From: Saccharothrix syringae
GTDB taxonomy: Bacteria > Actinomycetota > Actinomycetes > Mycobacteriales > Pseudonocardiaceae
Direction of reading: 5' to 3'
NCBI RefSeq assembly: GCF_009498035.1
Contig: NZ_CP034550.1
Coordinates: 3,100,001 to 3,164,000 of the forward strand
Length of the DNA: 64,000 nucleotides
Numbering within the stretch: the stretch's first letter is position 1; the number at the start of each line of letters is the position of its first letter. Shown in pieces: positions 1-64,000 of the stretch. The notes below the pieces were generated by a model that saw nothing but the letters and a program-made list of their open reading frames with translations, had not been told where the DNA came from and did not search any database. Both the position numbers and the translations under genes were made by a program.

Positions 1-1460
1 TCATCGCTGGCGGTGGCGAGTTGGGTTCCGTCCGGGCTGAACGCGACATCCCAGACCGAGTCGCTGTGTGTGGTGAGGGTGTGCAGGGTCTCGCCGGTGG
101 TCGCGTTCCAGATCCGTGCGGTGCCGTCGCTGCCGGCGGTGGCGAGTTGGGTTCCGTCCGGGCTGAACGCGACACCCCTGACCCAGTCGGTGTGCCCGGT
201 GAGGGTGTGCAGGGTCTCGCCGGTGGTCGCGTTCCAGATCCGTGCGGTGCCGTCATCGCTGGCGGTGGCGAGTTGGGTTCCGTCCGGGCTGAACGCGACA
301 TCCCAGACCGAGTCGCTGTGTGTGGTGAGGGTGTGCAGGGTCTCGCCGGTGGTCGCGTTCCAGATCCGTGCGGTGCCGTCGCTGCCGGCGGTGGCGAGTT
401 GGGTTCCGTCCGGGCTGAACGCGACATCCCGGAGCGAGCCGCTGTGCCCGGTGAGGGTGTGCAGGGTCTCGCCGGTGGTCGCGTTCCAGATCCGTGCGCC
501 GTCATCGCTGGCGGTGGCGAGTTGGGTTCCGTCCGGGCTGAACGCGACACCCCAGACCCAGCCGATGTGTGTGGTGAGGGTGTGCAGGGTCTCGCCGGTG
601 GTCGCGTTCCAGATCCGTGCGGTGCCGTCGCTGCTGGCGGTGGCGAGTTGGGTTCCGTCCGGGCTGAACGCGACACCCCTGACCCAGTCGGTGTGCCCGG
701 TGAGGGTGTGCAGGGTCTCGCCGGTGGTCGCGTTCCAGATCCGTGCGGTGCCGTCGCTGCTGGCGGTGGCGAGTTGGGTTCCGTCCGGGCTGAACGCGAC
801 ATCCCGGAGCGAGCCGCTGTGCCCGGTGAGGGTGTGCAGGGTCTCGCCGGTGGTCGCGTTCCAGATCCGTGCGCCGTCATCGCTGGCGGTGGCGAGTTGG
901 GTTCCGTCCGGGCTGAACGCGACACCCCAGACCGAGTCGGTGTGCCCGGTGAGGGTGTGCAGGGTCTCGCCGGTGGTCGCGTTCCAGATCCGTGCGCCGT
1001 CATCGCTGGCGGTGGCGAATTGGGTTCCGTCCGGGCTGAACGCGACACCCCAGACCGAGCCGCTGTGTGTGGTGAGGGTGTGCAGGGTCTCGCCGGTGGT
1101 CGCGTTCCAGATCCGTGCGGTGCCGTCGCTGCTGCCGGCGGTGGCGAGTTGGGTTCCGTCCGGGCTGAACGCGACACCCCAGACCGAGCCGCTGTGTGTG
1201 GTGAGGGTGTGCAGGGTCTCGCCGGTGGTCGCGTTCCAGATCCGTGCGGTGCCGTCGCTGCTGCCGGCGGTGGCGAGTTGGGTTCCGTCCGGGCTGAACG
1301 CGACACCCCAGACCGAGCCGCTGTGTGTGGTGAGGGTGTGCAGGGTCTCGCCGGTGGTCGCGTTCCAGATCCGTGCGGTGCCGTCGCTGCTGCCGGCGGT
1401 GGCGAGTTGGGTTCCGTCCGGGCTGAACGCGACACCCCAGACCGAGCCGCTGTGTCCGGT
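1..1460 (-). repeat. At least 12 near-identical WD40 coding repeats
   Basis: Tandem units of 123, 126 or 129 bp, each encoding one WD40 blade of 41-43 residues (VAFSPDGTQLAT ... ARIWNATTGETLHTL). Most of each unit is the same base for base; differences cluster in the H-S/T/I-G/D-S/W-V/L-W/R-G/D stretch before the VAFSPDG strand and in one-codon indels in the SDG turn. The array continues past position 1. Confidence 0.95.
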
Positions 1461-4145
1461 GAGTGCCTGGAGGCGGGTCCGGGCGGGCGGCAGCGGGGTC
1501 GGTAGGTAGTCGCCGCTGTGAACGTGACGGAGTTGGTTGGTGTTCGCGCCGGTCAGGTCTGTGTTGTCCAGGCGGCAGTGGCGGAGGAACGCACCGGCGA
1601 GGTCGGCGTCGCGCAGGCTTGCATCGACGATTGTGGTCTTGTGCAGTACGGCTCGTTCGAGGCGGGCGGCCTGAAGGCTTGTGTGGGTGAGGTTGACGTG
1701 GTCCCAGCGGGTTTCGCGCAGATCTGCTCCGGCCAGCGTGGCGGCAGTGAACACGAGCGGGTTGGCCCTCGTACCGATGAACTGCCAGCCCCGTAGCCGG
1801 GCACCGCTGAGATCGCTGCCGACCAGCGTGGGATGCGGGCGGTTGTGTGCGCGGGCGTGGAGCGCGTACCGGAGCCACAGCTCGCTGGCTCCTTCCAAGT
1901 ACGACGTACGCCACCGGTTCAGGGTGGCCCGGAGCGCCTCTTGATCGTCGTCGTCGGCGATCAACTGGCCCAGGAAGTCCAACGTCTCCGCCGACGGGAT
2001 GGGAAGGCACCAGTCCTCACGGCGGTCATCGCGTATCGCGTCGCACAGGTACTGGGCGAGGAAGTACTCGTGGATGGAGCTGTGCGCGAATTGAAAGTCG
2101 GGGCGGTCAGGCCCGTTGTGGTCGTTGCGGACCACGAACGTGGCGGTGCGTAGGTCCTCCTCGAGTTGGTCGCGTGAGATGCTTCCGTAGCGTCTGCCGA
2201 GCACGGGGTCTGTGGCGAGTTGTTCATCGAGCCAGTCGTCCAGGTCGGCGCTGTCGACCCGCCGGTCACCACGCTTCCACGACCATGCTGCCAGTCGAGC
2301 CATCAAGGTGAGCTTGTGCTCGGGGCGCAGACGGTGCTTGCCGAGGTCTCGTGTGAGCCAGTCGCGCAAGACCTGCCGGTAGATCGTGGCCGCGTACACC
2401 GGGCGTTGCTGCGAGAGGCGGTCTTCGATGAACGGGATCTGCGCGGCGACCTTGGCCAGCGTGTAGGGGCGCGTGGCCAGGTCGGACAGGTCGTGTACCG
2501 CTCCCAGCATGTCCATCACCTGCGTGACGTCCTGGTCCGGCAGCGCCTTGTCCAGGTACCCGCGGATCTGCTCGTCGGTCAACGGCAACAACATCAGCGC
2601 GACGTAGTCCTCGGCGGCTGCGAGATCACGGTCGTGCTCGAGGAAGTGCCTGGACTGTTCCCGCAGCGACCGGAAGTAGTGGGTCCGGCAGGACAGCAGA
2701 ACCTTGGTGTGCACCCCGGCGAACGGGGCGTGAACCGTGCCCTTGCCTTTCCCGCGGATCGGCCGGAGCTTGAGCAACTCATGGGTGAAGGCGATACCTT
2801 GCGCGGCGTCGAGCCTGACCAGGACCTCGTCCAAACCGTCGATGACGAACAGGGTGGGCACCGTCCTGGCCCGTGCGATGACCTCTTCCCCCGACGGTAG
2901 CCGCGTGTCACCCGGCGCCCAACCACGGTTGATGCACTCGGTCAGGATTTCGGGCAGGGTCGGCACCACGTTGCTCAGGTTCCCGAGACGCCGGAGGTCG
3001 AAGTACAGCGGCTCGGGCCGCAACGGGGCTGGCGGGGTTTGCAGCCGTTCGGTCAACTCCTGGCAGGTGATCGTCTTACCGGTGCCGTACTCGCCCAGCA
3101 ACGCGGCGAGCGGCGCACTGTCCGGATCACGTGCCCAATCCATGAGGTACGCCACGACGTCCTCGACCCGCCGCTCCTGGTCGTGCGCGCCGATGGCCGT
3201 GTCCGGATCCATGCCGCCGGGACGGCCGTGCAGGTCGAAGAACTGGTCCCCGCACGTCTCCTTGAGCATGCGCCGGTCTTTCGTGCCCATGTCGAGCGGC
3301 TTCGCGCTCACGCGGTCGAGCTGGCGGTGGATGTGCTCGACAAGGCCATTCACCCACTTGTCCCGGGCAGACTGGCTCTTGAGGTCATTGAACGGGACGC
3401 CCTGAGGCGTGCCAGGGTAGACAGCTTTGGGTTCGAACGCACCCGCGCGGGAGCTCGTCGGCCGCAGCAGCACCGGCATCACCGTCGGGCCGGAGGACCC
3501 GCTGTAGGCACGCAGCGTCTCGTTGAGCGCAGGTTGCGCGTACCAGGCGTTGCTCACCGCGGCGACCACCAGTTCGCTACCCGCCACCTCCATGCGCAGT
3601 TGCTTTTCCCGGTCGTCACCGGCCAGCACGTCCTTATCGGACCGCCACACGGCGATTCCGTGCTGCTCACCGCCCAATGCCTCGAACAGCAGGTCCCACA
3701 GGCGTCCAGCTGTAACGTCGTCCGCCGTGGCGTTGCACAACACGATCCGTCTCGGCCCGAGCACAGTCGCCTGCCGGTCCTCGATGAGTACGTCACGAAC
3801 CGCCTCGTGCTCACGCAGAGGTGCGCCGACCACGTCGACGCGCTCGGCCCAGAAGCTCAGCGTGCGGCCACGCGCGCCCGATCTCTTCGCGCCGTGGACC
3901 TGGACCTCGAGGTCCACACTCTCGTCTACTGCGGCGGTGTTCACCAGCTTGACCAAGCGCTCCAACGCCTTCGTCGCGGCCGCCGGGGTCCGCTGGGCGA
4001 ACAATAGACGCTGCACCTGTTCCACGGACAACTCGTCTGCCGTCCCCATCGCGTCCAGCAGCACGCCCATTGCCTCGCGGTCGATCGAGCTCAAGGACAC
4101 CCCGAGCAACCGGGCGCGAGCCGTGGCGGGAGGTATCCGTCGCAT
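1..4145 (-). CDS. TIR-like/NACHT/pentapeptide/WD40 STAND protein (NLR-like), 3' end outside window
   Basis: At least 1381 residues; the frame is still open at the window edge. In order I see: a helical lead of about 125 residues; a TIR-like domain (about 125-270) with WRSD and VSNAW segments matching the neighbouring TIR protein; a NACHT-type NTPase with Walker A GEYGTGKT near residue 353 and Walker B TLFVIDGLDEV near 432; pentapeptide repeats at about 765-875 (ADLRE, ADLAG, TDLTG); then WD40 repeats from about 895 onward. STAND proteins of this build are nucleotide-driven switches in which the repeats sense a trigger and the N-terminus signals. The ATG lies 7 bases after the TIR gene's stop, so the two are probably co-translated. 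Role as an antiphage or self-recognition sensor is inferred. Confidence 0.85.
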   Translation of the reverse strand, partial: MRRIPPATARARLLGVSLSSIDREAMGVLLDAMGTADELSVEQVQRLLFAQRTPAAATKALERLVKLVNTAAVDESVDLEVQVHGAKRSGARGRTLSFWAERVDVVGAPLREHEAVRDVLIEDRQATVLGPRRIVLCNATADDVTAGRLWDLLFEALGGEQHGIAVWRSDKDVLAGDDREKQLRMEVAGSELVVAAVSNAWYAQPALNETLRAYSGSSGPTVMPVLLRPTSSRAGAFEPKAVYPGTPQGVPFNDLKSQSARDKWVNGLVEHIHRQLDRVSAKPLDMGTKDRRMLKETCGDQFFDLHGRPGGMDPDTAIGAHDQERRVEDVVAYLMDWARDPDSAPLAALLGEYGTGKTITCQELTERLQTPPAPLRPEPLYFDLRRLGNLSNVVPTLPEILTECINRGWAPGDTRLPSGEEVIARARTVPTLFVIDGLDEVLVRLDAAQGIAFTHELLKLRPIRGKGKGTVHAPFAGVHTKVLLSCRTHYFRSLREQSRHFLEHDRDLAAAEDYVALMLLPLTDEQIRGYLDKALPDQDVTQVMDMLGAVHDLSDLATRPYTLAKVAAQIPFIEDRLSQQRPVYAATIYRQVLRDWLTRDLGKHRLRPEHKLTLMARLAAWSWKRGDRRVDSADLDDWLDEQLATDPVLGRRYGSISRDQLEEDLRTATFVVRNDHNGPDRPDFQFAHSSIHEYFLAQYLCDAIRDDRREDWCLPIPSAETLDFLGQLIADDDDQEALRATLNRWRTSYLEGASELWLRYALHARAHNRPHPTLVGSDLSGARLRGWQFIGTRANPLVFTAATLAGADLRETRWDHVNLTHTSLQAARLERAVLHKTTIVDASLRDADLAGAFLRHCRLDNTDLTGANTNQLRHVHSGDYLPTPLPPARTRLQALTGHSGSVWGVAFSPDGTQLATAGSSDGTARIWNATTGETLHTLTTHSGSVWGVAFSPDGTQLATAGSSDGTARIWNATTGETLHTLTTHSGSVWGVAFSPDGTQLATAGSSDGTARIWNATTGETLHTLTTHSGSVWGVAFSPDGTQFATASDDGARIWNATTGETLHTLTGHTDSVWGVAFSPDGTQLATASDDGARIWNATTGETLHTLTGHSGSLRDVAFSPDGTQLATASSDGTARIWNATTGETLHTLTGHTDWVRGVAFSPDGTQLATASSDGTARIWNATTGETLHTLTTHIGWVWGVAFSPDGTQLATASDDGARIWNATTGETLHTLTGHSGSLRDVAFSPDGTQLATAGSDGTARIWNATTGETLHTLTTHSDSVWDVAFSPDGTQLATASDDGTARIWNATTGETLHTLTGHTDWVRGVAFSPDGTQLATAGSDGTARIWNATTGETLHTLTTHSDSVWDVAFSPDGTQLATASD

Positions 4146-4152
4146 GGGGGGA

Positions 4153-4683
4153 TCACCGCTGCCTGTCGTCGCGCATCGCGTACCGGGCGAGAACCCGGTG
4201 CACCTCGACCACAAGGCGGTTTACCCATGCGTCCTGCGCCGACGTCCCGCGCGCCTCGCTGAACGGTCGTCCATAGCCGTAGATCTGCTTGCTCTTCAAG
4301 CCACGCCAGTCCGCCTGCTTGCTGACCTGCCGAAGCAGCAACGGAACCACATGCTTGCCGGGGACGTCGACGAGCGCGGGCAGTTCGACGCCGGTTATGT
4401 ACTTGCTGCCCAGGAAGGCGTTGCTCAACGCGACAATCCCGACCTCAGCCGTCGACAACGCGCCGCGGATCCGGACGTCCCAGTCCTCGCCGACAAGGAT
4501 CGCGTCGTCTGATCGCCAGAGTTGGAACTCGTACTCCTGGTCGATGACCATCGCCTCGGTCAACAGGTCCCACAAGCGCAAAACCAGCGCCTCGTCCCGA
4601 CCGACAAAACTGAGGAATACTCGCACCAGGGGTTTGCCCGAGCTTCCCACCTCTAGGCGCATTCCGGCTTTGTCCGTGCTCAC
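4153..4683 (-). CDS. TIR-domain protein
   Basis: 176 residues, essentially one TIR domain: RVFLSFVGRDE near the N-terminus, LWDLL, FQLWRSDDAIL, then GIVALSNAFLGS and GVELPAL, whose Glu sits where the catalytic Glu of NAD-cleaving TIRs lies. TIR domains either hydrolyse or cyclise NAD or act as adaptors. I chose the GTG at 4683 because GGAGG lies 5 bases upstream; an in-frame ATG at 4722 lacks a good site. The stop is 7 bases before the NACHT-WD40 gene, whose own N-terminal region resembles this protein, suggesting a partnered effector or adaptor. NADase activity is inferred, not shown. Confidence 0.82.
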   Translation of the reverse strand: MSTDKAGMRLEVGSSGKPLVRVFLSFVGRDEALVLRLWDLLTEAMVIDQEYEFQLWRSDDAILVGEDWDVRIRGALSTAEVGIVALSNAFLGSKYITGVELPALVDVPGKHVVPLLLRQVSKQADWRGLKSKQIYGYGRPFSEARGTSAQDAWVNRLVVEVHRVLARYAMRDDRQR

Positions 4684-4785
4684 GCTGGCCTCCTGCCGTG
4701 CGCCTGTCGGGATGTGTCGCAATAAGGTCGGATTGGTCGAGGGTACTGCACGGGGTGGCGGAGAGTTCGAGGGTGAGTGCTACTT

Positions 4786-5662
4786 GGAACTCCTAGTCCA
4801 ATAAGATTGGAATACAACTGGTCGTCGACGTGTTGATCTTGCTTTGGAAAGGGGGCGGCAGCTTCCCGGGATCGTCTCCGACGAGCTGTGGGCAAGCATC
4901 GAGCCGCTGCTGTCGGTGATGCAACGCCCCGGTGACCATCCCGGGCTGGCGGTGGCTGGACGACCGAAGGTGCTCCGGGCATCCTGCTTGTGCTCTACCC
5001 CGAGATCCCGTGGGGGGCCTGCCGTAGAAGCTGGGGACTCGGGCATGACCGCCTGGCGGCGGCCGCGGGACTGGCGCGAGACCCGGGGGTGTGGCAGCGG
5101 TTGCATGAGAACCTGCTCGCCGAACTGCACGTCGCGGACGCGCTGGACCGGTCGCGGGCGGTGATCGACGGTTCGCACGTGCGGCCCCGCAGGAGCTGCC
5201 CAAAACGCGGTCCGAGTCCGGTCAGCAGTGCCGGAAGCGCCACCTGGTCACCGAAGCGCACGGCATCCTGTTGGCGGTGTCGTTGACCGGCGGCAACCGC
5301 AACGACCTCGTCCAGCTGATGTCGTTGATCGAAAAGGTAACCCCGATGCGGGGCGCGCGGCCGTCCCCGCCGACGCCCCGACGCGCTCTACGTCGACCGG
5401 GGGTATGACCACGACAAGTACCGCAAGCCGTTACGCGACAAGGGCATCGGACTCGTGACCACCCGTCGCGGGGCCGGGCACGGCTCCGGACCGAGCATGT
5501 ACCGATGGACGGTCGAGCAGTCCTTCACACTGCCGCACTGGTTCCGCCGCCTGCGGGTCCGGTGGGAGATCCGCGACGACATCCACAAGGCATTCCTCAG
5601 CCTGGCCCGCGGCATCATCTGCTGGCGCCGCCTGCACAACCTCTCATCGAGTTACGAGTTCT
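4786..5662. mobile_element. Decayed IS5-family insertion sequence (about 877 bp)
   Basis: Encloses a frameshifted IS5-type transposase. Candidate terminal inverted repeats are 4786-4805 (starts GGAACTCCTAG) and the reverse complement of 5643-5662 (starts AGAACTCGTAA), about 13 of 20 bases matching. Length suits the IS427 subgroup. No clear target duplication was seen. The right end supplies the last codons and stop of the convergent gene ending at 5652. Confidence 0.6.
4844..5654 (+). pseudogene. IS5-family transposase, frameshifted
   Basis: The reading frame breaks several times. Recognisable pieces in order: VSDELWASIEPLL (about 4874-4912); GVWQRLHENLLAEL and RAVIDGSHVRP (about 5090-5190); SLTGGNRNDLVQLM (about 5280-5320); YVDRGYDHDKYRK (about 5391-5430); and YRWTVEQSFTLPHWFRRLR with ICWRRL near the end (5500-5640). 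These are the N-terminal helix, DDE catalytic and C-terminal motifs of IS5/IS1421-like transposases. The central catalytic region is split over frames, so it is not expected to make an active enzyme. Confidence 0.8.
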
Positions 5663-6230
5663 TGGCCCGGACTTCACGAGGGCGGTTCACCGCAGCCAAC
5701 AGACGCTGCTGCTCCTGCTTGAGGTGGAGGAAGGCCTCGCGCACGTACGTCACGAAGGGAGCGCCAGGGTGGCCGATGAGGGCTCGCTCGTGCACGCCGT
5801 CGGCCTCCGCCGCCAACACGATCTCCAGAGAGGTCACGTGAGCGCAGAAGTCGCGCAGTGCCTGCGGAAGCTCAGGCTCGATCAGCAGGTCGGCATGCTC
5901 CACGATCAGGTCACGCATCTGAAGGTTGGCCGGCCGCAACGCCTGGTTCCTCCACCGCTGCCAGTCGCTGTCGACACTCGAGGGACTCCGATCCGCCTTG
6001 CCGGGCAGGCCCGAATCGCGCAGGGCCTCCCAGATGCGCTCGTTGACCTCCACAAGTGCGTTGAGAGGCCCGTACAACTCCCGAAGCTGGCTGTTCACCC
6101 TGGCCAGCAGAGCCTGACGCCGCTCTTGCCGGATCTGAGCACGCTGGTTGAGAACAAACACGAGAACCGCGACCAGCACGCTGGCGCTCGCGGTGATCAC
6201 TGCTGCCGACACAAGCACAGCTTGCCGCAC
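5652..6230 (-). CDS. Single-pass membrane protein of unknown function
   Basis: 192 residues. One transmembrane helix near the N-terminus (VSAAVITASASVLVAVLVFV, about 7-26), followed by a Gln/Arg-rich helical stretch (NQRAQIRQERRQALLARV) and a mostly helical cytosolic region with LYGPLNALVEVNERIWEALR. I do not recognise a family with an assigned function. The last residues (KNS) and the stop codon lie inside the putative right end of the IS5 element, so the original C-terminus may have been replaced. It sits apart from the TIR/NACHT pair; a link to it is possible but unsupported. Confidence 0.55.
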   Translation of the reverse strand: MRQAVLVSAAVITASASVLVAVLVFVLNQRAQIRQERRQALLARVNSQLRELYGPLNALVEVNERIWEALRDSGLPGKADRSPSSVDSDWQRWRNQALRPANLQMRDLIVEHADLLIEPELPQALRDFCAHVTSLEIVLAAEADGVHERALIGHPGAPFVTYVREAFLHLKQEQQRLLAAVNRPREVRAKNS

Positions 6231-6965
6231 TCGCCGATCGAATCACCAACGGCGTATCAGAGACTGACGAGGTCGGATCGCTTGCGAACGTCCGATCGTG
6301 CCGCTGAGGGCGATGGTCGGTGCGGTTCGAATGGTCGACTGGCCGGTCGTCGGCGTCACCCGGTTCGACGCGTCGTGCTCGCAGGTCGGTGACTTGAGGT
6401 GGCGGTAGCTCGAGCGTCGGAGGAAGGGATGCGGGTTCGCTCTCGGCCGCCAGCTCGTGTCGGGCCTCGGCCCGTCCACGGTGAGAAGGGCTCTACGACC
6501 GTGTGCGGGCGCCAGCTGTTGGCTCCAAAGGGAGGCCTGGCCGACTCGCTGGAGCGCAGGTCGGCTCTTCGGAGTTGCAGAAGCGCTCACCTCGGAGCAG
6601 GCTCCGGCTGCTGTGTTCTTCATAACCTTTGACCTGCGATTACGTGCTGTTGAGCGGTCGCGGTGCGGAGGCGGGGGTGGGGTCATGCGGTTGACCAGTC
6701 GGAGGGTGGTGACCGTGGCTGCGGTGGCCACGAGCACGGCGAGGGCGGCGATCCAACGGCGTCGTCGGTCAGGCAGCGGCTGTGGGCGATGCGGTGACCG
6801 AATTCGAAGCAGCCGGTTCCGCGTCTGATCGTGCCGACGAACCGCTTGGTCAGAAGACCGGCGGTGAACAGTGTGATCGTAACGGTGATGCCGGGGACGG
6901 CGATGGAACAGCAACACTCGCCGGAAGGTTGATAGGTTGGCAATGAATCGAACAGGTATCTGCAG
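6231..6965. other. Gap with a possible broken minus-strand membrane gene
   Basis: No confident gene. On the minus strand two hydrophobic segments appear in different frames: GITVTITLFTAGLLTKRF (about 6830-6900) and WIAALAVLVATAATVTTL (about 6700-6760), followed by a Pro-rich stretch. This could be the remains of a frameshifted two-helix membrane protein. The rest shows nothing I can name. Confidence 0.25.
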
Positions 6966-7721
6966 ATGCTCGGCGCTCGACTGATTCGGGTTCTCGTCAT
7001 CGCGCCGGCGGTGCCCGTTGTCACGTTGGCGCAGCTCAACCTTCCTTCGGCGCAGTTCTGGCACGGACTTCGCCCCGTGCTGTACGTGGCGGTCGGGTTG
7101 TGCTTGTTGGCGACCGTGCACGAACTCGGCAGCTTCGTGTCCTACTTCGGTCACCTCGGCGCGTTACGCAGTTACGACCAGGATGTGCGTGCCTTGCTCA
7201 GTGCAACCCTCTCGCGGGTCGAAGCGGGTACCGGTATCGACTGGCGAAGTGTCGGCGTGTCGGCCTACTGCTTGCGGGGCGTGCCCTGGCGTCGCAGGTT
7301 GATAATGATCGATGAACTGCGGCTGGGTAGCGGGCCGATGCCGGGGCAGCCGCCATTGCGGCCGGGCAAAGGGGTCGTCGGGGTGGCGTGTAAACGTTCC
7401 GAGGGTGTGTGCTCCAACTGGGAGGACTACGTCAAAGTGTCCATCGCCATGGGGCGGCAGCGTTGGGAGCGGCAGGACAAAGAAGCGCGTTTTGGACTGA
7501 CCTGGGGAGAATTGCTCAGGACTGAATCACTAACCTGGGTTTCGGCGTTCCCCGTCTATTCGCGGACGGCGAAGCTGGTGGGGGTGGTCGCCGTTGACGC
7601 GCCCACCGACTTGTCCGGTGCGGATGTCTCGCGAGTGATCCGCGACTTGGCGGCATCCATGGGTGATGTCGGATCGCCGCCTCGTTCCTGGTGGAGTTAT
7701 GTCGGGAGACGCAATGGCTGA
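6966..7721 (+). CDS. Membrane-anchored GAF-like domain protein
   Basis: 251 residues. Two N-terminal transmembrane helices (about 7-26 and 36-58), then a soluble domain of about 160 residues with a GAF-like layout: LRPGKGVVGVACKRS, WVSAFPVYSR and LVGVVAVDAP resemble the core strands of small-molecule-binding GAF domains. No catalytic or HTH domain follows, so it may be a membrane sensor or a partner of the next gene. The stop TGA at 7719-7721 overlaps the start of the sugar transferase at 7714, so the two are translationally coupled. The ligand is unknown. Confidence 0.65.
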   Translation: MLGARLIRVLVIAPAVPVVTLAQLNLPSAQFWHGLRPVLYVAVGLCLLATVHELGSFVSYFGHLGALRSYDQDVRALLSATLSRVEAGTGIDWRSVGVSAYCLRGVPWRRRLIMIDELRLGSGPMPGQPPLRPGKGVVGVACKRSEGVCSNWEDYVKVSIAMGRQRWERQDKEARFGLTWGELLRTESLTWVSAFPVYSRTAKLVGVVAVDAPTDLSGADVSRVIRDLAASMGDVGSPPRSWWSYVGRRNG

Positions 7722-9453
7722 GGAGTACGTCCGCGACCCAGGTGCACACCGGCTGTCGGAGTCGTTCGTTGACGACGTCGAACGTTTCGGCGGGTCAAGC
7801 GGTCTGGTCGGCCGGTTGAGGATGCGGGCAGCGGTCATGTCGTCGCCGATACCGGCCGGAACCTCGGACAGCGTCGAGCCGTCGGCTTCTGCGCGGCACG
7901 CGCGGGCCCGCGGGCGCATGACGGTCCATGAGGCCGGTGGTGAGCATGCGGGGAAAGCCGGCCGCGTGGCTACCGCACACCCAGAGGTACGCACCACCTC
8001 CGCACCGCGCCGTCCACCAGTGCCGCCCACGCGGTCGGTCACACGGCCTACCGTTAGTGGCTGGGAACCCGCCTACCGCTACGGCGTGATCGCTGCCGAT
8101 GTGCTGTGCACTGTCCTGGTCGTGGTGCTGGCGGGTGCCGTGCTACAAGCCCGACACATCTCCTTCGAAGCGCTGCCTCTGCTTGCCCTGGAGGCGGTGA
8201 CCGCGTCGGTGATCCTCGGTTCGCTGCGGCTCAACCGTGCATGGGACAGCAGGGTTTTGGGCCAGGGCGCGGAAGAGTTCCGCCGCCTGGGCCGCAGTCT
8301 GTTCGGCTCCGTCGTGGCATTGGGGTTGGGTGCACTCGCGGCAGGGCTGCCCGATGCCCGCGCGTGGGCCTTCCTGGTCGGACCGGCGGTCGCGCTGCTG
8401 GCGTTCCCGGTCCGCTACGCCCTGCGTCGCCCGCTTCACCGGGCCCGCAGCGAGGGGCGCTGCCTGTTCTCGGTGCTGGCCGCAGGCAACCTCGGCACCG
8501 TGTCCGACCTGATTCGCCGTACCGGAAGAGCTCCGCACCTGGGGTGGCGCGTGGACGCGGTCTGCACTGTCGACGGCCGCGCTGGTACGAACGCGACATT
8601 GCACGGTGTTCCGGTCGTGGGTCGGTTCGACGAGGTGGCCGAGCAGGTGCGCCGCGGCGGCTACCGGATCGTCGCGGTCACCCCCGACGCCTACTGGACG
8701 CCCCGCCGCCTCCAGCAGCTGGCCTGGGACCTGGAGGGCACCGGCACCGAGATGGTCGTCGCGCCCGCGCTGATGGACTTCGCGGGTCCGCGCCTGCACG
8801 TCACCGGCGTGCTCGGGATGCCGCTGCTATGGGTGTCGGAGCCGTCGTTCACCGGCTTCCGCCGCGTGGTCAAGGCGACTGTGGACAAGGTCGGTGCGGC
8901 TTTGTTGTTGATCACATTATCTCCGGTGCTATTGGCTATAACCGTGGCCGTTGTGGCCGATACCCGCGGATCGGTGCTCTACCGACAGCGAAGGATTGGC
9001 AAGAACGGTGTGCCGTTCACCATGCTGAAGTTCCGCACCATGGTCACCAACGCCGACGCACTGGGTCTCAAACTGAAGCAGGTCAATGAGGGCCCGGGTG
9101 TGCTGTTCAAGATGAGGCGGGACCCGCGGGTCACCGCGGTCGGCCGGGCGCTGCGCCGCTACTCCCTGGACGAGCTGCCGCAGCTGTTCAACGTGCTCGG
9201 CGGCGCCATGTCGCTGGTGGGCCCGCGCCCGCCGCTGCCCGAGGAGAGCGCTGGTTATAACCCGGTCATGCACCGCCTGCTGGCAGTCAAGCCGGGCCTG
9301 ACCGGTATGTGGCACGTCTCCGGCCGCGATGACCTGTCGTGGGAGGAGGCCATGCAACTTGACCTGCGCTACGTCGAGGACTGGTCACCAGCCCTCGACG
9401 CGTTCATTCTTTGGAAAACCCTGGTCGCTGTGATGCGGGGTAGCGGCAGCTGA
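7714..9453 (+). CDS. Polyprenyl-phosphate sugar-1-phosphate transferase (WbaP/UDP-glucose lipid carrier type)
   Basis: 579 residues from the ATG at 7714, preceded by CGGGAG; in-frame ATGs at 7663 and 7699 lie inside the previous gene and have poorer sites. A variable N-terminus is followed by four membrane helices (about 130-250), a Rossmann-like CoA_binding_3 region (GVPVVGRFDEVAEQV), a fifth helix and the catalytic bacterial sugar transferase domain: LKFRTMVTNAD, DELPQLFNVL, SLVGPRP and KPGLTGMW. It should start an exopolysaccharide or glycan repeat unit by moving a sugar phosphate from a nucleotide sugar to a membrane polyprenyl phosphate. No other glycan genes lie nearby, so it is an orphan initiator. 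Confidence 0.92.
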   Translation: MAEEYVRDPGAHRLSESFVDDVERFGGSSGLVGRLRMRAAVMSSPIPAGTSDSVEPSASARHARARGRMTVHEAGGEHAGKAGRVATAHPEVRTTSAPRRPPVPPTRSVTRPTVSGWEPAYRYGVIAADVLCTVLVVVLAGAVLQARHISFEALPLLALEAVTASVILGSLRLNRAWDSRVLGQGAEEFRRLGRSLFGSVVALGLGALAAGLPDARAWAFLVGPAVALLAFPVRYALRRPLHRARSEGRCLFSVLAAGNLGTVSDLIRRTGRAPHLGWRVDAVCTVDGRAGTNATLHGVPVVGRFDEVAEQVRRGGYRIVAVTPDAYWTPRRLQQLAWDLEGTGTEMVVAPALMDFAGPRLHVTGVLGMPLLWVSEPSFTGFRRVVKATVDKVGAALLLITLSPVLLAITVAVVADTRGSVLYRQRRIGKNGVPFTMLKFRTMVTNADALGLKLKQVNEGPGVLFKMRRDPRVTAVGRALRRYSLDELPQLFNVLGGAMSLVGPRPPLPEESAGYNPVMHRLLAVKPGLTGMWHVSGRDDLSWEEAMQLDLRYVEDWSPALDAFILWKTLVAVMRGSGS

Positions 9454-9745
9454 ACATCGACAAGTTCGATGCGCCATCTACCACGACTGCAACCTGTTCG
9501 TCGGGATGACGTTCACCGGGGTTACCTGGTTCTAGGAGGCGACATTCGCTGCGGTCCCACTTGGAGCACTCCGGGTGGGCGAGGCCACGCCGGTGGAGTG
9601 AACGTCTTGATCCAATAGCCGCATCGGGCGAGCGCCATACGTTTCTCGCCTTGGACCGGCGGGGTCGCCGCCGGTGCCCGGTTCGAGTTGACACTGGCTC
9701 GAACGGGTCGTCGGTGTTAGGTGTGCTCAGTGCGAGGGGGAGGTG

Positions 9746-9949
9746 TCATCGCCGCTCCGTGGCTTGTTGGGCGGGGCCTTCCGGGTCGGTGAGCCAGGAC
9801 ACGATGACGCGGGTGTGGTGGCGGTCCATGACGAAGTCAGAGGGCAGTGCCCGGTCCGGAGTGTCAGTGGAGAAGAAGCCGATGTGGAAGGCGTACTTCG
9901 GCATGCGCTGAATTGCTCGACTCGGCTTCTCGCGCACCGTGTCACCCAT
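9746..9949 (-). CDS. Small hypothetical protein
   Basis: 67 residues (begins MGDTVREKPSRA), containing KYAFHIGFF and HHTRVIVSW. The ATG at 9949 has AAGGAAGG upstream. I recognise no family. The 290 bases between the sugar transferase and this gene show no other feature. Coding status is uncertain. Confidence 0.35.
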   Translation of the reverse strand: MGDTVREKPSRAIQRMPKYAFHIGFFSTDTPDRALPSDFVMDRHHTRVIVSWLTDPEGPAQQATERR

Positions 9950-10339
9950 ACGAGTGGTCCCTTCCTTGTGAAAAGGAAGGTTCAGGCGGGGTTTCGCCCT
10001 TTGAATACCTCCTGAGCGCCTCGATCGCGCTCTAGCTGAGACCCTGGTGTTACCGGTCTTAATCATCGCCGCCAACCAAGTTCGTGAAGTTCGAGCAAAG
10101 CAGGCGAGTCACTGGCCTTTGCCTGCCAGAGCCGGTCGGCGTGCACAGCCTGTCACGCCGCCTGCGAGTCGCTGCAGCTACAACTGATACCGCGCTGTAA
10201 GCGATCCTCGCGATGGACCGACGGTCTACTGTCGCGATGGGAATCACCGGTCTGGGGAGATGTCTTCCGGGTCGGGTGTCGGCATGATCTGCACGCCGTC
10301 TCACACCTCGTGATGATGTGGCGAACAGGAAGGGCTGTG
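9950..10339. other. Gene-free stretch
   Basis: Upstream region shared by the divergent 9746-9949 and 10340-10786 genes. The open frames here have shadow-like composition. I see no RNA gene, repeat or clear hairpin. Confidence 0.4.
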
Positions 10340-10786
10340 ATGATCGTGCAGGGGTTGTGCCCGGAACGAGTTCCGATACCGAAGGAGTCGTCCCCGTCCC
10401 GGGTGCGTCGGGTGGTGGCCGATGTCGACGAGGCGTCGAGGTACGACTTGGCGCGGGCGTCGGTGTTCCTCGCCGCCTGCGTTGAGCGCCTGGGGCCGGA
10501 TGGGATGTGGTCGTCGGTGTCGCCGCTGGTCGACGCTGCGGGACGCCGGTTCACTGCCCGTCTGCTCGACGCTTCGAACGGATCCCGGCACGACGGGCCG
10601 CCTCGGTCGATGAACGCCGGTCCTCCGGATGCCGTCGTGCGCCGACTACCGGTTCGTTCGGGCCTGGCCGGTGAGGTCGGGGGCCTTCCCGGTGGGTTGC
10701 GTGACGACCTCGAACAGGTCGTCGAAGGAGAGCGGGGCCAAGGCGACCAGTGCGCCGGCGATGAAGGCGGTGCCGGGTTGCAGTGA
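10340..10786 (+). CDS. Hypothetical protein
   Basis: 148 residues from the ATG at 10340, preceded at good spacing by GGAAGGG. The N-terminal two thirds look coding (DEASRYDLARASVFLAA, DGMWSSVSPLVDAAGRR). The last 140 bases run opposite the HTH gene ending at 10646, and there the translation is Gly-rich and shadow-like, so the true protein may have ended earlier before a frameshift. No function assigned. Confidence 0.4.
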   Translation: MIVQGLCPERVPIPKESSPSRVRRVVADVDEASRYDLARASVFLAACVERLGPDGMWSSVSPLVDAAGRRFTARLLDASNGSRHDGPPRSMNAGPPDAVVRRLPVRSGLAGEVGGLPGGLRDDLEQVVEGERGQGDQCAGDEGGAGLQ

Positions 10787-10918
10787 GCCGGTGACGACTC
10801 TGGCTACGGTGGAGCGGTTGAGGCCCATTGCCCGGGCCAGGGCGTAGTGGGACGTAAAGCCTGCCACTTCGGTGATCTTGACGAAGGTGGTGGTCTTGAG
10901 TTTGACGGTGTGGGCCAT
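10646..10918 (-). CDS. Small XRE-like helix-turn-helix protein
   Basis: 90 residues from the ATG at 10918. The core FTSHYALARAMGLNRSTVARVV is a helix-turn-helix, followed by AFIAGALVALAPLSFDDLFEVV, a pattern common in actinomycete phage- or plasmid-type XRE proteins. Likely a DNA-binding regulator; operator unknown. It lies downstream on the same strand as the zinc-finger/DUF5753 pair and could be in the same transcript. Confidence 0.65.
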   Translation of the reverse strand: MAHTVKLKTTTFVKITEVAGFTSHYALARAMGLNRSTVARVVTGSLQPGTAFIAGALVALAPLSFDDLFEVVTQPTGKAPDLTGQARTNR

Positions 10919-10991
10919 GGTGTTCCCGTTTCTCGGGCGGCGGTGTCCGGGCTTGTTCCGTTCGGGAGTGGGCACCCGTGTCGATGTCTTC

Positions 10992-11267
10992 TCAGGCGTG
11001 TGCTGGTTTTCCGGTGTTGCCGCGCGTGGCCGGGTGTGGTGTGGTCGTGCGTTGGCGTGGGAACAGCGGGATGCCTTCGTGCTGTCGCCACGCGGTGTCG
11101 CAGGTGGTGCAGGTGGGCCAGCACCACTGCGTTTTGGTGGGGTGTGCGGCGGGGATGGTCAGTTCCTCGCCGCACAGGGTGGCGGTGTCCTCGAAGGCGA
11201 CCGTGCCCTCTTTCACGGCGTGGCGTTGGCCGTCGTGGGGCAGCCAGCGGAACGGGCGTAGCGGCAT
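10992..11267 (-). CDS. Small zinc-finger-like protein paired with an XRE/DUF5753 regulator
   Basis: 91 residues beginning MPLRPFRWLPHDGQRHAV, with a Cys-based site (TLCGEELTIP, then CWPTCTTCDTAW) suited to binding zinc. Proteins of this build are regularly found next to DUF5753 XRE regulators in actinomycetes. Its ATG overlaps the regulator's stop as TGATG, so the two are translationally coupled. Likely a regulatory or structural partner; biochemical role unknown. Confidence 0.65.
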   Translation of the reverse strand: MPLRPFRWLPHDGQRHAVKEGTVAFEDTATLCGEELTIPAAHPTKTQWCWPTCTTCDTAWRQHEGIPLFPRQRTTTPHPATRGNTGKPAHA

Positions 11268-12142
11268 CAGTGGCTCCCCCGGTCGTAGTGGTCGGCCCAG
11301 CGGGCCAACCGCTCGTGGGACTCATCCGGGCCGAGCGCCAAGACGCCCAATCGCCACATCTTGAGGTGGTAGTCGGCCACGACCTGGGGGTCGTCGTGGA
11401 AGACGGTGGCGGTGTCGGTCTCGGCGCAGGCGATCGGGCGGATCGGGTCGGGGAAGGTCATCAGGGTCGCCGGGTGCCGCAGCCGGGCGCGCGTTCCCGC
11501 GGTCATGGGGACCAGGCGCACGGTGACGCCGGGCCAGCCGCACATCAGCGTCAGGTGCAATGCCTGGTCGCGCATGACCACCGGGTCGTCCAGGCCCATG
11601 TGCAGCGCGACCTCGTGCACGTAGAGCAGCACGCGGGGGCCGGTGGGCGCGTGCAGCACCCGCTGCCGCTTCATCCGGGCACCGACCTGGTCCTGGTCGC
11701 CGGTCAGGGCGCGGGCGTAGTCCTCGGTCTGACCCAACGCCGGGACGGCGAAGGGCTCGTAGGCGGTGACCGTGGCCGCGTTGGCCTCGTGGAGGGTCAG
11801 CACCGTCAGGGCATCCGGGCAGGGGGTGTGCAGCCGCAGGAAGTTGTGGATGTCGATCCGATGGTCGACCAGGGCCAGCACGCGGTCCCGGACGGCCTTG
11901 TCCACGCCGTAGCGGCCGATCAGGATCCCGATCTCCCACAGACTGGTGCCCCGGCTGCCCAGTTCCAACTTGCTCAGCTTCCCCGCCGACCAACCCAGGT
12001 CTTTGGCCACCCTGGGTAGGGCCAGTCCGATGTGGCGGCGGATCCGGCGCAGTTCCTCGCCCAGCTCCCTGCTGCGGGCGGTGGTCAACCGCTCCCAGGT
12101 GTTCCCGGTGGTCTTCTCGGCGGCGTTGTCGGTGGTGTCCAT
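11267..12142 (-). CDS. XRE-family regulator with DUF5753 domain
   Basis: 291 residues. N-terminal helix-turn-helix at about 25-85 (ELRRIRRHIGLALPRVAKDL, WSAGKLSKLELGSRG) followed by the DUF5753 sensor region (YEPFAVPALGQTEDYARAL, QRVLHAPTGPRVLLYVHE, LRHPATLMTFPDP). These regulators are very abundant in Streptomyces and Pseudonocardiales; some govern development or antibiotic genes, often with small partner proteins. The zinc-finger gene is coupled downstream. Target genes cannot be told from sequence. Confidence 0.9.
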   Translation of the reverse strand: MDTTDNAAEKTTGNTWERLTTARSRELGEELRRIRRHIGLALPRVAKDLGWSAGKLSKLELGSRGTSLWEIGILIGRYGVDKAVRDRVLALVDHRIDIHNFLRLHTPCPDALTVLTLHEANAATVTAYEPFAVPALGQTEDYARALTGDQDQVGARMKRQRVLHAPTGPRVLLYVHEVALHMGLDDPVVMRDQALHLTLMCGWPGVTVRLVPMTAGTRARLRHPATLMTFPDPIRPIACAETDTATVFHDDPQVVADYHLKMWRLGVLALGPDESHERLARWADHYDRGSH

Positions 12143-12188
12143 CTGCGTTCCTGATGTGCTCGGATGCCGCAGGTGCGGCGACGGGTGG

Positions 12189-12974
12189 TCAGACGGTTCC
12201 GGCGGGGACCAGGTCGGGTGACGGCCACGCGGGTAACCCGAACTCGGCCAAGACCAGGCCGTCGACCACCGGCAGCTCGCCCACTACGGGGGTGACATCG
12301 GACAGCACGCGCACGGCCGCGGCGACTTCCGGCGCGTTCACCAGCGATGTCGCCAGGGCGCGGTTGAAGCTCTTGTCCGCTCGGGCGTGTTGCCCGAGGC
12401 TGCGGTGGGCCAGGCCAGCCAGCACCAGACACACCGCGTGCCGGCGTGGGTCTGTGGTTGCTTTGTCCAGCTGCCTGTAGCAGGCGTCGGCACGCGACAG
12501 GTGGTCCAGCGCGGCGTCGGGACGGCCCGCTTCGAGCATCACCGCGCCCAACTCGCGCAGCGTCCACGCCGAATGCGCATCCACCGACCGCCCGTGCCGG
12601 ATCAGCAACTCCAGCAGTTCGTCCAGGCAGTCGGCTACCTCGTGCAGACAGCCCACCGCGCGATCGATGCGTGCCAGCGAGTCCAGCGCGTCCCGATATC
12701 CCCGAAACGTCTCCTCCCGCAGGGGCGTCTCGCTGTCCGCCCGTGCCCGCCACACCGCCAACTCGTGCACGCCCATCCGGTAGGCAAGTCCGTAACGGCC
12801 CTGCCGGGCGTAGGACACCCCGGCCTGTCGCAACATCGCGGCGACGTCACCGTCCTGTGGCAGGAACCGCCGCCGTCCGACCGCCAGCTCCGCAGCCTGC
12901 TCTGCGCTGCGGGCTTCGACCTGTTCGCGCATCGACCGTCTTCCGGCCCGGTGATGCCCGGTGTCCACCGTCAT
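12189..12974 (-). CDS. TPR-type helical repeat protein
   Basis: 261 residues, all helical, with TPR-like units: AAMLRQAGVSYARQGRYGLA, RTLRE-type LRELGAVMLEAGRPDAALDH, and VLAGLAHRSLGQHARADKSF. No enzymatic or DNA-binding domain. Probably a protein-interaction scaffold of the kind found next to XRE regulators in actinomycetes. Its ATG overlaps the stop of the upstream frameshifted gene (ATGA at 12971-12974), so expression was probably coupled to it. C-terminal tail after about residue 200 is not TPR. Confidence 0.7.
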   Translation of the reverse strand: MTVDTGHHRAGRRSMREQVEARSAEQAAELAVGRRRFLPQDGDVAAMLRQAGVSYARQGRYGLAYRMGVHELAVWRARADSETPLREETFRGYRDALDSLARIDRAVGCLHEVADCLDELLELLIRHGRSVDAHSAWTLRELGAVMLEAGRPDAALDHLSRADACYRQLDKATTDPRRHAVCLVLAGLAHRSLGQHARADKSFNRALATSLVNAPEVAAAVRVLSDVTPVVGELPVVDGLVLAEFGLPAWPSPDLVPAGTV

Positions 12975-13420
12975 GAGTGGTCACCGTCCTGGCCGGCGAG
13001 CCTGTCGAGGACGAAGCCGAGTGCGTCCTCCAGCGCTTGGTCGTGCCCGTCGGCGGGCAGCAGGCGGTGCGGCAGCCCCAGGTCGCACAGCACCTGCCCC
13101 ACAGCGGTCGGCCAAACGCCGAAACGCCACACCCGCATCACGCGGCTTGTCTTCTCCCAGCAGGATCTCGGAGGCCGGCGTGGTGCGCAGCAGCGAGCCG
13201 CAGTAGACGCTGTGATCGCGCACCAGCCGCTCCAGGCGGGCCAGCACGGCCGGACCGGCATTCTCGCCCCGGTCGGCCAGGGCGGTGCGGTAGTAGCCCA
13301 GCGCGTCGGGCACGGCACCGCGATGGTCTCCACCATCGTGGCGTGGTCGAGGTGCTCATCGGTCCACAGCCGCTGCCCAGTCTTCAGCGCGTCGAACTCC
13401 ACCACGGTCACCTCGCGCAT
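12971..13420 (-). pseudogene. Frameshifted hypothetical gene upstream of the TPR gene
   Basis: A single protein can be rebuilt only by changing frame twice. MREVTVVEFDALKTGQRLW (from 13420) runs to about 13317; ALGYYRTALADRGENAG through LLGEDKPRD lies in a second frame to about 13141; WRFGVWPTAVGQVLCDLGLP and GFVLDRLAGQD return to the first frame. The restored product would be about 150 residues of unknown function. Either the gene is decaying or these are two assembly errors; the intact flanks and the ATGA overlap with the next gene leave both open. Confidence 0.6.
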
Positions 13421-13684
13421 TTGCACCGGTCCAAGCTCACTGTTCGCTCTGACAGGCAGTCGGAATCGAGTACGCGGTCTGCGGTGGCCGGTCGGGGTTG
13501 ACCACCGCAGAACCAAAGCCAGTGAACGGCATCGCCTACTGCGGTCACCAGAGCGGCCGTGTGGCGGTGGCAGGGCGTTTTTGAGGCGACGCCATGCTTG
13601 AGCAGGGCATTTTCTGCCGCCGGAGGCGATGACGACCGCGTGGTCGGGGTGGCGGTGCTCGGGGTGCTCGATCGTCATGACCGG

Positions 13685-14164
13685 TCACCACGTCCGCGTG
13701 AAGGTGCGCCGGACCGCGCCGACCACAGTTCCCCAGTCGGGGAGTTCCACGGCGGGCTCGGGGCGTTGCAACCAGCGCAGGCCGCCGTCGATTGCGTCGA
13801 AGGCGGGTAGCGCGATCGTGCTGCCCGCCTTGTACCACCCGACTTGGGCGGCCACGAGGTCGTCGACGGTTGCCCGACGCATCGGTGTCCGCGGCAGGGT
13901 CAGGAAGACCCAGTCGACCGCCTTCTCACCGGGCATGATGATGATCGGCACGCGCATCATCGCCCGAACGAGCTCGTGGTTGACCTCGCCGCCGAACCCG
14001 GCGCGCATCACCAGTGCGTCGATCCGCTCGCCCAGGTGCAGCCGGACCTCACCGGCATCGGGGTCGATCACCGTCGGCCAGCTCAGCAGTTCGGTGTAGT
14101 AGCGCGACAGCGCACTCGGTGTGGTGTCACGCTGCCGGGCGTCGGTCGCTGTTGCCGTGGTCAT
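13685..14164 (-). CDS. Conserved actinobacterial hypothetical protein, possibly prim-pol-like
   Basis: 159 residues with SRYYTELLSWPTVID, GEVRLHLGERIDALVMRAGF, VPIIIMPGEKAVDWVFLT and LRWLQRPEP. The pattern recalls short actinobacterial proteins annotated as bifunctional primase/polymerase N-terminal-like, but I cannot point to a complete active site, so I give no enzyme function. It stands alone on the minus strand. Confidence 0.55.
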   Translation of the reverse strand: MTTATATDARQRDTTPSALSRYYTELLSWPTVIDPDAGEVRLHLGERIDALVMRAGFGGEVNHELVRAMMRVPIIIMPGEKAVDWVFLTLPRTPMRRATVDDLVAAQVGWYKAGSTIALPAFDAIDGGLRWLQRPEPAVELPDWGTVVGAVRRTFTRTW

Positions 14165-14348
14165 GGGACTGCGCCTCCGTGCAGAGGGTTGGTGCGGCGG
14201 AGCCGAGGCGCCTCAAGGGACAACCCCGGCCCCACCGTGATCGAGGACGCGGCACTCATCGCCGCGCGGAACGCGCCGGTTAGCGGTCGGCGCGAGTTCG
14301 TGAATTAGAGGACCTCGGGCATCGCCGTGATGACAGGAGCCAAGGAGG

Positions 14349-14720
14349 TCACGCGGCTCCACCTTGCAGAGCGGGGATCGCGGCGGAACCAGGTATCGGG
14401 GTCGTGGTTCCGCCGCGACATGGCGATGAGGCAGGGCGCGCTGCGACGGCTGGGGGATCACCGTCGTCGGACTGCCTCATCGTGCTCACCGTGCCGGTTC
14501 CCCTGGAGGGGCCAGATCCGCCTGGCGCGGGCATGGCGGCCACCTCGGTGGCGGTGGCGAAGACGGAGCGGAACTGCTCGGCCTCAGCGGCGTCGAGCGC
14601 GGCTGCCTCACCTGCGGGCGCCACCACTACGACCTCCGAGCCGCGCACGAAGACCGTCAGGCTCCGAAGGCGGCCGGCGACATCGCGGCACGTCACCGCC
14701 CACGGTCCGCGGTCGTTCAT
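14349..14720 (-). CDS. Small hypothetical protein
   Basis: 123 residues from the ATG at 14720. The first half is compact (DRGPWAVTCRDVAGRLRSL, VFVRGSEVVVVAPAGEAAAL, AEAEQFRSVFATA), a beta-rich pattern seen in short actinobacterial proteins of unknown function. The Pro/Gly/Thr-rich C-terminal half has low-complexity character. No partner is evident. Confidence 0.5.
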   Translation of the reverse strand: MNDRGPWAVTCRDVAGRLRSLTVFVRGSEVVVVAPAGEAAALDAAEAEQFRSVFATATEVAAMPAPGGSGPSRGTGTVSTMRQSDDGDPPAVAARPASSPCRGGTTTPIPGSAAIPALQGGAA

Positions 14721-15348
14721 CGTGCGCCACCGCCTCGTGCGGTGGTCCGACTCCGTACCCACACCGGCTGCACAGGGAAACGCGGCACAGCGAGCTTGGT
14801 TCGTGGGTGTCGCGGAACCAGGGGTTCCGCGAATCGCTGGAAGAGTGTCATCATCTACTCCGGTGCTCAGCGAGTCCCGATTTACTGTTGTTCCGAACTT
14901 CTGCTACTCCCATAGCGTCGAGCATTCAGTTTTTCGCCGGTCTAACCGGCGGGGCGGGCGTCGGCGCTGATGAAATCGCTGCGAACCCGCCGACGCAGCT
15001 AAACGTCCACCGCGCGGCACGAACCAGAGCGGGAACGCAGCGACGATGGGGCGTCCACAGGGCGACAGGCGCCGTGACCTGCGAATTTCGCGATCGGTCC
15101 AACTTGCACCGAATGGGTGAAGCCGCGTAATACTCCGAGTGTTGACCGCAAAAATGCAAGACACGTCAGGGGTGCTCGTGATAGCCGCCTCCGATGTCGA
15201 ACCGCGCGACCAGGAGGTCCTGCGGGTACGGCCGCTCTAATCGGTGAAGATCGGCTGAGGTTTCGGCGTCCAGTCGGCGTGTGTCAGGCTTGACCTGCGC
15301 AAACGACAACGGGACGATGCTGGGACCACCGGGGGCGAAGGGAGCGGT
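14721..15348. other. Gene-free stretch upstream of the XRE-TPR gene
   Basis: Patchy lower GC around 14870-14960. Open frames here have no plausible start and no recognisable motif. It probably holds the promoter of the gene starting at 15349; no palindrome strong enough to call was seen. Confidence 0.4.
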
Positions 15349-16560
15349 ATGGCCGTGCGACGGGAGGGCTTCGCGAAACGTCGCGAAGCGCTCGGGTACA
15401 CGCAGGAGACGCTCGCCCAGCGGATGGGGATCGACCGATCCACGGTCGCCCGCTGGGAACGTGGCGTTCAAAAACCCCTGCCGTGGATGCGCTCCAGCCT
15501 GGCCAAGGCCTTGCAGGTGACGCCCGATGGCCTCGTCGCGTTGCTGGACGAAACCGCTCCGCAGCGCGCGTCCGCACCAACGGTCGTGCCCGGAAAAACG
15601 GCAGCGCTGAGCGATCTCGACGGCCCGCAAGTCGTCAACAGCATCTTCGCTACAGCTCAGGAATGGCAGATCGCGGACCGCAAGGTTGGTGGTGGCGCGC
15701 TGTACCCGTCGGTCGTTCATTACCTGACCTGCGAGGTGGCACCACAGCTGGTGTCGCCGACCTTCGGCGTCCCCGTGCCCCGCTTGTTCGCCGCCGCCGC
15801 GTCGATCACCGAGATCGCCGGATGGATGGCACATGACAGCGGAGAAGATCGAAACGCACGAAGGTACTTCGATCGTGCCTTCCGCCTGGCGGTAGCCGGC
15901 GACGATCGGGCGCTGGCCGCGAACGCCTGTGCCTCGATGGCGCATCTGGCCATCGAGCTGCGGCAACCACACGACGCCTTGCGCATCACCACCGAAGGAC
16001 TCGGTCACGCCACAGCGACCCACGGCACCTTGCGGCTCATCGCCCGACTCCACACCATGCGCGCCCGCGGTCTCGCCCTCATCGGTGACCGCACCGGGTG
16101 CTGCAACGCGCTGGAGGACGCCGAACGCGTGCTGGCCCAGGCGGACGGAGAACAACCCGCACAGTGGATCGCGGGGTTCGACGAGGCGTCGCTGGCGAGC
16201 GAGGCCGCGCTGTGCTTCCTGCAACTGACGGAACTCGGCGAAGCCGAGCGCCGGGCTCGGGAGGTCATCCGCCTGCGGTCGGGAGATCGGGTTCGGAGCC
16301 GAACCTTCGCCCAGCTCACACTGGCCAGCATCCTGGTGCACGCGGGCCGGGTCGACGAGGCGGCGGCGATCGGCCACGAAGCCTGCGACACGACCGCCTC
16401 GTTGAGCTCGGCCAGGGTGGTCCACCAACTTCGCGCCCTCGGCGGCATGATGAGCCTGGCGCCCAAGTCGAAGCAGGTCTCCTCGTTCTTCACCGCACTG
16501 GCGAGCCTCTCGGTCGCCTCCGGGGAGCACAACGACGCGGTGGCATCGTGGCCGGTATGA
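15349..16560 (+). CDS. XRE helix-turn-helix regulator with TPR-like sensor region
   Basis: 403 residues. The HTH is at about 6-60 (FAKRREALGYTQETLAQRMG, DRSTVARWERGVQKP). The rest is a helical repeat region of about 300 residues (ARRYFDRAFRLAVAGDDRAL, HDALRITTEGLGHATA, EAERRAREVIRLR) of the kind that binds peptides or partner proteins. The stop overlaps the NUDIX gene start (ATGA at 16557-16560), a pairing often seen in Streptomyces and relatives. Probably a transcription factor that controls its own operon; ligand unknown. Confidence 0.85.
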   Translation: MAVRREGFAKRREALGYTQETLAQRMGIDRSTVARWERGVQKPLPWMRSSLAKALQVTPDGLVALLDETAPQRASAPTVVPGKTAALSDLDGPQVVNSIFATAQEWQIADRKVGGGALYPSVVHYLTCEVAPQLVSPTFGVPVPRLFAAAASITEIAGWMAHDSGEDRNARRYFDRAFRLAVAGDDRALAANACASMAHLAIELRQPHDALRITTEGLGHATATHGTLRLIARLHTMRARGLALIGDRTGCCNALEDAERVLAQADGEQPAQWIAGFDEASLASEAALCFLQLTELGEAERRAREVIRLRSGDRVRSRTFAQLTLASILVHAGRVDEAAAIGHEACDTTASLSSARVVHQLRALGGMMSLAPKSKQVSSFFTALASLSVASGEHNDAVASWPV

Positions 16561-17039
16561 CCGACGACGAGGCGCGCTTCGCCTACCTCGCAGAGGGCAA
16601 CGCCAAGCAGGCCCGCAAGCGCGTGGCCGTCGACCTGTTAATCCGGGACGAAGCCGGGCGCATCCTGCTGGTGAACCCCACCTACAAGGACAACTGGGAC
16701 CTACCCGGCGGCATGGTGGAGAGCAACGAACCGCCGCGTGCCGCAGGTGTCCGAGAGTTGGCCGAAGAACTCGGCCTCACCGTGACCGCCGGCCGTGTCC
16801 TGGTCCTGGACTGGGTGGGACCTCACGGGCCGTGGGACGACCAACTCGTGTTCATCTTCGACGGCGGGACGTTGTCACCTGCTCGGGTGAAGAGCATCGA
16901 GGTCCGCGATCCGGAGATCAGCGAGTTCAGGTTCGTCGAACTCGGCGAGGCGAAGAACCTACTGCGGCCCGACATGGCACAGCGCCTGGTCCGCGCCTGC
17001 AACGCCCTCACAACCGGCATCACGGACTATTCGGAGTGA
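16557..17039 (+). CDS. NUDIX hydrolase
   Basis: 160 residues. A perfect NUDIX box is visible: G-MVESN-E-PPRAAGV-REL-A-EE-L-G-L at about residues 45-67, preceded by NWDLPGG. NUDIX enzymes cleave nucleoside diphosphates linked to another group, using a metal held by the box glutamates. The substrate cannot be read from sequence. Coupled by ATGA overlap to the XRE-TPR regulator, so it acts in that regulatory unit, perhaps by adjusting a nucleotide signal (inference). Confidence 0.9.
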   Translation: MTDDEARFAYLAEGNAKQARKRVAVDLLIRDEAGRILLVNPTYKDNWDLPGGMVESNEPPRAAGVRELAEELGLTVTAGRVLVLDWVGPHGPWDDQLVFIFDGGTLSPARVKSIEVRDPEISEFRFVELGEAKNLLRPDMAQRLVRACNALTTGITDYSE

Positions 17040-17281
17040 CTCGACATGCCTCGGTCCCCTTGGTGCACTCGTAGTCCCACCACGATCTCGTAGGTGAGGC
17101 GGCCACCCTGGCCCGCGACCACGGGCATCAGGACCAAGCCGGTGAATGCGCCTTCTGCGATGACGCGTCTGTCGCGAAGGGACGATTGGCGTCGTGCTCG
17201 TGCCCTCGTCGGTGGTCCAGCGCGGATGCGGCCACAGCGGTAGTCTCCCGCAACAGAGCCTACTTCGACCGGGACGGAAAG

Positions 17282-18313
17282 ATGGCAGCCGACTGGTTGT
17301 TGATTGAGACGTTCGGGGGACACCGTCGCGAACCGACGGTGATCGCCGTGGGGCGTAGCCCGAGAAGCATGGTGCCGCTGCGAAAAATCCTCGACCGCAG
17401 TCCGTTCCTCAAGGACTACCTGACGCTTATTGCCCGAGTGGTCGAAACCGGAACATCTACGGAGACAGTGACGAATGTCGGGCAACGCCGCTTGATCGGA
17501 CGCCCCCTGAAGACCTATGGTGGTCATATTCACGGGGTTTACGCGTGGATGGGCCGTGTGCACGAGGAGCCGCCTCCGCAAGATCCGGCGGGTGCATGGC
17601 ACGTCAATATCACCAGACATGTCAGCAGTAGGTCTGACGACCTCCTCCGCTTGTACGGAACAAAAGCGGAGAACTGGAGGAACGAACACGACCTGGCGGA
17701 GCTGTTCGCTTACGGCCGCCTGCAGACCAACTCTGACGAATCGAAGGCCCTCGCCCTGATCGTCAATGCGACTCCCGGGACAGAGCACCAGGCCACATGG
17801 ACCGTTAAGCGGGACGACGGCGTACGGCGAGCAGTGAATTTCGCCTGCCGATGCGTCGAGGCACCGAACGACCAGGGGCACATCGAGCTGGTAGTGCGGG
17901 GCATTACGCACGACATAGGTCCGGCCGAGAGCGTGATGGCGGCACCGCCGGCGGCACCAGTGCTCCTGGCTCAGCAGGTCGTGGCCGCCGAGGCGGTGCC
18001 CGGCCGGTGGCGTGCGATCGTGGACCTGCGGACCATGCGGCTACTGCGCTGGCTCGACGATCCGCCTCCGAGGGTCGCTTGGAAGCTCGACACGCCTCAC
18101 AAACCGGCGATCCACCGACGTGACCTTCGCACTGCTGTTCAGATGTCCGACACCCTGGCTACAAGTGGTCACGTACGCGCCTTGCTGCGGCTTCGCACCG
18201 AGGACGGCGAATGGGTTCAGATGATGGTCACGGCGGCCCTCATGCTGCTCGACCAGCACACCACAGCCGCTCTGGTGACTCTCACCATGCCGGATGACGA
18301 TCGGGTTGTGTGA
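17282..18313 (+). CDS. Rv3651-like (DUF5593) PAS/GAF-type protein
   Basis: 343 residues from the ATG at 17282. The opening MAADWLLIETFGG then EPTVIAVGRSPRSMVPL is characteristic of the Rv3651-like N-terminal domain of mycobacteria and relatives; a middle PAS/GAF-like part (GVYAWMGRVHEE) and a C-terminal region (VQMMVTAALMLLDQHTTAAL) follow. Structural work on Rv3651 shows PAS and GAF-like folds, but its task is unclear. An SDR gene starts 74 bases downstream on the same strand. Confidence 0.72.
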   Translation: MAADWLLIETFGGHRREPTVIAVGRSPRSMVPLRKILDRSPFLKDYLTLIARVVETGTSTETVTNVGQRRLIGRPLKTYGGHIHGVYAWMGRVHEEPPPQDPAGAWHVNITRHVSSRSDDLLRLYGTKAENWRNEHDLAELFAYGRLQTNSDESKALALIVNATPGTEHQATWTVKRDDGVRRAVNFACRCVEAPNDQGHIELVVRGITHDIGPAESVMAAPPAAPVLLAQQVVAAEAVPGRWRAIVDLRTMRLLRWLDDPPPRVAWKLDTPHKPAIHRRDLRTAVQMSDTLATSGHVRALLRLRTEDGEWVQMMVTAALMLLDQHTTAALVTLTMPDDDRVV

Positions 18314-18387
18314 GTCTGCGGGTAGAGCCGGAGAAGTAGGGCGACCTCTTCATCAAGGCAGCGTTTCGCTGAAAGGTGTGGGTGGGG

Positions 18388-19239
18388 ATGGGTTACTTCG
18401 ACGGCAAAGTCGCTGTGGTTACCGGCGCGGGCGCGGGGATCGGCCGAGCGCTGGCCATTGAGCTGTCACGACGCGGTGCGCGGGTGGCCGTGTCGGACCG
18501 AGATGGCGTTGCCGTACTGGACACCGCCCGTCGATGCGAATCGGTCGACGGACACGTGCGGGCCGAGACGGTGGATGTGACCGATTCGGGCAGAGTGCTG
18601 CGCTATGCCGACGCGGTCAAGGATGAGTTCGGCAGGGTTGACATGGTGTTCACGGTCGCCGGGATCATCCATCGCGGATCTCTGCTCGACTCGGAGATGT
18701 CGGACATCGCACGGATCATGGCGGTCAACTGGGGCGGCACGGTGCACACGACGAAGGCGTTCCTTCCTCACGTCATCGCCTCGCCCAGTGGTCACATCGT
18801 CACTTTCTCCAGTGCATTCGGCCTCATGGCAACTCCCAGATACAGCGCGTACAACTCGTCGAAGTTCGCCGTGCGCGGCTTCAGCGAGTCCTTGCGCCAG
18901 GAGATGATCCGTGCAGGGCATGGAGTTTCGGTTACGTGCGTTTACCCCGGTGGAGTCCGCACTTCGATCGTGCGCAACGGGCTCTTCGCGGCCACTGAGA
19001 ACCGGGAAGCGGCTACCAGGAACTTCGAGTCGAGAGTCGCGCGGACCGAGCCGGAGCGGGCAGCGGCGATCATCCTGCGTGGGGTTGAACGCCGCCGTGC
19101 TCGTGTACTGGTCGGCACGGATGCCCGCGTGGTGTCGACGGTCGTGCATGCCTTGGGCGGCAGCTACCAGAACGTGATGCCGGTGACCGACTGGCTGCTA
19201 GGGCTGCCCCAAAGGATGAAGCGGCGTCGCGCCGAGTAA
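18388..19239 (+). CDS. Short-chain dehydrogenase/reductase (SDR)
   Basis: 283 residues from the ATG at 18388, with GAAAGGTG at good spacing; a GTG at 18376 is an alternative. The NAD(P)-binding TGAGAGIG is at about residues 13-20, the catalytic Ser in TFSSAFG, and YNSSK is the Tyr-Lys pair. Classical SDR length plus a C-terminal extension (SYQNVMPVTDWLLGLP) typical of mycobacterial-type SDRs that act on lipids. Substrate unknown. Likely co-transcribed with the Rv3651-like gene and followed by a hairpin terminator. Confidence 0.88.
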   Translation: MGYFDGKVAVVTGAGAGIGRALAIELSRRGARVAVSDRDGVAVLDTARRCESVDGHVRAETVDVTDSGRVLRYADAVKDEFGRVDMVFTVAGIIHRGSLLDSEMSDIARIMAVNWGGTVHTTKAFLPHVIASPSGHIVTFSSAFGLMATPRYSAYNSSKFAVRGFSESLRQEMIRAGHGVSVTCVYPGGVRTSIVRNGLFAATENREAATRNFESRVARTEPERAAAIILRGVERRRARVLVGTDARVVSTVVHALGGSYQNVMPVTDWLLGLPQRMKRRRAE

Positions 19240-19302
19240 CTCCCGGCGATCATTACTTTCCGTAAGCGCTTGACCTGGTCTACGCGTCTGCTTACCCTGT
19301 GT

Positions 19303-19322
19303 CAACCTGCGTGTGCAGGTTG
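19303..19322 (+). terminator. Hairpin terminator after the SDR gene
   Basis: Perfect 8-bp stem CAACCTGC / GCAGGTTG with a 4-base loop GTGT, 64 bases after the SDR stop. No U tract, as is usual in actinomycetes. Confidence 0.6.
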
Positions 19323-19390
19323 GGTTGGCTCTGGTGCTATCGGGTCGATCCCTGAATTGCAGTGATCGGGTTGCCTGCGGGTGACCCTTG

Positions 19391-20116
19391 ATGCGATCGG
19401 GGATCGGCGTGTCTCGACGAGCGGTAGCTGCCAATGATCATCGTGTGAGAACTCGCGACGCGACGCTGCGCGGACTGTTGTCCCGCCTGCGGCATCAGCT
19501 CGCGTTGACGGTCGGCTGGTACGGCGAGGCCGTTCCGCCCCCTGTGCGGTGCCAGGCATGCGGCGCCTCGGTGAACGGTCGATGGGTGTTCGATGATCAC
19601 ACCGGGCTGTTGACCTGGCGCAGTTGGCAGGATGCCGCCGCCGACGCGCTCGCGCGGATGGGTAGCCGTGGGCGAGGCGCGCTGTTGTTCATCGATCTCG
19701 ACCGGTTCAAGGCGATCAACGACCGGTACGGGCACCTGGCCGGCGACGTGGTGCTCAGAGCGGTAGCCGATCTGCTGGGTTCGGTGACGCGCCGCGGTGA
19801 TCTGGTCGGCAGGTACGGCGGCGATGAGTTCGTAGTCCTGCTCACCTCGTGCGGCGCTGCGGACGCTCGTGGGATCGTGCGGCGCATCGCCCGGGAGATC
19901 CAGGAACTGGTCGTGCCGGTAACCGCTGTCGATGGCACAGCGGTTCGGGTGACGCGGTTGTCGGCGTCGATCGGCCTGGCGTTCGCCGATGCGACGACGG
20001 CCATCGAAGGGCTTGTCCAAGCCGCTGACGCCGCAATGCTGCTATCCAAACGGACCGGCCGTCGATCGGGATGCTCGTGTTGTGCATCGCGCCAGGTTGC
20101 GGCTGGCGAAGGTTGA
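19391..20116 (+). CDS. GGDEF diguanylate cyclase
   Basis: About 241 residues; the start is uncertain (ATG at 19391 or GTG at 19445). A Cys pair (CQACG) precedes the GGDEF domain at about 68-220: DDHTGLLTW, LLFIDLDRFKAINDRYGH, then RYGGDEFVVLL with an intact GGDEF signature. An RRGD inhibitory-site motif lies five residues before GGDEF, so the enzyme is probably product-inhibited. It makes cyclic di-GMP from two GTP, a regulator of development and surface behaviour in actinomycetes. No membrane segment or PAS domain; input unknown. It sits next to the Tad pilus locus, a plausible but unproven target. Confidence 0.9.
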   Translation: MRSGIGVSRRAVAANDHRVRTRDATLRGLLSRLRHQLALTVGWYGEAVPPPVRCQACGASVNGRWVFDDHTGLLTWRSWQDAAADALARMGSRGRGALLFIDLDRFKAINDRYGHLAGDVVLRAVADLLGSVTRRGDLVGRYGGDEFVVLLTSCGAADARGIVRRIAREIQELVVPVTAVDGTAVRVTRLSASIGLAFADATTAIEGLVQAADAAMLLSKRTGRRSGCSCCASRQVAAGEG

Positions 20117-20164
20117 TGTCGTGATGTCGACTATTGGGATGAACCTTTGCATGCGGGGGCTCTC

Positions 20165-20569
20165 ATGATCAGCGAAACGACTTCTTTTGTCGCTCTGGAT
20201 GGATTGTTTCGACTGCTTGGCAGAAAGTGGGACATGGCGATCCTTGCGGCTCTGACGGCAAGGTCGTTGCACTGGACCGAACTCCGTGCAGAGGTTCACC
20301 GCTACCACAAGAAGACCTGCGGAGGGGGTGACTCGACACTGCATGACAGCATCCTGTCGCGCGCACTGCGACGCATGCAACGAGACGGGCTGATCCTCCG
20401 GGTCGAGGAGGCGGCGGTTTTCCCGCGATCGGTAACCTACGCCCTCACCCCGGCCGCAGAATGTTTGATCGAAAAACTGGCCCCAGTGGCGGAATGGGCG
20501 ATGATCCACATCGGGTCGAGCGAGCGAAGGGCTGTAACCGTCACTTCTACCCCTGACGGGACGACTTAG
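20165..20569 (+). CDS. HxlR-family winged-helix regulator
   Basis: 134 residues from the ATG at 20165. GLFRLLGRKWDMAILAAL, LHWTELRAEV, LSRALRRMQRDGLILR and VTYALTPAAECLI match the HxlR/MarR-like winged helix (recognition helix plus wing). It has a longer insert after the first helices (KKTCGGGDSTLHD) than usual. Ends tail to tail with the prepilin peptidase, the stops overlapping by 3 bases. Target unknown. Confidence 0.85.
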   Translation: MISETTSFVALDGLFRLLGRKWDMAILAALTARSLHWTELRAEVHRYHKKTCGGGDSTLHDSILSRALRRMQRDGLILRVEEAAVFPRSVTYALTPAAECLIEKLAPVAEWAMIHIGSSERRAVTVTSTPDGTT

Positions 20570-21201
20570 GTCGGAACGCTCACGGCCACAAGTGAGCCCA
20601 GCAGAAGAAAGGTTCCCAGTGGTATATCCGAATCACATGTCCAACGGCCTGTTGTCCGCAACAGAAGGAAGGCGAAGGTTGCAGTGAGCCAGCCCAGCAG
20701 GGTGCCCATGATCAGCGGGGTCCAACCGAGCCAGCCAAGTGCAAGTCCAAGCAGGCCGCCGAGTTTGACGTCACCCGCCCCAAGCCCTCCACTCGTCAGT
20801 AGCGCGAGACCGAGGTAGAGCAGGGAGAGAGTCGCCATGCCCGCCAATGCGCGAAACAAGCTCGACATCTCGGTACTGATCAGGGTCGAGCCGAGCAGCA
20901 GAGAGGTGAAGCCAATGGCGCTCGGCAACAGGAAGCGGTGTGGCAAGCGCCGTTGCATGACGTCGATGACGCCAAGCGCGGCCCCGCCGGAAGCGAGCAC
21001 GCTGTAGGGAACCAGTTCAGGTGATGCGCCGAACCGCCATGCCAGCAGGGCGAAGGCAAGGGCGGTCAGCGCAGGAATGGACCACCTCACGGAAGAGCTT
21101 CTTGCAGGAGGTGTAGTGAGTAGCCGCAAGGTTGGTGCGACAAGGAGCAGGCCGACCATGAGTCCGACGCAGGCCCAGAGCGGCATGAAGACGTGAATCA
21201 T
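20566..21201 (-). CDS. tadV: Prepilin peptidase (TadV/CpaA, A24 family)
   Basis: 211 residues from the ATG at 21201, about six membrane helices. Both catalytic aspartates are visible: GVIDVMQRRLP and GGLGAGDVKLGGLLG. It lacks the N-terminal methylase part, as expected for the short TadV type. It should cut the leader of the Flp-type pilin and TadE-like proteins encoded from 28 kb. Divergent from the Tad operon across a 243-base gap that probably holds both promoters. Confidence 0.88.
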   Translation of the reverse strand: MIHVFMPLWACVGLMVGLLLVAPTLRLLTTPPARSSSVRWSIPALTALAFALLAWRFGASPELVPYSVLASGGAALGVIDVMQRRLPHRFLLPSAIGFTSLLLGSTLISTEMSSLFRALAGMATLSLLYLGLALLTSGGLGAGDVKLGGLLGLALGWLGWTPLIMGTLLGWLTATFAFLLLRTTGRWTCDSDIPLGTFLLLGSLVAVSVPT

Positions 21202-21444
21202 CTTCGACCACCTTGCTTGAGTCCTTGCCTTAGGAGCGGTTCGCCCGGACCTGTTCCGCTCCGGCAAGCCTAGCTGCACCCGTCGGACATCCTGCAACTT
21301 TAACCCGGGCGAGTGAACCTTGTCCCTGAGTTCGCTTCCTGACTTCAAAGTCAGTGCATTGCACACGTTGAAGCTAGTAGGGGTTCATGGTGTAGATCTG
21401 ATGACACAAGGGTTAGATGATCCACACGCGAAGCGGGGTGCGAT

Positions 21445-22047
21445 GTGCAGCCGAATAAAATCACCATTGCCGCAGGCCGTCGAGTCCGGCGAACGCTGAC
21501 CGCAGGAGCCGCCGTACTCGTACTCGCCTCCTGCGGCTCCAACAACACGAACGGTTCCGCAACCGACGCGTCCGAACCGGCCGCGAGGAACTCGTTCCCG
21601 TTGACCGTTCCCACCGCCTCCTTGACTCCGACGGACCAGGCCAAAAACTCCGCGCTCGCCGCATACCAGGGCATGTGGCAGGATTTCGCCGTGGCCGGGG
21701 TCACCTCGGACTGGCAATCAGCGACCCTCGGCAGACACGCCACGGGCACCGCTCTGACCAACCTGACCCGGGGACTCTACGGCGATCACTACAACGGGCT
21801 GGTGACGAAAGGCGAGGCGACACACGACGCCGAGGTCGTCTCCGCCGAACCCGAGGACAACCCGACGAAGATCGTCGTGGCCGACTGCAGCGATTCCACC
21901 AAGGCACTGAAGTACCGCGCTGACGATGGCCAACTCGCCGACAGCACCCCCGGGGGACGGCGATTGATCAACGGCCAGGTGGAGCAACAAGGTGACAAGT
22001 CCTGGAAGGTCACCGACTTCGCAGTGCACGAGGTGGGGACATGCTGA
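21445..22047 (+). CDS. Lipoprotein at head of the Tad operon
   Basis: 200 residues, GTG start. The signal ends in a lipobox LASC-GSNN near residue 29, so Cys30 should be lipidated and the protein anchored outside the membrane. The body (SALAAYQGMWQDFAVAG, LYGDHYNGLVTKGEAT, KIVVADCSD, WKVTDFAV) resembles small secreted NTF2-like lipoproteins common in actinomycetes. It overlaps the next gene by 7 bases (ATGCTGA), so it is co-expressed with the secreted protein and the pilus genes. Role in pilus assembly is inferred from position. Confidence 0.75.
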   Translation: MQPNKITIAAGRRVRRTLTAGAAVLVLASCGSNNTNGSATDASEPAARNSFPLTVPTASLTPTDQAKNSALAAYQGMWQDFAVAGVTSDWQSATLGRHATGTALTNLTRGLYGDHYNGLVTKGEATHDAEVVSAEPEDNPTKIVVADCSDSTKALKYRADDGQLADSTPGGRRLINGQVEQQGDKSWKVTDFAVHEVGTC

Positions 22048-23045
22048 ACACCAAGCGGGCCCTCGTCGCGGTAGGTGCGACCGCCGTCGGCCTCGTCCTC
22101 GGTACGACACCTGCGTTCGCGGGTGACAACTACGGCAACGTCACCTGTAGCCAGACTCCCTCTCCGTTGTGCGATTTGGACGCCGGCACGACCGGCGACC
22201 CCGGCAGGCCAGGAGGGAACCCGGGCTCCGGCAAGCCGGGCCGCCCCGGAGGTGACACCAGTACCGGGAGGCCCAACAACCCGGGCGACACGATCATCGG
22301 CGGTGACTCGAACCTGGCAAGTTGCTCCTACGTCGAGAGCGCCTACCAACCGCCGTCCGGTGGCGTGATCACCGCCGCGTACAAGCCGCCGACGACCAGC
22401 GGTGGAGTGGCCCACGCTGCGGTGTTCCGCGCGCAGGTGGCGCAGCCCGGTCAGGGTCCCGGCGCCTGGTACGTGTGGAAGTGCACCGGCGAGGGCGTCG
22501 TGGACGCCTTGTACCGGCCGCCGGTATGGATTCCCGACGGCCAACAGCCCGACGCGGCGTTGCTGCCCTCACCGGCTGAGCTGGCGCAGATGGCCCGCAA
22601 GCAGCTCCGGCTGCCCACGCCGACGATCGCCGCGAATCCGGCTCGCGACCAGCTGGTGAACCTACCGACCTGGATGTGGCTGTCGGGCGGCTTCGGGCCG
22701 GTCTCGGCCACGGCCTCGGTGCCCGGTGTCTCGGTAACCGCGACCGCCACACCGACGTCGGTGACCTGGTCGATGGGCGACGGATCCACCGTGACCTGCA
22801 CCGGTGCTGGAACGCCGTACACGTCGGCCACCGACCCGAAAGCACCCTCGCCCGACTGCGGCCACGTCTACCGCCGCTCCTCGGCCGGCCAGGCGGGGCA
22901 GGCGTTCCCGGTGACGGCCACGGTGCACTGGACGGTCACCTGGTCCGGCGCGGGCCAGGGCGGCACGTTCCCGGAGATGACCACCACGGGCAACGCCGAC
23001 TTCCGCGTCGCGGAGTCGCAGGCGCTCAACACCGGCCGCGGCTGA
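22041..23045 (+). CDS. Secreted protein of the Tad operon, Gly/Pro linker plus beta domain
   Basis: 334 residues. Cleavable signal peptide ending PAFA-GDNYG; a Gly/Pro-rich linker (about 50-85); then a Cys-containing extracellular region with SVTWSMGDGSTVTCTGAG and CGHVYRRSSAG, which looks like a PKD-type beta sandwich. Similar proteins precede Tad genes in other actinomycetes, and databases sometimes mislabel them as ATP/GTP-binding. It may cap or anchor the pilus at the surface (inference). Confidence 0.72.
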   Translation: MLNTKRALVAVGATAVGLVLGTTPAFAGDNYGNVTCSQTPSPLCDLDAGTTGDPGRPGGNPGSGKPGRPGGDTSTGRPNNPGDTIIGGDSNLASCSYVESAYQPPSGGVITAAYKPPTTSGGVAHAAVFRAQVAQPGQGPGAWYVWKCTGEGVVDALYRPPVWIPDGQQPDAALLPSPAELAQMARKQLRLPTPTIAANPARDQLVNLPTWMWLSGGFGPVSATASVPGVSVTATATPTSVTWSMGDGSTVTCTGAGTPYTSATDPKAPSPDCGHVYRRSSAGQAGQAFPVTATVHWTVTWSGAGQGGTFPEMTTTGNADFRVAESQALNTGRG

Positions 23046-23152
23046 CCAGCACCCCGTCCCCACAGGTCCACATCTCCACAACCACACCTGTTCCGCTCGC
23101 TGATCACTTCGGCGACGCGGCGCACTACCCCCATGCCTTTGGAGGTCCCAAC

Positions 23153-23863
23153 GTGAGCACCAATACCACTACCAGGCCGGACACCAACCGCCCCGCGGCT
23201 ACGGCCGACGGCCCTTGGATCAGCGACGGCAAGAAGCAGTTCGCCTCGCGGCTGCGCGCCACCAACCGCCGCCGAAGCGTGCCCTACCTGCTGCTCGGTG
23301 TGCTGCTCGTGCTCGCCTGTGCAGGCGGGTTCGTGCTGGTCTCGCTGAACTCCGGCGACCGCCGGGCGGTACTCGCGCTGGCCCGCGACGTGTCGGTCGG
23401 CCAGGTGCTGACCGCGCAGGACCTGCGGCAGGTCAACGTCGCGGTCGACCCCGGTGTGGCGGTGGTGGGCGCGGACCGGGCGACCACCGTGGTCGGCAGG
23501 CCACTGGCGACCAGCCTGTCAACCGGAGCCCTGCTGACGCCGAACTCGGTCGGTGACGCCGCGATTCCGACCAGTGGCCAGGCCATCGCCGCGCTCGCGC
23601 TCAAACCCGGTCAGTTCCCACCCGAGGTCACCGCGGGTGCGCGGGTATCGGTGGTGTTCGTGCCAGACCAGGCGGGCACCGCGACCAGTCCGCCCGCCGA
23701 CGGCGGCACCGTGTGGCCCGCCGTGGTCACCAGCGTGACCACCTCACCTAACGAGCAGAGCGCCGTGGTCTCGATCCAGTTGACCGAGGTCGCCGCTCGT
23801 CAGGTCGCCGCGGTGCCAGCCGGGCAGTTGTCGATCGTGATGCTTCCGATAGGGGGCCGCTGA
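23153..23863 (+). CDS. SAF-domain protein (CpaB/RcpC-like)
   Basis: 236 residues from the GTG at 23153, with GGAGGT 6 bases upstream. A transmembrane helix (PYLLLGVLLVLACAGGFVLV, about 43-62) is followed by a SAF domain (ARDVSVGQVLTAQDLRQVNV) and a beta-rich tail. In Gram-negative Tad systems RcpC/CpaB works with the secretin; here there is no outer membrane, so it probably acts as a wall-side assembly or pilus-binding factor. Confidence 0.82.
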   Translation: MSTNTTTRPDTNRPAATADGPWISDGKKQFASRLRATNRRRSVPYLLLGVLLVLACAGGFVLVSLNSGDRRAVLALARDVSVGQVLTAQDLRQVNVAVDPGVAVVGADRATTVVGRPLATSLSTGALLTPNSVGDAAIPTSGQAIAALALKPGQFPPEVTAGARVSVVFVPDQAGTATSPPADGGTVWPAVVTSVTTSPNEQSAVVSIQLTEVAARQVAAVPAGQLSIVMLPIGGR

Positions 23864-24768
23864 TGTTGGTCTCGGTCCTGTCCTTGAAGGGCTCGCCGGG
23901 CGTGACGACCTTCGCCGTGGCCCTGGCCGCACGGTGGCCCGCTCCGGCCCGCGCCCTGGTCGTGGAGGCCGACCCCTCGGGCGGTGACCTGGGCCTGAGG
24001 TTCTCCCTGCCCTCGACGCCCGGCCTGGTGAGTCTGGCCGCCGCCGCCCGCCGCGGTGGCGACGCCGACCTGGTGTGGCGACACGCCCAGCAGCTTCCCG
24101 GCGGTCTGCCGGTCATCGCCGCACCGCCGGACGCCGAGCAGGCCCGGGCGGCGTTGTCCGCGCTCGTCCCCAACCCGACCAGCGGATTCGGGGTCGTGCG
24201 CGCGGCGGCCGACCAGCCCGGCACCGTGGTCGTCGTCGACTGCGGGCGGGTCGATCCCGGTTCTCCCACCTTGCCGATCGTGCGGTCCTCCGACGTGGTG
24301 GTGCTGCTGTCGCGGACGCACGCCGACGACCTCGCGCACCTGCCCCGCCGACTGCCCACGGTCGGCCGCTGGAGCCCCAAGCCGGTGCTGCTGCTGGTCG
24401 GAGAGGGCTACAGCAGCGCCGAGGTCGCCTGGGAACTCGGCGTGTTGCCGCTGGCACGGGTGCCGCACGACCCGAACGGCGCGGCTGTGCTGTGCGGGCG
24501 ACCGAACAAGCTGCGCTGGGGACGCAGTGGCTCTTCCTGCTCCGCACTGGGCCGCTTCGCCCACAAGGTCGCCACCCAACTCGCCGCTCGCGAACGACCC
24601 GCCCCACCGTCCCCGCAACCGGCGGAACCCGCCGTGCTGCGAGCACCGGCTACCGCGCTGCACGCAATCCCCAGAGTCCCCACCAGCCCGGTATCGCCCG
24701 GTGGTGTCCGCCCCGCGCCCAGTCCGGGCATCGACCCACATCAGCAGCAAGGAGGCCAGGCGTCATGA
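23863..24768 (+). CDS. tadZ: TadZ/CpaE-like ParA-type ATPase
   Basis: 301 residues. The deviant P-loop SLKGSPGVTTFAVALA is at about residues 7-22; VVEADPSGGDLGL and VVVDCGRVDPG follow, as in MinD/ParA-like proteins. TadZ proteins mark the cell position where the pilus is built. The C-terminal 60 residues are Pro-rich and probably unstructured. Overlaps the SAF gene (TGATG) and tadA (ATGA). Confidence 0.85.
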   Translation: MLVSVLSLKGSPGVTTFAVALAARWPAPARALVVEADPSGGDLGLRFSLPSTPGLVSLAAAARRGGDADLVWRHAQQLPGGLPVIAAPPDAEQARAALSALVPNPTSGFGVVRAAADQPGTVVVVDCGRVDPGSPTLPIVRSSDVVVLLSRTHADDLAHLPRRLPTVGRWSPKPVLLLVGEGYSSAEVAWELGVLPLARVPHDPNGAAVLCGRPNKLRWGRSGSSCSALGRFAHKVATQLAARERPAPPSPQPAEPAVLRAPATALHAIPRVPTSPVSPGGVRPAPSPGIDPHQQQGGQAS

Positions 24769-26219
24769 CCTATCCGACCGATCGCTGCTCGGCGCCCATG
24801 CCACTGCGCCCGTACCAGCAGATCGACAAGGCCCCTTCGGTCGGCGGCCGGGTACCGGCCTGGAGTGCCGACGAGAACGAGGGCGACCCCACCGCCGCCA
24901 CCACGCGGCTGCGCCAGTACCTGCGCGAGCGGTTGAACGCGGAACTGCCGCAGCGGGTGGCCGACCAGCAGGACCGCACAGGCACCACCTCCAGCCGCGA
25001 AGCCCGACGCGAGCTGGCGAGGGGCATCCTGGACGAGGCATTGCGGGCGCACACCGAGCACGAGCTGGCCGCAGGCCGGCCGCTGCTGCCTAGTGAGGTC
25101 GAGCAGCGGGTCGTGGCCGAGGTGGTCAACGAGTTGTTCGGCATGGCCGGGTTGCAGCCGTTGCTGGACGACCCGACCGTGGAGACGATCAACGCCAACC
25201 GCTACGACCGGGTCTTCGTCCAGTACGGCGACGGTCGCCGCGTTCAGGTAGGCCCGATCGCGAGCTCCAACGAGGAGCTCACCGACCTGGTGCGGCTGCT
25301 CGCTGCTCGCGCCGGCAGCCAGGAGCGCCGGTTCGACCAGGGCTCTCCGGCGGTCAACCTCCAGCTCCCCGGCGGTGAGCGGTTGTTCGCGGTGATGGGC
25401 TTGACGGCGGGCGGGGTGACGGCGTTGTCGATCCGTCGCCACGGCTATCTCACCGTTACCCTGCCCGAGTTGCGTCGCCGCGGCACGCTGGACGTCGGTC
25501 TGGAGGCGTTTCTGCGGGCGCTGGTCAAGGCCCGCAGGAATGTGCTGATCACCGGCGGTACGGGGGCGGGCAAGACCACGTTGTTGCGCGGGCTGGCCTC
25601 GGAGATGGACCCGCTGGAGCGGGTTGTCACCGTCGAGGACGCGTTCGAGCTCGGCCTGGACCACGATCCGGAGATCCACGCGGACGTCACCGCCTTTCAG
25701 GCTCGTGAGCCCAACGTTGAGGGCGAGGGTGCGATCAGCCAGGCCGAACTCGTCCGGTGGGGGCTGCGCATGTCCCCCGACCGGGTGATCGTCGGCGAGA
25801 TTCGCGGGCCCGAGGTCATCCCGATGTGCAACGCCATGAGCCAGGGCAACGACGGCTCGATGGCCACCCTGCACGCCAGCAGCTCGCGGATCGCGTTCAC
25901 CAGGTTGGCCTCCTACGCCGCCCAGGGCGTCGAGCGGTTGCCGTTGGAGGCGACGAACCTGCTGGTCGCTTCGGCGGTGCACTTCGTGGTGCACCTGGCC
26001 CGCGCCGAGGACCGTCGCACCCGCGTGGTGTCCTCGATCCGCGAAGTCGTGGGCGCCGACGGCCCACAGGTGATCTCCAACGAGGTCTACCGCCCCGGTG
26101 CCGACCGGCGTGCCCGTCCCGTGGCCGGGGCGCTGCGCACCGACACCCTCGACGACCTGGTCGAGGTCGGCTTCGACCCCTGCGTGCTGGAAGACCCCGA
26201 GGGCTGGTGGGCCCCATGA
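24765..26219 (+). CDS. tadA: TadA/CpaF secretion ATPase
   Basis: 484 residues. An N-terminal helical part is followed by the GspE-family ATPase: VNELFGMAGLQPLLDDPTV, Walker A TGGTGAGKTT near residue 265, Asp box VTVEDAFEL, Walker B region DRVIVGEIRGPEV and His box MATLHAS. It powers pilin extrusion as a hexamer at the membrane with TadB and TadC. ATGA overlaps on both sides place it in the middle of a tightly coupled operon. Confidence 0.95.
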   Translation: MTYPTDRCSAPMPLRPYQQIDKAPSVGGRVPAWSADENEGDPTAATTRLRQYLRERLNAELPQRVADQQDRTGTTSSREARRELARGILDEALRAHTEHELAAGRPLLPSEVEQRVVAEVVNELFGMAGLQPLLDDPTVETINANRYDRVFVQYGDGRRVQVGPIASSNEELTDLVRLLAARAGSQERRFDQGSPAVNLQLPGGERLFAVMGLTAGGVTALSIRRHGYLTVTLPELRRRGTLDVGLEAFLRALVKARRNVLITGGTGAGKTTLLRGLASEMDPLERVVTVEDAFELGLDHDPEIHADVTAFQAREPNVEGEGAISQAELVRWGLRMSPDRVIVGEIRGPEVIPMCNAMSQGNDGSMATLHASSSRIAFTRLASYAAQGVERLPLEATNLLVASAVHFVVHLARAEDRRTRVVSSIREVVGADGPQVISNEVYRPGADRRARPVAGALRTDTLDDLVEVGFDPCVLEDPEGWWAP

Positions 26220-27133
26220 TCGTCGCAGCGAACATTGCCCTCAGCCCCACCACGGCCGCAGCGGCGATGCTCGGCGTGGGCACCGGGATCGGCCTGTTGC
26301 TTGTCGTCCTCGGCTGGCGCGGCACCGGCCCGAACCGTCCCCACCGCGTTCGCACTGTCGTCGACCGGCACTGCACGCTGCGCCTGGCGTTGGCGGTCGC
26401 CGCCGGGATGGTGGTCGACCTGCTCACCGGGTGGGTCGTCGGTGCCGTGCTGGCCGGACTCGCGGCCTGGGCGTTGCCGCGGGTGCTGGGCCGCGACCCC
26501 GAGCACACCCGCCGGGTGGCGCGCATCGAGGCCATCGCCACCTGGACGGAGATGCTGCGCGACACCCTCTCGGCCGCCGCCGGGCTGGAGCAGGCCATCC
26601 TCGCCACCGCCCCGCTCGCACCGGCCGCGATCCGCGACGAGGTCGGCGGCCTCGCCGCCGGAATCGAGAACGGCGAGCGCCTGGCTCCCGCGCTGCGCAT
26701 GCTCAGCGAGCGCCTGGACGATCCCGTCGGCGACCTGGTCGTCGCCGCCCTGCTGCTGGCCGCCGACCAGCAGACCCGCCGGCTGGCCGACCTGCTCGGC
26801 TCACTGGCCGACGCCGCCCGCGGCCAAGCCGCGATGCGAATGCGGGTGGAAGCCAGACGCGCCCGCACCCGCACCTCGGTACGGGTCATCGTCGGCACCA
26901 CGCTGGCCTTCGCCGTCGCGGTCGTGCTGCTCAACCGCGACTACATGAGCGCCTACGACAGCGCGGCCGGACAAATCGTGCTGCTGGGCATCGGGGCGCT
27001 GTTCACCCTCGGCTTCGCCTGGCTGGCCCGCATCGCCCGCGTCGCCCAACCCGACCGCTTCCTCTCCACTACCGCCGAGCCCGACCCGAGCGGCGTGCAG
27101 CGGGTGCCCGTGGTTACCGGAAGGCAGGAGTGA
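26216..27133 (+). CDS. tadB: TadB membrane platform protein
   Basis: 305 residues with a GspF-like domain between membrane helices: AAMLGVGTGIGLLLVVLGW and LALAVAAGMVVDLLTGWVV near the N-terminus, the cytosolic helical part (TWTEMLRDTLSAAAGLEQAI, ERLDDPVGDLVVAALLLA), and C-terminal helices. It forms the inner platform with TadC. ATGA overlap with tadA. Confidence 0.9.
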   Translation: MIVAANIALSPTTAAAAMLGVGTGIGLLLVVLGWRGTGPNRPHRVRTVVDRHCTLRLALAVAAGMVVDLLTGWVVGAVLAGLAAWALPRVLGRDPEHTRRVARIEAIATWTEMLRDTLSAAAGLEQAILATAPLAPAAIRDEVGGLAAGIENGERLAPALRMLSERLDDPVGDLVVAALLLAADQQTRRLADLLGSLADAARGQAAMRMRVEARRARTRTSVRVIVGTTLAFAVAVVLLNRDYMSAYDSAAGQIVLLGIGALFTLGFAWLARIARVAQPDRFLSTTAEPDPSGVQRVPVVTGRQE

Positions 27134-27137
27134 CGCC

Positions 27138-28031
27138 GTGATCACCTACCTCGTCCTGGGCGTCGGGTTCGGGATCGGCCTGTGGGCCTTGGCGGTCTAC
27201 CTGTTCCCCCCGCGCCCTGCCCTCGGCGCGCTCCTGGCCCGCGCCACCGCGCCCCCGGCTCCCGCACCGATCCTGGCCACCGATGACACCGGCTGGGCCA
27301 TGAGGCTGGGGCGTCCCGCCGTCGCCCCGCTGCGCGCACTCGGTCTCCCCGGTCCGCGGCTGGCTCGCGACCTCGCGGTCATCGGCCGGTCGACCTCGAC
27401 CCACTTGGCGCAGAAAGCCACCCTCGCCATCGCCGGCCTGCTGCTGCCGGTCCTACCGACCGTGCTGCTCACCGTGGCCGGGCTCGGTCCGGGCTTCCAG
27501 CTCCCCGTCGTCGCCGGGCTCCTGCTGGCCCCCGTGGGGTTCATCCTGCCCGACCTGCGAGCCCGCGCGGAGGCCGCCAAGCTGCGCGTCGGGTTCCGCC
27601 ACGCCCTGTCGGCCTACCTGGACCTGGTGTGGATCACGCTGGCCGGTGGCGCCGGGGTGGACAGCGCCTTGGGCGACTCGGTGAACATCGGCCGCGGATG
27701 GGCCTTCGAGCAGATCCGCCGAGCCCTGGACACCGCCCGCCTGACCCGCACGACCCCGTGGGCCACGCTGCGCCGGCTCGGCGAGGAACTCGACATCACC
27801 GAGCTGGCCGAGCTCGCCGCCTCGGTCAGCCTGGCCGGCACCGAGGGCGCCAAGGTCCGCACCTCACTGGCCGCCAAAGCACACGCCCTGCGCACCCACC
27901 AGATCACCGAAGCCGAGGGCGACGCCCAAGCCGCGACCGAGCGCATGTCGCTGCCGGTCATGGCGCTGTTCCTCGGCTTCCTGGCATTCATCGCCTACCC
28001 CGCGCTCATCCAGGTCCTCAATGGCCTGTGA
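27138..28031 (+). CDS. tadC: TadC membrane platform protein
   Basis: 297 residues, GTG start with GGAG upstream, 4 bases after the tadB stop. N-terminal helix, two central helices (LAIAGLLLPVLPTVLLTVAG; VVAGLLLAPVGFILP), a GspF-like cytosolic part (HALSAYLDLVWITLAGGAGV, ITELAELAASVSLAGTEGAK) and a C-terminal helix. Partner of TadB. Confidence 0.9.
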   Translation: MITYLVLGVGFGIGLWALAVYLFPPRPALGALLARATAPPAPAPILATDDTGWAMRLGRPAVAPLRALGLPGPRLARDLAVIGRSTSTHLAQKATLAIAGLLLPVLPTVLLTVAGLGPGFQLPVVAGLLLAPVGFILPDLRARAEAAKLRVGFRHALSAYLDLVWITLAGGAGVDSALGDSVNIGRGWAFEQIRRALDTARLTRTTPWATLRRLGEELDITELAELAASVSLAGTEGAKVRTSLAAKAHALRTHQITEAEGDAQAATERMSLPVMALFLGFLAFIAYPALIQVLNGL

Positions 28032-28078
28032 CATCGAGCGTGAACACGACCAGCCCGTGAACAAGGAAGGAGAACGCG

Positions 28079-28267
28079 ATGCGCTCGCAGATGGAAGCGC
28101 TGTGGACCGTAGTGCAAGCCCGGTGGGAGGAGCTGCGCCGGCACCCGGAGGCCGGGTACTCCACTGAAACCGTCCTGGTGACCGCATTGCTTGTGGTGGC
28201 CGCGCTCGCGGTGATCGCGATCGTGGTCGCCAAGGTCACCGAGAAGGCCAACGGCATCATCTTGTGA
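28079..28267 (+). CDS. Small Flp-like pilin candidate
   Basis: 62 residues, with GGAAGGAG 8 bases upstream. The charged N-terminus (about 25 residues) leads to GYSTETVLVTALLVVAALAV, a hydrophobic helix with a Glu at position +5 if the peptidase cuts before the Gly. Position, size and layout fit the major pilin of the Tad system. The motif lacks the Tyr that usually follows the Glu in Flp pilins, so assignment rests on context. Confidence 0.7.
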   Translation: MRSQMEALWTVVQARWEELRRHPEAGYSTETVLVTALLVVAALAVIAIVVAKVTEKANGIIL

Positions 28268-28728
28268 TTCCCATGAACAAGAAGGAGTTCCTCGCTGCCC
28301 GGCCGGCACGGCACGGCGTGTGGGCCCGACGGCTTCGCCGGGCGTTGCGCGGTGAGCGAGGTTCGGTCAGCGCGGAGCTGGTGGTCGCCACGCCGCTGCT
28401 GTTGCTGATGCTGCTGGCCATCGTGCAGTTCGCGCTGTGGTCGCACGCCACCCACATCGCCCAGGCCGCCGCCTCGCAAGGGCTGGCCGCAGCGAGGGCG
28501 CAGAACGGGACGTCAGCTGCCGGGACGGCCAGTGCGCGGCAGATCCTCGACCAGCTCGCCGCAGGACCGCTGCGCGGCGCCGCCGTCACCGTCGACCGCG
28601 GGGCGGTCTCGGCGTCGGTGCGCATCAGCGGGACCGCGACCCCGGTGGTGCCGTTGCTGAGCCTGCCCGTGCACGCCGAGGCGGTTGGACCGGTCGAGCG
28701 CTTCGTACCCGACCCGGCAGGCGGGTGA
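28264..28728 (+). CDS. TadE-like pseudopilin 1
   Basis: 154 residues if the GTG overlapping the pilin's stop is used; an ATG at 28273 is the alternative. The Arg-rich leader [20 protein letters not shown] is the TadE-type cleavage and helix motif, with AELVV in place of the usual AEF/AEW. The rest is extracellular ([17 protein letters not shown]). Probably a minor pilin processed by TadV. Confidence 0.82.
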
Positions 28729-28735
28729 GAAACCG

Positions 28736-29239
28736 ATGACCGCATCGACAACGACGCCTCGGTGCGGCCTCGGCCGCCGACCGCACGGTTCCCAGGGGTG
28801 GTGGGCCTGGTGGCGGGCCGACGACGGCTCGGTGGCCGCCGAAGTCACCCTCGCCGCCCCGTTCCTGGTCATGCTGCTCGTGTTCGTGGGCGTGGTGGTC
28901 CACCGGGGTGTCGACGCGCGCATCCGCATCGACGACGCCGCTCACCAGGCCGCCCGCGCCGCCAGCATCGAACGCATCCCGGCCGCCGCTATCGTCGCTG
29001 CCCGGTTCACCGCCGCCAACGCGCTTTCGCAGGCTGGCGTGACCTGCGCGTCCCTGTCGGTGAACACCGCCACCGGCGGCCTGCGGCCCGGTGGCACGGT
29101 CAGCGTGACCGTGTCCTGCGCCGTGGACTTCGGCGACGCGCTCATCCTCGGCGTGCCTGGCGGCAAGACCCTGTCGGCCACCTCGGTCGAACCGGTCGAC
29201 CTCTGGCGCTCGGCTCTCGATACCGGGAGCTGGACATGA
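28736..29239 (+). CDS. TadE-like pseudopilin 2
   Basis: 167 residues. [20 protein letters not shown] is the leader and helix motif; the extracellular part holds two Cys ([16 protein letters not shown]) that could form a disulfide. Second TadE-like minor pilin of the operon; overlaps the next gene by ATGA. Confidence 0.85.
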
Positions 29240-29739
29240 CCCGTCACGCCCAGCGCAGCCGAGGGCCAGCGGCGAACAGGTGGGCCCGGTGGTGGCGCGC
29301 CGACGAAGGTCGGGCCAGCGCGTTCGTCGTCGTGCTCACCACGGGCATCCCCGCCCTGGCCGGCCTCACCCTCGACGGCGGCAGTGCGCTGGCCGCGAAG
29401 ATTCGGGCAGGTGGCCAGGCCGAGGCCGCCGCCCGCGCTGGAGCCCAGGCCGTCGACCTCGCCGCCTACCGCGCCGACGGCACCCTGCGACTCGTGCCCG
29501 CCCAGGCGATCGCGGACGCCGGAGCCCACTTGGCCGCCCAGGGGGTCACCGGCACGGTGACCGTTTCCGGTGACACCGTCACGGTCACCGTGACCGCCAC
29601 CCGGAACACCCAGCTGCTCGGTCTGCTCGGCATCGGATCACTCCAGGTCCACGGCCGGGGCAGCGCCCACCCGCAGCACGGCGTGACGGCGGTTGCCCGC
29701 GGGTTCGCGGATACCCAAGCCAACCCGAGTGGGAACTGA
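29236..29739 (+). CDS. TadG/TadE-like pilus-associated protein
   Basis: 167 residues. [20 protein letters not shown] followed by [20 protein letters not shown] matches the N-terminal part of TadG-type proteins (the TadE_like helix then a DGG segment), but the large VWA domain of full TadG is missing. The C-terminal half is beta-rich ([19 protein letters not shown]). Last gene of the coupled Tad operon. Confidence 0.8.
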
Positions 29740-29770
29740 AGCATGGGAGGCCGTTCCGTGCGGAGACGTC

Positions 29771-29803
29771 GGCAGCCGGGCCGGAACACCGGGAGGTGCT
29801 GCC
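29771..29803. terminator. Possible bidirectional hairpin between convergent genes
   Basis: GGCAGC (29771) pairs with GCTGCC (29798-29803) around a nested CCGG-AACA-CCGG. Lies between the end of the Tad operon and the convergent phosphatase gene. The stem has a mismatch and is only moderately convincing. Confidence 0.35.
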
Positions 29804-29856
29804 CCGGGTGGACAGCGGAGTCCTGGCGCTGCTTGTGTCGCCCGGTCGGCGAGACG

Positions 29857-30537
29857 TCACGTGGTCTCGTACCGGAGGTGAGCGGTGTCGTTGAAGCGGA
29901 TCAGGCGCCAGTTGTCGGTCGTGTCGTCGTGCTCCCATTCGGTGACGGACGCGAAGTCGGGATCGATCCGTGTCCCGGTTCCGGGGCGGGGAATCGCGAA
30001 CAGGGTCATGAACCCGACCACGATGACACCGGCGTGGGTGACCGCTGCCACCGTCTTGCCCCGGTAGGTCGTGGCCAGCGTGTTGAGCGTGGTGTGGACG
30101 CGGTTGCGGAAGTCGTTCCAGCTCTCGCCGTCGGGGCAGACCGGCCGGTCCGGTGCGGCGACGAGGTCGAACGAGCCGTACCTCGCTTCGAAGTCCGCTC
30201 GGGGCAACCCGTCGCCTCGACCGAGCCGCAACTCGCACAGGTCGCGGTCGGTCACGACGGTGTCCGTGCCGAGTGCCGGGCGCAGGATTTCTGCGGTCTG
30301 ACGAGCCCGGTCCGCGGTGCTGGAGAGCAGCACGTCGACCCGTCGCCGTTCACTCGCGAACCGGGTTCGCAGGGCGTCGGCCTGCCCGCGCCCGCGGTCG
30401 GTCAAACCAAGGCACCCCTGCTCGCTCGACGCGATGTCGCGGACGGTGTGGTGTGACTCGCCGTGGCGGATCAGGATCAGCTGCACGGTGGAGGAGGCTA
30501 TCGGGCCCGGGTCGGTGACCCGGGACGCCAACGGCAC
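29857..30537 (-). CDS. Histidine phosphatase (phosphoglycerate-mutase-like)
   Basis: 226 residues. LILIRHGESHHT carries the catalytic RHG His near residue 25, and AAVTHAGVIVV the second His; DRDLCELRLGRGDG gives the conserved Glu. The family removes phosphate from many substrates, including sugars, nucleotides and proteins; the substrate here is unknown. Placed opposite and between Tad genes with no evident link. Confidence 0.85.
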   Translation of the reverse strand: MPLASRVTDPGPIASSTVQLILIRHGESHHTVRDIASSEQGCLGLTDRGRGQADALRTRFASERRRVDVLLSSTADRARQTAEILRPALGTDTVVTDRDLCELRLGRGDGLPRADFEARYGSFDLVAAPDRPVCPDGESWNDFRNRVHTTLNTLATTYRGKTVAAVTHAGVIVVGFMTLFAIPRPGTGTRIDPDFASVTEWEHDDTTDNWRLIRFNDTAHLRYETT

Positions 30538-30580
30538 GGTGCCCCGGTTCGGAGGGTCCGCGGATTCCGAAGCGGTCGGT

Positions 30581-30606
30581 GGCGGAACCCCACCTGTGGG
30601 TCCGCC
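30581..30606 (-). terminator. Hairpin terminator after the 121-residue gene
   Basis: GGCGGAACCCCA pairs with TGGGTCCGCC with two bulged bases, 40 bases past the stop at 30646 on the minus strand. It would also separate that gene from the phosphatase gene downstream. Confidence 0.5.
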
Positions 30607-30645
30607 GTGACGTACCTATTTGCCAGCCTGGGCTCGCGCAGTCGG

Positions 30646-31011
30646 CTACACGGGCCAGTCGAGTTGTTCTTCGGGGATGCCGAGGGTGCGGCCGTACGCC
30701 TGGGCTTCGGCTCGCCCGGCGCTGTCGCCCCGTGGATAGCGGAAGACCCGGCCGGGGAAGACCACGAAGGTCTCCTCGGGTGTGCGGAAGTCGGCGTACC
30801 AACCGGGCTGGTCCAGTGCGTCGGAGAAGGCGCGGGCCAGCTCGTTCGCGTCCGCTTCGTCGGCTTCGAAGTCGAGCAGGGTCCATACGGGCGGCTGGTC
30901 CGCGGTCGGGTTCTGCACGGCGACGCGCCTGACCTCCCGGACGACAAGACGCATGCCACGCAGCGTCGCGCCGGTACGCAGGCTTTCGGCGATCAACACG
31001 CCTGTGATCAT
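30646..31011 (-). CDS. Conserved hypothetical protein
   Basis: 121 residues from the ATG at 31011 (begins MITGVLIAESLRTGATL). Compact alpha/beta pattern with WTLLDFEADEADANELARAF, WYADFRTPEETFVVFPGRVF and GIPEEQLDWPV. I know similar actinomycete proteins only as hypothetical. Its promoter lies in the gap upstream of the divergent 31202 gene. Confidence 0.7.
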   Translation of the reverse strand: MITGVLIAESLRTGATLRGMRLVVREVRRVAVQNPTADQPPVWTLLDFEADEADANELARAFSDALDQPGWYADFRTPEETFVVFPGRVFRYPRGDSAGRAEAQAYGRTLGIPEEQLDWPV

Positions 31012-31201
31012 CGTCCGTCCTTCACGGGTGCGGGCCGTTCGCTGCTGCGACATCCGGCAGGGGCGATCCTCGTGGGAGGCACGGTATCGCGCCGCACCGT
31101 CAGACCACCCAGGACACGGAGCCCGCAGCGCGGCGTGACAGCCCTCGCAGCGTGACACGTCGCTGTTCACCCCGAACACGCGCCCGAGACAAGGAGAAAG
31201 C

Positions 31202-31624
31202 ATGGCCACGCCCGAGCAGATCCGGCAGCGCGTCGAGGACGCCGACACCGCCCGCAGCGTCCGCAGGGCCGCCGCCGCGCAGCAGATCGGTGTGCTGGCC
31301 CAGCGCCGGGCCGGCATCGTCGCACAACTCGAAGACGTCGAGCGGGAGCTGGGCGACGTCTTGGCCGAGGCGCAGGACGTCATCGGCATCGACGAGTTGG
31401 CCGGGTTCACCGACCTCAAGCCCGCCGACCTGTCCGGCTGGCTCGCCGGCCGCCGACCCACCCGCGGCAGGCGCAGGAAGTCCTCCACCGGCACACCGCG
31501 CGAGCCGAACTCACGGCCGGTCACGTCCAGAAACTCCACTGTCACCCGGACCCCTACGCCTCGTGAGCCCGCCCCCGCCGAGGACTCCGACAGCACCGGG
31601 CAGGGCGTGACCGCAGCGCCGTGA
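31202..31624 (+). CDS. Hypothetical coiled-coil protein
   Basis: 140 residues, with AAGGAG before the ATG. The first 90 residues are helical and charged (ATPEQIRQRVEDADTARSVR, IVAQLEDVERELGDVLAEAQ), then GFTDLKPADLSGWLAGRRP. The C-terminal 50 residues are Arg/Pro/Thr-rich and basic, probably disordered and possibly nucleic-acid binding. It precedes the 999-residue LysM/BTAD gene by 67 bases and may share its transcript. Confidence 0.65.
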   Translation: MATPEQIRQRVEDADTARSVRRAAAAQQIGVLAQRRAGIVAQLEDVERELGDVLAEAQDVIGIDELAGFTDLKPADLSGWLAGRRPTRGRRRKSSTGTPREPNSRPVTSRNSTVTRTPTPREPAPAEDSDSTGQGVTAAP

Positions 31625-31691
31625 CCGGCGAACCCGGCGCCACGACACCAGCCGGGCAACAGTCCTGAACCGTCATGGAATCGAGCACGCC

Positions 31692-34691
31692 GTGACCACA
31701 GCATCGCGCACGTCCCACCGACAGCCGCGGCGACGGCAGCCGCGGGGGAGTGTGCGGCGCGGTACTGGCCGCCTCCTCGGGTTCGTGGCCGGTCTGGTGC
31801 GCGGCCTGGCTGCGGCCGTGGTCCTGTTCGGTCTGTTGGCGGGGTTGCCGTGGGCGATGGTGTGCTTCGTCGGCTGGCCGCTGCCCGACCACCTGCCTTC
31901 GTGGTCCGAGGTCCAGGGTGTGCTGCTGAGTCCGATGACCACCGTGTTTCTGCTCGATGTCCTCGCCTGCGCCGGGTGGGTGGCCTGGGCGCGTTTCGCC
32001 TTCGACATCGTTCGCTGCACGATTCAGGTGGTCCGCGGCCTGCGGCTGCCGGATCCGGCCGCGGCGGGACCGGTGCGCCGGATCGGCGCGGTGCTCGTCG
32101 GCGCGGTCCTGATCTCCCTGCTGGGCCACCGCACCGGCTTCGCCTCGACCGGCCTGCCCACCTCCGGGATCGGCTCCGAGGTGGTGCTGACCGTACCGGC
32201 CTGGCACCACCCGGCGACCCGGGAGATCAGGCCGGCCGCCCGGCCCGTATCCGCCGGTGCCGCTGTCGACGCGGTGAAGCAGCCTGTCCGGGCGAAGTCG
32301 GCGGTGGTGCTGCCCTACGACCCTGTGACCGGTTTGTACGACTCGCTGTGGCGCATGGCCGAGCGCACGCTGGGCGATGGTGAGCGGTGGCCGGAGATCT
32401 TCGAGCTCAACAAGGGCAAACCGCAGGCCGGAGGCGGCACGTTCACCCGCCCGAGCCTGATCCACCCCGGTGAGGAGATGGCCCTGCCCGACGACGCCAC
32501 CGTTCCCACGGCACCGACCACCGTGGTGGCACCGGCTCCTGTCCCGCAGCAGACACCCCACAGCACACCGGCACCTCGACAGAGCACACTGCCGCCCACC
32601 CGACCTGCGCCTCCGGACCCGCCCACATCCGGTGAGGTAGGGGTGGCCTGGGGTGAGGAGTTGTTCGTCGGGCTCGGCCTGGTCTCGGCGGTCAGCGCGG
32701 CGTTGGTCCTGGCCCGTCGGCGCCACCGTCGCCGTTATCGCCCCGGCAGTGGTGACCGCACCGACCTGCCCGTTGCTCCGGTGGTCTACCAGCTGCGTCT
32801 GGCGCACCTGCACGCCGAGGAACCCGACCTCGACGAGGTGGCCTCTGGTCACGCGGCCGCGTGGTCGCGGCGCGCGTCAACGACGCCCGTCGTGCTCGGT
32901 GCCGGCGCAAGCGCGTCGGATGAGCAGCGGTCGGTGCTGTCGGTGGGCGTGCGGGACGGTCGGGAGATCGCCTTGGACCTGGCCGCCGTGCACGGCCTGG
33001 GCCTGATCGGCGCGGGCGCCGCCGCCGCGGCCCGCGCGCTGCTGCTCACCACCTTGACCACGACGGCCGCGTACGGCCCTGCCCAGGTGATCGTCCCGGC
33101 CGAAGACCTCGCGGTGCTGCTCGGCCGCCGGGCCGCCCAGGCGTCGCTGCTGGCCGGTGTGCATGTGGTGGCCGACCTCGACGCCGCCCTGGACGTCCTC
33201 GAAGCCGACACCCTGGTGCGCACCGGCCGGTCGAAGCAGGCAGGGCGCGACCCGTGGCCATCCCTGGTGTTGCTGGCCCGAACCCCCGAGCGCCAACGCC
33301 GCCGTCTGCAAGGGGTCCTGGACAACGGCTCCGACCTCGGAATCACCGGCCTGCTGCTGGGCCAGTGGGCCCCTGGTGTGACCGCCTACGTCCGTGCTGA
33401 CGGCACCATTTCCACCACCAGCCCCGGTCTCGGTGAACCCCTGCGCGGTACGCGCGTGTTCTGGCTCGGCGACGACCACACCGCGGACCTGCTGACCCTG
33501 CTGCACCACGCCGCCCCCAACGACGAACCCGGGACCGGCGGCAAACCCGACACGCACGAGGGCAGCGAACACACAGTCGCCACTTCATCGGCACCGAAGA
33601 GCGACACAACCCCGGAGCCGGAGCTTCCCGCCGGCGGCGAGACACCCCCGCAAGCCAGCACCGCCCTGGAAATCACCGGCACAGCACCCACCATCCCACC
33701 CGGCCTTTTCCGGCGCCCGACCCATCCAGGGACCACCCAGTCACAACCGGCCGACGCGCCCGCACACGCCACCACCGCCGCTGCCGCGCGCACCGTCGCC
33801 GAGCCGGTCGACTTGGTGAACTCCACGAACCTGCCCACGCGCCTCCAGACCGGTGGCATGTCCGGCGCTGCCGGGATGCCGTTGCGGATCAGGGTGCTCG
33901 GGCCGCCGCGGGTGTGGTGGCGAGGAGGGACAACAGGCGGCGAACGCGAGATCACCGCGGCGTTCCAACCTCGTGTGCGCGAGCTGCTGGTGTTCCTGGC
34001 GCTGCACCACGACGGCGCCAGCCGCGAGGCGCTCATCGCCGCCCTGTGGGCGGCCAGTCCACCGGAGAAGACCACCAGCGCGATGAACAGCGGCCTGACC
34101 CGGCTCCGTCGCGCCGTGGCCGCCGCCACCGAGGGCGCCTTGTCGGACGTGGTGCTCACCAGCGAGGGCCGCTACCGTTTGGACCCCGACCTGGTGGAGG
34201 TCGACTACTGGTGCTTCGCCGCCGCCGTGGCCGCCCGCCGTGCCGCCACCACCGAGCAGCAGCGGGTCGAGGCGTACCGGCGCGTCGTCGCCGGCTACAG
34301 CGGTCCGCTGGCCGACGGGTTGAGCACCGAGTGGATCGAGACCGCCCGCGAGGCCATCCGCCGTGACGCCATCGACGCCGTGGCCGCCCTGGCCCGCGCC
34401 CTGGTCGACCACGACCCGCGGCAGACGCTGGACCTGCTGGAGGTCGCGCGGGCGTTCGACCCGCACAACGAGCTGATCTACCGCGACATCATGCGCCTGC
34501 AGGACCGCCTCGGGCAGCTTGACGCCATCCCGCGCACAGTGGCCCTGCTGACCACCCGCCTGGCCGAGATCGACGACCGCCCCACCCCGCAAACGATCGA
34601 GTTGGCCGAACGGCTGCGCCGCCGCCACGACACCACCGACGCCTCCGACCGCCCGCCGTGGACCGACTGCGGACACTACAGAGCCGGATGA
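31692..34691 (+). CDS. Membrane LysM protein with C-terminal SARP/BTAD regulator domain
   Basis: 999 residues, GTG start. Three membrane helices near the N-terminus (about 27-50, 76-96, 130-150); a LysM-like region at about 205-275 (LYDSLWRMAERTLGDGERW, EIFELNKGKP, LIHPGEEMALP); a Pro-rich linker; a fourth helix (ELFVGLGLVSAVSAALVLAR, about 320-340); a large soluble part; then from about 730 an OmpR-type winged helix (LRIRVLGPPRVWW, LLVFLALHHDGASREALIAAL) and a BTAD region (GYSGPLADGLSTEWIETARE). SARP-family regulators are normally soluble activators, so a membrane-tied form with a wall-binding LysM suggests sensing of the envelope. It closes the Tad region. Whether the SARP part binds DNA while tethered is unknown. 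Confidence 0.85.
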   Translation: MTTASRTSHRQPRRRQPRGSVRRGTGRLLGFVAGLVRGLAAAVVLFGLLAGLPWAMVCFVGWPLPDHLPSWSEVQGVLLSPMTTVFLLDVLACAGWVAWARFAFDIVRCTIQVVRGLRLPDPAAAGPVRRIGAVLVGAVLISLLGHRTGFASTGLPTSGIGSEVVLTVPAWHHPATREIRPAARPVSAGAAVDAVKQPVRAKSAVVLPYDPVTGLYDSLWRMAERTLGDGERWPEIFELNKGKPQAGGGTFTRPSLIHPGEEMALPDDATVPTAPTTVVAPAPVPQQTPHSTPAPRQSTLPPTRPAPPDPPTSGEVGVAWGEELFVGLGLVSAVSAALVLARRRHRRRYRPGSGDRTDLPVAPVVYQLRLAHLHAEEPDLDEVASGHAAAWSRRASTTPVVLGAGASASDEQRSVLSVGVRDGREIALDLAAVHGLGLIGAGAAAAARALLLTTLTTTAAYGPAQVIVPAEDLAVLLGRRAAQASLLAGVHVVADLDAALDVLEADTLVRTGRSKQAGRDPWPSLVLLARTPERQRRRLQGVLDNGSDLGITGLLLGQWAPGVTAYVRADGTISTTSPGLGEPLRGTRVFWLGDDHTADLLTLLHHAAPNDEPGTGGKPDTHEGSEHTVATSSAPKSDTTPEPELPAGGETPPQASTALEITGTAPTIPPGLFRRPTHPGTTQSQPADAPAHATTAAAARTVAEPVDLVNSTNLPTRLQTGGMSGAAGMPLRIRVLGPPRVWWRGGTTGGEREITAAFQPRVRELLVFLALHHDGASREALIAALWAASPPEKTTSAMNSGLTRLRRAVAAATEGALSDVVLTSEGRYRLDPDLVEVDYWCFAAAVAARRAATTEQQRVEAYRRVVAGYSGPLADGLSTEWIETAREAIRRDAIDAVAALARALVDHDPRQTLDLLEVARAFDPHNELIYRDIMRLQDRLGQLDAIPRTVALLTTRLAEIDDRPTPQTIELAERLRRRHDTTDASDRPPWTDCGHYRAG

Positions 34692-35848
34692 CCGACACCC
34701 CGAGCCAAGCCGCCACCGGCCCGCCGCTCCAGACGGCGGCACCACACGCGCGAGGACCGCCTCGTGCGTGTGGGGGACAACGGCATCGTGTCGACCGGCG
34801 TCACCGAATCCGGCCACTGCCACGGTCAAGGCGCCGTCTCCGCCATGTCGGCGGCCATACGCCGAAATCCGCTCGAGTGAGGCAGATTGCACGAGTCGAC
34901 CCGATCGAGGTCCCGGCAACACCTCGTCGACTTCCGGCCGAAAAGGCTTGGTGGAGTGCGATTGAATGCCGGAAGCGGGTCCGCGTGCCGTGTGCGACCT
35001 GCGTGTCGGAATGCTATCGTGCGGAACGGTGCATCTGTCCGCATATTTCTTGTACTCGGAATGAGAGTCGGCTGTGGAGAGAGTTTCACGCGGGTCGTGT
35101 TGTCTCGAAGTCTGCGGACAAGGCGGTCGGCAGTTCGTCCGCAAGACGGCCTTCGGGGGACGCGCATCGACATGATCTCATCCCGCTTCGCCTCCGCGTC
35201 TCCAGGCGCATCGGCCATCTCGGGCAGCCGCATCGGACGATGGCCGTCCGTGGTCGAAGTGAAGATCGTCCGCACGTACGGTGACTTCCGTTGGGGGCTC
35301 GTATGGGGGCTCAGATGGGGGCTCGTATTGGGGCTCGTGTTAGAACGGTGCCCCCTGTGGAGGGTGAACATGCCGGTCAGGGGGCCGTGGAGGGCTCCTC
35401 TGGTATCCCAGACTCGCTTGTCCACAAGCCGGTGAACACATCGGGGCGGCCTGCGGTCGGCTCCCTGTGCTCCTGTCACCGCGGCCCCCGCTTCCCCGCG
35501 GTGTCGCCCATGTCCCGACCTGCCTTCGTTCTCCACAATGCGCTTCCTGGTTCATCGTGTCTTGCCATTAATTGTTGGTCGCTTTCTCCTTTTTGGTTCT
35601 CCGGATTCCAGTGGGGCGTTGACCTGCGGTTATGTCGGACGCGGCGGTCGGAAGTGTGCGCGGGTTGGTCCGGCATTTCTCGGTGAAACCGATCGGGTGA
35701 CATTCAAAAGAGTCTTGAAAATGGGCTGTCAAACTATTGCGCGGCGCGCGGCGTCGAGTCATAATTAAATTGTCGCCGGGGGAACCGGAAAGCCCAACCA
35801 ATGCCACGCCCGGCGCGAGCCATGTCAAAAACGAACCGGGAGCCGATC
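34692..35848. other. 1.15-kb gene-free gap
   Basis: No frame has a credible start, ribosome site and family motif. It holds a 12-bp tandem repeat (35292-35339) and an unusually AT-rich patch at about 35540-35790 with ATAATTAAATTG near 35760, which could be a promoter or a replication or transfer control region. It separates the Tad region from the AAA/VWA operon. Confidence 0.5.
35292..35339. repeat. Four 12-bp iteron-like direct repeats
   Basis: Units TGGGGGCTCGTA, TGGGGGCTCAGA, TGGGGGCTCGTA and TTGGGGCTCGTG in direct succession. Spacing of 12 bp is about one helical turn, so a bound protein would meet all copies on one face. Confidence 0.75.
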
Positions 35849-36004
35849 ATGTGCTACGCCGACACCACCGCCAACGACGACGGCACCGCCACCGCGTTCT
35901 GCTGCTGCGGGTGGTCGGAAGACCACGCCATCCCGGACACGGCGGATACCGCCGCCGAACGCCACCAGAACGCCGGCGACGCCGTCGAGTCCGTCGCCGC
36001 CTGA
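35849..36004 (+). CDS. Small Cys-rich protein
   Basis: 51 residues from the ATG at 35849, with CGGGAG upstream (an ATG at 35822 would add 9). Contains AFCCCGWSEDH, a run of Cys next to Trp that could bind metal together with the early Cys (MCYADTT). No known family. First gene of the AAA/VWA operon. Confidence 0.55.
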   Translation: MCYADTTANDDGTATAFCCCGWSEDHAIPDTADTAAERHQNAGDAVESVAA

Positions 36005-36045
36005 CATCACCACCCGCCACCCCGCACAGCCCGAAAGGATTCGTG

Positions 36046-36303
36046 ATGACCACACCCGACCTGCCCACCCGGCCACCCGTCGACGTGTGCACCTGGCTCG
36101 GTAGGCACGGTTTCATCAGCAGTGCGAGCGGACGTGTGCACCGTCATCCGACAACCGGTGCTCGCGTCGTGATCCACAACACCGATCAGGTGGACCTCAC
36201 CGTCCACGCGCACGGCGGGGCGTGGCGCGCACGGTTGACCCGGGTTCCGTTCCCCGTGATCGCCGCGACGGTCGCCGCCCTTGACCGGAAGGACGCGCGA
36301 TGA
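36046..36303 (+). CDS. Small hypothetical protein of the AAA/VWA operon
   Basis: 85 residues from the ATG at 36046, with GAAAGGA upstream. Pattern VCTWLGRHGFISSASGRVHR, GARVVIHNTDQVDLTVHAHG suggests a compact beta-rich domain. Its stop overlaps the AAA gene's start (ATGA), so the two are coupled. Function unknown. Confidence 0.65.
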   Translation: MTTPDLPTRPPVDVCTWLGRHGFISSASGRVHRHPTTGARVVIHNTDQVDLTVHAHGGAWRARLTRVPFPVIAATVAALDRKDAR

Positions 36304-37496
36304 CTGCGCTCCCGCCACCCGTCGGCATCCCGCCCGCCGCGCCGACGCCCCCGACGGGCGGGTCGGCATCGCGGTTGCGCAACGGGGAACTACGCGCCAT
36401 GGTCGCCCGGATTCTCGCCGACGACCCGGCGAGCGCGTTGACCCCGCGTGCCATCGCCGCCCGGCTCGGTGGTCGGTCGTCGGGTGCGGTGGGCAACGCG
36501 TTGACAGTGCTCGCCGACCGGGGCGAGGCTGACATCGCGGCGACCACGCCGCTGGCCTACCGCGCCACCGCGACCACCGCCGCCGTCGCCGCCCCCACCA
36601 TCGCACCCGCGCCCGCCCCGTCCGGCGCGTCCCGCCCGCGTCGCACGAACACACTCGCCCCCGCCGCCGCGCCCACCGCGCCGGCACCGGCGGTGGTGGT
36701 GACCGGTCCGGTCGCGCGCCCGAACGGGATGACCTACCACCCCCGGGTGTTGTCGGGGATGCCGGATGTGACCGCGTTGCGGCGGTTGCGCGACGCAGGT
36801 GTCGCCGCGCTGCTGTACGGACCGCCGGGTACGGGCAAGACCAGTGTGGTGGAGGCGGCCTTTCCCGATTTGGTGACGGTGCAGGGTGACGGGGACACCA
36901 CGGTGGCGGATTTCGTGGGGGAGTACACCCAGACCGACGATGGCCGGTACGTGTTCGTGCACGGTCCGCTGGTACGTGCGATGCGCGAGGGTGTGCCGCT
37001 GTTCATCGACGACGCCACCCTGATCCCGCCCACCGTGCTCGCCGTGGTCTACCCGGCGATGGACGGCCGCCGCCGGATCGTGGTGAAGGCCAACGGCGGC
37101 GAGGTCGTCGACGCCGCGCCGGGGTTCTACGTCATCGCCGGGCACAACCCGGGCGTGCACGGCGCGATCCTCACCGACGCCCTCTCCAGCCGGTTCTCCG
37201 CGCAGATCCAGGTGTCCACCGATTACGACCTCGCGACCCAACTGCGGATCGACAAGCGGGCGGTGAAGGTCGCCCGCAACCTCGCCACCCGACAAGCCAG
37301 GGGCGAGATCGGGTGGGCACCGCAACTGCGGGAGTTGATCGCGTTCCAGAAGATCGCGGGCGTGCTGGGCGCGGACGCCGCCGCCGGGAACCTGGTCGGC
37401 ATCGCCCCGGAAGAGGACCGCGACGTCGTCGCCGCCGCCGTCAAAGCCGCCTTCGGCACCACCGTCGAGCCACTCGCCCTCGGCACCCGCATCTAA
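36300..37496 (+). CDS. MoxR/NorQ-like AAA+ ATPase
   Basis: 398 residues. An N-terminal winged-helix-like part (LRAMVARILADDPASALTPR, GGRSSGAVGNAL) and an Ala/Pro linker lead to the AAA+ core: Walker A YGPPGTGKTS near residue 180, GDGDTTVADFVGEY, Walker B GVPLFIDDATLIPP, sensor VIAGHNPGVHGAIL and arginine-finger region LSSRFSAQIQ. The GHNP sensor and VWA partner downstream are typical of NorQ/CbbQ and CobS types, which remodel or insert metals into proteins with a VWA protein. The target is probably specific to this operon. Confidence 0.9.
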   Translation: MTALPPPVGIPPAAPTPPTGGSASRLRNGELRAMVARILADDPASALTPRAIAARLGGRSSGAVGNALTVLADRGEADIAATTPLAYRATATTAAVAAPTIAPAPAPSGASRPRRTNTLAPAAAPTAPAPAVVVTGPVARPNGMTYHPRVLSGMPDVTALRRLRDAGVAALLYGPPGTGKTSVVEAAFPDLVTVQGDGDTTVADFVGEYTQTDDGRYVFVHGPLVRAMREGVPLFIDDATLIPPTVLAVVYPAMDGRRRIVVKANGGEVVDAAPGFYVIAGHNPGVHGAILTDALSSRFSAQIQVSTDYDLATQLRIDKRAVKVARNLATRQARGEIGWAPQLRELIAFQKIAGVLGADAAAGNLVGIAPEEDRDVVAAAVKAAFGTTVEPLALGTRI

Positions 37497-37543
37497 CCCA
37501 CACGCCACCGCCCCACGCCCACCGTCCTGAAAGGCCACACGTC

Positions 37544-39295
37544 ATGAGCATCCATTTGGTAGCCGATCCCAACGCCGTTGGTGTCGCCGTGTTCCCCGCC
37601 CGCCCCGAGTGGCTGACCCTGTCCGCCGCACTGGCCGACGAGGTCGACGTGATCGCCGACCGGGACGACCTGCTGGTCACCATCGCGCCCGGCGCGGGCG
37701 GGGGAGCCCCGGCGTGTTTCTACCCCGCCCGGGCGCTGATCGAGGTCGACGGCGAGCACCTCGGCGTGGACCCCGCCACCGCCGACCCCGCCGACCTGTC
37801 CGACCGCGCCCGCTACGCCACCGCGTGGGGGCTGCTCACCCACGAGTGCGGGCACGCCAAACACACCGCCTGGCACCCACCCGAGAACACGCCGCCCGGT
37901 GTGGTCGCCGCCGCCCTGCTGCTCGAAGAGCCCCGCATGGAAGCCGCGCACATCCGCCGCCGCCCCGACGACCGGCACTGGCTGCGTGCCTCGGCGACCA
38001 ACCTGATCCTCGCCGACACCGACGCCACCGACCCCGCCCGCGCACCGCGCATGACCACGGCGCACGCCGCGCAGACCGCCGCGCTGGTGTTGGCACGGGT
38101 CGACGGCGGCATCCTCACCGCCACCGAGACCGCCTCGGTCGCCGCCGTGGTCGAGGCCATCCTCGGCGCGGACCTGCTGGCCGAGTTGCGCGGGCTGTGG
38201 CGCGAAGCGCTGCGCACCGCCGACGACGACGCCGAGACGATGATCGACCTCGGGCTGCGGTGGTGCCAGGCCATCGGCACCGACCCCGACCACCCCGATC
38301 CCGACGCGTCCGGCGACCCCGACTCGTCGGACGCCTCGGGTGTGCCCTCACCGCTGACCCAGGCCATCGGACAGGCGTTGGCCAACGTCGCCCAAGCGGT
38401 CGCCGACGAACCCCCGCCGCAGGACCCCGCCGCCGTCGCGGCGGCACGGCGAGCCTCCCAGGACGCCACCCGCCAAGCCAACGAGGCCACCGCGCGCACG
38501 GTGTTCTCCGGCGCGCACCACAACCCGAAGGGCTACGGATCCACCGCCACGGCCGGCACCCGCCCGCCCACCGCCGCCGAACACACCGCCGCCCGCGTGC
38601 TCGCCCGCGCGCTGTCCACCGCCGGCGTCCGCGACCGGGCAGCGGTCAAGTCCACCTCGCCGGTCCCGCCCGGTCGGTTGCGGATGCGCGGCGCGCTGGC
38701 CGCCGACGCCCAACGCGCCGCCGGGGCGACCGTGACCGCCGAACCGTTCACCCGCACCACCCGGCGCACCGTGCCCGCCCCGCCGCTGCGGCTGGGCATC
38801 GCCTGCGACGTGTCCGCCTCGATGGGCGACCTGCGCCGGCCGGTCGCCTCGACCGCGTGGATCCTCGCCCACGCCGGACACCGCGCCACCGTGCCCGTCA
38901 CCACCGCCACCGTCATCTACGGCGCGCACGTCCGCCCGATCACCCACCCCGGCACCGTCCCCGACCAGGTGACCGAATTCGAGGCCGACGACGGCTCCCA
39001 CGACATCGCCACCGCCGCCGCAGCCCTCGACGGCGCACTCGGACTGTCCCACCCCGGCGCGGCACGCCTGCTGGTCATCGTCTCTGACGGCAAGTACGAC
39101 CAAGGCGAACGCGCCGCCGGATGCCACGAGGTCGACCGGCTGCGTGCGTCCGGGTGCGCCGTGCTGTGGCTGACCACCGACGAGCGCGACATGCCCTTCG
39201 ACGGCGTGACCGTGCACCGGTTGACCGACCCCGCCGCCACCGCCCGGGCCGTCGGACACGCCGCCACCACCGCCCTGCGCGCCACCGCCCGCTAA
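37544..39295 (+). CDS. VWA-domain protein with an N-terminal HExxH motif
   Basis: 583 residues, with GAAAGG upstream. N-terminal half: WGLLTHECGHAKHTAW contains HECGH, the zinc metallopeptidase signature, with LLLEEPRMEAAHIRR downstream able to give a third ligand. Then a variable Asp/Pro-rich linker. C-terminal VWA domain: GIACDVSASMGDL (MIDAS DxSxS), HDIATAAAALDGAL and LLVIVSDGKYDQGE. This CobT/NorD-like architecture works with the AAA+ partner encoded just upstream. Whether the HExxH site is an active protease or only binds a metal is open. Confidence 0.88.
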   Translation: MSIHLVADPNAVGVAVFPARPEWLTLSAALADEVDVIADRDDLLVTIAPGAGGGAPACFYPARALIEVDGEHLGVDPATADPADLSDRARYATAWGLLTHECGHAKHTAWHPPENTPPGVVAAALLLEEPRMEAAHIRRRPDDRHWLRASATNLILADTDATDPARAPRMTTAHAAQTAALVLARVDGGILTATETASVAAVVEAILGADLLAELRGLWREALRTADDDAETMIDLGLRWCQAIGTDPDHPDPDASGDPDSSDASGVPSPLTQAIGQALANVAQAVADEPPPQDPAAVAAARRASQDATRQANEATARTVFSGAHHNPKGYGSTATAGTRPPTAAEHTAARVLARALSTAGVRDRAAVKSTSPVPPGRLRMRGALAADAQRAAGATVTAEPFTRTTRRTVPAPPLRLGIACDVSASMGDLRRPVASTAWILAHAGHRATVPVTTATVIYGAHVRPITHPGTVPDQVTEFEADDGSHDIATAAAALDGALGLSHPGAARLLVIVSDGKYDQGERAAGCHEVDRLRASGCAVLWLTTDERDMPFDGVTVHRLTDPAATARAVGHAATTALRATAR

Positions 39296-39371
39296 CCCAC
39301 CCCGGTCCAGGGGGCGGAACCCCGCCCCTCGGACCGCCACCCGTACCACCACCGCCACGAGGAGACCAACG

Positions 39372-39719
39372 ATGACGCCGCACGACACCCCCGAGATCGA
39401 GATCGTCGTACGCCGCTTCACCGACAACGGCTGCCAGGTGACCGCAGTCGTCGCCGATCCGGCCGACGCACAGCAGACCCTCTACGGCACCGTCACCCGC
39501 AACGGCACGCTCGTGGGCAGCTACTACTGCGCCGATCGCGTCCGCCAATCCGACTGGCGCATCGTCACTGCCCTCGGCCTCCCCCTCGAACTCGACCGCC
39601 GCCCCGTAACCCCGGTTTCCGAGAGCGCTGCCGTCCAGGTGCTGACCACCGTCCTCACGGCCCGCGACAGCGACGAGGTCGAACAACGCCTCCGAGCCGC
39701 GATCCGCCCTCTCCGGTGA
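39372..39719 (+). CDS. Hypothetical protein of the AAA/VWA operon
   Basis: 115 residues; GAGGAG lies before the ATG. EIEIVVRRFTDNGCQVTAVV, LYGTVTRNGTLVGSYYC and SDWRIVTALGLPLEL show alternating strands of a small beta-rich fold. No family recognised. Same strand and spacing as the genes around it, so probably the same transcript. Confidence 0.6.
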   Translation: MTPHDTPEIEIVVRRFTDNGCQVTAVVADPADAQQTLYGTVTRNGTLVGSYYCADRVRQSDWRIVTALGLPLELDRRPVTPVSESAAVQVLTTVLTARDSDEVEQRLRAAIRPLR

Positions 39720-39759
39720 CCGGACCACCGCCGCCGGCCGACCTCGGTTGGAGAGCACC

Positions 39760-40248
39760 ATGACGACCGCGTCCGACCTCGCCGAACGCGCGGTGCGTGC
39801 CGCACGGGCCCACCGCGCCGCCGACCCCGACGGGTTCCACCACCGCCACGACACCCCGCAGACGTGGGACCGGTGGGCACGCCGCGCCCGCGTCGCCCGC
39901 ACCCTCGCCGCCGCGCTCGACGTGCCCGTGGACGCGGTGCTGGTCACCGACGACCCGCACCGCACCTACCCCACCCGCGCCGGAGACGTCCCCGGCGACC
40001 TGATCACCGTTACCGACCCCGCCACCGGGCACGCGTGGCGGTTCGTCCCCGACCACACCACCCCCGGCCAGGCCTGGCTCCTGCTCGACCGCTGTCCCAG
40101 CTGCGCCGCCACCGTGCCCGCTGCCCGCATCGCAACCCTCGCCGACTTGGGCGACCACCTCAACCCCGGCAGGCCGCGCACTCCACCAGCCCACGACCCG
40201 GCACAACACCGCCCCGGCTGTACCGCTCCCGTCGAGGACCGGCGCTGA
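39760..40248 (+). CDS. Hypothetical protein with Cys pair
   Basis: 162 residues from the ATG at 39760, with GGAGAG upstream. N-terminal helical part (DLAERAVRAARAHRAA, DRWARRARVARTLAAAL), then strands (AVLVTDDPHRTYP, DLITVTDP, GHAWRFVPDHT) and LLLDRCPSCAATVP, a CxxC pair that with a late Cys (RPGCTAP) could bind zinc. Found in actinomycete accessory regions; function unknown. Confidence 0.6.
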   Translation: MTTASDLAERAVRAARAHRAADPDGFHHRHDTPQTWDRWARRARVARTLAAALDVPVDAVLVTDDPHRTYPTRAGDVPGDLITVTDPATGHAWRFVPDHTTPGQAWLLLDRCPSCAATVPAARIATLADLGDHLNPGRPRTPPAHDPAQHRPGCTAPVEDRR

Positions 40249-40302
40249 AGAGCGCCTCGACCGACGAGTCCACGCAACACCCGCACACCCAGGAGGACAC
40301 CG

Positions 40303-41211
40303 ATGCACACCTTGATCACCCCGTCCGACACCGCCGCTGACCCCAGGCCCGTCGTGCTCGCCGACTTCTTCGACACCCACGACACCGACCGGCGGTGGCT
40401 GGGCACCCTGCAAGGCGCCACCGACCCCAACTCCCTGCGCGCCACCGCCACCGGACGACAGCTCACCGAGGCCACCGACCCGGAAACCTTCACCTCCGCC
40501 GTCAACCACCTGATGCACGCCTCGGCCGACCAGGACGACGGCTTGCGCTGCCACCCGGCCGACGGCTGGCCCTGGCCGTGGAACGACTCCCGCCACGCCG
40601 ACTGGATCTACCTCTTCGACGGCACCCGCGTCTGGGTCGCCGCGCCGTCGTCGAACCACGTCATGACCCCGACCGCCCTGCTGGCCGACCCCGACGACGC
40701 CCTCGCCCGGCGCACCACCCTGCTCAACAAGCTGGCCGACCGCGTCTTCGCCACCCCGCCCGATCAACCGGCCGGTCCCGGTCGGCCGAGCCGACGACGC
40801 AGCCGGTTCGACCTCGTCCACGAGCACGTGCTGGCCACCGCGGACCGCACCCGGGCCCTGACCGACGACGAGATCGCCGCCTTGGCCTTCGCCCTGGCCG
40901 ACCCGCTGGTGCGCGACGCCAGCCTCTCCTTCGCCCTCGGCGAGCACGCCCAAGCAGCGGAGAACCTGTGGGGCCAGCTGGTCAAGGCCAGCCCCGCCCC
41001 CGAGCGAGCCGAACCGGCCGCACTCCTCGCCGCGTTCGCCTACCTGCGTAACGACGTCGACCTGGCCACCGCCGCCCTCGCCCACGCCCGCAACGCCTGC
41101 CCCGGCCACCGACTTGGCGAACTCCTCCGCGAGACCATCGCCACCGGAGTGCCCGCCGAGCACCTGCTCCGCATGGCGCACCACAGCCAAAGCCTGATCG
41201 ACCAACTCTGA
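40303..41211 (+). CDS. DUF4192-like protein
   Basis: 302 residues, with AGGAGG before the ATG. The C-terminal part (LLAAFAYLRNDVDLATAALA, LGELLRETIATGVPAEHLL) resembles the tail of DUF4192 proteins, a family common in actinomycetes and often found on mobile DNA; the N-terminal half (DGWPWPWNDSRHADWIYLF) does not look like the usual DUF4192 opening. Last gene of the AAA/VWA operon. No known activity. Confidence 0.65.
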   Translation: MHTLITPSDTAADPRPVVLADFFDTHDTDRRWLGTLQGATDPNSLRATATGRQLTEATDPETFTSAVNHLMHASADQDDGLRCHPADGWPWPWNDSRHADWIYLFDGTRVWVAAPSSNHVMTPTALLADPDDALARRTTLLNKLADRVFATPPDQPAGPGRPSRRRSRFDLVHEHVLATADRTRALTDDEIAALAFALADPLVRDASLSFALGEHAQAAENLWGQLVKASPAPERAEPAALLAAFAYLRNDVDLATAALAHARNACPGHRLGELLRETIATGVPAEHLLRMAHHSQSLIDQL

Positions 41212-41947
41212 CCCGACACACGCGATGGCCACCCGCACCACCGCAGATCCCGGCGAACCTCCGACGCGGCGGAGTCGATCAGCAGGTGGTGCACGCGACG
41301 GGCTCGCCCCTCCCCACCGACCCCCGCGCCCCGTCATGCCAAGTCGTACCCATGTGCTCACTGGAAACCATCCTGGCGGGCGTGCACCGCCCGGAGGGTT
41401 CGGCGCCGAACAGGTCGTCCCCCGCGCCACACCAAGCGCACGTTGACGCTCGCGGCGGTGAGCAGCGCGGTGCGCTCCAGGTACTCGTCGCGCTGGCACA
41501 GCAGCCGGGTCAGCGGACCTCGTCCGCCCAGCAGTGCGCCGGCAGACCCGCCAATGCCGCCGGGCTCACGCAGCGCACCAGGAGCAGCAGGCGCACGGAG
41601 CCGTAGCCGAGGTCGGCAGGGCGTCCAATGCCAGCGCCACCGCGATCGCCGCGCCGGTGGGGATCAACAGCCGCCCGGGCGGGCGGAGCCGGCGACCGGC
41701 GGACGCGGCGGTGACCACCAGCCCGACCACCGTGCCCAGCGGTGGCGCGGCGTGGACCGGGGATGGGGAACGCGAGCGCCGGCAACGGCAACGACCAGGC
41801 GTCCCGACGTGATCACCACGGCGTGCGAGCCGACCAGCCATGATGATGGCGCGGTGATGCCGTGACCGAGTTGCATCGCGGGATGGTCGAGCACCACGTG
41901 CTCGCTTTGTCGGGGACGGGAGCTGTCCATGGCGGAGTTGGCGCTGG
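41212..41947 (-). pseudogene. Degraded membrane gene, possibly an M56-type peptidase remnant
   Basis: No intact frame. Minus-strand pieces in different frames: EHVVLDHPAMQ and GSHAVVITSGRLVVAVAGA (about 41790-41910), GTVVGLVVTAASAGRRL then TGAAIAVALALDALP (about 41620-41760), and GYGSVRLLLLVRC (about 41590). The VVLDHP and VVITSG pieces recall the start of the catalytic part of actinobacterial M56 (BlaR1-like) peptidases, but no HExxH is left. The remaining sequence shows nothing else. Confidence 0.3.
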
Positions 41948-42619
41948 TCAGGGCGCCGGCTGGTCGTCCTCGCCGTCGGTGACGAGGTAGGTGACCGTGA
42001 GGAATTGGATTCGTCGGGCGCTGATGGCCACGGCGTTGACGTCCGGCAGCACAGCGGCGGTGGTCGAGCTGGCCGGACGGTGGGTGATGTCGCCGCGTAG
42101 GGTCAGCTCGCGGTCCGGGTGCTCCTTCGCGGTGCGGCTGTAGGAGTGGAGGAAGCCGGCGAGGTAGGAGCCGTCCTCCAGGGTGCACCCGACGAAGACC
42201 TGGGCATCGGGGTGCTCGCGGAACAGCAGCCACCAGGCGGACTGCTGGGTGTCGCTGAGCCGGCGCGCCGAGGGGTGCCGTGCGGCCCGGCAGGCGAGGA
42301 CGACCGCCGAGAGGTGGGCGAGGACGCACGCGGTGGCGACGAACCCGACCGACCACAACACCACCTCCGCGAGGTGGTCGATCGGGTTCCGGAGGAACGA
42401 GCCGACATCCGGCGCGGCTCTCGGGACCGCCAGTCCCGCCCCCACCAGGCCGACGAGCAGGACCAGGTCGGAGCACAGGCCCGCCGCCACCACGGCGACG
42501 GTTTCCCGGAATGCCGAGAGTTCGCGTTCGGGCGAGTCGCGTTCCGTTCGCCGCACGAACACCAGACCGGGCAGCAGGAGCGTGGCGAAGATCAGCAGGC
42601 TGGTCAGCGTTGTGGGCAC
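41948..42619 (-). CDS. DUF6338-like membrane protein
   Basis: 223 residues from the GTG at 42619, with AAAGGACG upstream. Three membrane helices at about 4-22 (TSLLIFATLLLPGLVFV), 38-64 and 84-110; then a cytosolic domain with SAWWLLFREHPDAQVFVGC, LEDGSYLAGFLHSYSRTA and RELTLRGDI. The helix start and the strand pattern fit DUF6338, whose function is unknown. It is transcribed away from the 55-residue protein and the TPR-CHAT protease across a 115-base shared promoter, which suggests joint control. Confidence 0.72.
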   Translation of the reverse strand: MPTTLTSLLIFATLLLPGLVFVRRTERDSPERELSAFRETVAVVAAGLCSDLVLLVGLVGAGLAVPRAAPDVGSFLRNPIDHLAEVVLWSVGFVATACVLAHLSAVVLACRAARHPSARRLSDTQQSAWWLLFREHPDAQVFVGCTLEDGSYLAGFLHSYSRTAKEHPDRELTLRGDITHRPASSTTAAVLPDVNAVAISARRIQFLTVTYLVTDGEDDQPAP

Positions 42620-42734
42620 GGTTCGTCCTTTCGGGGGGCGCTCGTTCGGCGAGGGTGTCAGAGGTCGTGGCGGTCTGCGATAGTTCGTCCGAAGGGCCGT
42701 TGACGGAATGGTCGCATTCCACGGGGGAGGGGCG
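42620..42734. promoter_or_regulatory. Divergent promoter with a 16-bp palindrome
   Basis: Separates the DUF6338-like gene from the small gene/TPR-CHAT pair. At 42705-42720 there is a perfect inverted repeat GGAATG-GTCG-CATTCC, next to TTGACG at 42700-42705, which could be a -35 element. The palindrome is a good operator candidate; the regulator is not known. Confidence 0.45.
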
Positions 42735-42902
42735 ATGCGGTCGGAGGAATCGCGTTTCGAGGGGATCGAGGACCTCCCTCCGATCGAGGCCATGGAAAAG
42801 CGCGGTGGCCAGACCTTGAGTTCGCCGGACGTGAAGCCGCCCACGTCGCCCCGGCTACCGGGACCGCCGCCCCCGCCGCAGACGGAGAGCCGGACCGACT
42901 GA
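42735..42902 (+). CDS. 55-residue protein preceding the TPR-CHAT protease
   Basis: From the ATG at 42735, with GGGGAGGGG upstream. Acidic N-terminal half (MRSEESRFEGIEDLPPIEAM, then EKRGG) and a Pro-rich C-terminal half (LPGPPPPPQTE). No family known. It sits 28 bases before a caspase-like protease and could be its inhibitor, substrate or leader; the Pro-rich tail suggests a disordered, cleavable protein. All of this is inference from position. Confidence 0.6.
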   Translation: MRSEESRFEGIEDLPPIEAMEKRGGQTLSSPDVKPPTSPRLPGPPPPPQTESRTD

Positions 42903-42930
42903 CCGGGCCGGTCGGTCGGTCGGGGGGACG

Positions 42931-45900
42931 ATGCACGAGTACCAGTGGCTGGTCGCCCGGTCGATCACCCGGACCACCTCCTTCTACGGCGACGACGACG
43001 TCGGCGCGCTCCTGACCCCGGAGGCGGCGGTCGAGGTGGCCCGCCTCGAACAGCTCGCCTCGTCCCCTTCGCCCTATGACCCGGTTGTCGTCCTGCGAAT
43101 GCGGCAGGTGCTCGCCATGGAGTACTGGGCGCGCTTCCTGGGCGATCCGCAAAAATCGTGGAAAGCGAACCTCGGGCCGGCCCTGCGGCATTTCCACCAC
43201 GTGCACGCCGTGATGCCCGGCAACGCTCCCAGGGCAGTCCTGCCGATCGTGTCCGCGCCGTTGCCGGCGCTGGAGGAGGCCGTCACGCGGGAACCGCCGC
43301 TGTTCCTCAACATGGTCGGCCTGGCAGCGCAGTCGTGGCACGCTGAAACCGGCTCGGGAATCGCGCTCGACCGGGCGATCGACCTGTTCCGCGAGGTGTT
43401 CGGGAAGACCCCGCACCCGCACGTGGACCGGGAGGGCTTCGGGGCGAACCTCGCGGTGGCCCTGCTCAAGCGCCACGGGGACCGTCAGGTCCGCCGCGAC
43501 CTGGACGAGGGCATCGACATCCTGTCCGCGGTGTCGGCCGAACCCGGGCGGGACGCGGACCTCCGCCGGGGTGTCCTGCTCAACCTCGGCAGCGCGCTGC
43601 GCGAGCGGTACCGGCTCACCGGCGACGTGGGGGACATCCGCGCCGCCGCGGCGGCAGTGGACAGGGCCGACGGGGATCCGGCCGACTGGGGCCGGGCCAG
43701 GGCCGAGTACCTGGACATCGCCTTCGCGGTGCTGGACGACCTGCTGGCGGTCGACCGGGATCTCGCGCTGGCCGACCGCCTGGTGGACCTGGGGCGGCGG
43801 ATCGTGGCGGTCGGCGCCGCGACCGACCCGGAGTTCCCGCTGCGCCTGACGCGGCTGGCCGCGGTGTTGCGGGACCGGCACGAGTACCGCGGCGACCCGG
43901 CGGACCTGACCGCCTCCGTCGCGCTGTCCGGCAGGGCCCTCGCCCTGTGCCGGGAGCCGGGGTCGAAGCCGGTGCCGCACGAGCGCATGTGGGCGATGTG
44001 CATGGCGCACCTCAAGGCACTGGTGACGAGGGCACAGACGAACTCCGACGCCCGCGACGTCGACACCGCGCTCACCGTGCTGCACGAGGTGGCGTCGGCG
44101 CTGCCGCCCTCGTTCGAGCGGGAGTTCCAAGTGGAGCGGGCCCAGCTGCTCCGCGTCCGGTTCCCGTTGAGCGGCGACCGCGCCGACCTGGCGCGAGCCG
44201 TGCACGACTGCGAGAGCGCCGTCGCCGCCGAAGAGGACCACGACAAACGCGACGCGTACGCCCGCGCCCTGTCCAGGGTGCTCGACACGCGCTTCACCGC
44301 GTTCGGCGCCCGTGCGGACGTCGACCGCTCGATCAGGATCCTCCGCGACCTGCTCGCGCGGGTCGGCGACCGGCCACCGGACCTGCTGCTCCTGGCCAGG
44401 CGGCTGGGGATCCGCTACGAGGCGTTCGGCGACCCGGCCGACCTGGAGGAGTCGATCCGGTACTGCCGGGCCGCCGCGCGGGCGTGGAGCGACCAGGGGA
44501 AGCGGCCGGACTCGGACCTGAACGTCCTGGCCGTCTGCCTGCTGCTCCGGTTCCAGCGGTTCGGGCGGTTGTCCGACCTCGACGAGTGCACGGCCCTGGG
44601 GGAACGGCTCCTGGCGGACATGCCCGACCACGACCCGGACCGCGCCGAGGTCGTCCAGAACCTGGGCAGCGCGCACTGGGAGCGCTACAAGCGCTCCCGT
44701 CACGAAGCGGACCTGCGGGCCACCCTCGCGCACTGCCGCGCCGTCCTGGCCGCCACCACCCCCGCCGACTCGGCCAGATCCGCCCGGGAAGCACGACTCG
44801 CCGCCGTCCTGATGGACTCGTTCCACCACGGGCACGCCCGCCCCGAAGACCTGCACGAGGCGATCGGGCTGCTCCGCCACGTGGTCGCCCGCACCGCGCC
44901 GAACCACCCCCACCTGCCGATGTACCTCAACGACCTCGGCACCGCCCTGCGGCTGCGCTACACCGCGATGAGCGACGAGACGGACCTGGACGAGGCGATC
45001 GACGCCCACCGCAGGGCTGTCGACGCGGTGTCGCCGGACCACTTCGACTACTCGCTCTACGCGTTGAGCCTCGCGTCCGCGCTCGGCGCCCGGCGGTCGG
45101 CACCGGGCGCCGACCCGGAGGGGCTCGCCGAGCTGTGGAAGCTCGTGGAGACCGCGGTGGACCTCCCCGCGGCGCCCACCGACATGAGGATCAAGGGAGC
45201 GGAGTTCCTCGCTTCCGCAGCCTGGTACGAGGGGGACCTCGCCCGCGCGGTGGCGGCCTACCGCAAGGCGATGAGGCTCCTGCCCCGCCTGGTGTGGCGC
45301 GGGTTGGACCGCGACAGCCAGGAGGACCACCTGCACCGGTGGAGCGGCCTCGCGTCCACCGCGGCCGTCTGCGCGATCGAGGCGGACGACCCCGTGGCGG
45401 CGGTGGAGATCCTGGAACAGGGGCGGGGCATCCTGTGGAACCAGCAACTGGCCATCCGCGGCGAACTCGACGAGCTCGACCAGGCCGACCCCGGCACGGC
45501 GGCCAGGTTGCGCGAGATCCGACGACTCCTGGACGACGACCCGGCCACCCGACAGGGGACGGGTGCGGTAGCGCTGCCCGGCCAGGCGTCCGACGTGCGG
45601 ATGCGGCTGGCCCGGGAGTGGGACGAGCTGGTCGACCGGATCCGGCACATCCCGGGGTTCGAGCACGTCGACGCGCCCCTCGCGTTCAACCGGCTCCGCG
45701 CCGCCGCCGGAGGCGGTGTCGTGGTCATGATCAACGTGCACCCGACCCGGTGCGACGCCATCGCGTTCACCGCCGACTCCGAACGCCCGCAGGTGATCCC
45801 CCTTGAGCGGTTGACGGCCCAGGAGGTCCACGAGCGCGCGAACGCCTTCCTCGTCGCCTTCACCGCCGCGGACGACGACGTCGGGCCCCGGCTCGACGCG

Positions 45901-46767
45901 CTGAGGTCCGTGCTCGACTGGCTGTGGCGCACCGTGGTGGAGGAGGTGCTCGACGCGCTCGGCTTCCGCGACGAGGTGCCCGACGACGCCGACGGCCCGA
46001 GACTGTGGTGGTGCCCCACCGGCGCCCTGGCGGTCCTCCCGCTCCACGCCGCCGGGGTCTACCAGGACGGTGCGGCGGGACCGACCGCCCTCGACCGGGT
46101 GGTCTCCTCCTACGCGTCCACGCTAGGCGCGCTCCTGCGCTCCAGGCGGCCGGGCAAGCCCGTACCGGTCGCCGACCTGCTCACGGTTTCCGTGGCCGCG
46201 CCCGCGGGCGCGGCCGGAGGGCGGCGGCTCGTCCACGCGGAGGCGGAGCGGCAGCGGCTGGTCGAGGTGTGCGGCCCGCACGACCAGCTCGTGGACGGCG
46301 AGGCGACCGCGGCCCGGGTGGTTCGGGCGATCGGGGACTGCGGTTGGCTGCACCTCGCCTGCCACGCGACCGTGGACGTGGTCGAACCGGTCAACAGCGC
46401 CGTGCAGCTCCACGACGGTCCGCTCACCGTGCTCGACATCGCCCGGAACGAGCACACGCGCGGCGGCGAGGTCGCCTTCCTGTCCGCCTGCGACACGGCG
46501 ATGACCGGCCGCAACGTCAACGAGGTGGTGCACCTCGCCGCCGCGTTCCAGGCCATCGGCTACCGGCACGTGGTGGCCACCCAATGGCACGTGCTGGACC
46601 CGTACACGCCGATCATCGCGCGGGACGTGTACCGCCAGGTCGAGGACCTGCGCCGGCTCGACCCGACCAGGCTGGCCTCCGCCGTGCGCAGCACGGTCCA
46701 GGGGCTCCGGCGGGTCCGGGGTGAAGACCTGCTCGCCTGGGCGGCCTACATCCACCTCGGGCCGTGA
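42931..46767 (+). CDS. TPR-CHAT caspase-like protease
   Basis: 1278 residues. The N-terminal 870 residues are helical TPR-type repeats (LGSALRERYRLTGDVGDIR, LGIRYEAFGDPADLEESIR, LGTALRLRYTAMSDETDLDE), the pattern of long actinobacterial TPR-CHAT proteins. The C-terminal CHAT domain (from about 960) has the catalytic pair: His1145 in LHLACHATVD and Cys1187 in FLSACDTAMTG, plus LWWCPTGALAVLPLHAA. CHAT proteases include separase relatives and the Csx29 protease of type III-E CRISPR, where TPRs hold the enzyme until a trigger releases it. Here the trigger is unknown; the small upstream protein and the divergent DUF6338 membrane protein are candidate partners. Confidence 0.92.
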   Translation: MHEYQWLVARSITRTTSFYGDDDVGALLTPEAAVEVARLEQLASSPSPYDPVVVLRMRQVLAMEYWARFLGDPQKSWKANLGPALRHFHHVHAVMPGNAPRAVLPIVSAPLPALEEAVTREPPLFLNMVGLAAQSWHAETGSGIALDRAIDLFREVFGKTPHPHVDREGFGANLAVALLKRHGDRQVRRDLDEGIDILSAVSAEPGRDADLRRGVLLNLGSALRERYRLTGDVGDIRAAAAAVDRADGDPADWGRARAEYLDIAFAVLDDLLAVDRDLALADRLVDLGRRIVAVGAATDPEFPLRLTRLAAVLRDRHEYRGDPADLTASVALSGRALALCREPGSKPVPHERMWAMCMAHLKALVTRAQTNSDARDVDTALTVLHEVASALPPSFEREFQVERAQLLRVRFPLSGDRADLARAVHDCESAVAAEEDHDKRDAYARALSRVLDTRFTAFGARADVDRSIRILRDLLARVGDRPPDLLLLARRLGIRYEAFGDPADLEESIRYCRAAARAWSDQGKRPDSDLNVLAVCLLLRFQRFGRLSDLDECTALGERLLADMPDHDPDRAEVVQNLGSAHWERYKRSRHEADLRATLAHCRAVLAATTPADSARSAREARLAAVLMDSFHHGHARPEDLHEAIGLLRHVVARTAPNHPHLPMYLNDLGTALRLRYTAMSDETDLDEAIDAHRRAVDAVSPDHFDYSLYALSLASALGARRSAPGADPEGLAELWKLVETAVDLPAAPTDMRIKGAEFLASAAWYEGDLARAVAAYRKAMRLLPRLVWRGLDRDSQEDHLHRWSGLASTAAVCAIEADDPVAAVEILEQGRGILWNQQLAIRGELDELDQADPGTAARLREIRRLLDDDPATRQGTGAVALPGQASDVRMRLAREWDELVDRIRHIPGFEHVDAPLAFNRLRAAAGGGVVVMINVHPTRCDAIAFTADSERPQVIPLERLTAQEVHERANAFLVAFTAADDDVGPRLDALRSVLDWLWRTVVEEVLDALGFRDEVPDDADGPRLWWCPTGALAVLPLHAAGVYQDGAAGPTALDRVVSSYASTLGALLRSRRPGKPVPVADLLTVSVAAPAGAAGGRRLVHAEAERQRLVEVCGPHDQLVDGEATAARVVRAIGDCGWLHLACHATVDVVEPVNSAVQLHDGPLTVLDIARNEHTRGGEVAFLSACDTAMTGRNVNEVVHLAAAFQAIGYRHVVATQWHVLDPYTPIIARDVYRQVEDLRRLDPTRLASAVRSTVQGLRRVRGEDLLAWAAYIHLGP

Positions 46768-46888
46768 CCTGGGGTGGCCACCGCGGTCGTCGGGACGTTG
46801 GGCAGCTCGACGTTCCGCCGGGTGGTCGTCCGCGTGGTCTACGAGCCCGAGTTGGTGTCGGGCGACTCCTACATGCCCAACATGTGGA

Positions 46889-47677
46889 TCACACCAGCGC
46901 CGTGGTCGCCACGACCAGTGCCACCCCGATGGGCGAGAGCACCACGGCACCGCCCCGCTCGCGCGCCCCGGGCGGCGGGGTCGGCTAGGGCTGCTGGTAG
47001 GGGTGGAGGCGCGGGCCGCTGACCGGTGTCGGTGTGGGGGGCGGGATCGGACAGCCAGTGGGCGCACTGCGGCTGAGGGCCGCTTGGCGGCCTGGGGCGG
47101 GGAACCCTGCCGGCGTGGCGGGTTGGCGAACATCTGGTCCAGCACCTCGCCGCTGGGCCGTTCGGTCGGGTCGTTGCGCAGGGCCGCGTTGAGCGCGGGC
47201 GCGAGGGCGCCCGCGCGGCGCGGCGGGGGGACCGGCTCGGTCATCACCGCGGCGAGGGTCGCCATCGTGCTGGCGCGGCGCATCGGGTGGTACCCCTCGA
47301 CCGCCACGTACAGCAGCATCGCCAGCGACCACAGGTCCGACGCGGCGTGCGTCTCGTCGCCGCGCAGCCGCTCCGGCGCGATGTACTCCGGGGACCCGAT
47401 GACGTCGCCGGTCGCGGTGAGCTGGGTCGCGCCCTGGAGGGCGGCGATGCCGAAGTCGGTGAGCACGGCGCTGCCGTCGGTCCGCAGCAGCACGTTGCCG
47501 GGCTTGACGTCGCGGTGCATCACGCCCGCGGAGTGGGCCGAGCGCAGCGCCGCGAGCACGTCCCGCCCGACCCGCGCCGCCTCGGCCGGGGTGAGCACGC
47601 CCTCGTCCAGCCGCGCGTCCAGCGACGTGCCGCGGACCAGCTCCATGACGATCCACGGATACGGCGACGACTCTTAT
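46889..47677 (-). pseudogene. Ser/Thr protein kinase, truncated and frameshifted
   Basis: The frame opens right after an in-frame TAA at about 47677 with ESSPYPWIVMELVRG, the hinge of a Hanks-type kinase: the whole N-lobe with P-loop and Lys is missing. The catalytic loop HRDVKPGNVLL, DFGIA, GSPEYIAPERL and SDLWSLAMLL are present. After a Pro-rich stretch the frame shifts (about 47060) to LHPYQQP, then a TAG stop, then a membrane helix VVLSPIGVALVVATTALV. It cannot make a working kinase. It lies directly downstream of, and convergent with, the TPR-CHAT gene. Confidence 0.82.
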
Positions 47678-47897
47678 GTACCGGTGATCGCGAGAGGACC
47701 TGAACCGATCTCGCCGCGATCACTCCAGTGAAACGCGGCCTGGCAGTCGCCTACCGCAGCGATGTACCGGAACGCGCCTGGAGAAGGCGACTGGCGACTC
47801 ATCGCCCCATCGACTCGGGAGAAGCGCCATCGCGCCGTCATCCGTGCACACCGACCACCGACGAAACACGCGACCGAAGCCACCTCCACCGGAAGCG

Positions 47898-47933
47898 GCA
47901 GTGCCCTCCACGGTTCACCGTGGAGGGCACTGC
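47898..47933 (-). terminator. Strong hairpin terminator
   Basis: Perfect 16-bp stem: 47898-47913 pairs with 47918-47933 around the loop TTCA. It lies 26 bases past the stop of the winged-helix gene ending at 47959. Confidence 0.8.
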
Positions 47934-47958
47934 ACCGTGCAGCCGCTCGTGCGCGGTG

Positions 47959-48558
47959 TTACTCCGCCGCTGCGGCTGCCGGGTCGGTGGCCAGGGAGTA
48001 CTTCTTCGGCTTGTTGCTGGTGCGCACGGCGTAGCCGGTCTCGACCAGCTTCTCCAGCGCGTTGTGCACAGCCCCTGCGGAACGGGTCAGCGCCCGGCCG
48101 ACCGCGTTCGGGCTGAACTCCTCGCCGGAGTGCTCCCGCAGGTAGTCCTCGATCATGCCGCGCAACGCACCCGACGCCAACCGCCCAGGCTTCGCTGGCT
48201 GATGGGCATCTCCCCCCGGCTGGTCATCGGTCGACCGGTCGCCGGTCGGCTCGTCGCCGGTCGGCTGCTCGTCCGCGGGCTGGTTGTCGGGCTCGTCGTC
48301 GGGGGTGATCGACCAGCGGTCGGCGGAGCGTGATCCGCCGTCGGCGATGCCGGCGGTGCGGGTGACGAGGCCGTCGTTGGCCCAGCGGGCGAGGATCTTC
48401 GGGGCGGTGGACTTCCCGATCCCGGCGGCGGTGGACAGGGCGGCGGCGGTGCTGCCGGCGTTGGCCAGCAGTGCCTGCCACAGCTTGTCCTCGGCGTCGG
48501 TGCGCGGCCTGGCCGGGTCGGGGACGGCGCGCAGCGTGGGGGTGGTGTCGGTGGGCAT
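47959..48558 (-). CDS. Tandem winged-helix DNA-binding protein
   Basis: 199 residues from the ATG at 48558. First winged helix at about 25-75 (DKLWQALLANAGSTAAALS, GIGKSTAPKILARWANDGL), an acidic Asp/Gln/Pro linker, and a second at about 145-190 (MIEDYLREHSGEEFSPNAVG, RSAGAVHNALEKLVETGYAV). Proteins of this kind occur on actinomycete integrative elements and may control or assist transfer and replication. Shares its promoter region with the RAMA gene. Confidence 0.75.
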   Translation of the reverse strand: MPTDTTPTLRAVPDPARPRTDAEDKLWQALLANAGSTAAALSTAAGIGKSTAPKILARWANDGLVTRTAGIADGGSRSADRWSITPDDEPDNQPADEQPTGDEPTGDRSTDDQPGGDAHQPAKPGRLASGALRGMIEDYLREHSGEEFSPNAVGRALTRSAGAVHNALEKLVETGYAVRTSNKPKKYSLATDPAAAAAE

Positions 48559-48875
48559 GACTACCTCGCAGGACGTGATGTGCTGGATGGGTGGTCTGCC
48601 CCGGCCGGAGCGGGCGCGGCCCCCGGTGCGCATCCGGTGGTTGTCGGGCCACACGACCATGGACGCTTCCTTGCCCCCACGAAGTCAAGTCGAATGGCAA
48701 GAAACTCTGTCTGTCTCCTATGGACGGTTGACAACTCCAGAATTATTTGCACCACATATGGGTCTACTTCGGCCATACCCTCCTGCTGGGTGTTGACATC
48801 TCGGCCGTCACGAAGCGTCCATACACGGTGGCCGTTCGGCCCGAATGAACCGAACCCGAAGGGAAGGCGAGACTG
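48559..48875. promoter_or_regulatory. Divergent promoter region of the winged-helix and RAMA genes
   Basis: AT-richer than its surroundings. TTGACA hexamers at 48728-48733 and 48793-48798 on the plus strand could serve the gene at 48876, though the matching -10 boxes are weak. No gene was found in this gap. Confidence 0.4.
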
Positions 48876-49766
48876 ATGACCGCCAACGCCGCTGCGTCGA
48901 TACCGCCTGAACCAGCACCCGCCACCGCCGTGGCCGTGGTGAACGGTGATGCCCCGACTGCCGTGCCCGAACCGGTCCCCGTCGCGTCACACGGCGACGA
49001 CGAGGCGGGGATGTTGTGGCGGGAGGGGCTGCCGTCCGATGCCGTGATCCTCGCCCCGTCGGTCGCCGTCACGCCGATGCGGCCCCCGGACAACGCCTGG
49101 GCGATGCTGGTGTTGGCCGCGGACGTCCTGGACGACACCGACCCGGACCGGGAAGGCGAAGTCGCCCTGTTCGCCGGGTGCTGGCTGCTCGAACAGCCGT
49201 CGGCGGCGCTGCGCGAAGGCGACCTCGTCCTCCTGCTGACCGCACCCGATGACGAGCTGTTCCCGGATGACCGGGTCGACGTGGAGATGTTGCTCGCCCA
49301 CCACGGCCGGTGGCTGCGGGTCGGGGAGTGGGGGAGTTTGGACCGGCGCTGGCCATGGACCGTCGCGGTCACCGCCGCCGCGATCATGGGCCTGCACACC
49401 GAGACGACCGAACCGGTCCCGCCTTCGGCGGATGCGCCGGTGGGTCGGCCGTTGCAGGGCTGGGGCGGCAACGGCGGCATCGTCGACCTGCTCGCCGCCG
49501 GTCTGGTGCGGGTAGGTGAGGAGTTCACCTGGAACCGCCCGGGACGCGGCGCACGCCACACCGCCCGTATCCACTCCGACGGCACCCTGGTCCTCGCCGA
49601 CGGCCGCGCCTACGCCAACCCCTCCGGCGCCGCGATCGCACTCGGCGGCAGGAACCAGAACGGCTGGAAGGCGTGGAAACGAACCTCGGACGGACATGCT
49701 CTCGGTGACCTGCGCGCCCGACTGCGAACCAGCCACGGCTTGACCCTCGAACCGCGACGACGATGA
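48876..49766 (+). CDS. RAMA-domain protein
   Basis: 296 residues. The C-terminal part (about 200-275) has the RAMA signature: HTARIHSDGTLVLADGRAY, NPSGAAIALGG and NQNGWKAWKR. RAMA domains are found joined to methyltransferases, nucleases and other DNA-acting proteins and are thought to read modified DNA. The N-terminal 190 residues (AWAMLVLAADVLDDTDPDRE, LREGDLVLLL) match no effector I know. Ends against a hairpin terminator shared with the convergent hydrolase gene. Confidence 0.75.
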   Translation: MTANAAASIPPEPAPATAVAVVNGDAPTAVPEPVPVASHGDDEAGMLWREGLPSDAVILAPSVAVTPMRPPDNAWAMLVLAADVLDDTDPDREGEVALFAGCWLLEQPSAALREGDLVLLLTAPDDELFPDDRVDVEMLLAHHGRWLRVGEWGSLDRRWPWTVAVTAAAIMGLHTETTEPVPPSADAPVGRPLQGWGGNGGIVDLLAAGLVRVGEEFTWNRPGRGARHTARIHSDGTLVLADGRAYANPSGAAIALGGRNQNGWKAWKRTSDGHALGDLRARLRTSHGLTLEPRRR

Positions 49767-49785
49767 CCTTTTTCCCGGCCCCGGG

Positions 49786-49810
49786 CCGTCCGCACCCGGC
49801 GTGCGGGCGG
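49786..49810. terminator. Hairpin between convergent genes
   Basis: CCGTCCGCAC pairs with GTGCGGGCGG (one G-T pair) around a 5-base loop. It serves the RAMA gene and the NlpC/P60 gene, which end on either side. Confidence 0.6.
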
Positions 49811-49853
49811 CTCGTGAAAGTGGTAACAGTGCAGACTTGTCGACCCGGGGCGG

Positions 49854-50843
49854 TCAAGTGTGGAATCGGCGTGCAAGTGCGGCTGGGCGGGTCGCCCCGG
49901 CGTAGTCGTCGCCGTCGTACCGGTAGTTGTCGATCTGGACAGGTTGCCCGAACGTCGGTGCGTTGATCATGAGTCCGCCGCCGATGTAGAGGCCGACGTG
50001 GTGGATGTTGCCGGGGGTGCCGTAGAAGACGAGGTCGCCGGGCAGCAGTGGTTGTCCGGCCGGGACGTGGGGGCCTGCGTCGAATTGGGTTTGGGCGGTG
50101 CGGGGCAGGGTGATTCCGGCGGCGGCGTAGGCGGCTTTGGTCAGGCCGGAGCAGTCGAAGCCGGTGTGGCCGGCGTCGGGGCCGTTGCCGCCCCAGACGT
50201 AGGGCAGTCCGCGCATGCCGCAGGCGTAGTTGATCGCCGTGAGGGTGGCGGCGTTGGGGGCTTGGATGGCGTTGCAGTCGCCGTTGCCGACGCTGCTCGC
50301 GGCGGCCTGGGCGTACTTCGTGGCCTGGTCGAGGACCAGGTCGACGTACCAGTCGGCGGGGTTGTAGGCGTGGATCGCCGCGCGCAGGTCGCCTCGTTCC
50401 ACCCCTTCGTCGCACAGCAGGAAGGCGGCGGCGTGGATGGCGTCGTGGGGGTTGTACCGCGAGGGTGGTGTGGCGCCGCCTGGCGGGATGGGGTGTGCGG
50501 CGATGACGTTGTCGAAGGTGGGGGTGAGGAACTGCATGGGTCCGGCGGCTCCGGCGGGGTTCTCGCCTTCGTGGACGCCGGGGGCTTGGAGTCGGCCGTG
50601 GTCGGTTTCGATCTTGCTGATCGCGGCGAGCACGGTCCAGGCCAGGTCGGGGCAGTGGGGTGCGGCGGCGCGGTAGAGCAGGCAGTAGTCGGGTGGGATG
50701 TCGGCGATCGGTGTGGTGCAGTCCACCGAGATGCTTGACGGGTTGCCGAACAGCGAGTCGACCATGGCCTTCATGCCTTGGGCGAGCAGGACGGGGACGA
50801 TCAGTAGCGCCGCGGCGGCACCGAGGGCGCTCTTGGCGAGCAC
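49854..50843 (-). CDS. Lytic transglycosylase/NlpC-P60 cell wall hydrolase (VirB1-like)
   Basis: 329 residues. N-terminal membrane anchor (SALGAAAALLIVPVLLAQ); a transglycosylase domain with catalytic Glu in AISKIETDHGRL and GPMQFLTPTFD; then an NlpC/P60 domain with Cys in GFDCSGLTKAAY and His in NIHHVGLYIGGG. It should cut both glycan and peptide bonds of peptidoglycan, opening the wall for the transfer channel. Lies 4 bases downstream of the relaxation-type gene and in line with the T4SS genes. Confidence 0.92.
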   Translation of the reverse strand: MLAKSALGAAAALLIVPVLLAQGMKAMVDSLFGNPSSISVDCTTPIADIPPDYCLLYRAAAPHCPDLAWTVLAAISKIETDHGRLQAPGVHEGENPAGAAGPMQFLTPTFDNVIAAHPIPPGGATPPSRYNPHDAIHAAAFLLCDEGVERGDLRAAIHAYNPADWYVDLVLDQATKYAQAAASSVGNGDCNAIQAPNAATLTAINYACGMRGLPYVWGGNGPDAGHTGFDCSGLTKAAYAAAGITLPRTAQTQFDAGPHVPAGQPLLPGDLVFYGTPGNIHHVGLYIGGGLMINAPTFGQPVQIDNYRYDGDDYAGATRPAALARRFHT

Positions 50844-50847
50844 AGGC

Positions 50848-51909
50848 TCATTCCTTCCCTGGTTGGCTGGCTCCGAGCGGCGTGACCGCGGGAGGCATCG
50901 GCGGGGGTGGCGGGATCCTGGGGTGAGGTGAGTCCGGCCGGTGGGTGTCGTCGCCGCCGCTGGTGACCGGTGGTGGGAGGTGCGGCCAGGCGTCGGGCAG
51001 CGCGGCCAGCGTCCGCCGTTGGGCTCCGCCGGCCGGGGCGTCGAGGGGGAGCCAGACCTCGTCGGCGGGGCTGGGGTGGGCGCTGTCGGGGTTGAGCAGT
51101 TCGGCCGCCGCGGTGGCGACCGGCACCGTGCGCGGGTCCTCCAGTTCGTGCCAGATTCGCTGGAGCAGTCGGCGGGCGGTGGCTTCGCGTCGTGCGGTGG
51201 GCAGCCACACCAGCAGCGGGGTGGTGATGCCGGTGGCCTGGGCGAGGGCGGCGTAGCCGGTCAGCTTGGCGGCGAGCTTGGTCAGGACCTCGGTGCCGAA
51301 GTCGTACTCCAGAAACCACTCGACCTGTCGGTCGCCGTCGTGCCAGCGGCCGTAGCCGTCGGGGCGGACCAGGTCGCCGAAGTGGCGGGCGCAGCGGGTC
51401 TCGGACCACCACGCCGTCAACGCGACCTGCTTGCCCGGTCGGGGGTGGCGGGCGCGGTCGACCAGGGCGGTGAACCACTCGTTAACGCCGACGGTGTGGG
51501 CCAGGCGCAGGCTGTGGGCGATGCCGAAGACCCGGTCGTGCCGGTAGCCGAGTTCCTTGGCGTCCAGGCCGTCCTCGGCGGCGAGCGCGGCCGCGCCGGC
51601 GGGTGCCAGGACGTAGTGCATGGGGGCGGTGCCGACGGTGACGAAGGGCTGGAAGCGGTCGACGACGCCCCAGGTGTAGAGCTCGCGCAGCCGCAGTTGT
51701 GCCGTTCGGGCACCGGTGAAGGCCAGGGCGGTGATCTGGTGGGCGGTGAGCACCCGGTGCTCCCACAGCATCCGGGCGATCCAACGGTCGCGCGGGGTCA
51801 ACCGCCAGGCCAGCACGGCTTGGTGCTCGGCGGTGTTGGCCACGCGCGGGTGGGGACGGGTGGGCTTGTGGCCCCGCAGCGCGCGCTGCCGGGTCGGATT
51901 GGTGATCAT
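50848..51909 (-). CDS. Replication-relaxation family protein
   Basis: 353 residues from the ATG at 51909. N-terminal winged helix (DRWIARMLWEHRVLTAHQIT, QLRLRELYTWGVVDRFQPF) followed by a nuclease-like fold region (HSLRLAHTVGVNEWFTALV, RPDGYGRWHDGDRQVEWFLE, YDFGTEVLTKL). It matches the family annotated as replication-relaxation, common on actinomycete mobile elements; it may act in processing or copying transferred DNA. The C-terminal 60 residues are Pro-rich. Confidence 0.85.
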   Translation of the reverse strand: MITNPTRQRALRGHKPTRPHPRVANTAEHQAVLAWRLTPRDRWIARMLWEHRVLTAHQITALAFTGARTAQLRLRELYTWGVVDRFQPFVTVGTAPMHYVLAPAGAAALAAEDGLDAKELGYRHDRVFGIAHSLRLAHTVGVNEWFTALVDRARHPRPGKQVALTAWWSETRCARHFGDLVRPDGYGRWHDGDRQVEWFLEYDFGTEVLTKLAAKLTGYAALAQATGITTPLLVWLPTARREATARRLLQRIWHELEDPRTVPVATAAAELLNPDSAHPSPADEVWLPLDAPAGGAQRRTLAALPDAWPHLPPPVTSGGDDTHRPDSPHPRIPPPPPMPPAVTPLGASQPGKE

Positions 51910-52125
51910 GTGCGTACCTCCTGGTTGAAAGAGGCGGAATGGCATTTGGTGCAACATTGGACAGATGGTCAGGGCTGCCGTCTTTCGACGTTGCGCCGCC
52001 AGGCCGCCGAGCAGCACACCTGCCCGAACTGGGGAAAGGGTCTCCTGTGGGCGTTCTGTTGGGGGTGTGGGTGGGAGTTCGAAAGCGGATTGCCTTGAAC
52101 GGCAGGAGTTTGGTGCACTGTCGAG

Positions 52126-53127
52126 GTGATCGATGTCGAATGGGTCAGGCAGTCGCATCAGGCCGGTTCGGACGCGGGCCTCGTGGTCGCCGGGGGCGCA
52201 CTGGTGGTGCATGAGCGACACACCAGGCTGGTCAGTGTCGATCCGGCGGACGGGTCCACGCGGTGGGACGTCCACGTCGGCACCTGGCCTCGGGCGGTCG
52301 CCATCGCCGACCGGCGCTGCCTGGTGCTGCCGCAGACCCCCGACCAGTTGCTGTGCCTGGACCTTGACACGGGTGAACGCGTCTGGAGCAGCGATCTGCA
52401 CGGGTTCACCGGACACCTCGTAGTGGCCGGCGACACGGTCCTCGTCGGTGGCTGGCGCGGATACACGCCCCTTCGACTGTTGGACACGGCTACGGGACAG
52501 TTGCGTTGGGAAACGGATGACTGCGTGCACACCGTGTGCCCTGTCGCCGTTGAGGGCGGCTTCCTGGTAGGTGAGCCCAGAAGCCCGATGGTGAGGTTGA
52601 TCGACCGACGGGAACTCCGGGAGACCGGTTCGTGGTGTTTGCCTGAGCCGCTCGTCAGTTACGACGATTGGCCGGTGTTCACGACTGTCGACGGTCACCG
52701 CTTCCTGGTGCGGTGCGGTCCACGTTCCGTAGTAGAAGTCGTGCCCTCGGAGGGGACGGTGCGCGAGGTCGTTCGCGCCGAGAGTGATCTCGGGTTCTCG
52801 GCGCCGGCGTACATCGACGGTCTGCTCTGGATGCACGACCGCAGGGGTGGTTTCACCGTGGCGGATCCCGGTGATGGTCGTGTGTTGCGCAGGGTCGATG
52901 TCGGGCAACCTCTGGTTGATCGGGTTGTCCCGGTGAGCAACGGGTTCGTGATCGCCGGCACGGCCGGAACCTTGTTCCACCTGGACGCGGACGGACAGGT
53001 CGTCACGCGGGCCACGGTGTCCCGCAGGACCCGTGCGCTGCGCAGTCTCGACCCCGAACGGGTGCTGGCGATGACGAAGGGGACGCTGCTCGCCGCTCAA
53101 GTCGGGAACAGTGCGAGTCACGAATAG
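52126..53127 (+). CDS. PQQ-like beta-propeller protein
   Basis: 333 residues, GTG start. Repeating blades of the PQQ/quinoprotein type: LVVHERHTRLVSVDPADG, LLCLDLDTGERVWSSDL, LRLLDTATGQLRWETDD, GGFTVADPGDGRVLRRVD. No signal peptide and no quinone-binding residues I can point to, so probably a cytosolic binding platform. It is on the opposite strand in the middle of the transfer gene cluster, with a 216-base promoter gap shared with the relaxation-type gene. Confidence 0.8.
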   Translation: MIDVEWVRQSHQAGSDAGLVVAGGALVVHERHTRLVSVDPADGSTRWDVHVGTWPRAVAIADRRCLVLPQTPDQLLCLDLDTGERVWSSDLHGFTGHLVVAGDTVLVGGWRGYTPLRLLDTATGQLRWETDDCVHTVCPVAVEGGFLVGEPRSPMVRLIDRRELRETGSWCLPEPLVSYDDWPVFTTVDGHRFLVRCGPRSVVEVVPSEGTVREVVRAESDLGFSAPAYIDGLLWMHDRRGGFTVADPGDGRVLRRVDVGQPLVDRVVPVSNGFVIAGTAGTLFHLDADGQVVTRATVSRRTRALRSLDPERVLAMTKGTLLAAQVGNSASHE

Positions 53128-53211
53128 CACTCTTTCGCCGGTTGGCAGGGCGAAGTCGTCCCGGCGAGGGCGGCTGCCAGGGCGGCGGGATGGGCCGGGA
53201 TGTGGTCGGGG

Positions 53212-55824
53212 TCAGCCGTTGCGGCGGGGGTCGGCGCTGCGTGGGTGCATGACGGGCTCGGTCGGGTTCACGCGTCGGGTCGGATCCGATGATCCGGCCG
53301 TGGTGGCGGCCGCTTGGCTCACGTGGGTTCGCGCCGTGTGGCGTGCGGCGGTGCGGATCTGTCGGGCGCGGCCGGGTACGGCGGGTGGCAGCGGTCGGGT
53401 GCGCATGGTGAACGGCTGCGCTTGCTCGCCGTGCAGGACCAGGCGGACGGCGGCGTGGTAGGCGCCGAGGTGGGCGAGGTCGTGGTCGGACAGCCGCGGG
53501 GCGGTGTGGCGGGACAGTTCGTGGGCGTCTTCGGGGGAGGCGTTGAAGAAGATCTTGGAGCGGGCGTTGGTGGACAGGCCCTCGCGCAGTTCGCGGGGGA
53601 GTTGGCCGAGGTGCTGGTGGGCCAGGGTCATGGCGAGGCGGAAGCCGCGGGCTTCGGCGAGCATGTCCTCGATGGGGTAGGGCAGGTTGAGGAAGTTGTG
53701 GCATTCGTCGATGACCAGGCTGGCGTCGCGGCGTTCCCGTTGTGGGGTGCGGGCGCGGGCGGTGGTGGCCTGCCAGGTGCGGGCGACCACCAGTGATCCG
53801 ACCAGTCGGGTGGTCTCCTCGCCGAGGGAGCCTTTGGGGATGCGGACCAGGCAGATGCCGCCGTCGAGGACCTCGCCCATGTCGATGGTGGAGTGCCCTC
53901 CGGCGATGGCGTCGCGGACGAAGGGGCGTAGCAGGAACGCGCGGAGTTTGTTCATCAGCGGGCTGATGACCTGGGAGCGGCTGGAGTCGGTGAGTTCGGC
54001 GTACCAGGACCAGAAGCCGCGCAGCACCGGGTCGGTGACGCCTGAGGTGACGCGGCTGCGGAATGCCTGGTCGGAGAGGAGTTTGGGCAGGTCGGCGAGG
54101 GTGGCGATGCCTTGTTGGGTGCGTAGGGTGAGGCAGGCGGCGCGCATGACGTCGTCGGTGCGCGGTCCCCAGAACGCCGAGTAGACCCGCCGGAACACCG
54201 AGACGAGGTTGTCCACGGTCAGGTCGGTCTCACCGCCGTCGAGCGGGTTCAGGCACGGCGGCCGGGAGCGGGTGTCGGCGTCGAAGAGCACCACCCGGTC
54301 GGCGGCGGAGCGGGGTAGGCGGGAGAGGATGTCGGTGACCAGGTCGCCTTTGGGGTCGATGAGCACGATTCCGCGTCCGGCTTCGGCGTCGGCCAGGATC
54401 ATGGTGCCCAGCAGGGTGGACTTGCCCGAGCCGGTCGCGCCGATGACGTGCAGGTGGTGCCGGGCGTCCGGGACGCGCAGCGCGACGGGGCGCTGGTGCC
54501 CGGTGTCGGTGACGCCGATCGGCTTGGCCTGTGGGCCGGGGGTGGCGATGCCGGGTGGGGGTGCGATGGCGCGGGCTCCGGCGCGTTGGATGCCGGGGAT
54601 GGTCGCGTCGGTGGGCAGGTGGGCGAGCGCGGCCAGCTCGGGCACCGACAGCAGGTCACCGCGCCCCAGCCGGCGCGAGTCGATCACCCGGTCGGGGTGG
54701 CGCAGGCGTCGGCGGGTGTAGTGGTTGTGCTCGGTGTAGGAGGCGAAGCTCGCGGCGAGGGAGTGGGCCCGGCCGCGGGCCACGTCTCGTGCCCTGCGGA
54801 GCTCGTCCTCGCCGCTGTTGGTGGGCAGCAGGGTGGCCACGGCGTAGCGCACGACGGTCTCGAATTGCGACCCGCGCTGCTTGGTCACGATGGCGCGGTT
54901 CTGCGCCGCGTACTCCAAGGAGGTCTGCGGATCGCTGTGCAGGGCACCGGTCTTCGTCCGTGACATTGCCGGAGGCTTCGACAGGGGCGGGCCGAGGGTG
55001 ATCGCGTCGAGCACGCGCCCTATCAGCCGGGTCGAGCCGCCGCTGTGGACGTGCCGTGCGGTGCGGCGCGCGCGTTGCACGCGGCGGCCGGTGACCGGGC
55101 GGGCCAGGATTTGCACGCAGGCGTACTCGTCGCGGGCGAGTCCGACCGGTGCCCCGAGCAGGGCGCGGAGGGGGTCGGCGTCGAAGTCGCCGCGCAGGGG
55201 CAGCGCCTCGGGGCGGGCCAGCCGTAGCTCTCCGCCGACCACCAGCCGCCGTTGCCCCTCGTCTGGTGCGGGCAGGGGTGGTTCGGCGGGGGCGACGCGG
55301 GTGTGGGCGCCGGGCCAGGCGGCCTCGACGGCGCGTTCCACCAGGCCGGGCGGGATGAGGCCGGGTACCCATAGCCGGATCGCCACACCGGCCTCGGAGA
55401 ACAGGTACTCGCACGCCATGTGCGGTTGACCGGTGACCGCTCGCCGCCATCCCGGACGCAGCAGCCCGACCAGGTTGGACCACAGCGCGGCACCGCCCGC
55501 GGGATCGACCTGGGGTGGGGCGAGCACGGTGATCTGGCGGGCGTCGGCGAGCAGCAGCTCGTGGCAGTGCCGGGCCCACCACCGCCGACCGGCCACGGTC
55601 GCGAGGGCCAGCCCGGCGAGGACCAGGACGGCGATCGGCCCCCACTCCAGCGCAAGGTCACGCAGCCGATGCAACAATGCCAGCAGGGTGCCGCCGGGGT
55701 CGCGCAGGTAGTCCTGCAACCATCCCGCCGCCACCGCGATCGAGGACGGCACGGTGGCATCGGAGCGGGAATGCGTGATCGGTTCCGGAGGCTGCAACAG
55801 GACAGCCGGTGTCCGCACGAGCAT
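53212..55824 (-). CDS. VirD4/TraG-type coupling ATPase
   Basis: 870 residues from the ATG at 55824, preceded by GGAGGA at 7 bases. A membrane helix (GPIAVLVLAGLALATVAGRR, about 62-81); an N-terminal cytosolic part; Walker A VIGATGSGKST near residue 460, DPKGDLVTD, and Walker B SLVIDECHNFL near 700, with LAEARGFRLAMTLAHQHL. It brings DNA or protein to the type IV channel and helps pump it. Follows virB4 in the same direction. The C-terminal tail is basic and Pro-rich. Confidence 0.9.
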   Translation of the reverse strand: MLVRTPAVLLQPPEPITHSRSDATVPSSIAVAAGWLQDYLRDPGGTLLALLHRLRDLALEWGPIAVLVLAGLALATVAGRRWWARHCHELLLADARQITVLAPPQVDPAGGAALWSNLVGLLRPGWRRAVTGQPHMACEYLFSEAGVAIRLWVPGLIPPGLVERAVEAAWPGAHTRVAPAEPPLPAPDEGQRRLVVGGELRLARPEALPLRGDFDADPLRALLGAPVGLARDEYACVQILARPVTGRRVQRARRTARHVHSGGSTRLIGRVLDAITLGPPLSKPPAMSRTKTGALHSDPQTSLEYAAQNRAIVTKQRGSQFETVVRYAVATLLPTNSGEDELRRARDVARGRAHSLAASFASYTEHNHYTRRRLRHPDRVIDSRRLGRGDLLSVPELAALAHLPTDATIPGIQRAGARAIAPPPGIATPGPQAKPIGVTDTGHQRPVALRVPDARHHLHVIGATGSGKSTLLGTMILADAEAGRGIVLIDPKGDLVTDILSRLPRSAADRVVLFDADTRSRPPCLNPLDGGETDLTVDNLVSVFRRVYSAFWGPRTDDVMRAACLTLRTQQGIATLADLPKLLSDQAFRSRVTSGVTDPVLRGFWSWYAELTDSSRSQVISPLMNKLRAFLLRPFVRDAIAGGHSTIDMGEVLDGGICLVRIPKGSLGEETTRLVGSLVVARTWQATTARARTPQRERRDASLVIDECHNFLNLPYPIEDMLAEARGFRLAMTLAHQHLGQLPRELREGLSTNARSKIFFNASPEDAHELSRHTAPRLSDHDLAHLGAYHAAVRLVLHGEQAQPFTMRTRPLPPAVPGRARQIRTAARHTARTHVSQAAATTAGSSDPTRRVNPTEPVMHPRSADPRRNG

Positions 55825-55856
55825 GGCGAAGTCCTCCATAGGCCGGACGTGGTTGG

Positions 55857-57722
55857 TCAGGCGGCGAGGTCGTCTTGGTGAAGGCCCAGGTCGACGAATG
55901 CGGTGTCGGCCTCCTCGTCCGGGCCGGTGGCGTAGGCGGCGAGTTCGGCCGGGTCGCTGGTGACCAGGTGGTGCTCGGTCGGTGAGGCGATGCCGTGGAA
56001 GGCCACCCGCTGCGTGCCTGCTGAGAGCAGGCCCTGGCCGCGGTCGGCGGAGAGCAGGAACTGCCGTTCGCCGGCGGAGAGGTCGAAGGTCCGGGTGATC
56101 TCGTCGATCGTCTGGGACGCCTGGCGCAGCAACACCTGGGTCGCGGCGTTGGCCACGACGGCCTTGCCCAGGTCGCTGCCCAGCACATCGGCGGTGTCCT
56201 GGGTGGCCACGGTCAGTCCGGCCCAGTGTTTGCGGGAGGCTTTGGCCATGCGGAACAGGAACTCCGCTCCGGAGGGTTGGCGCATCAGCAGCCACGCTTC
56301 GTCGACCACGACCAGGCGCGGGCGGCGGATCGCCGGGTTGGACACCCGCCGCCACACCGCGTCGAGTACGAGCAGGGTGCCGATGCCCTTGAGCTCGTCG
56401 GGTAGGTCCCGGAGGCTGAACACCACGAGGTGGCCTTCGGGATTGACGCTGCTGGGGCCGTCGAACAGCTGCTTGAACGCACCGTCGACGAATGGGTGCA
56501 GCCTTGCCGCCAACTCGCCTGCGGCGTGGTCACCGGCCTGCCCGGCGTTGGCGAGCTGGTCGCGCAGGACGCCCAGCGTCGGCGCCGGGCGGGTCCAGGT
56601 GCGGACATCGGCCGTAATTCCTACCGACTGGTAGGTCGCGGCGATCGCCCGGTCCAGCGCCGCCCGCTCGGCCCCCTCCAGCTCACCGCCGAGGAGCACG
56701 GCGATGACGGTGTGCAGGAACAGCGACCGGCGCACCACCGCGTCCTTCGGCGCCGTGCGGCGGCCGTCGGGACGGGTGTGGACGGGCAGGTCGAACGGGT
56801 TGAGGCGGACATCGCGCGCGCCGAGGTGGACGTAGGTGCCGCCCACCGCGGCGGCCAGGCGGGCGTACTCGTCCTCGGGGTCGATCACGGCGATTTCGAC
56901 GCCGCAGTAGAGGCTGCGCAGCAGTTCCAGTTTGACCAGGTAGGACTTGCCGGCGCCGGAGCGGCCGAGGATGACGCTGTTGTGGTTGTGCATGCCCTCG
57001 CCGAACCGGTCCCAGTGCACCAGCCCCTGGGAGCCGAGGTTGTAGCCGTAGAGCACCCCGGACGGCGCGGCCACGGAGGTGGGATCGGGGGCGGGCAGGT
57101 CGGGGCTGGTGAACGGGAACGCCGCGGCGAGCGCGGAGGTGTCGAAGGTGCGGCGCATGCCGATCAGGTCCAGGCCCATGGGCAGGGTGGACACCCAGCC
57201 CTGCAGCGACCGGTAGGTGGTGTGCTTGGCGTCGAGCAGCAGCGACGCGCACAGTCCCCGCAGGGCGGCCACCTCGTCCGCGAGGGCCTTCTCCGTGGCG
57301 GCGTGGACGGTCAGGTACAGCCCGACCCGGAACAGCTTGCCCTCGCCGCGTGCGACGCGGTTGGACAGCTCGTAGGCGTCCTCGGTGGCCGCCTCGACCT
57401 GCGGGTCGAACAACCGGCCGTGCTCGGCGGTGTGGCGCCGCCCGGCCTCCAACTTCGCCAACTGGCGGCGCAGCCGCGAGGCGGCGGTGACCGGGTCGAT
57501 CGGCTCGACGTGCAGCGAGACGTCCAGGCGACCGGGGTAGGTCAGCAGCGGCGCCAGCCAGCCGGGATGGACCTCACGGGGGAACCCGACGACGGCAAAG
57601 CTGGACACCCACTCGCCACCGACCTCCAGATGGCGCGCGGCGACGGACAGGGCGTCAGGGGTGAACGCAGCGGCCGCCGGGGACGCGGCCGCGCGGCGGT
57701 GGCATCGTGTGCGGGAGCCCAT
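55857..57722 (-). CDS. VirB4-type T4SS ATPase
   Basis: 621 residues from the ATG at 57722, whose TGATG overlaps the stop of the PrgI-family gene. Walker A ILGRSGAGKSYLVK near residue 250, DPEDEYARLAAAVGG, Walker B LVVVDEAWLLMRQP and GLTVATQDTADVL. N-terminal part (GWLAPLLTYPGRLDVSLHVE) corresponds to the CagE/VirB4 N-domain. It powers pilus or channel assembly in conjugation. Confidence 0.93.
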   Translation of the reverse strand: MGSRTRCHRRAAASPAAAAFTPDALSVAARHLEVGGEWVSSFAVVGFPREVHPGWLAPLLTYPGRLDVSLHVEPIDPVTAASRLRRQLAKLEAGRRHTAEHGRLFDPQVEAATEDAYELSNRVARGEGKLFRVGLYLTVHAATEKALADEVAALRGLCASLLLDAKHTTYRSLQGWVSTLPMGLDLIGMRRTFDTSALAAAFPFTSPDLPAPDPTSVAAPSGVLYGYNLGSQGLVHWDRFGEGMHNHNSVILGRSGAGKSYLVKLELLRSLYCGVEIAVIDPEDEYARLAAAVGGTYVHLGARDVRLNPFDLPVHTRPDGRRTAPKDAVVRRSLFLHTVIAVLLGGELEGAERAALDRAIAATYQSVGITADVRTWTRPAPTLGVLRDQLANAGQAGDHAAGELAARLHPFVDGAFKQLFDGPSSVNPEGHLVVFSLRDLPDELKGIGTLLVLDAVWRRVSNPAIRRPRLVVVDEAWLLMRQPSGAEFLFRMAKASRKHWAGLTVATQDTADVLGSDLGKAVVANAATQVLLRQASQTIDEITRTFDLSAGERQFLLSADRGQGLLSAGTQRVAFHGIASPTEHHLVTSDPAELAAYATGPDEEADTAFVDLGLHQDDLAA

Positions 57723-58825
57723 CAGGACCGCCACCTCTCGTCGTCGAAGGCGTCCTCGGTCGGGTCCGGGCCCGCGGTGGTGATGACCTCCTTGGCGCCG
57801 GCCAGTCCCGCGGACGGGGGCAGCAGGCTGTCGGGGTTGCACGCCGCGGCCAGCACCGCCGTGGCCTGCCCGGCATCCAGCGGGGTGACCAGGATCCCGG
57901 CTGGGGCCAGCAGCTCGATCGCCTCACCGAGGTGGCGCACCAGACGCGACTCCGCCGCCCTCCGAGCGCCGGCATCGACGTGTGCCGGTCTGCGGCGTGC
58001 GTCCGCCATCGCGGTGAGCACCGCCAGCGCACCGGGTCCGCCCAGTCCGTCGGTCGGGACCGTTGTGTCGAGCGGTTCGCGTAGCACGAGTAGGACCTGG
58101 CGGCGTAGCAGGTTGGACTGCCGGGCGAGCTGGGCGAGGTAGTCGGCGTGTTCGAGCGCGGCGGCTTCCAGGGCGGGGTGTGGCAGTCCGCCCGCGTGGT
58201 CGCGCAGCTCGGCGATTGGGGTGGACAGGTCCAGGTGTTCGGTGCGCACGAGCACCTGGACCGGGGCGGTGAGGCTGTGCAGGTAGCGGCCGAACACCGC
58301 GACCAGCGCCTCCTGCTCGGTGAGGGTGCGCAGGGCGAAGTTCACCGTGCTCGCGACCGCGACGACCGCTAGGCCGTCGGCGCCCAGGTCGATCACCCCG
58401 GTGTCGGTGACGGCCTCGGCCGGCAGCCGCAACGCCGACGGCGAGACCCGCCCGGACCGCGCCGTCCCGTTGTCGCCCGCGGCGGACTGGTCGGCGGCGT
58501 CGGCGAGCCAGACCGGGACCGGGCGCACGCCCTCGGGCGCGGTGACCCGGTGGCGCGGGGACAGGCGCTGACGGATTGCGGCGAGCAGCAGTGTGTCCAT
58601 CGGGACGCCGTCGCGTCGGCCCAGGGCCAGCACCGCCGAGGCCGCGCCGAGCGGAACCGCGACCACGGCGAACACCGGCATCGGCACCAGCGTGCGGGTG
58701 ACCGCCCAGAGCAGGTAAAGCACCGCTCCGGCGACGGCGAGGATCGCCAGCTGACGCGCGGTCAACGGTCCGAGGACACGGTCGTGCATGTCGACATCGG
58801 CCGGGATGCGCACAGGGTTGCTCAC
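57722..58825 (-). CDS. PrgI-family membrane protein of the T4SS
   Basis: 367 residues, GTG start overlapping the VirB6-like gene's stop (GTGA). N-terminal PrgI-like part: VRIPADVDMHDRVLGPLTAR then two membrane helices (about 24-65), as in Gram-positive conjugation systems. The C-terminal 260 residues (DLGADGLAVVAVASTVNFAL, HADYLAQLARQSNLLRRQVL) resemble the first part of VirB4-type proteins and probably sit next to VirB4. Confidence 0.85.
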   Translation of the reverse strand: MSNPVRIPADVDMHDRVLGPLTARQLAILAVAGAVLYLLWAVTRTLVPMPVFAVVAVPLGAASAVLALGRRDGVPMDTLLLAAIRQRLSPRHRVTAPEGVRPVPVWLADAADQSAAGDNGTARSGRVSPSALRLPAEAVTDTGVIDLGADGLAVVAVASTVNFALRTLTEQEALVAVFGRYLHSLTAPVQVLVRTEHLDLSTPIAELRDHAGGLPHPALEAAALEHADYLAQLARQSNLLRRQVLLVLREPLDTTVPTDGLGGPGALAVLTAMADARRRPAHVDAGARRAAESRLVRHLGEAIELLAPAGILVTPLDAGQATAVLAAACNPDSLLPPSAGLAGAKEVITTAGPDPTEDAFDDERWRS

Positions 58826-60864
58826 CGGTGCTCACCTGCCGGTCGCGCGGGACGGACACGGGGGAGCGCAGCGCCGCCTCGGGCCGGTGACCCCTCGGGC
58901 GGTGGTGGCTGTGCCGTGCCGGGTGGGTTGGGTGGTCGGAACAGTACGGGTGCCGGTGTGTGACTCCTGGCGCGGCGGCCGTGCGCGCCGGGCTGCGGCG
59001 CTGCGGCGGAGCGGAACACCGCTGCCCGGGCAGGGGCGCTCGCGCGGACCGGGGAAGCCGCAGCCTCGCCGACGGGCGGTCGGAACCGCAGCTCCGGCGG
59101 CACGGGCGCGGTGCGCAGCGGCGTGGTGGAGCTTGACGGTGGCGTGGAGCGAGGACGGCCGTCCTGTCCCGCTGCACGGAACACGGGTGCTGCGGCGGTG
59201 CCGATCGGGTGTGGTGCGGGAGTCGACTCGTCCTCGGCAGGAGACGCGGAGTGGAACCGCGCCGTGGTGGTGCTGCCTGCGGGGTTCCAGCCGGCGAGGT
59301 CGTGCGTGGGTGTCTGGGGTGTGGGTTGGAGGAACCGCAGGTGCTGCTGTCCGGAGACGGTGTGTCGTCGTGCGGACTCCTGGGCGCGTTGGGAGGTGAG
59401 GCGGCGTCCGATCGCCTCGGGGCTGAACACCCCGCCGATACCACCCCACTCCCGCACCGGCGCGGGCCACAGCGGGTCCTGCCGACCAGGCGCTCGGGCA
59501 CCGCGGTCCGCACCGCCCACCACGGACATCGCGTGGGCACTCCTGGTGCGGCCGCCGAGCAGGCCCATGGTCTTGCCGAGCACGAACGCGCGCGCCAAGC
59601 CGCCGACGAACGAGCGTTGCCCGCCGCCGATGCGGACTTGCCGCATCACCCAGCCGGGGATCTTGACCAGGATCCACACCAGGGCGATCAGGACGACGAG
59701 GTTGACCAGCCCGTCCGGGGTCGGCGCGCCGAAGAAGCGGAAACCGCCGGGGTGTAGGAACACCTTCACTGCGCAGATCAGCGCCAGGCTCTGGCCGACC
59801 TGGATGCCCAGTACCCTGGCCCCGGCGCGCCAGAACCAGTGCGCCAGGCCCTCGGTCTGCGGCAGGCCGTGCCACATCACCGCCAGCGGCGCCCCGGCCA
59901 GCAGGATCACCGTGAGCGCGACCCGCACGACGTAGCCGACCAACAGCGCGACCAGCAGCACGGTGAGCACCACCGACAACACCCCGGCGAACAACCCGCC
60001 CGACACCAGCGCACCCGACACCAGGCTCACGAACAGCTCGGTGACCGCCTGCCCGGAGCCCTGCGGGTCCGGCCCGTCGCCGAGCACCGCCAGCGTCGCG
60101 GCGTTGGCCAGACGGATGGCGTGGTCGCCGACGAGCAGGCTGAGGTTGGCGGCCAGGAACCCGACCACCACCCGCGGTGCGATCTCGCGGACCGAGTGGC
60201 GGGCCTGCACGCTCTCGTGCCCCATCAGCACGACGCCGGCCAGCACCACCAGCAGCGAGTAGAGCGCCACCGCGAACAGCCGCGACTGCTCCCAGATCTC
60301 ACCGACCCGGGGCAGGTCGGCCGGCGTCGGCGTGGACAGCAGGGTGCCGCCCAACCACCCCAACAGCACGTTCAACGACTCGCCGACCAGCAGGTGCAGG
60401 AACCCGGCGATGCCCTCGCCGATGCACGCACCCGGATTGAGGATCCCGCACTTCGCTCCGGCCGGAGGCACCGGTGTGGTGCCCGTCGGGCTGGCGGGTT
60501 GGGACGAGGTCGGGGTTGGTCGTGGCAGACACCCGAGCGGGGGAGGCTGTCCGGGCTGCGGGGTCAGGCACGGGTTCGACGGCGCCGAAGGCGACGGCGC
60601 TGTCGTCGGCGAACCCGTCGGGCACGGCACGGGATACGGTCCCGGACCGGCACAGGGATCCGTCGGTGGGGCAGGACGTGGCGTACTCGGCTGCGCGGAC
60701 GCGGACACCACCAGCACGCAGGCCAGCAACGTGACCACCCCGACGAGCACCACCCACACGATGCGGCGTCGCCGTGCCTGCCGCGGAGGCGACACGGCCC
60801 GCACGCTGATCGAAGCCTCGACCCGCAGTTGCTGCTGCGGGTGCACGGGGGATGCGGTGGCCAT
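58822..60864 (-). CDS. VirB6/TrbL-like polytopic channel protein
   Basis: 680 residues from the ATG at 60864. One N-terminal helix (IVWVVLVGVVTLLACVLVV), a Pro/Thr/Ser-rich extracellular stretch (about 58-150), then about seven membrane helices (LFAVALYSLLVVLAGVVLMG, VVLTVLLVALLVGYVVRVAL, LVNLVVLIALVWILVKIPGW), and a 230-residue Arg/Pro/Ala-rich C-terminal tail. Position before prgI and virB4 and the helix pattern fit the VirB6/TrbL inner-channel protein. Confidence 0.85.
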   Translation of the reverse strand: MATASPVHPQQQLRVEASISVRAVSPPRQARRRRIVWVVLVGVVTLLACVLVVSASAQPSTPRPAPPTDPCAGPGPYPVPCPTGSPTTAPSPSAPSNPCLTPQPGQPPPLGCLPRPTPTSSQPASPTGTTPVPPAGAKCGILNPGACIGEGIAGFLHLLVGESLNVLLGWLGGTLLSTPTPADLPRVGEIWEQSRLFAVALYSLLVVLAGVVLMGHESVQARHSVREIAPRVVVGFLAANLSLLVGDHAIRLANAATLAVLGDGPDPQGSGQAVTELFVSLVSGALVSGGLFAGVLSVVLTVLLVALLVGYVVRVALTVILLAGAPLAVMWHGLPQTEGLAHWFWRAGARVLGIQVGQSLALICAVKVFLHPGGFRFFGAPTPDGLVNLVVLIALVWILVKIPGWVMRQVRIGGGQRSFVGGLARAFVLGKTMGLLGGRTRSAHAMSVVGGADRGARAPGRQDPLWPAPVREWGGIGGVFSPEAIGRRLTSQRAQESARRHTVSGQQHLRFLQPTPQTPTHDLAGWNPAGSTTTARFHSASPAEDESTPAPHPIGTAAAPVFRAAGQDGRPRSTPPSSSTTPLRTAPVPPELRFRPPVGEAAASPVRASAPARAAVFRSAAAPQPGAHGRRARSHTPAPVLFRPPNPPGTAQPPPPEGSPARGGAALPRVRPARPAGEHR

Positions 60865-60866
60865 GG

Positions 60867-61283
60867 CTAGGCTCCGACGATCCCTTTGAGCACGGTGACG
60901 ACCAGCGGTGCCAGCGCGGCCAGGCCGTAGCCGATACCGGCCGACTTGAACGCCTGCTTGGCCTTCTCCTGCTCGCCCGGGTCGCCGCCGCCAAACACCC
61001 GACGCACGCCCCCCACGGTCAGGGACACCGTCGCCAGCCCGGCGAGGATGCCCATCAACCAGTTGCGGATGTTGTTCAGCACCTCGTCCACACTCCCGGC
61101 GACCGCCAGCACCACCGTGTCCGCATGGGCCGCCACCCCGGACGCCAGCAGCACCGGCACGACCAGACCGACCACCGACACCACCCATCGACACGCCCTC
61201 CGGCGATGGTCGCGTTGCGGTGCGGAGGTTGTTGCAGGTGTGGTGGTCTTCGGGCGTGGACAGTTGGAGAGGGTCAGGCGCAT
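60867..61283 (-). CDS. VirB2/TrbC-like pilin or small channel protein
   Basis: 138 residues from the ATG at 61283. A signal-like helix (WVVSVVGLVVPVLLASGVAAHA) ending near residue 53, then VLNNIRNWLMGILAGLATVS and GIGYGLAALAPLVVTVLKGI, the two-helix layout of T4SS pilins. The start overlaps the end of the upstream HTH gene by 10 bases, so the two are coupled. Confidence 0.82.
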   Translation of the reverse strand: MRLTLSNCPRPKTTTPATTSAPQRDHRRRACRWVVSVVGLVVPVLLASGVAAHADTVVLAVAGSVDEVLNNIRNWLMGILAGLATVSLTVGGVRRVFGGGDPGEQEKAKQAFKSAGIGYGLAALAPLVVTVLKGIVGA

Positions 61284-62296
61284 CGTGGCACTCCCGGAGT
61301 AGAGCCCGACAGCCGTTGCGGCGACTCGGGCGAGGACGTGGTGTGCGCGGGGGAGACCGGTGTCCTCCCGCATCCCTGAACTCCGGAAAATCGGCCCCGC
61401 GGGGACATCCGCACTGCGGATTTCCGAGCGGCACGCCCGGACGAACCCGTGACCGTGGGTGACGGCGTGGCGTGTTCGGCGGCGTTGGTGATGGTCACCG
61501 TGTCGACCGCCCTGCTCGCCGGGTCGTCCTCGCCGGGGCCGGTGTGCGCGGTGTCGGGAGCGTCGTCTCGCAGGTAGGCGAGCAGGCGGTGCTCGGCACG
61601 CCGACGGGCCTTCTTCACCGCCTCGCGGGACAGGCCACGCGCTGCTGCGGCGGCGGCCAGCGACACGCTTTCCAGGCGGGTGGAGCCGATCAGTTCGGCC
61701 TCGGCGGCGGTGATGGCGCGCTCGGCCACGGCACGGGCGAGCACGAAGTCCGGGTGCCCCCATGGAGGCGGCGGCAGCATCGAGTGGAACCCGTGTCCCG
61801 AGGGCACCGGCGCGTCCAACGCCTCCCGCACGCACGCGTGCCCGGCCCGGTAGGCGGCCCACCGCAGACGCAACATGATGCGCGGCCGACGCAGGTCCAC
61901 CGCGCCGAGTTCGGCGACGAACCCGGCCAACACCGCGGCGTGAATGTCGGTCGGATTGTCCGCGAAGCGCGCCGAGAGCGTGGCGGCGATGGAGGTCAGC
62001 GCGGGCAGGGCGACACCGACCGCGCCGACGGTCCAGGCACCGCCCTCGGTACGGGTGAGCAGTACCAGGTGCGCCCACACCGCGTCCCGCACCGCCTGCG
62101 GACAGCGCCGGCGCAGCAGCCGGTCGCGCACCTCGTCCAACGGCACCCGCCGCAGCGGGAAACCGGGGAAGAGCCGACCGTCGACCGACACCGGGCGCGG
62201 TCCGGTGACCAGCCACTCGAACGCCGACCGGGCGGCGTCCAGCGGCATGTCGTCACGCTCGAAACCCGAGCGCGGAACAGCCTTGCGTGAACTCAT
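61274..62296 (-). CDS. Sigma-like HTH protein at the head of the T4SS operon
   Basis: 340 residues from the ATG at 62296. FEWLVTGPRPVSVDGRLFPG and AYRAGHACVREALDA are found in hypothetical proteins that precede T4SS genes in actinomycetes. A sigma-70 region 4-like helix-turn-helix is visible at about 230-260 (SVSLAAAAAARGLSREAVKK). It may control the transfer genes; the last 70 residues are low complexity. First gene of the minus-strand operon that runs to 53212. Confidence 0.65.
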   Translation of the reverse strand: MSSRKAVPRSGFERDDMPLDAARSAFEWLVTGPRPVSVDGRLFPGFPLRRVPLDEVRDRLLRRRCPQAVRDAVWAHLVLLTRTEGGAWTVGAVGVALPALTSIAATLSARFADNPTDIHAAVLAGFVAELGAVDLRRPRIMLRLRWAAYRAGHACVREALDAPVPSGHGFHSMLPPPPWGHPDFVLARAVAERAITAAEAELIGSTRLESVSLAAAAAARGLSREAVKKARRRAEHRLLAYLRDDAPDTAHTGPGEDDPASRAVDTVTITNAAEHATPSPTVTGSSGRAARKSAVRMSPRGRFSGVQGCGRTPVSPAHTTSSPESPQRLSGSTPGVPRCA

Positions 62297-62823
62297 GGGA
62301 CAACTCCTGCGAGCAGGTCGGAAACAACGACCAGCCCAGGACGCCACAAGGGGTAGCACCAACCACTGACCGAACTGGCACCGCGGAGGCACCGACGATC
62401 TTGGCGATGTGCTTCAAAGTCGCTGGAAGATCCATCACGAGCGTGAACATGATCGCCTGGTCGGTGTTGTCAAGATCCGGTCCGCCCAGATGGTAATACC
62501 AGGCCACCTGCGGTTACGAGGTCGCGGTGCTAGTTCGGTACCAGTTTGGTCATAGCTGTGTCCGTCCGATGACGGCGCGCGGCCACCATGCCCGGAGAGG
62601 TCGCGGTGTCGGACCGGAGAAACCGCGAACCTTTTCCGGCGAGCATGGGTTCTCACGCTCCGCGTGAACGCGCCTGGGCCTCTGTCGCCTTCGAGTCGAC
62701 CGTGAAGTTATTCAAAAAATTGGCCGATCGCGTGTCCCCGAAGAGGTCGTATTCCGGAGTTCAGGGGTGTCATCAGCGCCTCGTACCGACGGGCGCACCC
62801 AACCCCGGCGAAAGGGGTCACCC
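62297..62823. other. Divergent control region of the transfer operon and the methyltransferase-like gene
   Basis: A frame on the minus strand (about 62253-62507, contains GGPDLDNTDQAIMF and LPATLKHIAKIVG) may be a small gene overlapping the next start, but no ribosome site precedes it. An AT-rich run, AAGTTATTCAAAAAATTGG near 62703, is a likely promoter part for the plus-strand gene. No iterons or strong palindromes were seen. Confidence 0.4.
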
Positions 62824-63912
62824 ATGACTCGGCCCGACCACTCCGCGCGCCGCCCCTCCCGAGTACGCGCCGACGCCATCCACCCCGGTCCCACCCGGCC
62901 CGGCGGGCGGCGGTCGGTGGAGCGCCGCCCGTGGCCAACCGCCCCGACCACCACCCGCGTCAGCCCCGCCAAACCCACCGCATCGCGGTCGCGCGATGCG
63001 TCCTCCACACCCACTCCGGCCACCGTCTGGACCGCCGGCTCACACCCGATCGCCCTCGACGCCACCTGGCCCGCAGCACTCGTGGAGCGGATCGTCACCG
63101 CGTTCAGCCAACCCGCCGCGCAGATCGTGCTACTGCCCTGGCCGACCCCGAACCAGGACCGGCCGAAGCCGGTGTCACCGCAAGTCGACAGCGTCATCAA
63201 GCACGCGCCGGGCACCGAACCGAACCCCGAGCTGGCCGACGCCGTACACACTGTCGAACGCCTCAGCCGCCACGCTCGCGTGGAGCACGTGCCGGCCGAT
63301 CCGACCGCGACCAACCCGACCTCCCCGCCTCTTCGGACCGGCCATGTCGGCGGCTGCGATCCGGGTTTCGCGACCATCCCGGCGACACCGGCAGCGGCCG
63401 TCGAGAAGGGCGCGCACCACGACAAGCCGGTAACGTTCGGCGGCGCGGACCTGGTCATCACCAGCCTCCACCCACGCGACCGCGGCGACCGCGGCGCAGA
63501 CCTCGTCGCCCTGTTCGCGGCCCGCCTGCTGCGGGTCGGCGGCATCCTCATCGTGCTCACGCACTGTGACTGGACATCAGGTGAGCTGACCGATCCGACC
63601 GGTGCCGTGGTGACCGCCGGACAGAACGCCGACCTGCTCTACCTCCAGCACATCGTCGCCGTCCACGCACCCCTCCGCGACGGCCGCTTCCACCTCACCG
63701 ACACACACCCTGACCACCACTGCGAGGACACACCGGACGACGAAGACACCAGCGACGCGCGGGCCCGCGCCCGGCATCACGCGCCGGTGCGCGGCCTGCC
63801 CACGCCGCACCGGCGCATCCACTCCGACGTCCTGATCTTCGCCCAACCGCACGACCACCAGCCGCCGCCCCCGTCGACCGGCGCACCGTCCCACGACGGG
63901 GACCTCCGATGA
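62824..63912 (+). CDS. DNA methyltransferase-like protein, probably catalytically altered
   Basis: 362 residues, with GAAAGGGG upstream. The first 75 residues are basic and disordered. Middle: TWPAALVERIVTAFSQPAAQ. C-terminal SAM-methyltransferase-like core: FGGADLVITSLHPRD, LFAARLLRVGGILIVLTH, NADLLYLQHIVAVHAPL. The place where N4/N6 DNA methylases have (S/D/N)PPY reads TSLHP, so base transfer is doubtful. Similar proteins recur on actinomycete integrative elements. Coupled by ATGA to the next gene. Confidence 0.7.
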   Translation: MTRPDHSARRPSRVRADAIHPGPTRPGGRRSVERRPWPTAPTTTRVSPAKPTASRSRDASSTPTPATVWTAGSHPIALDATWPAALVERIVTAFSQPAAQIVLLPWPTPNQDRPKPVSPQVDSVIKHAPGTEPNPELADAVHTVERLSRHARVEHVPADPTATNPTSPPLRTGHVGGCDPGFATIPATPAAAVEKGAHHDKPVTFGGADLVITSLHPRDRGDRGADLVALFAARLLRVGGILIVLTHCDWTSGELTDPTGAVVTAGQNADLLYLQHIVAVHAPLRDGRFHLTDTHPDHHCEDTPDDEDTSDARARARHHAPVRGLPTPHRRIHSDVLIFAQPHDHQPPPPSTGAPSHDGDLR

Positions 63913-64000
63913 GCGCCACGCGCATTCCCGACCCCGCCCGCTCCGGACCGCGCCACCAGGAAGGCCTGCCCGTGACACACCACCACGCCGTCCAGCCGGT
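63909..64000 (+). CDS. Start of a gene cut by the window end
   Basis: Begins at an ATG overlapping the previous stop (ATGA): MSATRIPDPARSG, HQEGLPVTHHHAV. Only about 30 residues are visible; no family can be assigned. Coupling suggests a partner of the methyltransferase-like protein. Confidence 0.5.
   Translation, partial: MSATRIPDPARSGPRHQEGLPVTHHHAVQP

Follow-up and report, generated by a model that had tools for sequence, protein, structure and literature searches.

The window analysed here, a stretch of 64,000 nucleotides, comprises bases 3,100,001-3,164,000 of the genome of the soil bacterium Saccharothrix syringae, which is assembled as a single contig of 10.93 Mb. On its minus strand, a receptor gene occupies positions 1-4145 and continues for 484 bases past the left edge of the window (L009:9518-14146), with a likely ATG at 4145; the open frame (L009:9518-14215, minus strand) holds all 14 WD40 blades. 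Pfam matches together with a direct reading of the blades give the layout NNH6–TIR-like–NACHT–pentapeptide–14×WD40. All parts lie on the minus strand: the NACHT N-terminal helical domain 6 (NNH6; 3798-4130; PF22737, 89.8 bits), an internal TIR-like domain recognised by alignment and a match to PF13676 (TIR_2; 3456-3680; 26.1 bits against a cut-off of 28), a NACHT NTPase with intact P-loop and Walker B (2763-3104; PF05729, 26.3 bits against a cut-off of 26.7), pentapeptide repeats (1536-1751; PF00805, 54.5 bits), a short N-terminal strand, RTRLQALT (1458-1481), which by its motif may be the closing strand d ahead of blade 1, and the blades themselves (1-1457; Pfam WD40 matches and a tandem repeat of 126 bases). 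Eleven blades are complete inside the window and the 12th is partial, blades 12-14 ending beyond it. The P-loop GEYGTGKT and the Walker B motif DGLDE are present in all five receptor orthologues which, with NNH6 and the pentapeptide repeats above the Pfam cut-offs and NACHT just below, bears out the earlier assignment to STAND-type receptors. A HET domain is absent from the 895-aa N-part (Pfam, E up to 1), which shows NNH6 and the TIR_2-like match instead.

Directly upstream lies a stand-alone TIR gene of 189 aa (4153-4722, minus strand; PF13676, 33.2 bits against a cut-off of 28), whose stop codon falls 7 bases before the likely ATG of the receptor. A TIR homologue precedes the receptor in all five orthologous loci, the window's included, with identities to the window's TIR of 86% (Amycolatopsis sp. 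CA-128772), 80% (A. alba), 77% (A. keratiniphila) and 60% (G206, a genome of the same genus as the source). The stand-alone TIRs are 33-37% identical to the TIR-like domains of the receptors. All five stand-alone TIRs have the stretch SNAFLGSxYITGVELPAL, which is not conserved in the internal domains. The Glu of YITGVELPAL, invariant in the five, may be the catalytic Glu of TIR NADases; its alignment with a Glu of 7uxr reaches only E 0.56, and the predicted structure of the stand-alone TIR is of low confidence (pLDDT 37.3). Judged from these motifs, the internal TIR-like domain probably lacks the catalytic Glu region, and we infer a division of labour in which the TIR would be the enzyme and the receptor the platform.

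PADLOC-DB 2.0.0 contains no model matching the NACHT or TIR parts of the receptor; only HEAT-ARM_XIII matched, with its best stretch in the blades (1350-1510), and the TIR gene gave weak matches only (PDC-S66 9e-4, ThsB 1e-3, SAVED5 5e-3). Among the flanking ORFs, several of which may not be genes, we found no clear defence family. A short ORF just upstream of the TIR gene (4844-5164, plus strand) shows a weak match to DUF4096 (IS4/5-type transposase; 20.4 bits, cut-off 34.3), and a bacterial sugar transferase (7663-9453, plus strand; PF02397, 207.9 bits) is unrelated to the receptor finding.

Near-identical blades with two variable segments

The initial annotation described near-identical WD40 blades with clustered variation. 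Indeed, the d-a strings that it listed match blades 1-12; its count of 12, however, falls short of the actual 14, the gene running 484 bases beyond the window, and its single stretch of changes proved to be one of two, the b-c loop having been missed. The recurring types that it named hold over the whole blade for blade 12, which repeats blade 10, and blade 3 is likewise identical to blade 2; the pairs 6/9 and 7/11 agree throughout the listed stretch, and each has a one-base difference outside it.

Blades 1-13 share on average 94.2% of their DNA (minimum 89.4%) and 88.3% of their protein sequence (minimum 78.0%) in pairwise comparisons with gap columns skipped. Blade 14 was left out of the DNA comparisons in all three arrays discussed below; in the window's array it departs from the others in its outer strand, which passes into the tail. 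Away from the variable segments, 29 codon columns remain, and in these the 13 blades show no synonymous and only one non-synonymous difference (L/F at codon 18 in one blade). Segment 1, the stretch of the initial annotation, consists of codons 1 and 3-8 at the d-a loop and the start of strand a. At codon 1, the GGA of blade 1 may be an intermediate between GGG and ACA. Segment 2 is the b-c loop, which occurs in five forms (GSSDGT, SSDGT, GSDGT, SDDGT and SDDG) and thereby gives blades of 41, 42 or 43 residues. Together, 13 of the 42 columns hold 97.6% of the non-synonymous diversity (permutation p ~1e-5; segments chosen on the same array). In the arrays of G206 and A. alba, which are independent of this definition, the same fixed segments account for 79.6% (permutation p 0.0019) and 59.8% (p 0.0003), respectively.

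This degree of repetition sets the array apart from the ten other WD40 regions of the same genome, nine of which gave a value: their mean internal identity is 0.27-0.56 versus 0.88 for the receptor. No two of the 13 blades compared fall below an identity of 0.78 (gap columns skipped), which places the protein among the Highly-Repetitive WD40 proteins, defined by at least 6/8 contiguous repeats with all pairwise identities at least 0.7 (Hu et al. 2017).

A structure prediction of the first seven blades (window 525-1502, residues 905-1230), made from the single sequence without alignment, folds as 28 strands, that is, a 7-bladed propeller (pLDDT 87.5, pTM 0.86). In blade 1 of this model, the d-a loop contains columns 3-5, strand a has column 7 in its first part, and columns 23 and 25 belong to the b-c loop. 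The variable codons thus occupy one face of the modelled propeller, as had been proposed. The solved structures nearest to the array are 2ymu, the WRAP-T designs, PkwA (5yzv) and ODA16. PDB 2ymu, which we take to be the WRAP protein Npun_R6612, is the best match in both sequence and fold, and column 7 varies between its aligned blades (R/W/N). By their number, and by analogy with HET-E (PMC12222747) and WRAP (PMC9218822), the 14 blades would form two 7-bladed propellers.

Blade number and possible exchange inside the array

Three single-contig genomes with the receptor, namely the source, G206 and A. alba, have exactly 14 blades each, built from three different homogenised units. The N-part of the receptor is 65% identical to the window's in G206 and 87% in A. 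alba (G298, taken as A. alba since its array is that of P0004). These three arrays show concerted evolution at a fixed blade number. Neither an unchanging set of blades nor evenly spread variation was found in the related genomes: the units differ and the variation is clustered.

The duplication and shuffling of blades suspected earlier is supported in part, namely by the different homogenised units of the orthologues and by an exchange of blocks inside blades in one of them. In G206, two b-c block types, which differ at 8 of 15 bases with silent ones included, are each found in combination with two d-a types (blades 4, 10, 11; 5; 6; 12, with V and M pooled at column 19). This suggests most simply an exchange inside blades, although recurrence is possible as the d-a types differ by only 2 bases. 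With exact haplotypes, the four-combination test gave one set in the window's array, one in G206 and none in A. alba, both sets resting on a single-base difference. A 375-base row of the tandem repeat search (TRF) had hinted at a regular duplication of two or three blades; no lag was significantly closer in the window's array or in G206, and we claim no periodicity for A. alba, where lag 3 gave p = 0.027 among eight lags. In Amycolatopsis sp. CA-128772 (L028, ~11400-13050), several b-c loops are stretched into low-complexity Gly/Asp/Asn runs, as if by slippage, and the array is broken by runs of N. Cassettes of the d-a segment recur across species at different blade numbers; D-W-V-R, for example, is found in blades 7, 11 and 14 of the window's array, in blades 2 and 7 of L030, and in L028.

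Is a number of 14 blades typical of such receptors? We examined the best 120 of 133 homologues, of which 4 gave no blade and 17 of the other 116 had no closed array end. Among the 99 closed arrays, 53 have 14 blades, 6 have 13, 4 have 15-16, 8 have 8-12 and 28 have at most 7; 46 thus depart from 14, 7 of them on contigs of at least 100 kb. On such long contigs, 14 blades were found in 23 of 31 arrays by the automatic count, whose profile was built partly from arrays it then counted, and in 24 of 31 after correction of A. alba (15 by automatic count, 14 by direct reading); the other seven have 2, 6, 7, 10, 11, 15 and 16 blades. Of the 28 arrays with at most 7 blades, 25 sit on contigs below 100 kb, which hold 68 of the closed arrays. 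These numbers fit, without proving it, the view that short-read assembly has collapsed the repeats; the contig of A. keratiniphila stops inside blade 1. Two Lentzea-type homologues (P0015 and P0016, 63-64% identical) have 14 blades with an internal identity of only 0.51, so that some close relatives have not remained homogenised. Many of the more distant homologues (from about P0037 on, among the matches listed) combine a PF01048 nucleoside phosphorylase with pentapeptide repeats and WD40, apparently a similar sensor joined to another effector.

The source genome belongs to the same family as Amycolatopsis, and the receptor is sparsely distributed there. At an E-value of up to 1e-20, 9 of 297 genomes searched in the family have a homologue, the source included, three of them close (at least 65%) and the rest 37-42% identical. 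At 1e-100, the receptor was found in 2 of 25 genomes of the genus and 3 of 80 Amycolatopsis genomes, and at 1e-60 in 2 of 397 genomes drawn from the order (the source and G124). This patchy spread, together with a higher identity to Amycolatopsis than to the congener, fits horizontal transfer. A mobile origin of the receptor was considered and rejected: searched with the 650-aa N-part, phages yielded nothing and plasmids a single remote match (25.9% identity over 43%).

Variable positions in homologous arrays

Are the same columns variable in other arrays of this kind? We profiled the 72 homologous arrays with at least 8 blades (from the best 120 of 133 homologues), dropping the last blade of each, and divided them into 37 highly repetitive ones (mean internal identity at least 0.7) and 35 less repetitive ones. 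In the former, the most variable columns are 23 (0.74), 5 (0.73), 7 (0.66), 4 (0.56), 3 (0.42) and 25 (0.39), the next reaching only 0.28. All 37 vary more at these six columns than elsewhere, with a median ratio of 4.6, which is descriptive as the columns were picked on the same arrays. The less repetitive arrays, with a ratio of 2.0, are also loose at these columns, so weak constraint there explains part of the pattern. Of the variation seen in this group, 77-86% is retained by the highly repetitive arrays at columns 4, 5, 7 and 23, 57% at column 3 and 61% at column 25, against 0-47% at the 36 other columns. The consensus units of the 37 arrays have a median identity of only 52%, so that homogenisation has probably taken place independently from array to array.

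For HET-D and HET-E of Podospora, positive selection was reported at codons 7, 9, 25 and 27 (PMC1805685). These flank the conserved codons 8 and 26 and belong to the d-a loop and the b-c turn, at the top of the propeller; a later fungal study gives the position set 10, 11, 12, 14, 30, 32 and 39 (PMC12222747). With an offset inferred from spacing, columns 5, 7, 23 and 25 around 6 and 24 reproduce the Podospora arrangement, and columns 3, 4, 5, 7, 23 and 25 share the spacing of the later set; the chance that all six fall into the 7-position set at the best offset is ~6e-5. The likeness to HET-E noted at the outset therefore extends to the spacing of the variable positions. Like the near-identical WD40 repeats of fungal HNWD proteins, the 37 arrays vary at the four selected positions, as columns 5, 7, 23 and 25 are among their top six of 42.

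Possible selection on the array surface

In all three single-contig arrays, columns 3, 4, 5 and 7 have an excess of non-synonymous events over the synonymous events of the entire blade (Fisher p 0.023, 0.003 and 0.011, from minimal event counts, i.e. small numbers with sites treated as independent). In segment 1, pN/pS is 2.08 in the window's array and 1.70 in A. alba, and G206 shows no synonymous change at all. Only this segment is raised: the b-c loop gives 0.97, 0.52 and 1.03, and the whole blade 1.63, 0.91 and 0.71 (window's array, G206 and A. alba). These values suggest diversifying selection on the array surface.

Could the array have been re-amplified recently from one or a few blades, with the differences being no more than mutations tolerated at loose loop positions and no diversifying selection? 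Re-amplification of young propellers from single blades has been described, even between closely related WRAP proteins (PMC9218822), and the variability of the same columns in less repetitive arrays, as well as a b-c pN/pS near or below 1, would agree with such an origin. However, the absence of any silent difference in 29 backbone codons contrasts with larger changes in the d-a segment than fresh mutation should yield, such as GGG/ACA at codon 1, and the excess of non-synonymous events at four columns recurs in all three arrays. Moreover, the b-c blocks of G206 are divergent, silent bases included, and yet common to several blades, and the number of 14 is constant in the three single-contig orthologues. 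We therefore regard a mere re-amplification as rather unlikely.

Discussion

We consider it probable, at about 0.6, that the locus is a two-gene TIR-signalling, NLR-like operon, whose receptor would sense non-self through a diversifying surface on a recombining array. The C-terminal blades would form two 7-bladed propellers, each blade presenting about six variable positions on the top face. Recombination within the array, by unequal exchange or gene conversion, would keep the backbone identical and re-sort the variable cassettes, while selection would hold both the diversity of the surface and the blade number at 14. We speculate that a non-self protein, most likely of a phage or another invader, would bind the array, upon which the NACHT ATPase would oligomerise; the TIR-like domain of the receptor may then recruit the stand-alone TIR, which is likely to be the effector and to consume NAD+.

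Several known systems resemble parts of this arrangement. HET-D, HET-E and HET-R of Podospora anserina have the same combination of NACHT and near-identical WD40 repeats, and HET-E, with 11 conserved and 3 divergent repeats, has been modelled as two 7-bladed propellers (PMC12222747), like the double propeller proposed here. The HNWD proteins carry a HET effector domain where the receptor has NNH6 and TIR, their repeat number varies between isolates, and their repeats are exchanged among paralogues, whereas the receptor's unit has no near-identical copy elsewhere in its genome. Fungal repeats have been described as unstable and as evolving in concert, with some sites under selection (PMC1805685, PMC2873952, PMC12222747), and actinobacterial repeats diverge fast within proteins (PMC5120217). 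The WRAP protein Npun_R6612 of Nostoc punctiforme is likewise a STAND ATPase with 14 near-identical blades in two 7-bladed propellers and no silent changes, with only 10 point mutations reported over the blades (PMC9218822). Its gene is coupled to a TIR-STAND gene (PMC9218822) and the receptor's to a lone TIR; the receptor, unlike Npun_R6612, has NNH6, TIR-like and pentapeptide parts. The window's locus shares the WRAP-type layout of 14 near-identical blades on a STAND ATPase beside a TIR gene, a likeness of layout. The Highly-Repetitive WD40 proteins, half of 305 being bacterial, combine high internal identity with diverse interaction hotspots (PMC5587647); they are a sequence class rather than a system, and the accessible text of that paper makes no mention of NACHT or immunity.

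Where could new blade variants come from? In STAND sensors of Thiohalocapsa and others, a C-terminal sensor on a STAND ATPase is also diversified, but there the target is a C-type lectin and the agent the reverse transcriptase of a diversity-generating retroelement (PMC10907252). We rejected such an element for the receptor, as the genome gave no RVT_1 match at E 0.001 (a control was positive in 3 of 14 genomes). Exchange with copies elsewhere was also rejected: a 361-base query matched the array 7 times and other places 6 times, with the best of these six covering 42 bases at 88%.

A narrower proposal, which we put forward only tentatively, is that the receptor is a bacterial counterpart of HET-E, in which recombination inside the gene would re-sort two cassettes per blade within a fixed 14-blade double propeller and so renew specificity with no outside donors, the paired TIR providing the response. 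Positions and 7+7 geometry would then be common with the fungi, by convergence or by descent. A role closer still to HET-E, namely allorecognition, in which the receptor would sense proteins of other strains or related bacteria rather than phage, could draw on the HET-E-like variable positions, the NACHT-WD40 layout, the proposed double propeller and the relation of fungal HET domains to TIR (PMC4986451); we judge it improbable. An array collapsed, expanded or chimeric through misassembly is highly improbable: such arrays do break short-read assemblies, as at the A. keratiniphila contig end and in the short arrays on small contigs, but the genome is a single contig, the frame is open through all 14 blades, and 14 blades recur in two other single-contig genomes.

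Precedents thus exist in the highly repetitive WD40 proteins, the Nostoc WRAP protein and the fungal HNWD receptors. What the present analysis adds is this family of TIR operons with its number of blades, the matching variable positions and the signs of exchange inside blades; among the matches listed from the open literature, which covers few subscription papers, we recognised none on the TIR-operon family or on the match between bacterial and fungal positions. If our reading of the operon is correct, a bacterium would renew the specificity of an NLR-like receptor inside a single gene, using the variable positions of fungal allorecognition receptors. The residues that set specificity would then be predictable; strains would be expected to differ in their sets of blades and not in blade number or backbone, and the stand-alone TIR to act as the responding enzyme.
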